A DNA stretch of 48,435 bases from Saprospiraceae bacterium (lineage in GTDB: Bacteria > Bacteroidota > Bacteroidia > Chitinophagales > Saprospiraceae), in assembly GCA_013140975.1 (NCBI GenBank), contig JABFRV010000109.1, positions 1-48,435 on the forward strand, written 5' to 3'. Made by a program: the position numbers and the translations under genes. Shown here piece after piece: positions 1 through 48,435 of the stretch; the stretch's first letter is position 1, and every line of letters begins with the position of its first letter. The notes under the pieces are model-generated. The model saw only the letters and a program-made list of their open reading frames with translations. It ran no database searches and had not been told where the DNA came from.

Positions 1-117
1 ACGCAAGAAGTTAAAAAGGTTGAAAAATATCTAAACTCAAGACCTGTAAGAAAATTTGATTATCTTAGCCCCGATGAATATTTTATTAAAAAATTAAATG
101 TTGCATTTATTACTTGA
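1..117 (+). CDS. IS30-family transposase, C-terminal end (5' truncated by window)
   Basis: The forward frame is open from the window edge to a TGA at 115-117, giving 38 residues. It reads V-E-K-Y-L-N-S-R-P-V-R-K, then a Y-L-S-P-D-E-Y-F stretch, and ends V-A-F-I-T. This matches the C-terminal signature of IS30-family transposases in Bacteroidota (LNxRPRK, then TP..xF, then VAFxT). The family catalyses DNA cleavage and strand transfer with a DDE catalytic core, which would lie outside the window. The family call is good for so short a piece; whether the whole element is intact cannot be seen here. Confidence 0.75.
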   Translation, partial: TQEVKKVEKYLNSRPVRKFDYLSPDEYFIKKLNVAFIT

Positions 118-119
118 AC
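1..119 (+). mobile_element. Right end of an IS30-family insertion sequence
   Basis: The transposase stop codon lies within a few bases of sequence that reads, on the other strand, as a secreted-protein gene. In IS30-family elements the 3' end of the transposase commonly runs into the terminal inverted repeat, so the right end is probably close to 117-123 (around the TTATTACTTGAA run). The exact border and the target duplication need the left end, which is outside the window. Confidence 0.55.
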
Positions 120-120
120 A

Positions 121-266
121 CAGCAATCAATTAAAAAAGTATTCGGATCATTAATTGGTTTTTTATTCCCTAAGGTCCATATATAATCATGCTTATGTTG
201 TGCTTTAATTTCAATTGTTGAGCTGAATATAAAGACAGTTATAAGTAACAATAAAAAATAAAAATT
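121..266 (-). pseudogene. Remnant of a secreted surface-protein gene, cut by the IS
   Basis: Minus strand from about 266 to 121 encodes a hydrophobic stretch (F-Y-F-L-L-L-L-I-T-V-F-I-F), then S-S-T-I-E-I-K-A-Q and the mature start H-K-H-D-Y-I-W-T-L-G-N. This is a typical Bacteroidota signal peptide ending in AQ, followed by the HDYIW.LG opening seen in many Saprospiraceae T9SS cargo proteins. The frame then runs straight into the IS end, where the reading is no longer meaningful. No ATG precedes the signal peptide; the nearest candidates are TTG codons, and a terminator hairpin lies immediately upstream. The gene therefore appears to have lost its start as well as its body. The secreted-protein reading is inference from the signal peptide. 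Confidence 0.55.
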
Positions 267-267
267 T

Positions 268-287
268 GAGTCAACCAAAGTTGACTC
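268..287 (-). terminator. Rho-independent terminator of the 901-aa surface protein gene
   Basis: GAGTCAAC and GTTGACTC form a perfect 8-bp stem with a 4-base loop. Read on the minus strand the stem is followed by a T-rich run (AAATTTTTATTTTTT). It sits 14 bases past the stop codon of the upstream minus-strand gene, the expected place for a factor-independent terminator. Confidence 0.75.
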
Positions 288-300
288 CAATCTATATCTA

Positions 301-3006
301 TTACTGTAGGATAATTTTTTTTGAAACAATGACTCTGTCATCTTTATCGCGAATTTGAATAATGTATTGTCCTTTAGCAAAGTTAGTTAAATCCAATGAC
401 TTAGATCCAATAATTGATTCTTCACTAATATTAATCTGGTCATTTAGAAGCTCAAGATTTTCAGTATTTGAGAGAATGAGATTATTTAACTCGTCTTGCT
501 TAATACTCAGTTGAATGAAATTAGATTGAGATTGATTAATGCTATTAGAAATCATCACAACTAAATCAATTAGACAGTTTTCTAAGTTCATGATTAATCC
601 TTCTTCAGCTAGATCCATTTGTGCTGCCATTAAAATAATTGGATTATTCTCAGAAGGAATTATATAGCCTCTTTTTAATAATTCATAGATCTGAAATCGA
701 ACTGACCATGTCTGCTCATTATGGAATTCATTGAATGTTATTGGATTCGTTAATAATCGAGTTTCAGTATCATTTGGTCCAACTACTCTAGGAGAAGCTC
801 CAATCCCGTTAGGACAATCTGATCCACAGGTTACGCTTGATTGCATATTTTCAAAAGACCACCAATCATTGGCTGGATCAGGATTAATAGGCTTGTATTT
901 AGGGTTCTGCCAATCATTGTATAAAAATTGTGATAGAAGTGCAAATGGGGCTCCACCCCAACACTTAGCATCATTTGAACTATATCCACCATTGAAGACA
1001 TTACCATGATGAGCTTGCATTCCAATTATGCCAGTCTGATTCGTCTGTGATCCAAGAACTAGACCTGATAATCCACTATTGTAATTGCTACCTTTCAGTT
1101 CCGTTCCAAGATTGGAATTAATAAATCCTGTAGAGAATCTGTAATTATTGAACGAATTACAATTAAACCTTGTCTGTAATGCTGCAGAACTTAGCATTCC
1201 ATAAGCTTCTAAAGAAGTTGATTCAGCAGGAAATAAATTGCATGAATATCCAGTATTGACACTGTTCTCATTCTTCACTCCACTGAATGGGGCAGAAGCA
1301 CTTGTCTTCAAAAGAAAAGTATTTTCTTGGATTTGACTTTGGACAGAGGAGTTATTAAGAAAGCCAAAAGCCCCTTTTTCAGTAGTTACAAGATTATTTG
1401 ATATATTCCAAAACTTTCTATCAAGATTTCTTGAAATACCAATGGCATCGTCATTGATTTTCGTTATAATATCATTATTTTGAATTTGACCATTCTGACC
1501 TTCGTTACCAGATAGGCTAATTCCAATCTTATTAGCTTCAAACCTATTGTTATTTATAGTTGCTCGTAATTTAGTATCTTCATGTTGTACACAAATATTT
1601 ACATTTGAGGTCTTATTCTTTTCAACAGTTAGAAGACTTCCTTTATTAGCAATTCCAATATTTAGCTCCTCAAAATTTACTTGATCATTCTTTCCGAATC
1701 CAGATACCGTTAATAAATTGTTTTGATCGCTTTGACAAGCTATACCAATACCTCCACCTTTAAAGTTAAATTGAGGTATGCCAGAGTTCATAGATCTAAA
1801 ATATGATTTTACAACATTTACATTAGAGTTCTTTGTTAGAATTCCGTATTGGAGATCAACAAATCTTGGATATAATAAATTACCTGCGTTAGTAACATTT
1901 ACACTTTTACAATTCTCAACCTTAATTCCTGCTAAAGGTTTACCTCCATCTAATGCTAGCTCACCTGAATACATTGGATAAAAGCCAACATTTGTAAATT
2001 GAGTTTTTCCTGAAACATTAATTATAGCTGGACCTTGTGAACCTTCACTATATATTCCAACATAAGCACTTTGAAACCAACAGTCACTTACAATTACGGT
2101 AGAATTTGCCATAGCATGTACAGCAAAATGACCATTATTAAAATTACTATTGATTAGCTCTAATGTAGCTCCTGGTTCTACAGTAATTGATTTCCATCTT
2201 GAAATGGCCGTATGACCATCTGCTGAAAGACAGCATCTAACATTATTATTTTTAATTGTTAATTTATTTCCAGCTTTTACTACTATTTCAGCACCAGAAC
2301 TCATAGTTATATGTGCAAGTTCATTTCCATAAGGTGGTCCAAATGAATTATTCCATTGCCCAATAATGCAATAATTTGGAACATCAATATTTAATACACC
2401 ATCGACAGAAATTCCTTGCACATCGACACAAGAATTATTTGGACTTACCACTCGAAACTCAGTAATAGCTTGTTGTAATGAGCCAGAAAGTACAGGCCCA
2501 GTATAATTTCCTACATTTAATTTGCCTCTAAATTTAAATTGGGTTTCAGAACTTAATTTATCCCAATATTCAAAAAGATAGTGACCATTACAACCTTTTA
2601 AGTTTTTTAATATACATTGTAAAGTCACACTGTTATTGTTTTGATTAGTTAAACTAACCGTAGCATCTAATGTATAATTTATGCCAGATTGAGTAACAAT
2701 AAAATTTCCAGAATTTACAATACTAATTGGGCAAGATGCTCCAGCTTGAAATGTAATTCTAATGTCAATAGACTCATTTGGGTGTGGATCACCTTCTATT
2801 AAAAATATTCTTGATGATAAATTGATATTTTCACAAGCTGCATCGATATTTGACCATGGAGGTGAAGAGACACTATGGCAATCAATATATGTATCATGAG
2901 CTGTGTAGTAAAATCTATACTTGTTATCGAAACAGTCAGGTATTTGAGAATAAGATAATGTTTGATTTATTAAAAAAAGTGATATAATAATAAATAATTT
3001 TTTCAT
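301..3006 (-). CDS. Secreted beta-helix surface protein with partial T9SS sorting domain
   Basis: This 901-aa protein begins with a signal peptide (MKKLFIIISLFLINQTLSYS, cleaved near Q21). From about residue 230 to 650 it shows short repeating beta-rich units rich in N, G and I/V turns (for example ITVEPGATLELINS, NSTVIVSDC and GIGISL-like runs). This is the appearance of a right-handed parallel beta-helix, a fold used by surface adhesins and polysaccharide-active proteins. The C-terminus (L-D-L-T-N-F-A-K-G-Q-Y-I-I-Q-I, ending K-K-I-I-L-Q) resembles the last strands of a T9SS type A sorting domain, so export across the outer membrane is inferred. The usual YPNP opening of that domain is absent. 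No catalytic residues are recognisable. It probably acts at the cell surface; the ligand is unknown. Confidence 0.7.
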   Translation of the reverse strand: MKKLFIIISLFLINQTLSYSQIPDCFDNKYRFYYTAHDTYIDCHSVSSPPWSNIDAACENINLSSRIFLIEGDPHPNESIDIRITFQAGASCPISIVNSGNFIVTQSGINYTLDATVSLTNQNNNSVTLQCILKNLKGCNGHYLFEYWDKLSSETQFKFRGKLNVGNYTGPVLSGSLQQAITEFRVVSPNNSCVDVQGISVDGVLNIDVPNYCIIGQWNNSFGPPYGNELAHITMSSGAEIVVKAGNKLTIKNNNVRCCLSADGHTAISRWKSITVEPGATLELINSNFNNGHFAVHAMANSTVIVSDCWFQSAYVGIYSEGSQGPAIINVSGKTQFTNVGFYPMYSGELALDGGKPLAGIKVENCKSVNVTNAGNLLYPRFVDLQYGILTKNSNVNVVKSYFRSMNSGIPQFNFKGGGIGIACQSDQNNLLTVSGFGKNDQVNFEELNIGIANKGSLLTVEKNKTSNVNICVQHEDTKLRATINNNRFEANKIGISLSGNEGQNGQIQNNDIITKINDDAIGISRNLDRKFWNISNNLVTTEKGAFGFLNNSSVQSQIQENTFLLKTSASAPFSGVKNENSVNTGYSCNLFPAESTSLEAYGMLSSAALQTRFNCNSFNNYRFSTGFINSNLGTELKGSNYNSGLSGLVLGSQTNQTGIIGMQAHHGNVFNGGYSSNDAKCWGGAPFALLSQFLYNDWQNPKYKPINPDPANDWWSFENMQSSVTCGSDCPNGIGASPRVVGPNDTETRLLTNPITFNEFHNEQTWSVRFQIYELLKRGYIIPSENNPIILMAAQMDLAEEGLIMNLENCLIDLVVMISNSINQSQSNFIQLSIKQDELNNLILSNTENLELLNDQINISEESIIGSKSLDLTNFAKGQYIIQIRDKDDRVIVSKKIILQ

Positions 3007-3091
3007 GTTTTAAAATTTTAGTAAAAGGGTATTTATAAAGTAACGAGTAACGATACTTCTAAAAAAATAAATTAATAATAAAGTGTCAGGA

Positions 3092-3110
3092 TCAGTATAA
3101 GATATACTGA
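3092..3110. repeat. Perfect inverted repeat, possible operator
   Basis: TCAGTATA and TATACTGA are perfect 8-base arms around a 3-base centre. A short, tight dyad in the leader or upstream region of the 901-aa surface protein gene fits a dimeric regulator site. The neighbouring XRE gene is an obvious candidate binder, but this is inference. Confidence 0.5.
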
Positions 3111-3279
3111 CTTATAGTAGGCATATTTCTAGCTCGCTAAGGATAAGGGGAGTAATACAATCAATTAAATTATTGATCAGAATCGGTGGTTGATAATTAA
3201 TTTTTTTTGATGCATAGATGAATTAGTGTTTTAAATTAATAAAAAGTGTCTTTATAAATGTTTAAACGGGTTTCGTAAA

Positions 3280-3287
3280 CAAAGATA
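3280..3287 (-). promoter_or_regulatory. Candidate -7 element for the 901-aa surface protein gene
   Basis: CAAAGATA on the plus strand is TATCTTTG on the minus strand, an exact TAnnTTTG Bacteroidota -7 element. Used as a promoter it would give a leader of about 265 nt containing the inverted repeat at 3092-3110. No well-spaced TTG (-33) was found. Confidence 0.35.
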
Positions 3288-3329
3288 AGAATAGCTAACA
3301 ATGTAAAAAAATATTTATTTCCCTATAAT

Positions 3330-3360
3330 TTGCAGATTCCTCCCTATTTTTTTACTTTTA
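3330..3360 (+). promoter_or_regulatory. Candidate promoter of the XRE regulator
   Basis: TTG at 3330-3332, a 20-base spacer and TACTTTTA at 3353-3360 resemble the Bacteroidota -33/-7 pair, with one mismatch in the -7. Transcription would start near 3366, almost on the first ATG (3369). That favours the second ATG at 3381 as the real start. Confidence 0.4.
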
Positions 3361-3380
3361 CAACTTGAATGGTAAAATTT

Positions 3381-3800
3381 ATGAATGACAAGAAATATTC
3401 TGTTGGGGAGAGATTTTGTCTTCTTAGAAAGATTAAAGGACGTAAGCAAGAAGAGTTAGCGCGTATTCTCAATATAGATACTAAAACTTTATCCAAAATT
3501 GAGAATAATGAAGTACAACCTAAGGTAGACCTTATAGAAAAATTTGTTGCGGCAATTAATATCTCCATCGAAGATTTTTTTCGATTCAGTGAAAATAATA
3601 TTTTTCATAATAATATTCATGATTCAACACAATTTGAAGTGAATAATACTAAGGTTTGTTATGATGAAAATGTAATTAATAAATTAATTGAAGAAAAGGA
3701 CAACAGAAGAAAAGACAAAGATACATTGATTCTCAATTTATCTCAAAGAATTTATCAACTGGAGCAGGAATTGATAGCAAGTAAGAATAAATTACGTTAG
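3381..3800 (+). CDS. XRE-family helix-turn-helix regulator with C-terminal coiled coil
   Basis: The protein has 139 aa from the ATG at 3381; an upstream ATG at 3369 would add four residues. Residues 5-62 form a Cro/C1-type HTH: SVGERFCLLRKIKG, then QEELARIL, DTKTLSKIEN and the NEVQPKVDLIEKFVAAINIS tail, the classic helix 2-turn-helix 3 layout of DNA-binding XRE proteins. The rest is polar, and residues 100-139 are charged and heptad-like (EEKDNRRKDKDTLILNLSQ, then RIYQLEQELIASKNKLR), so a dimerising coiled coil is likely. There is no toxin or metabolite domain. It may regulate the divergent surface protein or the downstream membrane protein; the target is unknown. Confidence 0.8.
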   Translation: MNDKKYSVGERFCLLRKIKGRKQEELARILNIDTKTLSKIENNEVQPKVDLIEKFVAAINISIEDFFRFSENNIFHNNIHDSTQFEVNNTKVCYDENVINKLIEEKDNRRKDKDTLILNLSQRIYQLEQELIASKNKLR

Positions 3801-3967
3801 GATGATTCTTAATGTTGTCTTGTCTAGAGAAAATTGAGAAGATCTAAATAATCAACATTTAAAAAGAGCTTTTAGTAATACTGCCTTATTTGAAAGAATA
3901 AATACTATTTGAAATAATAATTCCAAGATCTATAATAACGTTAGATACAAAATTTGTCATTTTATTA

Positions 3968-3975
3968 TAACTTTG
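3968..3975 (+). promoter_or_regulatory. -7 element upstream of the small membrane protein
   Basis: TAACTTTG is an exact TAnnTTTG match 18 bases before the ATG at 3993. Its position means that the in-frame codons from 3954 lie upstream of the likely transcript, which decides the start. Confidence 0.5.
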
Positions 3976-3992
3976 TAATAAAAATAAATATC

Positions 3993-4394
3993 ATGAATCC
4001 AATATTACGAAATATTCTTGCAGTTGTTGCAGGCCTGCTGATTGGTGGTGCAATAAATTCCTTAATAATTTTAATGAGTGGTAGCCTTATTGCTCCTCCA
4101 TCCGGAGTTGATGTAAATGATGTTGAAAGCATAAGAGCTAATATACATCTTTATGAACCAAAACATTTCTTAATGCCATTTTTGGCACATGCTATTGGCA
4201 CCTTGGTAGGCGCTTTTGCAGCAATAAAAATCGGTGCTAATAATCATATGCGCCTTGGATTAATTGTTGCTGTATTCTTTTTAGTGGGAGGAATCATTGC
4301 AGCCACAATGATACCTGCACCAACTTGGTTTATAGCTCTTGATTTAGTTATAGCATATTTACCTATGGCATATATTGCATACAAATTAAGCTAA
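3993..4394 (+). CDS. Small integral membrane protein, unknown function
   Basis: This 133-aa protein from the ATG at 3993 has four hydrophobic segments: residues about 4-27 (ILAVVAGLLIGGAINSLIIL), 62-80, 87-106 and 109-131. A polar loop follows the first segment (SGVDVNDVESIRANIHLYEPKH). It looks like the four-helix hypothetical membrane proteins frequent in Bacteroidota. No transporter or enzyme motif is visible and the neighbours are not informative. An extended start at 3954 is possible but would lie upstream of the -7 element at 3968-3975. Confidence 0.75.
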   Translation: MNPILRNILAVVAGLLIGGAINSLIILMSGSLIAPPSGVDVNDVESIRANIHLYEPKHFLMPFLAHAIGTLVGAFAAIKIGANNHMRLGLIVAVFFLVGGIIAATMIPAPTWFIALDLVIAYLPMAYIAYKLS

Positions 4395-4486
4395 AATAAA
4401 ATATTGCATAATTAAGAATCGGAAAATACACTGCTATTATGAAGTTGAAGGCTTAGAGAATTTAGTGGTTAGAAAGTAAAAAAAAC

Positions 4487-4494
4487 TATCTTTG
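4487..4494 (+). promoter_or_regulatory. -7 element of asnS
   Basis: TATCTTTG is an exact Bacteroidota -7 match 16 bases before the GTG start of asnS, predicting a very short leader of about ten bases. No clear -33 TTG was found at the usual distance. Confidence 0.55.
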
Positions 4495-4510
4495 CTGTCA
4501 AATTCAATAA

Positions 4511-5944
4511 GTGTCAAGACGAAGTCTAAAATCGATTTTAACAACAGAACCCGAAGGTCAAGAAATTACAGTATTAGGATGGGTACGTAGCTTTAGAAGC
4601 AATCGTTTTATTGCTTTAAATGATGGGTCAACTATGAGCAATCTTCAATTGGTTGTTGACTTTGAAAAATTTCCTGAAGCACAAATCAAAAGAGTAACTG
4701 TAGGATCTTGTATAAAGGCAACCGGAAACTTATCAGCTTCTTTGGGAGCCGGGCAGAAGGTTGAACTTACAGTTTCACAATTTGAAATTTTAGGTGATGC
4801 AGACCCGGGTGTATATCCATTACAACCCAAAAAACACAGCCTTGAGTTTTTAAGAGAAATAGCTCATTTAAGATTTCGAACGAATACATTTAGTGCAATA
4901 TTTAGAATACGCCACGCAGCATCATTTGCAATTCATAAATTTTTTAATGATCAAGGATTTTTTTACTTGCATTCACCAATCATTACTTCTTCGGATGCTG
5001 AAGGCGCTGGAGAGATGTTTCAGGTAACAACCTTGCCTCTTGATAAATTGCCACGTAATGATGATGGAAAAATTGATTTCAAGAAAGATTTTTTTAATAG
5101 ACCAACAAACTTAACGGTTAGCGGACAGTTAGAAGCTGAATTGGCAGCTATGGCATTGTCTAAAGTCTATACTTTTGGTCCCACTTTCCGTGCTGAAAAT
5201 TCGAATACTCCACGACACCTTGCAGAATTCTGGATGATTGAACCGGAAGTTGCATTTAATGACATCAATGACAATATGAACCTTGCTGAAGACATGCTTA
5301 AGTATGTTATTCAGTACGTGATTGATAATTGCGGAGAAGATATTGCATTTTTAAACGAAAGAGATCAGGAAGAACAAAAGCAGAAACCTCAACAAGAAAG
5401 AAATGAATTTACCTTGATTGAAAAACTGAATTTTTGTCTGAATAATAATTTTGAAAGAATCACTTATACAGAAGCAATCGAAATTCTAAAAAATTCGACA
5501 CCCAATAAAAAAGGTAAGTTTCAGTATCCGATTGAAAAATGGGGAACTGATCTTCAGTCAGAGCATGAAAGATTCCTTGTTGAAAAGCATTTTAAAAAGC
5601 CTGTGATTCTATATAATTACCCTAAAGAAATTAAAGCGTTCTATATGCGGCAAAATGAAGATAACACAACTGTTGCCGCAATGGACATTTTATTCCCAGG
5701 AATTGGTGAGATTGTTGGAGGATCACAAAGAGAGGAACGTCTGGAAAATCTGGAGCGAAGAATGAATGAAATGCATATACCAACGCAGGAAATGTATTGG
5801 TATTTAGATACACGAAGATTTGGAACCTGTCCACATGCAGGTTTTGGATTGGGATTTGAAAGATTAATATTATTTATTACCGGGATGACAAATATTCGTG
5901 ATGTTATTCCGTTTCCACGTTATCCTGGGAATGCCGAATTTTAA
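4511..5944 (+). CDS. asnS: Asparaginyl-tRNA synthetase
   Basis: This cytoplasmic enzyme charges tRNA-Asn with asparagine using ATP. The 477-aa protein has an N-terminal OB-fold anticodon-binding domain (residues about 17-105, V-L-G-W-V-R-S-F-R). The class II catalytic core follows: motif 2 [21 protein letters not shown] and motif 3 [15 protein letters not shown]. The length and the AEFWMIEPE wording fit AsnRS rather than AspRS. The start is GTG: no ATG lies in frame before residue 42, the GTG opens the conserved domain at the right distance, and the -7 element sits 16 bases upstream. It is followed after 23 bases by the OmpH-like gene, probably in the same transcript. Confidence 0.95.
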
Positions 5945-5967
5945 AGAATCAAACTAATTACATATAA

Positions 5968-6564
5968 ATGGAAATGAAAAATTTAAATTGGCTATTACAT
6001 GCCATTTCTTTAGCTGCAATAATATTTTTATTTGTTCAGAATAGATCATTAAAGAATAGCAGTGAAACAAAAGTTGACGCAACTCAAACTCCTAATTCAG
6101 TAAATTCTGCTTCTTCGATTGCGTATTTTAGATCTGATACTTTATTAAGTCAACTTGGATTTTTTAAAAAATCAGAAGAAGATATGAAGAAGAAAAAGGA
6201 CAGAATTGTCAATGAATTAAAAGCCAAGGAAAATAATTTGAAATCTGAATTTGAAAGACTGCAAGCCAGCGCTCAGAATTTAACGCGAAAAGAATTAGAA
6301 GCAGGACAGGAAAAGCTGGCAAATATGGAACGTGATTTATTGCAGAGAAGAGAAAGACTAGATACAGAATTCACAGACGAAATGGCTGAATTTAACGAGA
6401 AGCTGCATCAGAAAGTTACATCTTATCTAAATGAATTAAATGCTGATAAAAAGTATAACTTTATATTTAGCGTAGAAAGAGGAGGAAACATTTATTATTC
6501 AGATCCAGCTAGTGATATTACCGATTTAATGGTAAAAGGTCTGAATGAGAAGTATTCAAAGTAA
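5968..6564 (+). CDS. OmpH/Skp-family periplasmic chaperone-like protein
   Basis: This 198-aa protein starts with an N-terminal hydrophobic anchor or signal (residues about 6-24, LNWLLHAISLAAIIFLFVQ). Next is a serine/threonine-rich linker and the IAYFRSDTLLSQLGFFKK opening typical of OmpH. A long, highly charged helical region (residues about 68-155, EEDMKKKKDRIVNEL and onward) is predicted to be coiled coil, and the end is NFIFSVERGGNIYYSDPASDITDLMVKGLNEKY. The Skp/OmpH family holds unfolded outer-membrane proteins in the periplasm. The first segment lacks a clear cleavage site, so the protein may stay membrane-anchored. It follows asnS closely. Confidence 0.85.
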   Translation: MEMKNLNWLLHAISLAAIIFLFVQNRSLKNSSETKVDATQTPNSVNSASSIAYFRSDTLLSQLGFFKKSEEDMKKKKDRIVNELKAKENNLKSEFERLQASAQNLTRKELEAGQEKLANMERDLLQRRERLDTEFTDEMAEFNEKLHQKVTSYLNELNADKKYNFIFSVERGGNIYYSDPASDITDLMVKGLNEKYSK

Positions 6565-7043
6565 GGGGTTAGTTATACAGTGCAACTTTTTCTTTCATAT
6601 CTCTAATTTAGAAATTAAATATTTGAGATTTTATTTTTGAACTCTAAGGAATATACTTAATTCTATAGTAAATTATATAGCACAACAAATAGCGTTTAGT
6701 TCCTAACCTTCCTATAATTGGGATCATTTAAAACCTATTTCATAAAGTATTTTACAATTTCTAAATTTATGTAGTTATATTTGTCTTACCACAAATTCAA
6801 AATCGAATATTATAGATAGCCTATATTTATAAATATTTGAATATGAAGAGTTTAATTGTTGCTTAAAGAATTAAGTTTGAAACTTGATTCTTTTGGTAAG
6901 TGTTGTTGTTAATAATAAACTTAGAATTTGTGGTTACAGCATTGCGATATATTGTAATTTATTATCTGTGGTTCAATTTTGGGCCCTCTTGCGTATTTTC
7001 ATTTTTTAATAATTAAAAAGTACGAATAAATTTATAGATACCT
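6565..7043. other. Intergenic region, 479 bp
   Basis: This AT-rich spacer lies before the tandem secreted proteins. The only clear signal is an exact plus-strand -7 element, TATATTTG at 6776-6783, without a well-spaced -33. It would leave a leader of about 255 nt before 7044. No terminator hairpin, RNA gene or credible small ORF was seen. Confidence 0.5.
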
Positions 7044-9083
7044 ATGATTTCCTTAACAATGAACAGAATTGATTTCTCAAATAAGATCCTTTACCTGATT
7101 CCAGTAATATTTATTGCTAGCTGTTATAATATTTATTCTCAAAATGGTCCAATTGTAGCTTGTGAACCTGCTGAATGCCTGATTGATAGTACGAATATAA
7201 AAGAGGATAAATGCTTAGGGCATGTTCATATTCCTGTAATAGCTAAAGATGACCATACGCTGGAAGATGATTTACGTTGGGAATATTTCATTGACCTTAA
7301 CAATGACGGGATTGGTAATTATTTTGGCTTTGATTTATATTCAACTAGTCAAAGTAAGAAACAAAAAGTATTAGGACAACTACCTTCTGAATTTTTTAAT
7401 CCATTTGCAGATCAGGCTCAGTGTTCTTACAATGCAAATGGTATTTACCCAATCGGAATTCATAAGATTCTATTTAGGGTTTATGACAATGATCTAAATA
7501 AAGGAGAATGTGTTCTCGTTTTTAAAGTTAGTGATTGTAAACCACCTAAAATTAAGTGCAAACGAGAAAAAATTGAATATTATATTACAAGTACATCATG
7601 CGTAAATATTAGTTTACACGATTTAATTGAGGAAGCTTCAGATAATTGCTCTGATACGAGTAATATGATATTCTTTCTCAATAATGATATTAAGAAGAAT
7701 AAGCTAACATTATGTTGTGAAGATATTATTAGTAATGGTAAGGAGAAATGTTATGAAGCCGATGTTCCAATACAAGTTTGGCTTATAGATGAAGTCGGGA
7801 ATAAAAGTTATTGCGATCTAAACGTAACGATTAAAGATAACTTGTCAATATGCCCAATATCCTGTCCTTTCGGAAGAATAAGTGTCATTGCTAAAACTAT
7901 AAAGAATGAAATTATTACGCCATTAAATATTGGCCTTTTTAAGAAAGGAGAAATAATAGGTGAAGCAACAGTAAGTCCCTGTCAATTTAATGATTTAGAA
8001 TTTAATCATACCTATGAAGTAAAAGTAAATAAAAATGATAACTTTTTAAATGGTGTAACAACTGCTGATATTGTACAAATACAAAAACATATTCTAGGCA
8101 AGAGTAAGATAATCAATCCCTATATTTTACTTGCAGCTGATGTAAATAAAAGTTGTTCTATAACTTCAGCAGATATTGCTGAAATTAGAAGGTTAATACT
8201 TGGTTCGAAAAGTGAGTTTAGCAAAGTTCCATCTTGGGATTTTGTTCCTGAAAATTACATTTTTAGTGATCCAAATTCACCTTGTAAGACACCAAACGTA
8301 AAAATTATTAATATCAGTTCTACAAATCTATATCAATCAACTGAATTTATTGGATATAAATTAGGTGATGTAACAGGAGATGCCAGGGGCTCTAATTACG
8401 ACGCATTGAATAACAGACAAGATATTTTGCGAACAAAACTTATTACAAAAGATTTGAATTTCAATAAAGGTGAATTAATTCATGTAAGTTTTAAATTAAC
8501 TCAGCCAATTGACTTGGAAGGATTACAATTTACTTTACTGTTTAAGTCTCGCACCCTGCAATATATAGATTATTCTAGTGGAAAAATAAGTTTAGGAGAG
8601 GATTATTTGGGAAAGGAGAATGTTAATAATGGAATCCTGAGATTGTCATGGGACAATGTAAATGGTATATTTATTCAACCAGAAGAAGAACTCTTTTCGA
8701 TTCAATTTTTAGCACAGGATGATGGTGCATTGAGTGATTGCCTCAGTTTGGAATCTTCAGTTAGTACCAATGAAGCGATTTCACCGAATGGAATAAGTGC
8801 TTTAGATTTAGATATTGAGAATCAGAAATTAAGAAGAATTCATGTATATCCTAATCCTGTTAACGATATATCTTTTTTGAACATTCAAGCTAATTCTTCA
8901 GAAAAAGTTGATCTTACAATTATTTCTCTGGATGGAAGAAATGTTTTGCAATTCACTAAACAGATCACCGAAGGGTCCAATAAAATTGCGCTTTCAAAAA
9001 CCCTATTCCCCAATCCTGGATTATATTTTTTATCTATAAAATTTCAAGATATTGAAGAGATGGTAAAATTAGTTATTTATTAA
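7044..9083 (+). CDS. Secreted T9SS protein with dockerin-like repeats (paralog A)
   Basis: This 679-aa protein has an N-terminal signal peptide ending near Y-S-Q (an alternative ATG at 7059 would shorten it by five residues). An N-terminal domain follows with A-K-D-D-H-T-L-E-D-D-L-R-W-E-Y and an N-N-D-G turn. Residues about 335-390 form a dockerin-like pair (LNGVTTADIVQIQKHILG, then AADVNKSCSITSADIAEIRRLILG), and KLGDVTGDA lies near residue 440. A cohesin-like beta domain comes next. The end is a T9SS type A sorting domain (VYPNPVND near residue 600, LDGRNVLQF, GLYFLSI). The dockerin-like loops suggest calcium binding. It is predicted to be exported to the cell surface. Many cysteines in the N-terminal half suggest disulphides. 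The function is unknown. Confidence 0.75.
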   Translation: MISLTMNRIDFSNKILYLIPVIFIASCYNIYSQNGPIVACEPAECLIDSTNIKEDKCLGHVHIPVIAKDDHTLEDDLRWEYFIDLNNDGIGNYFGFDLYSTSQSKKQKVLGQLPSEFFNPFADQAQCSYNANGIYPIGIHKILFRVYDNDLNKGECVLVFKVSDCKPPKIKCKREKIEYYITSTSCVNISLHDLIEEASDNCSDTSNMIFFLNNDIKKNKLTLCCEDIISNGKEKCYEADVPIQVWLIDEVGNKSYCDLNVTIKDNLSICPISCPFGRISVIAKTIKNEIITPLNIGLFKKGEIIGEATVSPCQFNDLEFNHTYEVKVNKNDNFLNGVTTADIVQIQKHILGKSKIINPYILLAADVNKSCSITSADIAEIRRLILGSKSEFSKVPSWDFVPENYIFSDPNSPCKTPNVKIINISSTNLYQSTEFIGYKLGDVTGDARGSNYDALNNRQDILRTKLITKDLNFNKGELIHVSFKLTQPIDLEGLQFTLLFKSRTLQYIDYSSGKISLGEDYLGKENVNNGILRLSWDNVNGIFIQPEEELFSIQFLAQDDGALSDCLSLESSVSTNEAISPNGISALDLDIENQKLRRIHVYPNPVNDISFLNIQANSSEKVDLTIISLDGRNVLQFTKQITEGSNKIALSKTLFPNPGLYFLSIKFQDIEEMVKLVIY

Positions 9084-9164
9084 AATTCAATTCAAAATCA
9101 TAAATCAATGTTTTTGAGTAAGTCATATAACATAAAACTTTTATAATTTAAACTTATTCTAATT

Positions 9165-11213
9165 ATGAGACTATTTATACAAGCAATATTTTCAAAAGTG
9201 CAAATAAATTTAATTTGTATAGTGATAATATTTAATTGCAATTGCATAAGCCAAACCGCACCCACACTTACAATAAATACGAATCATTGCAATAGTATTT
9301 TATTTAAAAAAGTTGATAAAGAAGATCGCGGTTATTTAAGCTTATCTGCTAACGCGAAGGATAATATTACATCAGAAGATCAATTACAATGGGAGTATAA
9401 AGTCGATCTTTATGGAGATAATAAAGGATCTTATAATGGCTATGATATTTATGTTGGCCCCCTCTCTAAAGAAGAATTTAAAGCAGGAAAGATTCCAAAG
9501 AATATAGACAACCCATTTTCACAGAATCCAACGAATCCATTCGATGCTTCTGCATACTATCCACTTGGAAAGCATGTTATATATTGGAAAGTGACAAACA
9601 GCAATGGCTTAAGTTCAAGTAATATTTCCAGCTTTGTAATAGAGGATTGCATTGCACCTATTCCTTATTGTTTGACAGGGCTAAATACGGTTTTACTTCA
9701 AAGTCCTGATGGAGTTGAAATAGTAGCTCAATATTTTAATAATGGAAGTACAGACAATCTAACAAGTAGGGATAATTTAAAATTCTATTTTAACGGCGAT
9801 AGTAGTTTAACAAGTATTCGTATTACTTGTAATGATTTTATAAAGGCTCAAGAACATTGTAGAGAGTTAAAATTAGAATTAGAATTATGGGTCGAAGACA
9901 ACAATGGAAATAAAGATTATTGCAAAACTTATGTGAACATAGTTGATGTAAATCAATTATGCCCTATCGAATGTTATGCGGGAAAAATATTTGGTAAAAT
10001 TAATGACCTTGATTGCAATAAAGTGATTGCCGACATTTTATTATTTCGTGAAGGAAGGCTTATTGAAGTTACAAGTGAAAGCGAGTATAGTTTTAATTAT
10101 TTACCTCCAACTCATTATAAGATCTCTCCAATGAAGAGTGATGATCACTTGAATGGAATAACATCTATAGATGTTAAAAAGATAAATGATTTTTTATTAA
10201 ATAAAATAAAAATACGTTCGCAGTTATACCTTATTGCTGCGGATGTAAATAATAGTAAAAGTGTTACCCAAGCGGACGTATCTGAATTGAGAAAATTAAT
10301 ATTAGGAGAAATTAGTGAATTTACAAAGAATAGATCTTGGCGTTTCTTTCTTCTTTCCAAGAATCAAAATTTTCAAAATGTGTGGAATATTCCCCAGGAG
10401 GACTCAGTTTTATTAGATTTTTCGAAGAAAGCTAAAGAAGTAAATTTTACAGCGGTTAAAATTGGAAGTTTTAGACATGCAGATCAGGAATGTAAAAAGA
10501 GTCCAACAATCAGAAGCAATTCTGAATTAATTTTTAATTGTAATATGGAGTTAGATAGTAGAAATTTATTGTTAAAGTTAAATATTTCAGCACCCGATTT
10601 CAATTCCATTGAAGCTTTTCAAACAGGTTGGAAGTTTGATGAAAGCGTAATGCAATATTTTGGTTGGGAAGCAGGTAAGCTTCCTCTTCAAGATAGTAAT
10701 TTCGGTCTAAGCCAAAAAAAGAATGGAAGAATAACTCAATTATGGTTTGATGAAGAAGGCCTTACTTACAGTAGTAATGACAAACTATTTACACTTATAT
10801 TTAAAGTCAGGAATTTACAACGCTTGGAGAAGTTACTGAAAGGTAATGATTACAATTCATTCATAGAATTAGATGAATCAATAACTTCAAGCAAAGCGTA
10901 TAATAAAAACATTGAAGAAATAGGAATAGTACTTAATCATCGTTTAAGTTTTGATACTTTAAATGATATAGGATGTACATTAAAAAGTGATAGGAATTTA
11001 GTTGAGATAAAATTTTCAACCATTTCGAATAAAACGACAAATATTCGATTGGTAGATTTATTTGGAAGAATCTTAAAGGAGAAGAATACTTTTGTTATGT
11101 ATGAAGGAGAAACAAAAGTAATTCAATTTGAAAATTTAGTTCACCCGGCAGTATTAATTTTGGAAGTAATTCATAATAATACAAAATTTACTGATAAATT
11201 AATGTTCCCTTAA
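9165..11213 (+). CDS. Secreted protein with dockerin-like repeats (paralog B)
   Basis: This 682-aa protein has the same plan as its upstream neighbour: a signal peptide ending near C-I-S-Q, an N-terminal domain with A-K-D-N-I-T-S-E-D-Q-L-Q-W-E-Y-K, and a dockerin-like pair at about residues 329-380 (LNGITSIDVKKINDFLLN, then AADVNNSKSVTQADVSELRKLILG). A beta-rich domain and a C-terminal region ending T-D-K-L-M-F-P follow. The neighbour's KLGDVTGDA is replaced here by KIGSFRHAD, so the third calcium-type loop seems lost. The C-terminus has L-V-D-L-F-G-R-I-L-K-E as in type A sorting domains but no YPNP opening. The pair probably arose by tandem duplication; this copy looks more diverged. Confidence 0.7.
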   Translation: MRLFIQAIFSKVQINLICIVIIFNCNCISQTAPTLTINTNHCNSILFKKVDKEDRGYLSLSANAKDNITSEDQLQWEYKVDLYGDNKGSYNGYDIYVGPLSKEEFKAGKIPKNIDNPFSQNPTNPFDASAYYPLGKHVIYWKVTNSNGLSSSNISSFVIEDCIAPIPYCLTGLNTVLLQSPDGVEIVAQYFNNGSTDNLTSRDNLKFYFNGDSSLTSIRITCNDFIKAQEHCRELKLELELWVEDNNGNKDYCKTYVNIVDVNQLCPIECYAGKIFGKINDLDCNKVIADILLFREGRLIEVTSESEYSFNYLPPTHYKISPMKSDDHLNGITSIDVKKINDFLLNKIKIRSQLYLIAADVNNSKSVTQADVSELRKLILGEISEFTKNRSWRFFLLSKNQNFQNVWNIPQEDSVLLDFSKKAKEVNFTAVKIGSFRHADQECKKSPTIRSNSELIFNCNMELDSRNLLLKLNISAPDFNSIEAFQTGWKFDESVMQYFGWEAGKLPLQDSNFGLSQKKNGRITQLWFDEEGLTYSSNDKLFTLIFKVRNLQRLEKLLKGNDYNSFIELDESITSSKAYNKNIEEIGIVLNHRLSFDTLNDIGCTLKSDRNLVEIKFSTISNKTTNIRLVDLFGRILKEKNTFVMYEGETKVIQFENLVHPAVLILEVIHNNTKFTDKLMFP

Positions 11214-11295
11214 AAAATTTACATTCGAGAAAGTTATTTATAAACAGTGAAAAGAAAAGTTAACTAAATAGGAAGAAAATGTTCAAAGTGAGTAT

Positions 11296-12549
11296 TTAAT
11301 CCTTTAGATTTTCAACAATATCTTGCCTGTACGCTCTTATAGCAGGAACAATCGATGCAACTAAACCACATAGCAGAGTCACCGCAATTATTAAATATTC
11401 TTCGTTAAAAAACACATCTGCACGGATTCCATACTTTGACCCCAATTGAAAGTATTCTGAAGCGATATATAAAAAACCATGACCCAATATTAATCCTAGA
11501 AAACTTCCTAAAATACAAATTATTATTCCTTCACTAATCAGTATGAAAAATAATAAACTTGGTTGCGCACCCGAAATTCTCATGATGGCTAATTCCTGAC
11601 GCCTTTCCTGAAGAGCTTGAATGAGATTTATGAATAAAGCAAAAGTTGAAAGTATTCCAAGAATTATAGCGATCCAGTATAACAAGTCACTTGCAGTATT
11701 GGTTAATTCGTATAAGCGACTAATTTCTATTGGCGGGCTAACAGCCATGATTTTAAAATTCTCATTTATACTTCTACCAAAATTTAAACTTTGTACATTA
11801 TTTCCTTTGAATTGGATGAGCAGCGAACTAATCTCATGATCATTGTCTACAAGCTCGGAATTCCTTAGGACAGTACTATAGTGAACATGATCAACAGTAT
11901 CTTCTTCATGATCATGTTCATGACCCTTCTCATGTTCTGCCCAATACGTTGAAATTGTAGTAAAAATTAATTTATCTGCAACTGAATTTGTTTTTTTAAG
12001 GATCCCTACAACCTTTAACTGATGCTCATGCTGCATTTCTCCTTCCAGATCTGCGAGACCATGATTGCTTTGAATGGTGCTTCCTATTTGCATTCTTTCT
12101 CTGTCTGCAATTTCTGAACCTAGAATTACTTCAAAATCCTTTTCAAAAAATCTTCCTTCACGAATATTTATACTTTTTGTTTCAAAATAATCCAAGGTTG
12201 TTCCAACAATACGGGTGTTATTATAACTGTCTCCTAAAGCAAGTGGTAATGCTTTTTTAATCAGTGGATGTGCAGGATTAAGGAAAGGTTTTATCTGTTC
12301 GATGGTTATATTTCCTGTTGGTGCATCAATGTGAAATATATTACACAATACAGATTGTAAAGGAGATCCCTTCGCACAAAGTATGATGTCAGTTCCTTCA
12401 CTTTCTTTTCCAAGATGATTACCAAATTGTTTATTGATTAATAATAAAATAATTACTAATGCAATGGTAATGGACAGAAGAATTATGTTAAACATACTTC
12501 TCAAAGGATGTAGCCATATATTTTTCCACACCAATTTCAGATAACTCAT
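11296..12549 (-). CDS. MacB/LolC-type ABC transporter permease with histidine-rich loop
   Basis: This 417-aa protein has one transmembrane helix near the N-terminus (residues about 19-40). A large periplasmic MacB-like domain follows, then three C-terminal helices (about 290-312, 335-362 and 383-405) containing the FtsX-type E-R-R-Q-E-L-A-I-M-R-I-S-G-A motif. This is the topology of type VII ABC systems, which couple cytoplasmic ATP hydrolysis to periplasmic work such as lipoprotein release or efflux. Residues 206-223 carry six histidines among acidic residues (H206, H210, H212, H214, H221, H223), which suggests metal binding. It overlaps the ATPase gene by 4 bases. The substrate is unknown; a role in zinc or other metal handling is inference. 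Confidence 0.8.
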   Translation of the reverse strand: MSYLKLVWKNIWLHPLRSMFNIILLSITIALVIILLLINKQFGNHLGKESEGTDIILCAKGSPLQSVLCNIFHIDAPTGNITIEQIKPFLNPAHPLIKKALPLALGDSYNNTRIVGTTLDYFETKSINIREGRFFEKDFEVILGSEIADRERMQIGSTIQSNHGLADLEGEMQHEHQLKVVGILKKTNSVADKLIFTTISTYWAEHEKGHEHDHEEDTVDHVHYSTVLRNSELVDNDHEISSLLIQFKGNNVQSLNFGRSINENFKIMAVSPPIEISRLYELTNTASDLLYWIAIILGILSTFALFINLIQALQERRQELAIMRISGAQPSLLFFILISEGIIICILGSFLGLILGHGFLYIASEYFQLGSKYGIRADVFFNEEYLIIAVTLLCGLVASIVPAIRAYRQDIVENLKD

Positions 12550-13181
12550 AGCAGTGAAATTTTGGTGTCAAAGAATTTTTTTATTCTCTCATCATGACTT
12601 ACAACAACAAGGCTAGATCCATGTGTCTTAGAATGACTTAACATTAACTCCATTAGTCTTGAAGTATTTTCATCATCAAGCGAAGAACTCGGTTCGTCCG
12701 CGAGAATTAACTTCGGATGATTAAGCAAAGCTCTAATAAATACAAGTCTTTGTTGTTCACCTTGGGATAAAGAATTGGTTTTTTGTTGTGAAACTTTTTC
12801 AAGCCCGAGCTCAGCTAAAATTTCCAAACATATTTTTTTATCGCCGGGAACACCCGCGAGCTTCTGTGTCATTAATAAATTTTCAAGGACATTTAACGAA
12901 CGTATAAAAACGGGTTTCTGGAAACAGATACCAATATTTTTTCCACGAAATGCATCAATTTCCGAACTTGACAATTTCTGAAGTTCAGTATTTTCAATTA
13001 GAATAGAACCTTCATCTGGTAGAATTAATCCTGCAAGTAAATGTAATAGCGTAGTTTTTCCACATCCGGAAGGTCCATGAATTAGCAGAGCCTTTCCTTT
13101 TTCCAGGCTTATATCCGGAAACTTAATTTTCTTTCCACCTTGAAAAGACTTGATTACATTTTTTGATGAAACAGAATACAA
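12546..13181 (-). CDS. ABC transporter ATP-binding protein, LolD/MacB type
   Basis: This 211-aa nucleotide-binding subunit has Walker A GPSGCGKTT (residues 36-44), a Q-loop CFQKP, signature LSQGEQQR, Walker B LILADEPSSSLD and H-loop VVSHDE. It would power the permease encoded directly downstream (4-base overlap). The start is a TTG at 13181: no ATG exists in the N-terminal region, and a stop codon lies four codons upstream. The protein therefore begins right at the expected first strand, Y-S-V-S-S-K-N-V-I-K-S-F. The family is certain; the substrate is not. Confidence 0.88.
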   Translation of the reverse strand: MYSVSSKNVIKSFQGGKKIKFPDISLEKGKALLIHGPSGCGKTTLLHLLAGLILPDEGSILIENTELQKLSSSEIDAFRGKNIGICFQKPVFIRSLNVLENLLMTQKLAGVPGDKKICLEILAELGLEKVSQQKTNSLSQGEQQRLVFIRALLNHPKLILADEPSSSLDDENTSRLMELMLSHSKTHGSSLVVVSHDERIKKFFDTKISLL

Positions 13182-13222
13182 TGCTAAAAACTAAACTTAA
13201 AGATTAAAAATAAATTCAAATA

Positions 13223-13254
13223 CAAACATACAATAATCAAATTAAAACGATCAA
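13223..13254 (-). promoter_or_regulatory. Candidate promoter of the ABC transporter operon
   Basis: On the minus strand TTG (13254-13252), a 21-base spacer and TATGTTTG (13230-13223) form a near-ideal Bacteroidota promoter. It would give a leader of about 35 nt before the TTG start at 13181. Confidence 0.45.
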
Positions 13255-13297
13255 ATTGCAATCTGCAAACGATAATTTAAAAGTGTAGAAAGAAACT

Positions 13298-13317
13298 CGC
13301 GACCCGCGACCCGCCAC
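13298..13317. repeat. GC-rich 7-bp tandem repeat
   Basis: CGCGACC occurs twice in tandem, followed by a partial third copy (CGCCAC), in the gap between the carB stop and the ABC operon promoter. The patch stands out in otherwise AT-rich DNA. Confidence 0.6.
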
Positions 13318-13326
13318 TGAAAGAAA

Positions 13327-16146
13327 TTATCTCGTCAAATACATATTCCTTCTAGCATCCAATTCTCTAAAGTAAGGATCATATAGATCTTTAATATAAA
13401 CTATGGCTTCTCCTGTTGATTTCATTTCAGGACCAAGGCTAATATCGACTCCGGGAAATTTGTTGAAAGAGAAAACAGGAACTTTTATTGCGTAGCCCTT
13501 CAGCTTATGTTCAATATTAAAGTCTTTTAATTTATGTGTTCCAAGCATCACTTTAGATGCAATATTTAAATAAGGAACCTCATATGCTTTAGCAATAAAT
13601 GGTGTAGTTCGGGATGCGCGAGGATTCGCTTCAATGACATATACCTGATCGCCTTTAATCGCAAACTGGATGTTTATTAATCCTTTTATTTCTAATTTGA
13701 ATGCAATTCTTTTAGCATATTCAATCATTGTATCAATAGCGATTTGACTCAGACTATATGTTGGAAGAACTGCAGAACTGTCTCCTGAATGTATTCCTGC
13801 CGGTTCTATATGTTCCATGATTCCCATGATGTGAACTTCATCTCCGTCACATATTGCATCAATTTCCGCTTCTTTGGCTCTTTCTAAGAATTGATCAATC
13901 AGAACACGATTGTCAGGCATGTGTTTAAAAATATTTAATACATGTCTTTCAAGTTCTTCATCATTAATGACGATTCGCATTCTTTGTCCTCCAAGAACGT
14001 AGGAAGGTCTTACCAAAACAGGATAGGTAATTTTTTTAGCAACAGCAAGTGCTTCATCTGCATCGGCTGCAACTCCATACTTCGGATAAGGAATATCCAT
14101 TTCTTTCAATAGATCTGAAAATCTTCCCCTGTCTTCAGCTATATCCATACTATCGTATGAAGTACCGACAATAGGAATCCCTTTCTTATGAATTTTTTCT
14201 GACAACTTTAATGCAGTTTGTCCACCGAGTTGTACAATGATACCATCAGGTTGTTCATGATCAATGATTTCCTCAAGATGTTCCCAGAATACCGGCTCAA
14301 AGTATAATTTATCCGCAATATCAGAATCAGTAGAAACGGTTTCAGGATTGCAATTCACCATGATGGCTTCCATGCCTAATTCCTTAATAGCAAGAACACC
14401 ATGAACACAACAGTAATCAAACTCGATTCCTTGTCCGATTCTGTTTGGTCCTGAACCCAAGACAATAATTCTTTTTTTATTCTCATTTCTTACCGATTCG
14501 TTTTCCTGATCGAAAGTTGAATAATAATAATTCGTACTTGCGTCAAATTCAGCTGCACAGGTATCTACTTTTTTATAAACTCTTTTAATACCTAGCTTTC
14601 TTCGATATTTCAAAACATCTTTCTCTTCAATGCGCATTAACCAGGCTATCTGTGCATCAGAATATCCATTCTTTTTTAACTCAATAAAAAAATCATGAGG
14701 AAGATCATCCGGCACATTGTATCTCTGAACCTGTTCTTCCATCTGAACAAGTTTTTTTATTTCTCTAATAAACCAAGGATCAATTCCGGTTAACTTTTGA
14801 ATCGATTTTTCCGGAACGCCCAGACGCAGTGCATCTTTCATTCTAAAAATTCTATCATCACTTACTTTTTCAAGTCGTTCAAGAATATCTTGTGTGTTAA
14901 ACCATTCTTTTTTATCAGCACCCAATCCCATCCTGTCATTTTCTAATGATTGACATGCTTTTTGCAAGGCTTCATTAAAAGACCTTCCAATGGACATTAC
15001 TTCACCTACAGACTTCATTTGAAGTCCCAGCCTGGTATCAGCGCCGAGGAATTTTTCAAAATTCCATCGCGGCATTTTAACGATTACATAATCTAAAGCA
15101 GGTTCGAAGAGAGCGCTGGTAGTGCCTGTAACAGGATTGGATAATTCATCCAATGTATAACCTAACGCAAGTTTTGCAGCAATTTTCGCAATCGGATATC
15201 CGGTTGCTTTGCTTGCTAATGCTGAAGATCTGCTAACACGAGGGTTAATTTCAACTGCAATAAGATCTTCGTTAAGCGGATCCATTGCAAATTGAACATT
15301 ACATCCGCCGGCAAAATTTCCAATTGATCGCATCATCAATTGCGCTGCATCGCGCATTTTTTGAAATCCTGTATCTGACAAGGTCATTGCAGGCGCAACA
15401 GTAATAGAATCCCCGGTGTGAATTCCCATAGGGTCAAGATTCTCAACGGTACAAATTATAATTACGTTATCATTTTTATCCCGTAGTAACTCAAGTTCAT
15501 ACTCTTTCCATCCTAGTACAGCTTTTTCGACCAATACTTCATGAGTAGGTGACGCATCTAGTCCTCTTCGTAAAGCATCATCAAACTGCTCTGCTTTATG
15601 AACAAAGCTACCTCCTGTTCCACCTAAAGTAAAAGAGGGTCTTATTACTAAAGGAAATCCAATTTCCTGAGAAGCTTCCTTTCCTTCGAGAAACGAATTT
15701 GCGATTTTGGAAGGAGCGACGCCCACGCCAATTTTAACCATGTGGGCTCTGAACTTTTCCCTGTCTTCGGTTAATTCGATGGCATCAACATCAACCCCAA
15801 TCATTTTTACATTATACTTTTCCCAAATCTTTTGCTTTTCTGCTTCAATAGCCAGATTAAGAGCAGTTTGACCACCCATTGTAGGTAAAACCGCATCAAT
15901 TTTTCTTTCTTCGAGAATTTTAATGATGCTTTCCACAGTCAATGGCCATAAGTATATATGATCTGCACTCACAGGGTCAGTCATTATGGTGGCCGGGTTT
16001 GAGTTAATTAAACTAACCTCAATTCCTTCATCTCTAAGAGATCTGGAAGCCTGTGTACCAGAATAATCAAATTCACAGGCTTGGCCAATAATAATAGGAC
16101 CACTCCCGATAATCAGGACGGATTTGATGGAGCTGTCTTTAGGCAT
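13327..16146 (-). CDS. carB: Carbamoyl-phosphate synthase large subunit (no MGS regulatory domain)
   Basis: With CarA the enzyme makes carbamoyl phosphate from bicarbonate, glutamine-derived ammonia and two ATP, feeding pyrimidine and arginine synthesis in the cytoplasm. The protein (939 aa) shows both ATP-grasp halves. The first opens VLIIGSGPIIIGQACEFDYSG and has VEINPRVSRSSALASKATGYP; the second opens VLGSGPNRIGQGIEFDYCC and has VIEANPRASRTTPFIAKA. It stops just after the second half (GEAIVYIKDLYDPYFRELDARR), about 130 residues short of the E. coli enzyme (1073 aa), so the C-terminal MGS-like allosteric domain is missing. Shorter CarB proteins are known in Flavobacteriia and relatives. No carA lies nearby. 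A palindrome sits at the start. Confidence 0.95.
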   Translation of the reverse strand: MPKDSSIKSVLIIGSGPIIIGQACEFDYSGTQASRSLRDEGIEVSLINSNPATIMTDPVSADHIYLWPLTVESIIKILEERKIDAVLPTMGGQTALNLAIEAEKQKIWEKYNVKMIGVDVDAIELTEDREKFRAHMVKIGVGVAPSKIANSFLEGKEASQEIGFPLVIRPSFTLGGTGGSFVHKAEQFDDALRRGLDASPTHEVLVEKAVLGWKEYELELLRDKNDNVIIICTVENLDPMGIHTGDSITVAPAMTLSDTGFQKMRDAAQLMMRSIGNFAGGCNVQFAMDPLNEDLIAVEINPRVSRSSALASKATGYPIAKIAAKLALGYTLDELSNPVTGTTSALFEPALDYVIVKMPRWNFEKFLGADTRLGLQMKSVGEVMSIGRSFNEALQKACQSLENDRMGLGADKKEWFNTQDILERLEKVSDDRIFRMKDALRLGVPEKSIQKLTGIDPWFIREIKKLVQMEEQVQRYNVPDDLPHDFFIELKKNGYSDAQIAWLMRIEEKDVLKYRRKLGIKRVYKKVDTCAAEFDASTNYYYSTFDQENESVRNENKKRIIVLGSGPNRIGQGIEFDYCCVHGVLAIKELGMEAIMVNCNPETVSTDSDIADKLYFEPVFWEHLEEIIDHEQPDGIIVQLGGQTALKLSEKIHKKGIPIVGTSYDSMDIAEDRGRFSDLLKEMDIPYPKYGVAADADEALAVAKKITYPVLVRPSYVLGGQRMRIVINDEELERHVLNIFKHMPDNRVLIDQFLERAKEAEIDAICDGDEVHIMGIMEHIEPAGIHSGDSSAVLPTYSLSQIAIDTMIEYAKRIAFKLEIKGLINIQFAIKGDQVYVIEANPRASRTTPFIAKAYEVPYLNIASKVMLGTHKLKDFNIEHKLKGYAIKVPVFSFNKFPGVDISLGPEMKSTGEAIVYIKDLYDPYFRELDARRNMYLTR

Positions 16147-16160
16147 GCGGAAATTTCCGC
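16147..16160. promoter_or_regulatory. 14-bp perfect palindrome between carB promoter and start codon
   Basis: GCGGAAATTTCCGC is a perfect 14-bp palindrome whose last base touches the carB ATG and whose first base (minus strand) is the final G of the -7 element. It would cover the transcription start, an operator-like position; the few leader bases could also fold back. Confidence 0.5.
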
Positions 16161-16167
16161 AAAGATA
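16160..16167 (-). promoter_or_regulatory. -7 element of carB
   Basis: The minus strand reads TATCTTTG, an exact Bacteroidota -7 match 13 bases before the carB ATG. The mRNA leader would be only about eight bases. No clear -33 TTG was seen. Confidence 0.55.
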
Positions 16168-16274
16168 TTCAGGTTTTTTACTCTTATCTGACCTAATCTT
16201 CTCTTTTTTAAGACTTTTTAAATATGAAAATTTTATATAAGGAAATTTCTAATTTATTAAGTCAAACTGACATT

Positions 16275-16304
16275 TTGACATCCCGTTTTTATATCTTAAA
16301 TTTG
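16275..16304 (+). promoter_or_regulatory. Promoter of the miaB-secG operon
   Basis: TTG at 16275-16277, a 19-base spacer and TAAATTTG at 16297-16304 match the Bacteroidota -33/-7 consensus exactly. Transcription would start near 16311, about 30 bases before the miaB ATG. Confidence 0.65.
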
Positions 16305-16342
16305 CAACCCGCTTTAATTAAAATAGGGCTTTTCAAAGAGCT

Positions 16343-17767
16343 ATGGATTCGAATCTTACTCAACACCAGGAATTATTACCTGAAGAACTGCAGGGATCAG
16401 CTGTCAATCTGGACCTTACCTTACCCGGTAGTACGGGTAGAAAGTTTTATATAGAATCCTATGGCTGTCAGATGAATTTTTCAGATTCTGAAATCGTTGC
16501 CTCTATTTTAGCACAAGAAGGCATACAGTCTACCCGTAATATAGAGGAAGCGGATATGATTTTTATCAATACCTGTTCTATTAGGGAAAAGGCAGAAGAC
16601 TCAGTCCGCAAAAGACTAAAAGAGTTCAAACCCTTTAAAAAAAATAAACCAGAACTTGTAGTCGGAGTTTTGGGCTGTATGGCAGAAAGACTTAAAGCCA
16701 AATTTCTGGAACAGGAACAATTGGTTGATATTGTCGCAGGTCCTGATTCTTATAGAGACTTACCGAATCTTTTAAAGAAAGCAGATGATGGCGATAAGGG
16801 CGTAAATGTTTTTCTTTCCAGAGAAGAAACATATGCAGATATCGCTCCAATGCGCCTTGATGAGAATGGAGTTACAGCTTTCATTTCAATAATGAGAGGA
16901 TGTGATAATATGTGTTCGTTTTGTGTAGTTCCTTTTACACGAGGAAGAGAAAGATCAAGATCATCATACACTATTGTTGCAGAAGCAGAGGATTTATATT
17001 TACGAGGATATAGAGAAGTTACTTTGCTTGGACAAAATGTAGATTCATATAAATGGGTTAATCCGGAAACAAATGAACTTACCAACTTTGCTCATTTGTT
17101 AGAAATGGTAGCTAAAGTGAATCCCCAACTTCGTGTTCGATTTTCAACTTCACACCCAAAAGATATAACGGATGAAGTGTTATACACGATGGCAAAGTAT
17201 AATAACATATGTAATTATATACACCTACCGGTTCAATCAGGAAGCAGTAGAATTCTTGAATTGATGAACAGAACATATGACAGAGAATGGTACCTCGATC
17301 GGGTTTCTGCAATTCATAAAATAATTCCTGAATGCGCTATTTCATCAGATATTATAACAGGATTTTGTACTGAAACTGAAGAAGATCATAGAGAAACTTT
17401 AAGCATAATGGAACTTGCTAATTACAGTATGTCCTATATGTTTTTTTATTCTGAAAGACCCGGAACTCCGGCGGCGAAGAAATACAAAGACGACGTTTCT
17501 CTGGAAATAAAAAAAGAAAGACTCAACGAAATTATTCGCTTGCAAAATCGACTCAGCCATCATCACAATCAAGCAGATATTGGAAAAACTTTTGAAGTTC
17601 TTATAGAAGGAAATTCTAAAAGATCAGAAGACATGTTTAAAGGTAGAAATTCTCAAAACAAAATGATCGTTTTCAATAAAAAGGGAAACTATCAACCAGG
17701 GGATTATGTTACAGTTAAAGTAGATTCAGCTTCAAGTGCAACACTTCACGGAACAATTACTGCTTAA
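16343..17767 (+). CDS. miaB: tRNA-2-methylthio-N6-dimethylallyladenosine synthase
   Basis: This radical-SAM enzyme adds a methylthio group to i6A37 of tRNAs reading UNN codons. The 474-aa protein has the N-terminal methylthiotransferase domain with the three cluster cysteines C42 (YGCQMN), C78 (NTCSIRE) and C112 (GCMAER). The radical-SAM triad C187-x3-C191-x2-C194 lies in [22 protein letters not shown], and a C-terminal TRAM domain ends at the stop. The [10 protein letters not shown] and FCVVPFTRG wording is specific to MiaB rather than RimO or MtaB. It is the first gene of a five-gene run; the next start is two bases after its stop. Confidence 0.95.
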
Positions 17768-17769
17768 TT

Positions 17770-19035
17770 ATGGAAAGTGTACAGGCAATTAAACAAAGAT
17801 TTGGTATTTATGGCCGATCAGAGAAATTAAATCAGTCTCTTGATACAGCAATTCGTGTTGCTGCAACTGATCTAACTGTCTTAATTAATGGTGAAAGTGG
17901 ATCAGGGAAAGAGGTTTTCTCTAAAGTTATACATAGTCTGAGTCCACGTAAACACAATTCTTTTATTGCAGTGAATTGTGGGGCTATTCCACCCGGTACT
18001 ATAAATTCTGAATTATTTGGACATGAGAAGGGTTCGTTTACAGGTGCCACTGCGGATAGAAAGGGTTATTTTGAAACAGCTGATGGTGGAACTATATTTT
18101 TAGATGAGATTGGAGAAATGCCACAAGACACGCAGGCATATTTATTAAGAATTTTAGAGTCAGGAGAATTCATTCGTGTAGGTTCGTCCAAAGTATTAAA
18201 AACCAATACGAGAATTATTGCTGCTACGAATGTGAATTTATTAGAGAGAGTAAGAGTTGGACGTTTCAGAGATGATTTATATTTTAGATTAAACACGATT
18301 CCAATTAAAGTGCCGTCACTGAAAGAGCGAAGAGAAGATATCATGATACTCTTTCGAAAATTCGCGCAGGACTTTGCTGAAAAATATAGAACATCTCCAA
18401 TTGAATTAGACGAGTCTTGTCAGGAATTAATTAAAAATTATAGCTGGCCTGGAAATATTAGAGAATTACGCAATGCAGTTGAACAACTTTCCGTTCTTTC
18501 AGATAAAAAATTGCTCAACACGGAAGATCTTTTAAAAATTATACCAGATATTTATTCAACGTCTTTCCCTGCAATAAATCGAATTGATAAATCAGATTCA
18601 GGAATGTACGAAAGAGAAATTTTATATCAGCTTTTATATGATATGAAAAAAGATCTCAATCAGTTAAAAAATCTGTTTATACAAATGGTGCAAACCAATG
18701 ACCTTCAGATGCCTCCTACTATGGAGAATATGCCTGCAATGTCTGTAGTAACAGATAATGGAATGAATTCATCTGGCCACTGGAGTCCGGGAAGAAATTT
18801 AAGTCCTGAAATGGAAAGTTCAAATATTCAACCGGTTATTCTAACCAAGAAAAATGAAGATTTTGAACCTGTTGAAGTTATGGAAGAACCTTTATCCATG
18901 GATCATATGGAAAAAGAACTTATCACAAAGGCATTGAAAAAATATAATGGAAAACGGAAAGATGCGGCAGAAGAGTTGGGTATCTCTGAAAGAACTTTAT
19001 ATCGCAAGATCAAACAATATGATATAGAGCTATGA
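17770..19035 (+). CDS. Sigma-54-type AAA+ transcriptional activator without receiver domain
   Basis: This 421-aa protein opens directly with the AAA+ domain: Walker A GESGSGKE (41-48), the GAFTGA-loop variant GSFTGA (88-93), Walker B GGTIFLDEIGEMP and arginine finger region FRDDLYFRLN. A variable linker rich in M, P and S follows (about 270-375), then a C-terminal Fis-type HTH (KRKDAAEELGISERTLYRKIKQY). Such proteins remodel sigma-54 RNA polymerase at -24/-12 promoters. There is no N-terminal receiver, GAF or PAS domain, so control is probably by partner proteins or expression level. It overlaps lptE by 4 bases. Its targets are unknown; the context suggests envelope biogenesis. Confidence 0.88.
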   Translation: MESVQAIKQRFGIYGRSEKLNQSLDTAIRVAATDLTVLINGESGSGKEVFSKVIHSLSPRKHNSFIAVNCGAIPPGTINSELFGHEKGSFTGATADRKGYFETADGGTIFLDEIGEMPQDTQAYLLRILESGEFIRVGSSKVLKTNTRIIAATNVNLLERVRVGRFRDDLYFRLNTIPIKVPSLKERREDIMILFRKFAQDFAEKYRTSPIELDESCQELIKNYSWPGNIRELRNAVEQLSVLSDKKLLNTEDLLKIIPDIYSTSFPAINRIDKSDSGMYEREILYQLLYDMKKDLNQLKNLFIQMVQTNDLQMPPTMENMPAMSVVTDNGMNSSGHWSPGRNLSPEMESSNIQPVILTKKNEDFEPVEVMEEPLSMDHMEKELITKALKKYNGKRKDAAEELGISERTLYRKIKQYDIEL

Positions 19036-19520
19036 GAATTGGATTCATTGGAATAGTAATATTTTCTCTTCTTTCTTGTTATTCGTTTAAAGGCATAAGC
19101 ATCGACCCTGAGCTCTCCACTTTTTTTGTTGAAAACGTAGAAGATATTACAGGATCAGCCCCGCCAAATTATGCCGCAGAATTTGGTTATGCCCTTAGCA
19201 ATAAAATCCGAAGAGATACGCGATTATCTGTAAAAAATACAAATGCAGATTTACAATTTAAATGTTCTGTTACTCGCTTTAGTGTAGAATCAGTTGCACC
19301 AGTTGCAGGTCAAAGCAACGCAATAAACAGAGTGACTATTGGTATAAAAATTCAATGCACGAATTTGTTAAATGAAAAAGGGAACTGGACTAAGGATTTT
19401 TCCAAATTCGAAGATTTTAGTGCAAATCAGAATTTTAATGATGTTCAAACAACACTTCTGAGTAATTTAAATAAATTGATTCTGGAGGATATTTTTAATG
19501 CTGCTTTTTCAAATTGGTGA
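19032..19520 (+). CDS. lptE: LPS-assembly lipoprotein LptE
   Basis: This 162-aa protein has a lipoprotein signal (MRIGFIGIVIFSLLSCYSF) with lipobox cysteine C16. The mature part shows the Bacteroidota LptE pattern: Y-S-F-K-G-I-S-I, then F-F-V-E-N-V, then A-L-S-N-K-I-R-R-D-T-R-L and a closing E-D-I-F-N-A-A-F-S-N-W. LptE plugs the LptD barrel in the outer membrane and helps deliver LPS to the surface. The start overlaps the stop of the sigma-54 activator (ATGA), indicating translational coupling. The family call rests on this pattern and on the miaB/sigma-54/secG context. Confidence 0.82.
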   Translation: MRIGFIGIVIFSLLSCYSFKGISIDPELSTFFVENVEDITGSAPPNYAAEFGYALSNKIRRDTRLSVKNTNADLQFKCSVTRFSVESVAPVAGQSNAINRVTIGIKIQCTNLLNEKGNWTKDFSKFEDFSANQNFNDVQTTLLSNLNKLILEDIFNAAFSNW

Positions 19521-19531
19521 TAAATTGATAA

Positions 19532-20170
19532 ATGAATTCAAGTAACATACAAGATAAGAGTTATATACTTTCTCAACAATGGAATCTTAGAGAGAGAAAA
19601 TTTGATTTGCAACAAGAAACATCAGATGTAATTGCACCTGTTCTTGTTGAAACTTCTTCAGAAATTTATTCTTTAGATGTTTCAGAAAATGATAAAATTA
19701 TTAGCGAAGAAAAAGTAATTATTCAACCTTTAACGATAGAAAATACTATTGAAGAAAGATCGGTGAGTACGAATGATGACTCAGAATTAACAACAACAAC
19801 ATCAGTCACAACAACATTATCTACAACAACAGCAAAAAATTCCATTTATACACCTGCTTCTGATTTTCACCTTTGGTTAAAAAATATACCAGCTTCACCA
19901 ATTGCCAATAAATCAAAAATAAAAGCAGAGCCTAATAATCCATCTTCGGTTCCAATCGGATCAAAAAATGAACCATCTTCAGTTCCAGTATCTTCAAAAT
20001 TTACAACTGTCGAGCCGACAATTATGGCCCCTATTTCCGAGACATTAGCTTCATTATTAGCCCAACAAGGATATGTTCGCGAAGCAAAGGCTATGTATGA
20101 AAAATTGACCATACAATTTCCCGAAAAAAAGGCTATCTTTGCCGCCCTTATTGATAAGCTTAAAAATTAA
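19532..20170 (+). CDS. Unknown protein with low-complexity middle and TPR-like C-terminus
   Basis: I do not recognise the family of this 212-aa protein. The N-terminal 80 residues are acidic and unstructured-looking. Residues 88-102 are almost pure threonine and serine (from a CAA/ACA-rich DNA run). Residues about 130-153 contain a near-tandem duplication (PSSVPIGSK, then PSSVPVSSK). The last 45 residues (SETLASLLAQQGYVREAKAMYEKLTIQFPEKKAIFAALIDKLKN) look like one TPR-type helical hairpin and are the only part likely to be conserved. There is no signal peptide. It sits between lptE (11 bases) and secG (4 bases), so it is co-expressed with envelope genes and may serve as a protein-interaction partner. 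Confidence 0.75.
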   Translation: MNSSNIQDKSYILSQQWNLRERKFDLQQETSDVIAPVLVETSSEIYSLDVSENDKIISEEKVIIQPLTIENTIEERSVSTNDDSELTTTTSVTTTLSTTTAKNSIYTPASDFHLWLKNIPASPIANKSKIKAEPNNPSSVPIGSKNEPSSVPVSSKFTTVEPTIMAPISETLASLLAQQGYVREAKAMYEKLTIQFPEKKAIFAALIDKLKN

Positions 20171-20174
20171 GAAA

Positions 20175-20462
20175 ATGCTGAATCTAATCACGATATTAAT
20201 TGCCATAGACTGTATTCTATTAATGGGTGTAGTTCTTATACAGAATCCAAAAGGAGGAGGTGTAGATTCAACCTTTGGCGGTGCTAGCGCAACACAAATG
20301 TTTGGAGCCGCAGGTTCAGCGGATTTTATTGAGAAATTAACCTGGTACCTTGCTGCGGCTTTATTTATACTTTGCATAATAGCTGCAGTATTATCCGGGA
20401 CAGGAACAGCCGGGATAGAAGCAGCTCCTATTGTACCCGATCCTGCAGCACCTGCTCAATAA
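20175..20462 (+). CDS. secG: Preprotein translocase subunit SecG
   Basis: This 95-aa protein from the ATG at 20175 has two transmembrane helices (residues about 2-20 and 53-74). Between them is the SecG loop VLIQNPKGGGVDSTFGGASATQMFGAAGSADFIEKLTW; the QNPKGGG and GG.S..Q.FG motifs are diagnostic. The tail is alanine/proline-rich. SecG joins SecY and SecE in the inner-membrane export channel and helps SecA cycling. A longer reading from 20139 would overlap the preceding gene and add residues that do not belong to the family. Last gene of the miaB run. Confidence 0.92.
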   Translation: MLNLITILIAIDCILLMGVVLIQNPKGGGVDSTFGGASATQMFGAAGSADFIEKLTWYLAAALFILCIIAAVLSGTGTAGIEAAPIVPDPAAPAQ

Positions 20463-20493
20463 TAATATTTTTCAATTCTTGTAACTTTCAATG

Positions 20494-20515
20494 CATGTAT
20501 TGTTATTAATACATG
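20494..20515. repeat. Inverted repeat overlapping a start codon
   Basis: CATGTATT and AATACATG are perfect 8-base arms around a 6-base centre; the ATG of the downstream dehydrogenase is the end of the right arm. In mRNA the hairpin would sequester the start codon; as DNA it could be an operator. A weak -7 (TAACTTTC) lies just upstream at 20482-20489. Confidence 0.5.
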
Positions 20516-21442
20516 AAAATACTGATTTGTGACTCGGTACATCAATATTTGGTTGATGGCTTAACGGCGCTTGGTCATCAGGTCGATATATTCAATGATA
20601 TTTCTCAAAGTTCTTTGTTAGCCCTTATACATTCTTATGAGGGCCTCATTGTAAATACCAGAAATCCAGTAAATAAGCTATTAATCGATAGTGCACCACA
20701 TTTAGCTTGTGTAGCCAGGCTCGGATCAGGCAAGGAAATACTGGACTTAAATGAATTGTCGAAGCGAAAAATAAAAGTAATAACAAGCCCTGAAGCCAAT
20801 TGTAATGCTGTAGCAGAACATGCATTGGGCATGCTTTTGTGCCTTTTTAGAAACATTCTTAAAGCAAATTTGGAACTCCGTAAATTTGAATGGAATAGAG
20901 AAGAAAACCGTGGAATCGAGATTAAAGGAAAAACAATATCGATCATTGGATATGGGCATACTGGCAAACGTTTTACACAATTATTAAGTGCATTTGATTG
21001 TAAGATTAAGATATATGATAAATACGTAACACCGGTAAATGATGCTAATAATATTGAAGTCATTCGCGATTTGAGCGGCATTTATGATTCTGATATTATT
21101 AGCTATCATGTGTCGTATATGCCTGAAAATTTTCACATTTTCAGTTCTGAATTGATAAATAGAATGATCAAGCCTTTTTACCTTGTAAATACCAGCCGGG
21201 GAATGGTTGTAAATACAAAGGATCTGATAAAGGGAATTGAGGAAGGAAAGGTTTTAGGAGCTTGTCTGGATGTATTTGAGAATGAAAAGCCCAGTTCGTT
21301 TTCCGAGGAAGAACAAAGTGTATTTAAACAATTGATGAATAAGCCTCAGGTGATAGTAACGCCACATATTGCTGGATGGACGGTTGAGTCTAAATTGGCA
21401 ATTGCCAGCTCAATACTTTCACAATGGCCTGAAAATAAGTAA
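20513..21442 (+). CDS. D-isomer-specific 2-hydroxyacid dehydrogenase (SerA/PdxB-like)
   Basis: This 309-aa cytoplasmic oxidoreductase would interconvert a 2-hydroxyacid and a 2-keto acid with NAD(H). It has the Rossmann motif G-Y-G-H-T-G in the middle, the catalytic arginine in VNTSRG, glutamate in CLDVFENE and histidine in VTPHIAGW, together with the substrate-loop arginine in ARLGSG. The length fits the minimal family without an ACT domain. Phosphoglycerate dehydrogenase is possible, but serC and serB are not nearby, so the substrate is left open. The start codon lies inside an inverted repeat. Confidence 0.85.
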   Translation: MKILICDSVHQYLVDGLTALGHQVDIFNDISQSSLLALIHSYEGLIVNTRNPVNKLLIDSAPHLACVARLGSGKEILDLNELSKRKIKVITSPEANCNAVAEHALGMLLCLFRNILKANLELRKFEWNREENRGIEIKGKTISIIGYGHTGKRFTQLLSAFDCKIKIYDKYVTPVNDANNIEVIRDLSGIYDSDIISYHVSYMPENFHIFSSELINRMIKPFYLVNTSRGMVVNTKDLIKGIEEGKVLGACLDVFENEKPSSFSEEEQSVFKQLMNKPQVIVTPHIAGWTVESKLAIASSILSQWPENK

Positions 21443-21484
21443 GTTAACTATTATTCTTCTAAAAAATTAGGTTAAAAAGCAGCG

Positions 21485-21518
21485 TTGGGAACGAAGATAG
21501 CGTTCCAATATTGTTTTT
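21485..21518 (+). terminator. Rho-independent terminator after the dehydrogenase
   Basis: GGAACG and CGTTCC pair around a 7-base loop, extended by TTG/CAA flanks with one bulged G, and a T-run (TATTGTTTTT) follows. It sits about 45 bases past the dehydrogenase stop and separates it from the TonB-receptor operon. Confidence 0.6.
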
Positions 21519-21758
21519 AAGAGACTTAGAAGAACAGAGAAAGTAAAAATTTCTATATTTTTTAAAATCAATTTTTACACATTAAAATAATTAAACATAT
21601 TTTATACTATGATTTATAATTCTTTACATAAAAATTTAATAAATAGGACTAGTGCTGTCTTAAATGGAATTGATAAATCGTATAGTATTGGTTTAATAAT
21701 TTTTAAGATTTGCTTAACATTGCAGACTTTTTTTGTAAAACCAACAAAATTTCAACTT

Positions 21759-24700
21759 ATGAATTTATTCAAGTGGTCGATAATTGCAGTAATCTGTTTA
21801 TTGGGATTAAACTTGTCAGCGCAGTCTAAAATGTATGGGACAGTTATAGATAAAAGTACTAACGAACCTTTAATAAGCGCAGGAGTAAAAGTATTTAAAG
21901 GAACAGATTTTGTTGCCGGGGCAGCAACTGATTTTGATGGCAATTATAGTATTGCTCTTGACCCCGGAAAGTATAATATAGAGGTTTCTTATTCGGGAAA
22001 TAAAACAACCATAAATGGTATCACAATAAATTCCGGGAAAGCAACTAAGGTTGACGTTACCCTTCAAAGTTCTGTTGAGTTGACAGCAGTTGAAATAGTT
22101 TGGAAGAAGCCGATTATTGAAACGGATAATACAACAAACGCTACTAACATAACCTCAGAACAAATTGATAAAATTGGAACAAGAAATATTAACAATATCG
22201 TGGCAACTGTATCAGGAACATCCAGTGTAAACGGAGGCGACGTAAATATCAGAGGAGGAAGAACAGATGGTACTGTTTATTTCTTGGATGGTGTCAGAGT
22301 TAATGGAAGATTACCTTCTGCTGCAGATATTGAGGAGATAAATGTAATTAAAGGAGGACTTGACCCTCAATATGGTGATGTTACCGGAGGAGTAATTGGC
22401 TTAACAACAAGGGGACCATCAAGTAAGTTCGCCGGTAATATTGAAGGTGAAACTTCCAATGGATTAGATCCATATGGATATACTTTTATTAATGCAAATG
22501 TGAGTGGTCCAATATACAAGAAGGATGGAAGATCCGTAGTTGGATTTAGATTATCCGGCCAATTTACTGAAAACAAAGATGACAACCCACCTGCTTTTGG
22601 TCAGTATTATGCATCCAGATCAACAATTGAAAGATTAAGTGCAGATCCCATTATATTATTCAATGGGGCACCGACTACCAATGCATTTTTCTTAAAAGAA
22701 GGAGATGATGTAAACTTAGAAAAAGCAAACCTAAATAATAGAGCAAGAGCGATTGATCTTACAGCAAAATTAGATGTGAAGCCAAGTACAAATGTTGATT
22801 TCACTTTATCAGGAACGTATTCTAATGTTGACGATCGTTTTGTACCTGGAGATAATTATATAGGTGATGGAACATGGAGATTATTGAATTGGGTTAATAA
22901 TCCGGTTTCTGATAATCAGACACTTAGAGGAAATCTAAGGATAAGACATAGATTGGGTAAATTAGTAGATCTAAAATCACTTGATCAAGAGAATAAAGAG
23001 AACACAGGCGACGGTAAATTATCTGTACTTCAAAATGCTTATTATACTATTCAGTTAGGTTATCAAAACAGAAAAGCATTATCTCAGGATTTCAGACATC
23101 AAGACAGATTTTTTGATTACGGATATGTAGGAAATTTTGATAGAAGATGGATAGAAACAAGAAACGAAAACCAGATTCATACAGGATTTTTACCACTAGT
23201 ATTTGGTTTTAATGGAGATAATTCTAGAAATCCAATTTGGGCTAATTTTAATAAAATCCTACCTGAAGATGCTTTTAATTTAGATTCTTATTTTGCTTCT
23301 AATAGTAGAGTATCCAATTCTTTTAATTCAACCTGGACTGGATTAGCTGCTAATGTTGGTTCTGTGTTTAACAATTACAGCAAATCTGACAATGACTTAA
23401 TGAATATGCTCATAACAAGTGGATTTGACTTTTTGCCAGGAGGTTCATCTAAAAAGGGAAGACATAATATTCAGTTTGGAATCCAGTTAGAACAGTCAGT
23501 ATTCAGAAGTTATACTGTTAGACCATTTAATTTATGGACAATTGGAAGATTATATGCCAATCAACATATCATTGGACTTGATACTCTTAACATCTGTGGT
23601 TATGATAGTCTTGGCAGAGCTATATTTTGTAATTTATCTTCTCCGGCAGAAGGGGCAAAATTTTACCAATCATTACGAGATGTGATTTTTCCTGATTCAA
23701 CTGATCCCGGTGCCAAATCCAGACTTGAAAAAGTATATGTGAATATCGATGGAGTAAGTCCTGATAAATTAAGTCTTTCAATGTTCTCGCCTACAGAATT
23801 AACTGAGCAAAGTATTATTGGTTATAATGGTTATGATTATTTAGGCAACAAACTAAGCAGAGGAACAAAATTTGAAGATTTCTTTTTGAAAAAGGATGCA
23901 AATGGTAATCGAACATATGAAGTAGCTCCTTTCTCACCTATTTATGCAGCCGGATTTATTGGTGATAAATTTATTTATAAGGATATAATATTCAGAGTCG
24001 GTGGCAGGGTTGATTATTATGATGCAAATACCAAAGTTCTTAGAGACCCTTATTCATTGCATGCCATACAAGGAGCTAAAACTTTTCATGATAATAAACA
24101 GATACCAAAACCATCAACAATTGAAGATGACTACAAAGTTTATGTCAACGGTGAAGGATCTTCAAGCGTTAAAGCATATAGAAATGGCGATCAATGGTAT
24201 TTTGCGAATGGAACTCCGGCGAATAACTCACTTGCTATTTTTGGAGAAAGCAATCTTATTTATCCTGCATTTCTCAGAGAAGATGAAAAAGAAAGAAATA
24301 TTCGTAGTTCCACTTTTACAGAATCTAACATCAATGAGTCGTTTGAAGATTATAAGCCACAGATAAATTGGATGCCGAGAATAGCTTTCTCTTTCCCTAT
24401 CTCTGATGCTGCGAATTTTTATGCACACTACGATATCTTGGTTCAGAGACCTACTTCAAATCAATTTGTTTCTCCATTACAATATTATTATTTCGATCTT
24501 TCAGGAAGAACACCATCCGGAAATGGAAGCTTAAGACCATCAAGAAAAATTGATTATGAAGTTGGATTTCAACAAAAAATTACTGACAACTCAGCTTTGA
24601 ATATGTCGGCATATTACAATGAGTTAAGAGATATGATTCAATTTACAACATTGGCTAAGGTAGCGACTATTGGATCTTATAATACATATCGTAACCTTGA

Positions 24701-25418
24701 TTTTGGAACAGTGAAAGGATTTAATTTTAGTTACGAGTTACGAAGAGTAAATAACTTAATGTTTAATGCTGCGTATACCTTACAATTTGCAGATGGAACA
24801 GGATCTGATCCTAATTCTCAAAATGGATTAACAGGAAGAGGAATTAATATTCGAAATATTTTTCCATTTACTTATGACGAGAGACACAGATTTGCATTTA
24901 CCGCAGATTACAGATATGGTTCCGGAAAACAATACAATGGACCTAGAATTGCTGGTAAAGATATTTTTGCAAATACAGGCTTAAATATTTTATTATCAAC
25001 TGCGTCAGGAAGACCTTATTCACCAGGATTAACAGTAATTAGATTTGATGGATCCGGGTATAGAGGAGATATCAATAGTGCCAGATTACCGTGGAACTTC
25101 AATATTGATTTAAGATTGGATCGAGATATTCGATTAACCAATAATCCCAATAAAAATTACGGGCTAAATGTTTATTTCAGAGTTCAGAATCTTTTAGATA
25201 CACGTAGTGTAATTGGTTTATATCGTGGATCTGGAGATGCCAAGGATGATGGTTATCTTAGCTCATCAAGAGGAAAAAATGAAATCATTAATAATACATC
25301 TAGTTTTGGCGCTGAGAATATAGATTTCTTCTTAGATGCTTATAATTGGGCTTTACTTAACCCTGGGAATTTTATTCTGCCAAGAAGAATTTTCGTAGGT
25401 GCAGTATTTAGTTTTTAA
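21759..25418 (+). CDS. TonB-dependent receptor with carboxypeptidase-like N-terminal domain
   Basis: This 1219-aa outer-membrane barrel starts at the ATG at 21759, chosen because it opens a proper signal peptide (MNLFKWSIIAVICLLGLNLSAQ). Residues about 23-105 form a carboxypeptidase-like regulatory domain (MYGTVIDKSTNEPLISAGVKV, then TDFDGNYSI). A plug domain follows (VNIRGGRTDGTVYFLDGVRVNG, then VIKGGLDPQYGDVTGGVI). The rest is a long barrel ending in F-V-G-A-V-F-S-F with the terminal aromatic needed by the BAM machinery. Such receptors import large ligands using TonB energy. There is no SusD partner. The 1358-aa secreted protein and a PorV-like barrel follow, so a dedicated surface role is possible. 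Confidence 0.9.
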   Translation: MNLFKWSIIAVICLLGLNLSAQSKMYGTVIDKSTNEPLISAGVKVFKGTDFVAGAATDFDGNYSIALDPGKYNIEVSYSGNKTTINGITINSGKATKVDVTLQSSVELTAVEIVWKKPIIETDNTTNATNITSEQIDKIGTRNINNIVATVSGTSSVNGGDVNIRGGRTDGTVYFLDGVRVNGRLPSAADIEEINVIKGGLDPQYGDVTGGVIGLTTRGPSSKFAGNIEGETSNGLDPYGYTFINANVSGPIYKKDGRSVVGFRLSGQFTENKDDNPPAFGQYYASRSTIERLSADPIILFNGAPTTNAFFLKEGDDVNLEKANLNNRARAIDLTAKLDVKPSTNVDFTLSGTYSNVDDRFVPGDNYIGDGTWRLLNWVNNPVSDNQTLRGNLRIRHRLGKLVDLKSLDQENKENTGDGKLSVLQNAYYTIQLGYQNRKALSQDFRHQDRFFDYGYVGNFDRRWIETRNENQIHTGFLPLVFGFNGDNSRNPIWANFNKILPEDAFNLDSYFASNSRVSNSFNSTWTGLAANVGSVFNNYSKSDNDLMNMLITSGFDFLPGGSSKKGRHNIQFGIQLEQSVFRSYTVRPFNLWTIGRLYANQHIIGLDTLNICGYDSLGRAIFCNLSSPAEGAKFYQSLRDVIFPDSTDPGAKSRLEKVYVNIDGVSPDKLSLSMFSPTELTEQSIIGYNGYDYLGNKLSRGTKFEDFFLKKDANGNRTYEVAPFSPIYAAGFIGDKFIYKDIIFRVGGRVDYYDANTKVLRDPYSLHAIQGAKTFHDNKQIPKPSTIEDDYKVYVNGEGSSSVKAYRNGDQWYFANGTPANNSLAIFGESNLIYPAFLREDEKERNIRSSTFTESNINESFEDYKPQINWMPRIAFSFPISDAANFYAHYDILVQRPTSNQFVSPLQYYYFDLSGRTPSGNGSLRPSRKIDYEVGFQQKITDNSALNMSAYYNELRDMIQFTTLAKVATIGSYNTYRNLDFGTVKGFNFSYELRRVNNLMFNAAYTLQFADGTGSDPNSQNGLTGRGINIRNIFPFTYDERHRFAFTADYRYGSGKQYNGPRIAGKDIFANTGLNILLSTASGRPYSPGLTVIRFDGSGYRGDINSARLPWNFNIDLRLDRDIRLTNNPNKNYGLNVYFRVQNLLDTRSVIGLYRGSGDAKDDGYLSSSRGKNEIINNTSSFGAENIDFFLDAYNWALLNPGNFILPRRIFVGAVFSF

Positions 25419-25449
25419 TAATAGAAAATAACTGTTAAAGTTTTACAAT

Positions 25450-28400
25450 ATGAAAAAAATACATTTTTTAATCATTGCATTTCTTTTATCTGTTGGAACA
25501 TCATGGGCCACCCGACCACAGAAAAAAGAAGGAATAAAAGAAAAAAATAGTAGTACGGTATTATCACCAAGAGAAAATTGTGCTCCGGCTACGAAACAGA
25601 TTGATCAGGATGTCAATAATGTTAGAGCCAGATTGTTAAATGGAGGCGATTGTTGGAATGATAATGCAGGCCAAGCTAAAGGTAGATATATTGTTCCGAA
25701 GATAGAAGCTGGCTCAGGCAAACAAGAAGTTTCATCGCTGTTTGCAGGAGGTGTTTGGGTTGGAGGATTAGATCCGGCAGGAGCTTTGAAGTTAATGGGA
25801 CAAACGTATAGATCTGCAACTGCCAATGATTGTTGGCCGGGACCACTTACAGATTTAGGAGAAGCTTCAACTAAAACCTGTTTGGATTGGGATAGATTTT
25901 TCAGAGTATCAGGTGCGAATATTCGTAATTTAATAAGAGATTATGCCGCTAATAACGGAGCACCTTTAAGTGTAGATCAAATTCCAGATGATATAAAATA
26001 TTTTCCTTGCAGAGGAAATAAATACTTTGAAGGATTCTATAAGTTTCCTTTACCTGACACGAGGGCAGGATTGGCTTTATTCAATGATAAAAATAATAAT
26101 AAAGCGTATGAACCTGAACTTGGCGAATATCCGACTATAGATATTGCGGGTTGTCGAAATGATCTATATCCGGATGATATGATATTTTGGATTTACAATG
26201 ATAACGGAGGAATTCATACAAATTCAAGAGGAGAAGCGATTCGTATGGAGATTCAGGTTCAAGCATTTTCGTTCAGAACTGCAGACGAGTTGAATGATAT
26301 GACTTTTCAGCGATATAAACTTGTAAACAGAGCACCTCAAGAAATAAGGGACTGTTATTTTGCAATGTGGATTGACCCGGATCTTGGATGTTATAGTGAT
26401 GATTATATAGGTTGTGACACTACAAGTACAGGAAAATTAATTTCAGGAACCAGCAGACCAAGAAAAAGAGATTTAATGTATATTTATAATATTGATGCTA
26501 CCGATGGTAGTAATGGTTGTACCTGTGATCAATCTGTAAATACATATTGCACTGATATTCCAATTCTTGGAATTGATTATTTCAGAGGTCCTTTAGATAC
26601 ATTGGGATTCGAACTAGGAATGAGTTACTTTATGTATTATAACGGAAGAGGACTTGGAGGAAATAATCCACAAGCTACATTTGATCCATCAGCTTCATCA
26701 GAATTTTACAATTATATGAGAGCAATATGGTTGGACAACACGCCTTTAACTATAGGAGGAAATGGATATAATCCGGGAAGTACAAACATAACCAATTATG
26801 CATTTTCCGGAGCTCCTGATGACGCTACTGGATGGAGCATGTGTACCGGAAATGCAGGTGAAGGAGATAGAAGAACCATACAATCTACCGGACCACTTAC
26901 ACTGTTACCGGGTGCAAAAAACGAATTGATCATAGGAGTTCCCTGGGTTCCAGCACAGACATACCCATGTCCTTCTTTGGATGACTTATTAAAGGCAGAC
27001 CAATTATGTCAGGATCTATTTGACAATTGTTTTGATTTAAAAGATGGACCAGATGCTCCTAATGTAGACTTTGTAGAATTAGATCAGGAATTAATAATGC
27101 TATTAAGTAATTCGGAAGGTTCCAATAATTTTAATGAAAAATATCAAGAAGTAGGCATAGGGTTTCCACCTAATGTTGATAGCCTTTATAGATTTGAAGG
27201 ATATAGAATCTTTCAGGTAGCAGATCAAAATACTTCTATAACAGAAGCCAATATTGCAGATCCGCAAAGAATGCGTGAAATATTCAATGTTGACCTAAAA
27301 AACAAGGTATTAAAGTTATACAATTGGGTACCAACAAAAAACCCATTTTCTAGTCCTACTCATCCTTTGGTTTACACCCCAGTACTTAAAGTGGAAGGTA
27401 CAGACAAAGGAACGAAATACAGCTTTACTATAAAGGAAGACGCATTTGCAACCGGATTGAATAAACAATTGATAAATCATAAGAAATATTTTTATATAGT
27501 TTTAGCGTATGCATATAACAGTTATGAAGAATTTGATGTAAAAAATACAACAGGACAAAGAATGCCCTATTGTGCAGGAAGACTTAACCTTGGACCTGCC
27601 GGTGATGGAAGACCATATACTGCAATTCCAAGACCTCAAAGATTTGAACTTGTCAAATCCAAATACGGTGATGGTGTTGAAATTACTAGAAATGATGGTA
27701 TTGGAACCGGAGAAACTTTTTTAAGATTAAAAGATGATATGTATGATAAGATCTTAAATGGTTCTTTCGATAATAAAATTACTTATAAACCGGGAGCAGG
27801 ACCAGTTGAGATCAAAATCGTAAATCCATTAAAAGTTAAAAATGGAGAATATGAAATACGATTTACAGATGCAAATTTATCTGATAAAAAACTGGAAACT
27901 ACTGCATTCTGGACCTTAACCGGAATTACTGATCCATCCATTTCGATTAAATCTAATAGCGACATTAGTAAATTTACTGAACAAGTTATTGGACAATTAG
28001 GAATATCGATTACGAATGGACAAATTCCGGATGCCGGTGAAGAACCATTGGAAACGAATGGTATTATTGGAAGTGGTCTGGAATTAAATTACAAGGATAA
28101 CAATGGGACTAAATGGTTTATCTCCCAATTTGATAATGATGGAAATCCATTATTAAACTTTATTAAAACTGATTTAGCCCCTAATACTTTACGCGCTTTA
28201 GATCCAAATGGGTTGTATGCAAAATTGGGAAATCAAACAAATTTAATAGGTTCCTGGTACCCTTATAGAATGGTTACCGGAGATACATTGCCATTAACAC
28301 CAGGTTGGACTTCCGGAACAAACAGAACAGCAACTTCAGGAATGAAGTTGGCAGACTTGAATAACGTTGACATAGTTTTTACCTCTGATAAATCAAAGTG

Positions 28401-29526
28401 GTCAAGATGCGTAGTCATTGAGACATGGAATAGAAATAATATAATACCAGAGACTGATATTAACCCAATAAGTGGCGCCAAGAATTTTCAAGTAAAGGAA
28501 TCACTTAAATCAGTTGGGAAAAATGACAATGATGGTGATGGTAAAGCAGATCCGGATGGAGAAAAAGACGCAGCCGGACGTGATTTAACGGGCATGGGAT
28601 GGTTCCCGGGATATGCTATTGATGTAGAGTCAGGTAAAAGACTAAATATTTTCTTCGGAGAAAATTCATTTTATTCTGCAGAAAGTTTCATTAAAGATTG
28701 TCTTGTCGATTCTATTGGAACCGGCAATGACCTTATGTGGAATCCTTCCAATCAAATTGGAATCAATGGTTGTGGATTTGATATAAGAAGGGATCCTATT
28801 GCAGTTGTATTAGGAGGTCATCATTATATATATGTTACACGAACTGCTTATGATTCCTGCAAAAAAATCAGAGCAGATATCTTGAATGCCAAAACGACTC
28901 CAACAAGATACGTGAATATAATAAAAGATAATTTAACATGGTGCTCAATGCCTATGTTATTAAATAATACAAGATTGAATCCATTAGGAAGCGGGCCAAA
29001 TGGGTTAATTCCTAATGATTTAACAGTTAGCTTAAGAGTTAGAAATCCTTACCAGGTAGAAACAGGTACAAACGAAAATCAAGGACACAATCTTTATAGA
29101 TTTAAAATTGATGATCAACAAGCCGGTACTGTAGAAAAGAAAGATGAATATGTTGATGCAATGAGAGATATCAATGTTGTTCCTAATCCTTATTATGGAT
29201 TTTCATCTTACGAAACAAGTCAGTTTAGCAATATTGTAAAAATTACAAATCTTCCACCAAGATGTAACGTAACCATTTTTTCAATTGACGGAAAGTTTAT
29301 TAAACAGTATAAGAGAGATGAAAAACCAATCGTTATAAAAGATGTAACAAGAGGTTTATCTGAAAAGCAAATTTCACCAGATATAGAATGGGATTTAACA
29401 AATTTCAAAGGAGTACCAATTGCGAGTGGTGCATATTTGATTCATGTTGAGCAACCTGATACCGGTGCAGAAAAGATTATCAAATGGTTTGGCGTTGCAC
29501 GTAAATTTGATCCTTCAGGCTTATAA
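25450..29526 (+). CDS. Very large exported surface protein, unknown function
   Basis: This 1358-aa protein has a signal peptide (MKKIHFLIIAFLLSVGTSWA). The N-terminal two thirds are rich in aspartate, glycine and cysteine (N-C-A-P-A-T-K-Q-I-D, then SSLFAGGVWVGGLDPAG, then DDMIFWIYNDNGG) and show no enzyme motif. Near residue 1015 is an acidic D-N-D-G-D-G-K-A-D-P-D-G stretch, a likely calcium site. The C-terminal 120 residues have V-V-P-N-P-Y-Y-G-F-S-S-Y-E, V-K-I-T-N-L-P and W-D-L-T-N-F-K-G-V-P-I-A-S-G-A-Y-L, a FlgD-type Ig fold, and end K-W-F-G-V-A-R-K-F-D-P-S-G-L. It resembles a T9SS cargo C-terminus but is not a plain type A domain. It lies 31 bases after the TonB receptor and 68 before the PorV-like gene. 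Confidence 0.78.
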   Translation: MKKIHFLIIAFLLSVGTSWATRPQKKEGIKEKNSSTVLSPRENCAPATKQIDQDVNNVRARLLNGGDCWNDNAGQAKGRYIVPKIEAGSGKQEVSSLFAGGVWVGGLDPAGALKLMGQTYRSATANDCWPGPLTDLGEASTKTCLDWDRFFRVSGANIRNLIRDYAANNGAPLSVDQIPDDIKYFPCRGNKYFEGFYKFPLPDTRAGLALFNDKNNNKAYEPELGEYPTIDIAGCRNDLYPDDMIFWIYNDNGGIHTNSRGEAIRMEIQVQAFSFRTADELNDMTFQRYKLVNRAPQEIRDCYFAMWIDPDLGCYSDDYIGCDTTSTGKLISGTSRPRKRDLMYIYNIDATDGSNGCTCDQSVNTYCTDIPILGIDYFRGPLDTLGFELGMSYFMYYNGRGLGGNNPQATFDPSASSEFYNYMRAIWLDNTPLTIGGNGYNPGSTNITNYAFSGAPDDATGWSMCTGNAGEGDRRTIQSTGPLTLLPGAKNELIIGVPWVPAQTYPCPSLDDLLKADQLCQDLFDNCFDLKDGPDAPNVDFVELDQELIMLLSNSEGSNNFNEKYQEVGIGFPPNVDSLYRFEGYRIFQVADQNTSITEANIADPQRMREIFNVDLKNKVLKLYNWVPTKNPFSSPTHPLVYTPVLKVEGTDKGTKYSFTIKEDAFATGLNKQLINHKKYFYIVLAYAYNSYEEFDVKNTTGQRMPYCAGRLNLGPAGDGRPYTAIPRPQRFELVKSKYGDGVEITRNDGIGTGETFLRLKDDMYDKILNGSFDNKITYKPGAGPVEIKIVNPLKVKNGEYEIRFTDANLSDKKLETTAFWTLTGITDPSISIKSNSDISKFTEQVIGQLGISITNGQIPDAGEEPLETNGIIGSGLELNYKDNNGTKWFISQFDNDGNPLLNFIKTDLAPNTLRALDPNGLYAKLGNQTNLIGSWYPYRMVTGDTLPLTPGWTSGTNRTATSGMKLADLNNVDIVFTSDKSKWSRCVVIETWNRNNIIPETDINPISGAKNFQVKESLKSVGKNDNDGDGKADPDGEKDAAGRDLTGMGWFPGYAIDVESGKRLNIFFGENSFYSAESFIKDCLVDSIGTGNDLMWNPSNQIGINGCGFDIRRDPIAVVLGGHHYIYVTRTAYDSCKKIRADILNAKTTPTRYVNIIKDNLTWCSMPMLLNNTRLNPLGSGPNGLIPNDLTVSLRVRNPYQVETGTNENQGHNLYRFKIDDQQAGTVEKKDEYVDAMRDINVVPNPYYGFSSYETSQFSNIVKITNLPPRCNVTIFSIDGKFIKQYKRDEKPIVIKDVTRGLSEKQISPDIEWDLTNFKGVPIASGAYLIHVEQPDTGAEKIIKWFGVARKFDPSGL

Positions 29527-29594
29527 TAATAGTAAAGATTCGGTTGAGAAATTTTATAATGATTTCTCAACCGATTTTCAAAAAAAACAAGATT

Positions 29595-30641
29595 ATGAAA
29601 AGAGAATTTTACAAAATATTAAGTTTAACATTCTTAACACTATTAACTATTCATCTACATGCAGGTAATCCTGATAGACAAGGAGAAGCCGGAGCTTATG
29701 AATTACTCATTAATCCATGGGCAAGAGGGTCTGCATTAAATACTTTAAATGCTTCCAGAGTCAAGGGTACCGAAGCAATGATGGTAAATCCTGCAGGTCT
29801 TGGAAGAATTAGTAAAAGACAAGAAATACTTGCGGCGCATACAAGATGGCTGGTACCAAGTGGTATAACTGTTAATTCATTTGGGTATACTACTAAGAAA
29901 GGAGAAAATGGCGCTCTTTCATTTTCTCTAATGTCTTTGGACATGGGAAATATCAAGGTTACTACTACTGAATCGCCGGAAGGAACAGGCGCAACATACA
30001 AACCTACATTTTTCAACTTAGGTGTCGGTTATTCATATACTTTTGGTGGTAAAGTTTCAGTAGGATCTGCAGTTAGAGTAATTAGTGAAACAATATCAGA
30101 TCTATCTGCTTTCGGATTTTGTATTGATGGAGGAGTTCAATATGCAGCAGGCGATGAGAATCAATTTAAATTAGGAATTGCACTGCGTAATATTGGCAGT
30201 CCAATGAGATTTAGTGGTTCAGGTTTATCAACCCAATTACAAGGTCCGGCAGGTCATCAATTAACATATGACGTAAGATTAAGTCGTTTTGAATTACCAT
30301 CCTTATTGCACCTTGGTATGAGTTATGACTTCAAGGTAGGAGATTATATTACAACTACGCCGATGGCTAATTTCACGGCAAATTCTTTTGGAAAAGATCT
30401 ATTGGGAGTTGGTCTGGAAACAGAGATTAATAAAATGTTTTCATTGCGATTCTCTTATAGTGGTCCATTAGGTTCAAGTGATGTTGAAACCAAAGGTGCA
30501 TACCTTGGATTTGGTATGGGATTCGGACTTGAATACCCATTAGATAAAAAAGGTAATAATATCCTTATGTTGGACTATGGTTACCGTCCCACAAACCCTT
30601 TTCAAGGAACTCACAATATTGGAATTGGCTTATCATTCTAG
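29595..30641 (+). CDS. PorV/PorQ-family outer-membrane barrel
   Basis: This 348-aa protein starts at the ATG at 29595, which opens a signal peptide (MKREFYKILSLTFLTLLTIHLHA); upstream codons from 29544 do not fit. The mature N-terminus has the PorV/PorQ pattern AGAYELLINPWARGSALNTLNAS, then VNPAGL, followed by alternating beta-strands (GVGYSYTFGGKVSVGSAVRVI and similar) and a final N-I-G-I-G-L-S-F with terminal phenylalanine. In the type IX system PorV shuttles cargo from the translocon to the attachment complex, and PorQ-like relatives act similarly. As third gene of the module it may serve the 1358-aa protein specifically; that is inference. Confidence 0.85.
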   Translation: MKREFYKILSLTFLTLLTIHLHAGNPDRQGEAGAYELLINPWARGSALNTLNASRVKGTEAMMVNPAGLGRISKRQEILAAHTRWLVPSGITVNSFGYTTKKGENGALSFSLMSLDMGNIKVTTTESPEGTGATYKPTFFNLGVGYSYTFGGKVSVGSAVRVISETISDLSAFGFCIDGGVQYAAGDENQFKLGIALRNIGSPMRFSGSGLSTQLQGPAGHQLTYDVRLSRFELPSLLHLGMSYDFKVGDYITTTPMANFTANSFGKDLLGVGLETEINKMFSLRFSYSGPLGSSDVETKGAYLGFGMGFGLEYPLDKKGNNILMLDYGYRPTNPFQGTHNIGIGLSF

Positions 30642-30708
30642 TGCGGGAACCTTCTTGCCAACAAATTTGTTAGTAAGAATTATTTAGAAAGAATTTAATT
30701 TTAAGACT

Positions 30709-30743
30709 AAAGAACGTTTTTCAATAAAAGAAAAACGTTCTTT
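30709..30743. terminator. 14-bp-stem hairpin before greA, probable terminator
   Basis: AAAGAACGTTTTTC and GAAAAACGTTCTTT form a perfect 14-bp stem with a 7-base loop, flanked by A- and T-rich bases so that it could stop transcription either way. It lies 68 bases past the PorV-like stop and 24 bases before the greA ATG. It could instead be a greA leader hairpin. Confidence 0.65.
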
Positions 30744-30766
30744 CGCATTTATAAAAATCAGGTATT

Positions 30767-31243
30767 ATGAGCGGAATTAATTACTTAACACAAGAAGGTT
30801 ATGACCATCTAAAATCCGCATTGGATAATTTAAAAACTGTCGGACGACAAGAAGCTTCCAAGGCAATTGCAGAAGCCCGAGAAAAAGGTGACCTCTCTGA
30901 AAATGCAGAGTATCATGCAGCAAAAGATGCTCAGGGAATGCTTGAAATGAAAATTAATGATCTTGAGAAAAAGCTAATGAATGTAAGAATTATAGATGAA
31001 AGCTCTATTGATACATCGCAAGTAGTATTGTTGGCGAATGTTAAATTGTATAATCAAAAAACCAAAAAAGAGCTCGTTTATAAAATTGTTTCAGAAGCAG
31101 AGGCAGACATAAAAGCTTCCAAAATTTCTGCTTCATCGCCAATTGGCCAAGGTCTTCTTGGAAAAAAAGTTGGAGAAACTGCTGAAATTATAACACCAGC
31201 CGGTTCTACTTTTTTTGATATTTTGGAAATAACCAATTCATGA
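30767..31243 (+). CDS. greA: Transcription elongation factor GreA
   Basis: This 158-aa factor rescues backtracked RNA polymerase by stimulating transcript cleavage. It has the N-terminal coiled coil with the acidic tip (EAREKGDLSENAEYHAAKDAQ, residues about 38-58) and the C-terminal FKBP-like domain (S-P-I-G-Q-G-L-L-G-K-K-V-G-E). The length is standard. The stop overlaps the start of the HIT gene by 4 bases (ATGA), so the two are translationally coupled. Confidence 0.95.
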   Translation: MSGINYLTQEGYDHLKSALDNLKTVGRQEASKAIAEAREKGDLSENAEYHAAKDAQGMLEMKINDLEKKLMNVRIIDESSIDTSQVVLLANVKLYNQKTKKELVYKIVSEAEADIKASKISASSPIGQGLLGKKVGETAEIITPAGSTFFDILEITNS

Positions 31244-31641
31244 GCACCATTTTTTCTAAAATCATAAAAGGTGATATCCCATGTTACAAAATAGCAGAAG
31301 ATGAATCTTTTTATGCATTTTTAGATATTCGGCCATTGGCAAAAGGGCATACATTGGTTATTCCAAAAATTGAAACCGATTATATCTTTGATCTAAATGA
31401 TAAAGAATTGGCTGATATGTTTGTTTTTTCTAAAAAAATTGCAAAAGCGATACACAGTGCAGTTCCCTGTATTAAAGTAGGAATCGCGGTTATTGGATTA
31501 GAAGTTCCGCATGCACATATTCATTTGATTCCTCTTCAGAATGTTTCCGATCTGGATTTTAGTAAACCGAAAATGGAATTCTCTGCAGAAATAATGGAGA
31601 GTACAGCAAATTTTATTCGCGAACAGATGAATAAGGCTTAA
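31240..31641 (+). CDS. HIT-family nucleotide hydrolase
   Basis: This 133-aa histidine-triad protein opens S-T-I-F-S-K-I-I-K-G-D-I-P-C-Y-K-I-A-E-D, a very typical HIT start. It has FLDIRPLAKGHTLVIPK and the active-site triad in HAHIHLIPL. Family members hydrolyse nucleoside phosphoramidates or dinucleoside polyphosphates. The cytoplasmic role is general. Translation is coupled to greA, and the stop directly abuts that of the convergent parE gene with no base between. Confidence 0.92.
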   Translation: MSTIFSKIIKGDIPCYKIAEDESFYAFLDIRPLAKGHTLVIPKIETDYIFDLNDKELADMFVFSKKIAKAIHSAVPCIKVGIAVIGLEVPHAHIHLIPLQNVSDLDFSKPKMEFSAEIMESTANFIREQMNKA

Positions 31642-33543
31642 CTAAGCCACTTCTTCCTCAACTACTTGTTCTTCAACAAGTTCTTCCAGCGGTTTTATTT
31701 TTTCTAAATCAACACGAAGGTTGTCAATTATAAAATCTTGTCTTTCTTGTGTATTTTTTCCCATATAGTATCCCAAAATATTTTCTATGTGAGAATCCTG
31801 ACCAATAACAACGGGCTCGAGTCGAATCGATTCACCAATAAATCCGGCAAATTCATCCGGTGATATTTCTCCCAATCCTTTGAATCTTGTTATTTCAGCT
31901 TTGCCTCTTAAAGATTTTATCGCATCTTGTTTTTCTTTTTCAGAATAACAATAGTGTGTTGTGTTTTTATCGCGAACTCTGAATAGCGGAGTATCTAATA
32001 TATATAAATGCCCATTTCTTACAAGATCAGGGAAAAACTGTAAAAAGAATGTCAACAATAAAAGACGGATATGCATTCCATCAACATCAGCATCTGTCGC
32101 AATAACTACTTTGTTAAATCTAAGATTTTCTATTCCATCTTCAATGTCTAATGCATGTTGAAGAAGATTTAATTCTTCATTTTCATATACAATTTTCTTA
32201 GATAAACCAAAGCAATTAAGCGGCTTTCCGCGGAGTGAGAAAACTGCTTGTGTATCAACTTGTCGGGATTTTGTAATAGATCCTGAAGCGGAATCCCCTT
32301 CAGTGATAAAAACCATAGTATTATTCTTAATCTCTTCCTTCAACTTTGTATCCGAGAGATGATATCTACAATCTCTTAATTTTTTATTGTGGAGATTCGC
32401 TTTCTTAGCGCGTTGGTTTGCCAATTTTTTAATTCCGGCAATTTCTTTTCTTTCCCTTTCAGATTGAAGAATTTTTCCCAATAATTCTTTTGCAACTTCA
32501 GGATTTTTGTGAAGATGCAGGTCCAATTCTTTACAAACAAAATCAAAAATAAAAGAACGTAATGAAGAGCCTTCTGGAGATATTGCGGTAGAACCCAATT
32601 TGGTTTTGGTCTGAGATTCAAAAACGGGCTCTTCTATTCTGACAGAAATAGCTCCTATGATACTTGTATGAATATCCTTTACATCAAAATCTTTTTTATA
32701 AAAATCACGAATGGTTTTTACAATTGCTTCTCTGTAGTAATTTAAATGAGTACCTCCCTGCGAAGTATATTGCCCATTTACAAAACTGTAATATTGTTCA
32801 CCATATTGTTGACCATGCGTTAAGACAACTTCGATATCTTCTCCTTTTAAATGGGCAATCGGATAAATCAAGGTCTCGCCATCGGTTCTTCTTTCAAGCA
32901 TATCTTTGAGACCATTCCTGGATACATAGGTCTTGCCGTTAAAGTGAATTTTTAATCCTGCATTTAGATATGCATAATGCCATATTCTTCCTTCTACAAA
33001 TTCATGCATGAATCTGAATTTTGTAAACACTTTATCATCCGGAATAAATTCAATTATGGTTCCATTTTCTTCCTTCGTATCTGAAAGTTTAAAGTCTTTC
33101 AATATTGAACCACGGTTGAATTCGGCAATCTTTGTTTTTCCGTCACGCACAGACTGAACCTTAAAATATGAGGAAAGTGCATTTACAGCTTTCGTACCAA
33201 CCCCATTCAGACCAACCGATTTTTTAAATGCTTTAGAATCATATTTCCCTCCGGTATTAATTTGAGAAACACAGTCGATTACCTTTCCTAAAGGAATGCC
33301 CCTACCATAGTCTCTTACTTTAACCCGGCCATCATGTATTTCAATATCAACTTCTTTGCCATAACCCATTACATATTCATCAATACAATTGTCAACAACT
33401 TCTTTTAAAAGTATATAGATACCATCATCAACATTTGTACCATCACCAAGTTTCCCGATATACATTCCAGGGCGTAGGCGGATATGTTCCTTCCAATCGA
33501 GTGATTTAATATTGTCTTCTGTGTAATTGTGAGTATGTGCCAT
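31642..33543 (-). CDS. parE: Type IIA DNA topoisomerase subunit B (ParE/topoisomerase IV)
   Basis: The ATPase subunit powers decatenation and relaxation of DNA with a ParC partner. The 633-aa protein has the GHKL ATP site (E-V-V-D-N-C-I-D-E, then D-Y-G-R-G-I-P, then [14 protein letters not shown]) and a transducer with QTKTKLGS. The TOPRIM domain has EGDSASGS and DADVDGMHI, and [10 protein letters not shown] lies further on. SLRGKPLN in place of GyrB's usual PLRGKILN, and the absence of a long insertion, point to the ParE side of the family. The C-terminal tail is acidic ([14 protein letters not shown]). The partner subunit is not downstream in this window. Confidence 0.9.
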
Positions 33544-33561
33544 GGTTTATAAATTCAAATG

Positions 33562-33569
33562 CAAATATA
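33562..33569 (-). promoter_or_regulatory. -7 element of parE
   Basis: The minus strand reads TATATTTG, an exact Bacteroidota -7 match 18 bases before the parE ATG. No convincing -33 TTG was found at the usual spacing. Confidence 0.5.
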
Positions 33570-33605
33570 CATATTAAAAATAAATTTAATTTGATGAAAT
33601 ATTAA

Positions 33606-33634
33606 TTGACAATTTTCTTCAGGAATTATATTTT
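33606..33634 (+). promoter_or_regulatory. Promoter of folB
   Basis: TTG (33606-33608), an 18-base spacer and TATATTTT (33627-33634, one mismatch) form a good Bacteroidota promoter 32 bases before folB and divergent from parE. Confidence 0.5.
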
Positions 33635-33666
33635 TACATCCTTTTATAGTAGGATAAGACGTAAGA

Positions 33667-34029
33667 ATGAAAAACGAAACGGTTAAGATTAGTATTAAGG
33701 AACTGGAGGTGTATTCCAGACATGGATATTTTGAAAAAGAACGAAAGCTTAGACAAAGATTTTTATTGGATATTGAATTGCAATATATTCCTATTCATAA
33801 GGAAATTTCCAACTTAAGTGACTGTGTGGATTATGAGCAGGTTATAACACTCATACATAATGTCATGAAGCAATCTGTAATGCTTCTGGAAACTTTAGCA
33901 CAAAGAATCAATGAATCTATAATGGCACTGGATTCTCAAATTATCAGCTCTCGGGTAGCAATAAGAAAATACCCATTAGTAGGAAGAAAATTCAACTATG
34001 TACAGGTAGAGAAAACCTTAATCCGTTAA
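33667..34029 (+). CDS. folB: Dihydroneopterin aldolase
   Basis: This 120-aa enzyme of folate synthesis splits 7,8-dihydroneopterin to 6-hydroxymethyl-dihydropterin and glycolaldehyde. Family marks are the H-G-Y-F-E-K-E-R opening with R-Q-R-F-L-L-D-I-E-L, the D-Y-E-Q-V helix, the substrate-binding glutamate in LLETLAQRI and the catalytic lysine in VAIRKYP. The length matches the family. It is a single gene with its own promoter; no other folate genes are next to it. Confidence 0.9.
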   Translation: MKNETVKISIKELEVYSRHGYFEKERKLRQRFLLDIELQYIPIHKEISNLSDCVDYEQVITLIHNVMKQSVMLLETLAQRINESIMALDSQIISSRVAIRKYPLVGRKFNYVQVEKTLIR

Positions 34030-34218
34030 ACTATAGTATTCGATTCATTTATAAATAGTCCGTCAACTTTTTAGCTAAATTATTGAGAATCAATATTTTG
34101 TAAAATTTGCTAAAAATTTTTCAAATGATCTGAAATTCAATGACTTAGATGTTAAATAGCATAAATTCACGAACCATTCTTAATTTAAATTGTACTTTTA
34201 ACCAATCAATCAATTACA

Positions 34219-37200
34219 ATGAAAAAACTTCAATTCCTTTTATTTTTTATACCCTTTTTAGCAATCAGTCAGGAAACGACTATTAATGTTCAAAAAAGTT
34301 CTTTGGAGCCTTTGAGAACTACGCTTCATATTCAACAGGAAGGCTTTATTCTGGTTAAAGATTTTTTTAGAAAGTTTGAATCAAATTTTGGATTGCATTC
34401 TAATCATGAAATGCGTCAAACGAAAAAATTGATTGAAAATTCTCAATTGGCACATTATAAATTCAAACAGTATTATAAAAATTTAGAAGTTTATGGTGCA
34501 GACTATTTTCTTCACGAAAAAAATGAAAAATTAGTGAGTGGGAATGGACTTATTTTTCCTATTGATGAATTGAATGTGAACCCAGCGATTACTGAGGACA
34601 AATTAGGAGAATTGTGTAGTAATGTATTACACATCAATACAGAAAGTTTTGACTTTCATAACCAACAACTTGTTATAATCAATAAGAATTATCCTTTTTC
34701 AGATGGAGAAATGATTTTGGCATATGTTAATGAAGTACATATTCATCATCCTGTAGTAGATCATAGAAAGATTATTATTAATGCACAAACTGGAGAAGTA
34801 ATTCGAAATTTTACAATTCAGACCAATTGTTTTAAGGACAAGGTGAAAGTAGAAACTTTATATCATGATGAAAGAGATGTCGATGCTGAAAAGGAAGGAT
34901 CGGAATATGTGTCTAAAGATTTATCAAGAGGAGGAGGGATATTTGTAACGAATAAAGCCGGAAAACTTTATTCCAATTCAGAAAATCAATGGGTAGCCGG
35001 ATCAGATAATTACAAAAATGGAATGCATGATCTTTTCTGGGGATTACAAAAGACTTATGATTACTTTAAACAGAAATTAAATCGTGATGGAGCAGATAAT
35101 AAAATGCTACCAATTAAAGCTTTCTTATTGGATACTGAGTCCTATGTCAATGCTTTTTGGTCACCTACATTACATACCTTAAATTTTGGCATTGGTGATG
35201 GAAATAATTATAGTCCATTAACGAGTATTGATGTTGTAGGGCATGAATTTGCTCATGGTGTTACACAATTTTCTGCAGGACTGGAATATTTGTATGAAGC
35301 CGGAGCTTTGAATGAATCTTTCAGTGATATTTTCGGTAAAGCAATCGAATATGAGTATGATAGAAATAAATTTGATTGGTATATAGGTGGCCGTTTTGCA
35401 AAAACGAAAGCACAGTCATTTAGAAATATGGAAAATCCCAATGCTTTCCAATGTCCAAAATACTATAAAGGTATTCAATGGAAAACAGGCTCAGGAGATA
35501 ATGGTGGAGTTCATTTTAATAGTGGTGTACTTAATTATTGGTATTATTTATTGTGTACCGGAAAGGATACTATAAATGAAGCAAAGGTTAACTTTTCAGT
35601 AAAAAAGTTAGGAATTGATTCTGCTACATTATTTGCTTATACTTTACTAAACAACTATTTAGGCAAAACTTCCGGATACTATGATGCTAGAGAAGCATCA
35701 TTATTACTAGCATCTAATTGGTGGGGAGCTTGCAGTCCTGAATATCACAATATATCTGAAGCCTGGAAAGCAGTTGGTGTTGGATCTAATGCTATAGATA
35801 ATGATCTTCAATTGATTAACACAAATGCATTAGTTTCATCTTGTAAAGATGGAGGATATTTTATCGCATCTAGAATTAATAACCAAAGCTGTAGTAAAGA
35901 CATTCCTATTGGTTCTGAAATCATCATGTATTACAAGTTAGATACATTTCCGGTATATAAAGAAACATTAAACCTTTCAAAAGAAATCATAGCAGGTTCT
36001 CATTTGGATTTTAACTTTTCAGTCAATCCAAAAATTGTTAAAAATGGGCAGTCAAGATTAACTGTTTGGATGGAGTCTGGTATAGATTCTGATACTTCCA
36101 ATAATCGATATTCTTTTCTTATTAACCGAATTACAACACAGACGGAACATGATTTTAGAATTAATAATTTTAATGTCATTGGCGCGCCTTGCCCAAATAA
36201 TGGGAATATGTATACGGCTAATTCAAGTTCAACTTATAATGGATGTAATGTAATTCCACCCGGTAATGAATTACAATTGCTCTTTAAGTTTAGCGATTCG
36301 TCTTATACTCATAAGTTCATAAACCAAACATCTATTTACCCCCAGGGATTTATTAGTATTAATGATATTCCCATTCCTAGAAGTTTTTTAGGGCTTAAAA
36401 AGGTAAACGTAAGTTTGATTTGGCCAAAAGATACTTTAATTAATAATAATACATTGGCATCTCAGATCGTAATGATTAATTCACGAGTATTAAATGAATT
36501 GGAAACATTTGAAAGTGCAAAATATGATTCAATCAAATTGGCAGTAAATTCTGATTCTTTTAATACATCAAGGATATATCAGGTGCCAACATTTGACAAT
36601 GATGCATTAGTAATCACGGGAGGAAAAATTTTAAATCCCAACGGTACTTTAATTATCAGAAATGATGCAGACATGAATCAGATGTTTAATAGGAATACAA
36701 AATTTACCACAAAACTTTATATATGTGCGGATGTTAGTCAGATTTCATCTCCTAAATTGGAATTTGATTTAGCGCAAAAAATTGGAAGCTTTAATTATGA
36801 TTCATTAAATTTAAGTGTGCCTCTTTCACCAGCAAGTACGAGGATAAGATTTTATAATTCAAGAAATGAAATACAAGATGAGGTACTAATTTTTGAAGCA
36901 TTAGATGCTTTGGAGAAAAACCATCATGCATATAATATACCACCTTCAACCAATTATATTGATATTACGAATCTTTGCATGAACGGAAGTGTAGATGCAA
37001 GTGGAAATATGAATCCGGATGGTGATTTTATAGTGTTTGACAATATCGTTATAACAGGTTCAACCTTGGTTTCAGATATTCCTTCGACACAAAATATAAT
37101 TGCTTATCCAAATCCTTCGGCGGGTAAAATTGCTCTTCGATGCTTGGATTCTGGAGATTATATTGAGGAATATAGTCTGGTCAATAGTTTAGGTGAAAAT

Positions 37201-37332
37201 ATTGAAAGCAAACGGAATCTGCAGGAAAATGGTCAAATTGAACTTTTAGCGCAAAGAGGAGGTGTGTATTGTGTGAAAGTGAAAACCAAATCAGGCAAGC
37301 AAAGTAGCCTGAAGCTTGTGTTTACTCATTGA
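34219..37332 (+). CDS. Secreted M4-family (thermolysin-like) metalloprotease with T9SS sorting domain
   Basis: This 1037-aa zinc endopeptidase has a signal peptide (MKKLQFLLFFIPFLAIS) and an inhibitory FTP/PepSY propeptide (about residues 25-200). The catalytic domain carries H342-E343-x2-H346 and the third zinc ligand E366 in GALNESFSD, 20 residues on as in thermolysin. H432 in NGGVHFNSGV matches the transition-state histidine. Beta-rich domains of unknown role follow. The C-terminus is a T9SS type A sorting domain (I-I-A-Y-P-N-P-S-A-G-K near residue 962, then SLVNSLGENIESK and GGVYCVKVKTKSG). All catalytic residues are present, so it should be an active secreted or surface protease. Confidence 0.93.
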   Translation: MKKLQFLLFFIPFLAISQETTINVQKSSLEPLRTTLHIQQEGFILVKDFFRKFESNFGLHSNHEMRQTKKLIENSQLAHYKFKQYYKNLEVYGADYFLHEKNEKLVSGNGLIFPIDELNVNPAITEDKLGELCSNVLHINTESFDFHNQQLVIINKNYPFSDGEMILAYVNEVHIHHPVVDHRKIIINAQTGEVIRNFTIQTNCFKDKVKVETLYHDERDVDAEKEGSEYVSKDLSRGGGIFVTNKAGKLYSNSENQWVAGSDNYKNGMHDLFWGLQKTYDYFKQKLNRDGADNKMLPIKAFLLDTESYVNAFWSPTLHTLNFGIGDGNNYSPLTSIDVVGHEFAHGVTQFSAGLEYLYEAGALNESFSDIFGKAIEYEYDRNKFDWYIGGRFAKTKAQSFRNMENPNAFQCPKYYKGIQWKTGSGDNGGVHFNSGVLNYWYYLLCTGKDTINEAKVNFSVKKLGIDSATLFAYTLLNNYLGKTSGYYDAREASLLLASNWWGACSPEYHNISEAWKAVGVGSNAIDNDLQLINTNALVSSCKDGGYFIASRINNQSCSKDIPIGSEIIMYYKLDTFPVYKETLNLSKEIIAGSHLDFNFSVNPKIVKNGQSRLTVWMESGIDSDTSNNRYSFLINRITTQTEHDFRINNFNVIGAPCPNNGNMYTANSSSTYNGCNVIPPGNELQLLFKFSDSSYTHKFINQTSIYPQGFISINDIPIPRSFLGLKKVNVSLIWPKDTLINNNTLASQIVMINSRVLNELETFESAKYDSIKLAVNSDSFNTSRIYQVPTFDNDALVITGGKILNPNGTLIIRNDADMNQMFNRNTKFTTKLYICADVSQISSPKLEFDLAQKIGSFNYDSLNLSVPLSPASTRIRFYNSRNEIQDEVLIFEALDALEKNHHAYNIPPSTNYIDITNLCMNGSVDASGNMNPDGDFIVFDNIVITGSTLVSDIPSTQNIIAYPNPSAGKIALRCLDSGDYIEEYSLVNSLGENIESKRNLQENGQIELLAQRGGVYCVKVKTKSGKQSSLKLVFTH

Positions 37333-37394
37333 TCAATGAATTATCGGCTTCAAGAGGCCGTAAAGTCTAAAATTTCACTCATATTAAAATATTT

Positions 37395-37417
37395 TATACT
37401 GTATAAATAACAGTATA
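37395..37417. repeat. Inverted repeat downstream of the M4 protease
   Basis: TATACTG and CAGTATA are perfect 7-base arms around a 9-base AT loop. It lies 63 bases after the protease stop and 84 before the glucosaminidase start. There is no T-run, so it is a weak terminator candidate; it could be an operator for the next gene. Confidence 0.4.
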
Positions 37418-37453
37418 TCAATTAAATATATATTATTACCTACCCCCCAACAG

Positions 37454-37461
37454 TAAATTTG
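37454..37461 (+). promoter_or_regulatory. -7 element of the glucosaminidase gene
   Basis: TAAATTTG is an exact Bacteroidota -7 match 39 bases before the ATG at 37501. No well-spaced TTG is visible. Confidence 0.45.
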
Positions 37462-37500
37462 GTATAATTCTTGTATTAGGCTAGGAATAATTAATTGAAT

Positions 37501-38199
37501 ATGTCTTCTTACCTCCTAAAAATAGTTTGTTTTATTTGCATAGTTGTTTCAATTGCGAGTAAACCCTTAATCAAGCCTGAACTTAGTTATATTGATCAGT
37601 TCAAAGAGATAGCTATTAATGAAATGAGAAGAACAGGTATTCCAGCTTCCATAAAGCTTGCGCAAGGACTTACAGAATCAATGGCTGGAAGATCAGAATT
37701 AGCAATTCAGGCTAACAATCATTTTGGAATTAAGTGTAAATCCAACTGGGATGGTGAAACATACCATTACAAAGATGATGATTTGGATGAAGCAGGTCAA
37801 TTGATTCATTCTTGCTTTAGAAAATACACTGCAGCTGAAGAATCTTTCATAGATCATAGTATTTTTTTAACAGGAAGAAGTAGATACAGAGCATTATTTT
37901 CATTTCATAAATCGGATTATATTTCCTGGGCTCGTGGATTACAGAATTGTGGGTACGCTACAGATCCTCTATATGCCAATAAACTGATTGAAACAATAGA
38001 AAAGTACAAACTTTATGTTTTTGATCAGGAAGACAATGCTGACAATCAAGAAAGGATAGAAATAACGAATAGTAAAATAAATGTTCCTGAAAGACCTGCT
38101 GTGATTATTGTCTCACAAGAATCAAGTTCAAAAGGACTAAAATCCAATTCTAAGAAAAAAAGTCAATTAAGAAGGAAATTAAGTAAAGCTAAAATGTAA
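37501..38199 (+). CDS. Exported GH73-type glucosaminidase (FlgJ/LytG-like)
   Basis: This 232-aa protein starts at the ATG at 37501 (a TTG two codons upstream is less likely). A hydrophobic N-terminus (YLLKIVCFICIVVSIAS) is followed by the glucosaminidase fold at about residues 30-180: TGIPASIKLAQGLTES with the probable catalytic glutamate E59, AIQANNHFGIKCKSNWDGETYHYKDDD, and the closing WARGLQNCGYATDPLYANKLIETIEKY. The family cleaves peptidoglycan GlcNAc-MurNAc bonds. Relatives often carry C-terminal LysM domains; here a basic lysine/serine tail (S-K-K-K-S-Q-L-R-R-K-L-S-K-A-K-M) takes that place and may bind the wall by charge. Confidence 0.88.
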   Translation: MSSYLLKIVCFICIVVSIASKPLIKPELSYIDQFKEIAINEMRRTGIPASIKLAQGLTESMAGRSELAIQANNHFGIKCKSNWDGETYHYKDDDLDEAGQLIHSCFRKYTAAEESFIDHSIFLTGRSRYRALFSFHKSDYISWARGLQNCGYATDPLYANKLIETIEKYKLYVFDQEDNADNQERIEITNSKINVPERPAVIIVSQESSSKGLKSNSKKKSQLRRKLSKAKM

Positions 38200-38261
38200 A
38201 GCTTTATTAGAAAGCGATAAAGATTTAGAAATAATTAAGAATTATATATATAAAAAAAACA

Positions 38262-38269
38262 TATCTTTG
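38262..38269 (+). promoter_or_regulatory. Orphan -7 element facing the 3' end of pdxA
   Basis: TATCTTTG is an exact Bacteroidota -7 match, but no plus-strand gene follows before 39803. The next 70 bases contain a locally GC-rich patch (GGTTGTCGGGGTCG). It could start an unlabelled small RNA antisense to the end of pdxA, or be a relic. Confidence 0.35.
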
Positions 38270-38341
38270 CCCTGCCAAGGTTGTCGGGGTCGAAGTAAAC
38301 CAATCTCATACCAAGACGAATGATAATAGAGTGAAAATAAC

Positions 38342-39400
38342 CTACTCGCTCAATTCTTCTGACAGCTTTGGCTTTTTCTTTAATATGTCCTTTCTGGAAT
38401 CAGAATAACCCCATCTTTCAAATATTATATCTTTTGCTGCATAAATTGCCTGAAGCATTGATCTGTGGTCTGCTAGGTTTTGACCTGCAATGTCAAATGC
38501 GGTTCCGTGATCTGGTGAGGTACGAACAAACGGTAATCCGGCAGTATAATTTACCCCATGTGAAAAGGCAACAGATTTAAACCCGGTTAAGCCCTGATCA
38601 TGGTACATAGATAGGATTCCATCAAATTTTGATATGAGTCTCGAACCAAAAAAGCTATCTGCAGGATATGGGCCACTCACGAATTTTCCATTTTTCTTGC
38701 ATTCGATTACTGCGGGTCTTATGATTTCTTCTTCTTCAGATCCCAACATTCCTTCTTCGCCAGCATGAGGATTTAAACCTAAAACAGCAATATTTGGCTT
38801 TTCAAGTCCGAAGTCTTTAATAAGAGAATTCTCCATAATGTTAATCTTATTGATAATCGACTCTTTGGTTATTTTAGAACAAACATCTTTCAAGGGTATG
38901 TGATCTGTAACTAAACCCACTCGTAATTTATCAGAAACCATCATCATTAAAACCTCAGATGAGCCTGATTTTTCTTTAAGATATGATGTATGACCAAGAT
39001 GTTGAAAACCTGCCATTTTCATGCTGTGTTTATGAATTGGACCGGTTACTATGGCGTCCAATTCTTTATTCATAATATCTTCTACAGCCTGTTCCAATGC
39101 CAATTGAGCAAGTTTTCCTCCTTCAGGACTAGGTTTTCCCAGATTAATGTTCACATTGTCATTCCAACAGTTAACAAGGTTAATTCGATTATTCTTAGGC
39201 TTTTCACCTTTGTTTAATACATAAATTGAAAGATTAGCAAGATTGACAATATTCTTATGGTATGAGGTTATTTTTATATTACCATAAATTACAGGAATGA
39301 TATATTGTAAAATTGACTCATTACTTAAGGCTTTAAGAATTACTTCAAGGCTGATACTATTAATATCTCCAGTAGTAATTCCAATTTTTACTTTTTCCAT
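38342..39400 (-). CDS. pdxA: 4-hydroxythreonine-4-phosphate dehydrogenase
   Basis: This NAD-dependent enzyme of vitamin B6 (pyridoxal phosphate) synthesis has 352 aa from the ATG at 39400. The metal-binding histidines are in place: H167 (VTDHIPL), H212 (NPHAGE) and H267 (MYHDQGL), at almost the E. coli positions. GHTSYL, TGPIHKHS and SPDHGTAFDIAG are family motifs. The N-terminal G-D-I-N-S-I-S-L-E-V differs from the usual G-D-x-x-G-I-G-P-E, a loop that normally is glycine-rich. The -7 element at 39418-39425 lies between this ATG and an upstream in-frame TTG, which excludes the longer form. No other pdx gene is adjacent. Confidence 0.92.
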   Translation of the reverse strand: MEKVKIGITTGDINSISLEVILKALSNESILQYIIPVIYGNIKITSYHKNIVNLANLSIYVLNKGEKPKNNRINLVNCWNDNVNINLGKPSPEGGKLAQLALEQAVEDIMNKELDAIVTGPIHKHSMKMAGFQHLGHTSYLKEKSGSSEVLMMMVSDKLRVGLVTDHIPLKDVCSKITKESIINKINIMENSLIKDFGLEKPNIAVLGLNPHAGEEGMLGSEEEEIIRPAVIECKKNGKFVSGPYPADSFFGSRLISKFDGILSMYHDQGLTGFKSVAFSHGVNYTAGLPFVRTSPDHGTAFDIAGQNLADHRSMLQAIYAAKDIIFERWGYSDSRKDILKKKPKLSEELSE

Positions 39401-39802
39401 ATTGATAAGACAGTGTGCAAATGTAATGAATTTATTCAATTTAATAGTTTTGACAGGCTGCGTCTAGGGGCTTAATCGTATTCCTCATTATTGCAATTCA
39501 AATAGAATTAGAATCAAAGGAGTAAATGAAAAGAATAAAAAATTAATTGCTGTGTGGATTCTTTATCTTTCAATGGAAAATTGAAAAACATAGTTTTGTT
39601 ACTTCAGTATAATATATTCAATTTCATAAATTTTAATACTGAACGAATATAAATTTTATTTTATATTTTTAGTGATAATTTTGCTAAAAACGAGTACATT
39701 TTACACCAAATAACCTTCTTGCTGGATAGGCCCATATTTAAGCACCTTGGATAGTATAAATATATGCCTACTTTTGCTTATAAATTGACAAATAAGAATC
39801 TA
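39401..39802. other. Intergenic region between pdxA and the CotH-kinase gene
   Basis: This AT-rich region holds the pdxA -7 element, two plus-strand -7 matches (TAGTTTTG at 39445-39452 and 39591-39598) and a perfect inverted repeat of 7-base arms (TTTCAAT / ATTGAAA, 39568-39586). No RNA gene or credible ORF was seen. Confidence 0.5.
39418..39425 (-). promoter_or_regulatory. -7 element of pdxA
   Basis: The minus strand reads TACATTTG, an exact Bacteroidota -7 match 17 bases before the ATG at 39400. It fixes the pdxA start. Confidence 0.5.
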
Positions 39803-42127
39803 ATGAAATTATTAATAGTAATTTTAACACTAGCCAATCTACAAATAATTGCTCAAAGTTTACCCTTAGAAATGAAGTTTTCGGCGGATGGTAAACGACT
39901 CGTTTCAGGTGGTGACCCGACGGATGGTTTTTTTCAACTGAATAAGATCAGGCGAATTGAATTGGAATTTGATCAGGCGAATTATTGGACTTTACTGACT
40001 TCAAATTATCAATCCAAAACAGATCTTCCGGCCAGATTAATTCATGATGGTAAGACTTATAATGATGTAGGAGTAAGATTTAAAGGGCAGACTTCTTATC
40101 AACGTGTAACAACAATGAAAAAGTCTTTTAATATTACAATGGATTATAAAGATTCAACACAAAATCTAAAAGGGTATGAAACAATAAATCTCAATAATTC
40201 ATTTGAAGATAATAGTTTTAGCAGAGAAGTATTTTATGAGAATTTAACCAGACCTTTTTCTCAATCATTAAAGGCCAATTTTGTTCACCTATTTATTAAT
40301 GGTCAGGACTGGGGATTATATCCTTGTGTACAAGCGCTTGACGGAGATTATGTAAAAGAATGGTTTCTAAGTAATGAAGGTGCCAGATGGCGATGTGAAA
40401 GAACTACTACAGGAGGTGGAGGCCCTGGCGGTAATTTTGGTGCCGGAACGTCAACACTTAATTATTTGGGTGATAGTCCAAATCTATATACACCGCATTA
40501 TACACTTAAGAAATCAACAATAACTGACCACTGGGAGAAGCTTGCATTCATGACTAAAGTATTAAATACAGTGCCATTGGCACAGTTGGAAGATACTTTA
40601 AACAAGGTCCTTGATGTTGACAGAGCTTTATGGTTTCTTGCAAAAGAAATTATGTTTGGTGACGATGACAGTTATATTAATAAAGGGGGAATGGATTATT
40701 ACTGCATTTATCAAAAAGATGTGGATCGATTCGTTCCATTGGAGTATGATGCCAATTCAGTGATGTCAGGAAATACCGCAACCTGGTCAATATTTTTAAA
40801 AGAAACCAATGTACAATTTCCACTTGCCAATCGACTTTTTGCAGTGCCTGCATTACGTCAAAGATACCTTGCGCATTTTAGAACGATGTTTAAGCAAGCG
40901 TTGGATAGCACTCATTTTGTTGGTACCTTAAATTCTATATATGGAATGATTGATACCTTAGTAAATTCTGATCCTAAAAAATTGATGACATATACAGCCT
41001 GGCAAAATGAAAAAAATAATTTGTTTAATTGGATGCGTAATCGCAGGACATTTATTCAAAACAATGCAGAATTTAAACAAGCAGGAGTAAAAATAGATTG
41101 GGTAAAGTTGGCTACAAACGGAGTATTAAACGAAAACCCAGGCAGCTATGAAACAGCTGTTATTACTGCTAAAGTTGAAAATACAGCGGGAACCAAAAAA
41201 GTGAACCTTTATTATGGATCAGGATATGATGGCAAATTTACCAGGATTGAAATGGCGGATGATGGTAAACATGGCGATGAAGCCGCTGGCGATGGTATAT
41301 TTGGTGGTGAAATTCCTTCTTTTCCACAAGCAACATTTGTAAGATATTACATAGAGTCTATCGCAAATAATTCTTCATCAACAGCAGTTTATATGCCAGA
41401 AGGAGCGGAACATGATGTTTTTATTTATCAGGTTAAAGTTGATCCATCTTCTTCGAATGAAGTTGTAATTAATGAATTAATGGCTTCAAACACAAATTCA
41501 ATAGCGGATCAAGACGGTGAATATGATGATTGGATTGAATTGTATAATAAATCAAAGAGCCCTGTGGATATTAGCGGATGGATACTCACTGATAATTCAA
41601 CCAATTTGGATAAGTACAGAGTTCCAACCGGTACAATCCTTATGCCGGAAAGCTATTTAATAATATGGGCAGATGAAAATGGCAAGCAAGTTGGGTATCA
41701 CGCCAACTTTAAATTATCAAGTTCAGGAGAAGAAGTATTTCTTTTGGACAGCACAGGGAAGCAGGTTGATTATGTAAAATTTGGGCAACAAGAATCTGAT
41801 AAAGGTTATGCGAGAATGCCGAATGGTACAGGCAGTTTCATTATACAGAACCATACTTTCAATAAGAATAACAATACTACAAAGACGAGTAATCCTTTAT
41901 CTGAAACAGAATTTGATATATATCCAAATCCAGCACGTGATATAGTTTTCATTGAAAGTAAAAGTTCTAACGAATTTCAATATCAACTCGTAAACCAACT
42001 TGGTGTAACAATTTTATCTGGACGAGCAACAGGAGAAACAACTTTGGACATTAGAAACATACCTTCCGGCTTATATTTTATTAGAATAAATAATGGAATT
42101 AAGAAATTGCTTGTAGAAAGACATTGA
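39803..42127 (+). CDS. Secreted CotH-kinase-like protein with lamin-tail and T9SS domains
   Basis: This 774-aa protein starts at the ATG at 39803, where a signal peptide begins (MKLLIVILTLANLQIIAQ); an ATG at 39764 is also possible. The CotH domain spans about residues 60-370: V-G-V-R-F-K-G-Q-T-S-Y, K-K-S-F-N-I-T-M-D-Y, INLNNSFEDNSFSREVFYENL and the late F-V-P-L-E-Y-D-A-N. CotH proteins are atypical protein kinases, first known from Bacillus spore coats. A beta-sandwich region follows, then a lamin-tail domain (VVINELMASNTNSIADQDGEYDDWIELYN, about 555-670) and a type A sorting domain (D-I-Y-P-N-P-A-R-D, then GLYFIRINNG). It is predicted to sit on the cell surface; the substrate is unknown. 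Confidence 0.88.
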   Translation: MKLLIVILTLANLQIIAQSLPLEMKFSADGKRLVSGGDPTDGFFQLNKIRRIELEFDQANYWTLLTSNYQSKTDLPARLIHDGKTYNDVGVRFKGQTSYQRVTTMKKSFNITMDYKDSTQNLKGYETINLNNSFEDNSFSREVFYENLTRPFSQSLKANFVHLFINGQDWGLYPCVQALDGDYVKEWFLSNEGARWRCERTTTGGGGPGGNFGAGTSTLNYLGDSPNLYTPHYTLKKSTITDHWEKLAFMTKVLNTVPLAQLEDTLNKVLDVDRALWFLAKEIMFGDDDSYINKGGMDYYCIYQKDVDRFVPLEYDANSVMSGNTATWSIFLKETNVQFPLANRLFAVPALRQRYLAHFRTMFKQALDSTHFVGTLNSIYGMIDTLVNSDPKKLMTYTAWQNEKNNLFNWMRNRRTFIQNNAEFKQAGVKIDWVKLATNGVLNENPGSYETAVITAKVENTAGTKKVNLYYGSGYDGKFTRIEMADDGKHGDEAAGDGIFGGEIPSFPQATFVRYYIESIANNSSSTAVYMPEGAEHDVFIYQVKVDPSSSNEVVINELMASNTNSIADQDGEYDDWIELYNKSKSPVDISGWILTDNSTNLDKYRVPTGTILMPESYLIIWADENGKQVGYHANFKLSSSGEEVFLLDSTGKQVDYVKFGQQESDKGYARMPNGTGSFIIQNHTFNKNNNTTKTSNPLSETEFDIYPNPARDIVFIESKSSNEFQYQLVNQLGVTILSGRATGETTLDIRNIPSGLYFIRINNGIKKLLVERH

Positions 42128-42262
42128 GAAAATAAATTCCCAAAAGGATTCTATCCTGCGTCCTAAATGCAAAACATTTTGCTTAAAAATTTTGCAATTT
42201 GTTGATCTTTTGTTAATTAACTTTACGGGGTTAATGAATTCTTCAACAAATTTTATTAAAGT

Positions 42263-42778
42263 ATGAATATCAACTTTATTTCTCTGATCTTAGCAGCACT
42301 AGTACCTACTATCATAGGCTTTATTTGGTACCATGATAAAGTCTTTTTAAAGCCTTGGATGAAGGAAACCGGAATGACCCATGAAAAAATGAAAAGTGGC
42401 AATATGTTAAAGATTTTCGGAGGATCGCTATTGTGCTCTTTATTATTAGCTTGGGTGATGAATCTTATTGCATATCATGATTCTTTCGTTATGGGCTCCT
42501 TATTTTATGCTACAAACGGAACTATGAATCCTGATCCTAATTCTTTAGCAGGGCAATGGTACAAGACTTACCAGGACAATTTTGCACTGTCTAATCATAC
42601 CTTCAAGCATGGAGCTTTTCATGGGATGATGATTGGTGGAATCCTGATTGCATTACCTATTCTAATTACAGAATCATTGTACGAGCAAAGAAGTTGGAAA
42701 TATGTACTTATTAAGGGAGGATATTGGATACTTTGCCTGGCTTTAATGGGCGGAATAATAGCAGCAATGGCAAAATGA
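42263..42778 (+). CDS. DUF1761 family membrane protein
   Basis: This 171-aa integral membrane protein has four hydrophobic segments (residues about 4-22, 52-70, 115-134 and 148-168). The DUF1761 opening is L-I-L-A-A-L-V-P-T-I-I-G-F-I-W-Y-H, followed by F-L-K-P-W-M-K-E-T-G, and histidines stand in the loop before the third helix (SNHTFKHGAFHG). The family has no established function. A weak promoter (TAACTTTA at 42218-42225) precedes it. It converges on an exported DUF2024 gene with a long hairpin in between. Confidence 0.82.
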   Translation: MNINFISLILAALVPTIIGFIWYHDKVFLKPWMKETGMTHEKMKSGNMLKIFGGSLLCSLLLAWVMNLIAYHDSFVMGSLFYATNGTMNPDPNSLAGQWYKTYQDNFALSNHTFKHGAFHGMMIGGILIALPILITESLYEQRSWKYVLIKGGYWILCLALMGGIIAAMAK

Positions 42779-42798
42779 ATTATTAATTAATAATGGTA

Positions 42799-42844
42799 AA
42801 TTGTGAATGATAAGTATGAAGCAAATTATTTATCATTCACAATT
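42799..42844. terminator. 15-bp-arm hairpin between convergent genes
   Basis: AATTGTGAATGATAA and TTATCATTCACAATT are perfect 15-base inverted arms around a 16-base loop, midway between two convergent genes. It fits a bidirectional terminator, but its length and low GC also suit a dispersed intergenic repeat. Confidence 0.55.
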
Positions 42845-42884
42845 CTTTCATAGCTATTAAGGTAGATGATTTCGAATAATGTTC

Positions 42885-43241
42885 TCAGTCACAATTCTCC
42901 ATCTCGAAAATAAAGTATCCTTTTGACTTAATATCTGCTTCCCATTGAGGTTTAATCATTTCAACATGACAGAAACGACATTCTTTCGCACTTAGAACCT
43001 GGCCTTCCTGGCCCTTGGATTTTAAATAATGCCTTCCATAAGAATAGATAACATTCGTATCTCTTTGTTCGGTTGGCGCCATTATGTCAAAGTGCATAAT
43101 ACTACCATCTTTTTTCCTTACATAAGTATCCCAGACCGCAACCTGCATAGATTTAGATTTTTTTAATGGTGAAACTTGTGCCGAACAATATGTTCCGCCA
43201 AGCATAAGAATAAGAAATCCGGATTTTAAAATACAATTCAT
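42885..43241 (-). CDS. Exported DUF2024-family protein
   Basis: This 118-aa protein starts at the ATG at 43241 (an upstream in-frame TTG adds four residues). The first 22 residues form a signal peptide (MNCILKSGFLILMLGGTYCSAQ). The rest is the whole DUF2024 domain: V-A-V-W-D-T-Y-V-R-K-K-D-G-S-I-M-H-F-D-I, KECRFCHVEM with the conserved cysteine pair and histidine, and G-Y-F-I-F-E-M-E-N-C at the end. DUF2024 proteins known to me are cytoplasmic and lack a signal peptide, so export is odd. C-x-x-C-H could bind a metal, and looks like a c-type heme site, but it is conserved in non-exported relatives too. The function is unknown. Confidence 0.8.
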   Translation of the reverse strand: MNCILKSGFLILMLGGTYCSAQVSPLKKSKSMQVAVWDTYVRKKDGSIMHFDIMAPTEQRDTNVIYSYGRHYLKSKGQEGQVLSAKECRFCHVEMIKPQWEADIKSKGYFIFEMENCD

Positions 43242-43312
43242 AATGTTACACAATTAATATTTTAGAATTAGAATTTAAAAATAACAATCAACAGTTACTC
43301 CCAATTTACTAC

Positions 43313-44176
43313 TTACCATTCAATTTTTTCGGTAATAGGCAATATACTAATTTTTCGATCGACTAGTGTAAATCGATCGCCATGTGCAAGAATATGAGCC
43401 GTTAGATTAGTCATTGATAAAGGAGTTCCTTCTTCAAGTTCATGAACTTTATTATGGGTAAGTTGAGCTGTGTCAAATAGAATTACCATCCCTGATCCAA
43501 TCACTTTACAATCATTAGAATTCTTAATAACTATTCCTGTATCTTCAGAAAGTCCGATACCCATAAGATGAGGAAAGTGAGCCATTGCTTCTGCTAATCT
43601 CCCGAATCTACCTCGTTGAATAAAGTGAGAATCTATAATTGCATTAGATACAAAATTCATTCCGGTTGACATTTTTACATTGCCCTTACGAAATGCTTCG
43701 GTACTGCTTCCTCCAGCGATCATCTCGCCACTCATACACATTGCTCCAGCGCTTGTTCCTGATACTACAAACTCAGTATTATATAATTTATCTAAAATAA
43801 TTTCATGCATTTGGGTATCCTTTATATGCTTGACGATTTCGGATTGATCACCACCGCTAAAGAGCAAACAATCTGTATTTTCAATAATCTTTAGATTTTT
43901 TGAATTATTCGATTCGTCAATACTTCGAATGTCAAGAATATTTATTTGGTTGCATCCCAGCTTGCCAAATGCATCATAATAATTTTGACCAACCTCTTTA
44001 GGGATTTTTGAAGCAGTTGTAATTATTGTAATTACAGAGTTTTTACCTTTGGATTCTTTGAGTAAAGTGGATAAGATTCCTTCACCAATAAACTGACGAG
44101 TGTACATTTCATTTATACCACTGCCTTTATCTTCATTTCCACCTATCGGTATTATGGTTCCTTTGAATTTTTGCAT
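43313..44176 (-). CDS. Cyanophycinase (peptidase family S51)
   Basis: This 287-aa serine peptidase starts at the ATG at 44176. It has the nucleophile serine S142 in VVSGTSAGAM, SGGDQSEIV, I-D-S-H-F-I-Q-R-G-R-F-G-R-L and E-D-T-G-I-V-I, the family pattern for enzymes that release beta-Asp-Arg dipeptides from cyanophycin. There is no signal peptide, so it should act in the cytoplasm on stored polymer or on isoaspartyl peptides. No cyanophycin synthetase lies in the window. The promoter at 44197-44224 excludes a longer reading from the TTG at 44224, which is the -33 element itself. Confidence 0.88.
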   Translation of the reverse strand: MQKFKGTIIPIGGNEDKGSGINEMYTRQFIGEGILSTLLKESKGKNSVITIITTASKIPKEVGQNYYDAFGKLGCNQINILDIRSIDESNNSKNLKIIENTDCLLFSGGDQSEIVKHIKDTQMHEIILDKLYNTEFVVSGTSAGAMCMSGEMIAGGSSTEAFRKGNVKMSTGMNFVSNAIIDSHFIQRGRFGRLAEAMAHFPHLMGIGLSEDTGIVIKNSNDCKVIGSGMVILFDTAQLTHNKVHELEEGTPLSMTNLTAHILAHGDRFTLVDRKISILPITEKIEW

Positions 44177-44196
44177 ATTCGGATTCAAAATCAGCT

Positions 44197-44224
44197 CAAA
44201 GATAGGTAAAATAACAAGGCACAA
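44197..44224 (-). promoter_or_regulatory. Promoter of the cyanophycinase gene
   Basis: On the minus strand TTG (44224-44222), a 17-base spacer and TATCTTTG (44204-44197) match the Bacteroidota consensus. Transcription would start about 14 bases before the ATG at 44176. Confidence 0.6.
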
Positions 44225-44302
44225 GGTAGCTTACGCTTCGATTTTCAATATTTTAAGGCGCTTATTCCTTCAATTGAACTTCATTGTGCATCTTTGTATG
44301 TT

Positions 44303-45745
44303 ATGAAAAAAATTCTGCATTTTATTGATGGAGAGTATTCTAATCCGGTTTCGGATCTTTGGATTGAGGGAATAAATCCTGCAACAGGTGAAATAATTAC
44401 TCAGATTTCGAATGGTGACGTGAGGGATGTTGAAAAAGCTTTTCAAGCCGCAACCCGGGCGTTTTCAATCTGGAGTAATTATAGTTCAACAGAAAGATTT
44501 CAAATATTGAATCGTATTGCGGAATTAATTGAAGAAAATCTTGAAGAATTAGCAATTGCAGAAACCATTGATACCGGGAAACCCTTGCGCCTTTCAAAGG
44601 AAGTGGAAATACCCAGAGCTGCATCCAATTTCAGATTCTTTGCAACCGCATCTTTGCAATTTGCATCAGAGTCACATTCTATGAATCAAGCAATCAACTA
44701 TACATTGCGACAAGCGATTGGTGTTGTTGGTTGTATTAGCCCATGGAATCTACCATTGTATTTATTTACCTGGAAAATTGCTCCGGCACTGGCAACAGGT
44801 AATTGTGTTATTGCTAAACCCTCCGAAATGAGCCCATCAACCGCTGCTATGTTAGGAGAACTCTGCAATAAAGCGGGATTGCCAAAAGGGGTGTTAAATA
44901 TTTTGCAAGGTGAAGGGAAAGGTGTTGGTAATGCAATTGTGAATCATCCGGGAATTAAAGCTATTTCGTTTACAGGTGGAACAAAAACAGGACAACACAT
45001 AAGTGCAATTGCAGGTCCAATGTTTAAGAAATTAAGTTTGGAATTAGGAGGCAAAAATCCATGTCTTGTTTTTGATGATTGTAATCTGGAATTAACAGTG
45101 AGTGAAGTAGCGCGATTGGCTTTTAGTAATCAAGGACAGATTTGTTTGTGTGGATCAAGAATTCTAATTGAAGAAACGATATATGAAGAATTCAAAAATA
45201 AGTTAATTGAAAAAGTAAGTAAGTTAATCGTTGGCGATCCTCTGGATCCAAAGACACAGTTTGGTTCATTAATTTCTTTTGAACATAAAAAGAAAGTTCA
45301 ATCTTATATTCAGTTGGCTATAGAAGAAGGAGGAAATTTGTTGTATGGAGGAAATGAAATTCAATTAGAGGGAAGATGTAAAAATGGCTCTTTTATTTCT
45401 CCTGCAATTTTTGAAAACCTTGGTCCTAAATGCCGGACCAATCAGGAAGAAATATTTGGCCCGGTTATAACTTTGCAAAAATTCAAGGGAGAGTTAGAAG
45501 CAATAGAATTAGCCAATGACAGTGTTTATGGACTTGCAGCAACTGTATGGACTGAAAATGTCAGAAAAGCACACAGAGTTGCCCAAAAATTGAATACCGG
45601 CATTGTATGGATTAATTGTTGGTTGTTACGAGATTTAAGAACGCCGTTTGGCGGAATGAATGCAAGCGGTGTTGGAAGGGAAGGTGGACTTGAAGCAATG
45701 CGGTTTTTTACTGAGGCTAAGAATGTATGTGTTTATTACAATTAA
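44303..45745 (+). CDS. NAD(P)-dependent aldehyde dehydrogenase (aminomuconate semialdehyde type)
   Basis: This 480-aa cytoplasmic enzyme oxidises an aldehyde to an acid. It has the NAD-binding SFTGGTKTG, the general base in LELGGKNP and the nucleophile cysteine in FSNQGQICLCGSR. NQEEIFGPV follows, then the C-terminal WINCWLLRDLRTPFGGMNASGVGREGG. The W-L-L-R-D-L-R-T-P-F-G-G run is typical of 2-aminomuconic and 2-hydroxymuconic semialdehyde dehydrogenases, which act in kynurenine or catechol breakdown. No other gene of those pathways is nearby, so the substrate is inferred from sequence only. The ATG at 44303 is preferred over a TTG at 44294. A weak -7 (CATCTTTG, 44289-44296) lies directly upstream. 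Confidence 0.88.
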   Translation: MKKILHFIDGEYSNPVSDLWIEGINPATGEIITQISNGDVRDVEKAFQAATRAFSIWSNYSSTERFQILNRIAELIEENLEELAIAETIDTGKPLRLSKEVEIPRAASNFRFFATASLQFASESHSMNQAINYTLRQAIGVVGCISPWNLPLYLFTWKIAPALATGNCVIAKPSEMSPSTAAMLGELCNKAGLPKGVLNILQGEGKGVGNAIVNHPGIKAISFTGGTKTGQHISAIAGPMFKKLSLELGGKNPCLVFDDCNLELTVSEVARLAFSNQGQICLCGSRILIEETIYEEFKNKLIEKVSKLIVGDPLDPKTQFGSLISFEHKKKVQSYIQLAIEEGGNLLYGGNEIQLEGRCKNGSFISPAIFENLGPKCRTNQEEIFGPVITLQKFKGELEAIELANDSVYGLAATVWTENVRKAHRVAQKLNTGIVWINCWLLRDLRTPFGGMNASGVGREGGLEAMRFFTEAKNVCVYYN

Positions 45746-45914
45746 GAATTAAGAATTATAATAAATGACTTACAAGATAATAAGATTAATGAAATTAATT
45801 ATTTTTCTTTCAACAGAATTTCAATATTGATTGCAAGGAAATTTTAGACTAACATAATTTTAAGATTAAGAAAAGATTATCGGATGTTTAGAAATATTAA
45901 ATCCAATACCTAAT

Positions 45915-46547
45915 ATGATGCAACAGGTAGAATCGGCCAAAATAAAAAATATAATTTTTGATTTTGGGAATGTGTTATTAAATATTGATGAACAAAGATC
46001 ATTTGATAAACTAAACGAACTTTTAGATGCCGAAAAATGTAAAGATCTGGACGAAATAGTAATACATCCATTTGAAAGAGGTGAATTTTCGGAGGAGGCC
46101 TTTTTTAATAGACTACAAAGAAGATCAAAGAAGGTTTTAAATGGCGACTTGTACTATGAAGCATGGAATGCAATGTTACAGGATTTTCCTGCTAATAGAA
46201 TTCGTTTTCTTCAAGAATTAAGAGGTAGATTTAAGATCTTTATATTGAGCAATACGAATATTACACATTTAAGAAATGTAAAAAGAAGAATAAAGATAGA
46301 TCATAATATTGACGATTTTGATTCTTACTTTGATAAATGTTATTATTCTCATTTAATACATATGCGTAAACCCGAAAAAAGAATATATGAGTTTGTTCTT
46401 GAAGACTCAAATATTAAAGCAGACGAAACATTATTTATTGATGATAAGCAAGAAAATTTAGTTCCTGCTAAAGAACTGGGAATATATACTTATTGTCATT
46501 CCCCTTCTGAAGATATTTCTGAAGTATTCAGTAGAATTATATTTTAA
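45915..46547 (+). CDS. HAD-family hydrolase (phosphatase-like)
   Basis: The four HAD motifs of this 210-aa protein are clear: I-I-F-D-F-G-N-V-L with nucleophile D16, I-L-S-N-T-N (motif II), the lysine in M-R-K-P-E-K-R-I-Y (motif III) and T-L-F-I-D-D-K-Q-E-N (motif IV). The second aspartate of the usual D-x-D is a glycine, as in the YihX/epoxide-hydrolase-N subgroup; such members are sugar-phosphate phosphatases, but the acid/base step may be weakened. A second ATG lies directly after the first. It is followed after three bases by recX. Confidence 0.88.
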   Translation: MMQQVESAKIKNIIFDFGNVLLNIDEQRSFDKLNELLDAEKCKDLDEIVIHPFERGEFSEEAFFNRLQRRSKKVLNGDLYYEAWNAMLQDFPANRIRFLQELRGRFKIFILSNTNITHLRNVKRRIKIDHNIDDFDSYFDKCYYSHLIHMRKPEKRIYEFVLEDSNIKADETLFIDDKQENLVPAKELGIYTYCHSPSEDISEVFSRIIF

Positions 46548-46550
46548 TTT

Positions 46551-47015
46551 GTGAGTAAACAGAACTATTCTTCAAAGGAAATATATCTGGATAAGTTAAA
46601 AAATTATTGTGCTTATCAGGAACGGTGTCAATATGAGGTCATTCAAAAAATGAAAGAACTGAAGATAGATTATGAATGGCAGGATGATATTCTCTTACGC
46701 TTAATTTCTGAAAAATTTGTAGATGAGGAAAGATTTGCAAGAGCAATTGTGAGAGGAAAGTTTAGAATTAATAATTGGGGAAAAAACAAAATACGAAATT
46801 TCCTTTTCCAAAAAAATATTGTCAATAATCTCATTGAAATGGCACTGGTAGAGATCAATGAAGAAGAGTACAAAGAAAAAATAACTTTTCTAATAGATAA
46901 AAAACGAGCGGAATTGGCAAATCTTGATGATCATATCCAGTATATGAAGTTGACTAATTATATGCTTCAGAAAGGTTATGAAGCCAATTATATTCAAGAT
47001 TCTTTAGAAAGATAA
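46551..47015 (+). CDS. recX: Regulatory protein RecX
   Basis: This 154-aa all-helical protein binds and modulates RecA filaments. It has the RecX three-helix repeats: L-D-K-L-K-N-Y-C-A-Y-Q-E-R-C-Q-Y-E-V, the D-E-E-R-F-A-R-A-I-V-R-G-K-F core with N-N-W-G-K-N-K-I, and a final G-Y-E-A-N-Y-I-Q-D. The start is GTG at 46551, three bases after the HAD gene stop; no earlier start is in frame. recA is not in the window. Confidence 0.88.
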   Translation: MSKQNYSSKEIYLDKLKNYCAYQERCQYEVIQKMKELKIDYEWQDDILLRLISEKFVDEERFARAIVRGKFRINNWGKNKIRNFLFQKNIVNNLIEMALVEINEEEYKEKITFLIDKKRAELANLDDHIQYMKLTNYMLQKGYEANYIQDSLER

Positions 47016-47064
47016 ACTGTATCCAGGTATCGGATTCGATGTTATTTGATTCTAAAGTTTATAT

Positions 47065-48435
47065 TTATATCTTACCGAGAGCTTTATCCAAGTCAATTTT
47101 AGCGTAAATAAGATTTAATTGTGCCTCCAACAAATTGGCTTGAGCTGAGTATACATCTCTTTCAGAAGTACTAATTTCAAGGGAACTACCAACTCCGGAT
47201 TTGAATTTCGTTTGACTGGTCTGATAAATCTTTTCAGCAAGTGATAATGTTTTCTTTTTTGTCTCTAATGTATTTGCGGCATTGGCATATTGAATTTTTG
47301 CATTTTCATATGCAAGAGTTACACCTCTTTCAAATTCAGATTTTTGCATTTGAGATCTATTTAAAAGCGTCTTTGCTTTAGAAATTTTTGATTTGCGCTC
47401 AAATCCATCGAAGATTGGAACATTCATACCAACGCCTACAATTGTAGTTGGAAACCATTTGTTTTCATCACCATCAAAGAGATTATTTCTTTGTAATGAT
47501 TCTTGTGCTGTAGCGAATCCAAAAATACTTGGTAAATAAGAAACTTTGAATCTCTTAATATTTATCTCTGCTAATTGTATCCCTTGATTAATTACATCAT
47601 ATTCAGGACGGTTTTGAAAATTTAAGTTAAAAGAAGGATCTGTGACATTAATTGCTGAACTCAACATTAATTCATCAAAGCTTTGGGTAAGTTCAATATT
47701 TTCAGAAAGAGGAAAAGACATTTGGTATTTTAGAAGTTGCTTGGTAATCTCATATAATCTGTTTAGTTTTTCTTTTTCAGAATTGAGATTAAGCAGCGAT
47801 AATTCTAACCTTTCCACATCTAGTTTTTCTGTAAGTCCGGCTTTATATATTTGATTCATTTCATTATAAACCTTTGTAAGGTTATTAATATTTTTATCAA
47901 GAATTTCAATATTATTATTTACGGCAATTGTAGCCATATATGCCTTTGTAACCTGATATCTTACTTCAGCAGTGGATTGAACCAATTGCTTGGTAATAAG
48001 TTCTCTGTATAATTTTTGGGCTTTAAGCCCAACAAAAAAACTTCCATCAAAGATTAATGTTGATAGTTCAAGTTTTGCAGTAAGGTTATTTTTCGTACCG
48101 AATTGAGCGGGAATTCCTGATCCAAAAGTTAAATCTTTTCGAGGTAAGATATTCTCATCAAATAATACTTCATAAACAGACGGAGAAATAAAGTCAGGAA
48201 GAATATTTGTTGGAATATCTATAAAGTAACTATAATTAATACCCCCCGTAAGCTTAGGCATTCCAATCGATTTATATTCTGTCAGAACATCCTCTGCATC
48301 ATTTATGTCAAGTTTTTGAATTTGAAGAGCTTTGCTGTTCTTTTCAGCGTACTGAATTGCTTCATTGAGAGTGAAACTTTTTTGAGCAAATAAACTCGGA
48401 TCAATTACAAGAAAGCAAAGATTTATATATATATT
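47065..48435 (-). CDS. TolC-family outer-membrane efflux protein (5' end beyond window)
   Basis: The minus-strand frame is open to the right edge of the window, giving 456 residues. Reading starts inside a signal peptide (I-Y-I-N-L-C-F-L-V-I, ending F-A-Q), so only a few N-terminal codons are missing. The mature part begins S-F-T-L-N-E-A-I-Q-Y-A-E-K-N-S-K-A-L and has two long coiled-coil repeats, each with alanine/glutamine heptads (T-A-E-V-R-Y-Q-V-T-K-A-Y, then S-S-L-E-I-S-T-S-E-R-D-V-Y-S-A-Q-A-N-L-L-E-A-Q). TolC proteins form trimeric channels for efflux or type I secretion. Partner pump genes would lie upstream, outside the window. Confidence 0.9.
   Translation of the reverse strand, partial: NIYINLCFLVIDPSLFAQKSFTLNEAIQYAEKNSKALQIQKLDINDAEDVLTEYKSIGMPKLTGGINYSYFIDIPTNILPDFISPSVYEVLFDENILPRKDLTFGSGIPAQFGTKNNLTAKLELSTLIFDGSFFVGLKAQKLYRELITKQLVQSTAEVRYQVTKAYMATIAVNNNIEILDKNINNLTKVYNEMNQIYKAGLTEKLDVERLELSLLNLNSEKEKLNRLYEITKQLLKYQMSFPLSENIELTQSFDELMLSSAINVTDPSFNLNFQNRPEYDVINQGIQLAEINIKRFKVSYLPSIFGFATAQESLQRNNLFDGDENKWFPTTIVGVGMNVPIFDGFERKSKISKAKTLLNRSQMQKSEFERGVTLAYENAKIQYANAANTLETKKKTLSLAEKIYQTSQTKFKSGVGSSLEISTSERDVYSAQANLLEAQLNLIYAKIDLDKALGKI

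What the first reader, a model, noticed from the sequence alone, without database searches (positions are those of the whole stretch)
21759..30641. Three-gene surface module: TonB receptor, 1358-aa exported protein, PorV-like barrel
The three genes lie close together (gaps 31 and 68 bases) between two terminators, so they are probably one operon. The giant protein has a signal peptide and a FlgD-type C-terminus with V-P-N-P-Y-Y but no plain T9SS type A ending. A PorV/PorQ-type barrel, normally a cargo shuttle of the type IX system, is encoded beside it. A dedicated shuttle, cargo and receptor would be a self-contained surface-display or nutrient-capture unit that, as far as I know, has no name.
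Basis: partly seen in the sequence, partly recalled or inferred. Interest (0 to 1): 0.72.

Follow-up and report, generated by a model that had tools for sequence, protein, structure and literature searches.

The report
Phylum-wide TonB–T9SS surface-protein operon
Three neighbouring genes for an outer-membrane uptake channel, a very large exported protein and a dedicated docking barrel stay together in many sampled Bacteroidota genomes, which points to an undescribed kind of surface uptake machine that relies on the type IX secretion system.

Summary
The trio is a conserved unit. Of 110 giants of at least 1000 aa in the loci I fetched, 105 have the receptor directly upstream and the barrel directly downstream on the same strand, in the window's order, in its class and in other classes of Bacteroidota. 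The giant profile hits 204 of 247 class genomes and 102 of 198 phylum genomes, all 102 with the T9SS translocon SprA. In 36 hand-picked genomes receptor and barrel subfamilies were all-or-none with the giant (18 of 18 against 0 of 18). In two genomes of other classes the grammar recurs about ten times and its genes diversify together. The barrel is not PorV, PorQ or PorV2. The giant's C-terminal domain fails the type A model and weakly resembles that of PorZ, whose CTD is retained. Best reading: T9SS exports the giant, its uncleaved CTD docks on its own barrel, and it serves the receptor as surface capture subunit. Export, docking and ligand are inferred. Structure models failed.

The parts
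21759..25418 (+). TonB-dependent receptor, 1219 aa (CarboxypepD_reg + Plug + presumed barrel), of a subfamily linked to the giant
   Evidence: PDB-sequence matches to Cir and PirA
25450..29526 (+). giant exported protein, 1358 aa, no Pfam domain
25561..27084 (+). conserved N-terminal region of the giant (about residues 38-545), shared with shorter (~530-840-aa) paralogs that mostly carry an ordinary type A CTD
29176..29523 (+). C-terminal FlgD/PorZ-like domain of the giant (residues 1243-1358, VVPNPYY...GAYLIHV...KWFGVARKFDPSGL) with a conserved tail after the usual lysine motif
29540..29574 (+). 14-bp hairpin between giant and barrel genes; 29 of 31 order-level gaps tested also fold strongly
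29595..30641 (+). PorV/PorQ-family outer-membrane barrel, 348 aa, distinct from PorV, PorQ and PorV2
30709..30743 (+). 14-bp hairpin after the barrel gene (possible terminator)
   Evidence: not listed by the scan
21488..21506 (+). weak terminator-like hairpin before the receptor gene

Best explanation
The three genes encode one outer-membrane machine. Shown here: they are a co-inherited unit in a fixed order, found in the phylum sample only in genomes that have the T9SS translocon, absent together, and (in two genomes of other classes) diversifying together. Inferred: the giant crosses the inner membrane by Sec and the outer membrane by T9SS. Its long C-terminal domain, which resembles the retained CTD of PorZ more than the cleaved type A signal, is not removed but stays bound to the dedicated PorV/PorQ-like barrel. 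This would work like PorZ on PorQ, or type B adhesins on their SprF-like partners. The barrel thus parks the giant on the surface beside the TonB-dependent receptor, where it captures or presents a ligand that the receptor then imports. It would do for this receptor what a SusD lipoprotein does for SusC, but be delivered by T9SS and held by a barrel instead of a lipid.
For: Fixed receptor-giant-barrel order in 105 of 110 giants >=1000 aa: 49 of 51 order-level (including four named loci whose order I did not check), 37 of 40 in other families of the class, 19 of 19 in other classes. greA follows the barrel in 43 of 48 and 35 of 37 of these loci in the first two groups but 0 of 19 in other classes, so the trio itself is the conserved unit. 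All 102 giant-positive genomes of 198 have SprA; 0 of 44 SprA-negative genomes have the giant. Receptor (E<=1e-30) and barrel (E<=1e-20) profiles ring in 18 of 18 giant-positive and 0 of 18 giant-negative genomes, hand-picked. Barrel: 31 of 31 aligned members match PorV_fam at E<=0.01, and PorQ is the next-best model for the window member; in a corrected tree of 62 barrels PorV, PorQ and PorV2 rows are split from all trio barrels at 99/97. CTD: PorZ model matched by 28 of 34 giants, PorU by 6, type A by 7 with best E 3.1e-4, while 9 of 10 short family members pass type A. The CTD is ~116 residues from VVPNP; published non-cleaved P. gingivalis CTDs are 96 and 108, cleaved ones 67-88, measured from the cleavage site (PMC11285876, passages). 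In G451 and G326, 10 modules each, CTD-barrel distances correlate (rho 0.84 and 0.60, Mantel p 0.0005 and 0.0025).
Against: No experiment. The PorZ-model matches are weak and far below that model's cut-off, and 3 of the 10 short members match it too. Adjacency and joint absence do not show contact, and module-wise correlation would also follow from duplicating the whole operon with no CTD-barrel pairing; with the receptor held fixed the CTD-barrel correlation is 0.55 in G451 and 0.29 in G326. In 17 further loci of other classes, 7 have a giant without the full trio (one of them cut by contig ends), and L162 has two more giants beside its trio; two of 21 receptor-barrel pairs have no protein between them. 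AlphaFold models of both halves failed (mean pLDDT 33.8 and 35.4), so no fold or pocket is known. Nothing in the window names a ligand. The SprA link is clumped: of the 20 SprA-negative genomes listed 19 are one family, f95 (24 more are not listed). Some phylum-level giant hits cover only the CTD.
Confidence: 0.5

Rival explanations
1. The barrel is the giant's private secretion carrier and anchor, but the giant is a structural or adhesive surface protein and the receptor is only co-regulated.
For: The characterised cognate shuttle pairs that I read of (type B CTD with SprF-like proteins) carry putative adhesins (PMC12618676, introduction and discussion). Giants without the full trio exist in other classes (7 of 17 loci) and as second copies in the class (L093, L122, L132).
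Against: The receptor is as tightly linked as the barrel (105 of 110), is absent where the giant is absent (0 of 18; positive control 18 of 18), and receptor-barrel distances correlate best of all pairs (rho 0.92 and 0.70). Two loci have receptor and barrel directly adjacent without a middle protein (L210, L216).
Confidence: 0.25
2. A core envelope-biogenesis complex (a quality-control or BAM-like assembly) in which the trio helps build the outer membrane and imports nothing.
For: Conserved next to greA in most class loci read and found in 204 of 247 class genomes. Bacteroidota BAM contains a FadL-like barrel, BamG, that holds a surface protein, BamH (PMC12611786 and PMC12578637, passages).
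Against: Absent from all sampled members of families that keep SprA (e.g. f20, f72, f35) and recurring about ten times, with middle proteins of very different length, in G451 and G326. BamG and BamH are reported as universal in the phylum and BamH is a lipoprotein.
Confidence: 0.12
3. The barrel is a FadL-like importer of hydrophobic molecules, and giant, receptor and barrel are parallel uptake parts with no CTD docking.
For: PorV is described as a FadL homologue (PMC12578637 passage).
Against: The barrel matches the PorV/PorQ family above cut-off in the window and its best PDB-sequence match is PorV 6h3i (E 1.8e-14). The middle protein ends in a FlgD/PorZ-like domain, judged by eye, wherever its C-terminus was in view.
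Confidence: 0.08

Closest known systems
PorZ-PorQ pair of the T9SS attachment complex
   Same: CTD protein retained on the surface by a PorV/Q-family barrel; the giant's CTD best matches the PorZ C-terminus and the window barrel's next-best model is PorQ
   Different: The genome has its own PorQ (318.9 bits) and PorZ (478.3 bits) elsewhere; giant and barrel fail both equivalog cut-offs; PorZ-PorQ is not operon-linked to a TonB receptor as far as I know (recalled)
Type B CTD substrates with cognate PorP/SprF-like shuttles
   Same: Dedicated barrel commonly encoded directly downstream of its CTD protein (PMC12618676, abstract, introduction and discussion read)
   Different: Here the barrel is PorV/Q-family and the CTD is type A/PorZ-like; a TonB-dependent receptor is part of the unit
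SusCD and similar TonB transporter plus surface lipoprotein pairs
   Same: TonB-dependent receptor encoded with a presumed surface partner; multi-copy in some genomes
   Different: No SusC-family match and no SusD next door; the partner has a non-lipoprotein-looking signal sequence (by eye) and a T9SS-type CTD, plus its own barrel
Bacteroidota BAM (BamA-BamG-BamH)
   Same: FadL-fold barrel holding a surface protein
   Different: No BamA among the three proteins; patchy distribution, and multi-copy in some genomes. No sequence comparison with BamG or BamH was made
PorU2/PorV2 putative second T9SS sorting set (NCBIfam names)
   Same: Extra PorV-family barrel in the same genome
   Different: PorV2 is a separate gene here (L080, 395.8 bits); the trio's barrel scores 40 bits on that model

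Membership tests
PorV/PorQ family (NF033709) | score over curated cut-off 90 bits | tested here: met
   129.6 bits; all 31 aligned members match the model at E<=0.01
PorV (NF033710) | equivalog cut-off 250 bits | tested here: not met
   53.4 bits; the genome's true PorV scores 440.7
PorQ (NF033711) | equivalog cut-off 220 bits | tested here: not met
   67.2 bits; the genome's true PorQ scores 318.9
PorV2 (NF052325) | equivalog cut-off 325 bits | tested here: not met
   40.2 bits
T9SS type A substrate (TIGR04183) | CTD over 23 bits | tested here: not met
   no match at E<=1 for the window giant; 7 of 34 members match at E<=0.01, best E 3.1e-4, about 20.5 bits by comparison. Two of nine middle proteins of other classes do pass
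T9SS substrate in the wide sense | Sec signal plus CTD and dependence on the SprA translocon | tested here: inconclusive
   signal-like N-terminus by eye; weak PorZ-type CTD match; SprA in 102 of 102 giant-positive genomes; no secretion test
PorZ (NF052228) | full-length equivalog over 260 bits | tested here: not met
   22 bits, C-terminus only; true PorZ (open frame 783 aa, 478.3 bits) elsewhere
TonB-dependent receptor | Plug domain PF07715 over its gathering score | tested here: met
   37.3 against 23.9 bits
SusCD pair | SusC-type receptor with adjacent SusD lipoprotein | tested here: not met
   no SusC-family match among NCBIfam hits at E<=1; neighbours are a dehydrogenase upstream and giant and barrel downstream
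cognate CTD-shuttle pair | the CTD binds, or needs, its own barrel for secretion or anchoring | not testable with these tools
   only linkage and covariation available

The most novel reading that the evidence does not exclude
A third architecture of TonB-dependent uptake: receptor, T9SS-delivered capture protein with a retained CTD, and a dedicated PorV/Q-type docking barrel. It would be ancestral to much of Bacteroidota, kept mostly as one conserved unit in the window's class, lost in some families, and expanded to about ten copies per genome in some lineages of other classes, where it would play the part that SusCD systems play in gut Bacteroidia.
Probability: 0.35. Interest if true: 0.87.

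Novelty: new variant of a known kind. Interest (0 to 1): 0.72.

Why it matters
If right, type IX secretion does more than release enzymes and adhesins: it builds subunits of TonB-dependent transporters, each with its own docking barrel. That could explain why the 14 genomes of other classes searched carry 6 to 23 PorV/Q-family barrels (9 or more in 13 of the 14), against 2 to 7 in 14 genomes of the class, and would give a testable function to a conserved but unnamed operon whose middle gene is found in 204 of 247 sampled class genomes.

Tried and rejected
Structure of the giant: two AlphaFold jobs (residues 22-720 and 700-1358) on five-row alignments failed, so I ran no fold search. Profile of the giant against PDB sequences: no hit at E<=1; Pfam on 34 giants: FlgD_ig in 4 (best E 0.04) and one other weak hit in 1.

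First barrel tree: three of its 62 rows (L184, L194, L195) were wrong reading frames picked as the longest ORF. On checking I rebuilt it with frames chosen by a profile and report only that tree.

The giant as PorZ or the barrel as PorQ: rejected, since true copies lie elsewhere in the genome. Identity with the Bacteroidota BAM complex: considered after and rejected on published composition, not by a sequence test.

The chromosomal neighbours (dehydrogenase, greA, HIT) as parts: rejected because greA does not follow the barrel in 19 of 19 loci of other classes.

Ligand guess from neighbours of modules in other classes: 20 flanking proteins from eight loci (L151-L154, L156, L163, L165, L225) included an amidohydrolase, a POT/MFS transporter, a T9SS-tailed GHL10 glycosidase and sensor kinases, but also unrelated genes; too mixed to name a ligand.

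Papers: searches in the held open-access library listed no paper whose title or abstract start describes this trio; I looked into six papers only (one in sections: PMC12618676; five by passages: PMC12611786, PMC12578637, PMC10994853, PMC10202324, PMC11285876). Subscription papers and preprints were not searched.
Full report
What is there. On the + strand lie a TonB-dependent receptor (21759-25418), a 1358-residue exported protein (25450-29526) and a PorV/PorQ-family barrel (29595-30641), with gaps of 31 and 68 bases. The receptor has a plug domain above its cut-off and a carboxypeptidase-regulatory-like domain; no SusC-family model matched at E<=1. The giant matches no Pfam family at E<=1. In NCBIfam its only match at E<=1 is the C-terminus of PorZ (E 4.8e-5, 22 bits, far below that equivalog's cut-off of 260). 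The barrel passes the PorV/PorQ family model (129.6 bits, cut-off 90) but fails the PorV, PorQ and PorV2 equivalogs.

The genome. The window is one contig (G000:C190) of a 3.97-Mb assembly. The closest named relative found encodes the giant at 71% identity and is a Saprospiraceae metagenome-assembled genome. The assembly has SprA, PorU beside PorV, PorQ, PorV2 and PorZ. So a general T9SS sorting set exists, and the trio's barrel is a further PorV/Q-family member.

Conservation of the trio. The giant is found in 55 of 60 near relatives, 204 of 247 genomes drawn across the class and 102 of 198 drawn across the phylum, each count including the window's own genome. The last figure includes matches that cover only the C-terminal domain. 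I fetched loci around many of these places. The places were chosen, not random: mostly one per genome in the order plus four named loci, one or two per family in the class, and high-scoring plus three weak ones in other classes. I counted every giant ORF of at least 1000 aa, leaving out fragments, one duplicate locus (L083) and loci fetched for short paralogs or other barrels (L073-L081). The receptor lies directly upstream and the barrel directly downstream in 49 of 51 (order and named loci), 37 of 40 (other families of the class) and 19 of 19 (other classes), 105 of 110 in all. The five exceptions are L093 (a second giant behind a complete trio), L122 and L132 (further copies in genomes whose trio is in L121 and L131), L098 (only 1.2 kb of contig upstream) and L137 (contig ends 0.6 kb after the giant). 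The gene greA follows the barrel in 43 of 48 and 35 of 37 loci of the first two groups but 0 of 19 in other classes, so the trio, not the neighbourhood, is the conserved unit.

Link to type IX secretion. In the same 198-genome sample SprA is found in 154. All 102 giant-positive genomes have it and none of the 44 SprA-negative ones has the giant. The SprA-negative genomes are clumped (19 of the 20 listed belong to family f95; 24 are not listed), so this is weaker than the raw table suggests. Conversely 52 SprA-positive genomes lack the giant, so the trio is not needed for T9SS. In 18 giant-positive and 18 giant-negative genomes that I picked, the receptor profile (E<=1e-30) rang in 18 of 18 and 0 of 18, and the barrel profile (E<=1e-20) likewise in 18 of 18 and 0 of 18. 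The three genes are present or absent together.

The C-terminal domain. Among 34 aligned giants, 28 match the PorZ C-terminus, 6 the PorU model and 7 the type A model at E<=0.01, the best type A E-value being 3.1e-4. Of ten short family members (530-842 aa; eight at loci where no receptor or barrel hit was seen, two beside a trio in L092), nine pass the type A cut-off and three also match the PorZ model. In the class most trio giants end in a conserved tail after the usual lysine motif (...GVYLIHV..PG.GE+..KWFGV.R..D...F/L), while the short solitary paralogs end at or near the ordinary motif (read by eye). From VVPNP to the end the domain has about 116 residues. The literature reports 67-88 residues from the cleavage site for cleaved P. 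gingivalis CTDs and 96 and 108 for the non-cleaved PorZ and PorU (PMC11285876, passages only); my measure starts elsewhere, so the comparison is rough. A 2023 review suggests that cognate PorV-like barrels may protect CTDs from cleavage, naming PorZ/PorQ and type B with SprF-like proteins (PMC10202324, passages). A 2025 study shows that type B substrates need cognate SprF-like shuttles, commonly encoded next door (PMC12618676; abstract, introduction and discussion read).

The barrel's place in its family. A first tree held three wrong-frame rows; the corrected tree of 62 PorV/Q-family barrels splits PorV, PorQ and PorV2 rows (16, with seven unlabelled rows beside PorQ) from 46 others at 99/97. 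The PorV labels beyond the window genome's own copy rest on high family scores only. Among the 46, one supported group of 33 (100/98) holds the trio barrels of the class and most of those from other classes; inside it, 15 class rows and 5 rows of four families in other classes form a group (99/94). A second group of 13 (95/87) holds trio barrels L159, L160, L161, L174, L175, L181 and seven further barrels of other classes, three of which (L193, L194, L195) belong to trios read in L225, L207 and L217. So trios exist with more than one barrel lineage.

Recurrence outside the class. In the 14 genomes of other classes searched, PorV/Q-family matches (E<=1e-5) number 6 to 23, against 2 to 7 in the 14 genomes of the class. 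I read 19 regions of two single-contig genomes (10 of G451, 9 of G326) and one of G354, picked because a receptor and a barrel hit lay close together; the count therefore says nothing about receptors without barrels. They hold 21 receptor-barrel pairs. In 19 an ORF of 617-1304 aa (stop to stop) with a FlgD/PorZ-like end, judged by eye, lies between, and in 2 (L210, L216) the two genes are directly adjacent (the L208 middle ORF is seen only). Of nine such middle proteins scanned, seven match the PorZ C-terminus at E<=0.01, and two pass the type A cut-off (25.2 and 24.1 bits). Seventeen further giant loci from other classes show the full trio in 10 and not in 7. Within G451 and within G326 (10 modules each) the pairwise distances correlate: CTD-barrel 0.84 and 0.60, CTD-receptor 0.76 and 0.63, barrel-receptor 0.92 and 0.70, Mantel p 0.0025 or lower for each; body-receptor in G326 is weakest (0.31, p 0.009). 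So modules diverge as units. With the receptor held fixed the CTD-barrel correlation is 0.55 and 0.29, which hints at, but does not prove, specific CTD-barrel pairing.

Mechanism. The best reading is that T9SS exports the giant, its retained CTD docks on the dedicated barrel, and the giant acts as extracellular partner of the receptor. Conserved order, joint absence, joint divergence and co-occurrence with SprA are shown. Secretion, docking, complex formation and ligand are inferred. Rivals are a surface adhesin with a merely linked receptor, an envelope-assembly complex, and a FadL-like import barrel.

Limits. Structure prediction of the giant failed (mean pLDDT 33.8 and 35.4), probably because only five sequences could be used, so neither fold nor pocket is known. 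Other phyla were not searched. The literature searches cover only the held open-access library.

Noticed in passing
window 29540-29574; order-level loci: Strong hairpin between giant and barrel genes; in the order-level group 29 of 31 giant-barrel gaps of 40-250 nt fold with z<=-2 with differing sequences, against 5 of 16 and 2 of 10 in the other groups (the window itself is). It may be a partial terminator that sets the giant:barrel ratio.
   Followed up: partly
L206-L225: Multi-copy receptor-CTD protein-barrel modules in genomes of other classes, with middle proteins of very different length, and two receptor-barrel pairs with nothing between (L210, L216).
   Followed up: partly
L159, L160, L161, L174, L175, L181: Trios whose giant shares little but the C-terminal domain with the window's and whose barrel lies in another part of the family tree; genomes G326 and G313 hold both types.
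   Followed up: partly
L093 (G012:C224): A second full-length giant directly behind a complete trio, i.e. giant-barrel-giant.
   Followed up: no
L037:2-2413 (G000:C22): 804-aa paralog of the giant's N-terminal part with an ordinary type A CTD (42.2 bits).
   Followed up: no
L080:9329-10438: The same genome encodes NCBIfam's putative PorV2 (395.8 bits).
   Followed up: no
window 7044-9083 and 34219-37332: Two further likely T9SS substrates: a 679-aa type A protein (39.4 bits) and a 1037-aa thermolysin-like metalloprotease with a type A tail (26.2 bits).
   Followed up: no
G055, G130, G160, G260, G281, G300, G424 (family f20): All seven members of this family in the phylum sample, from the window's own order, lack the giant but keep SprA, a family-level absence to compare with carriers.
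   Followed up: partly
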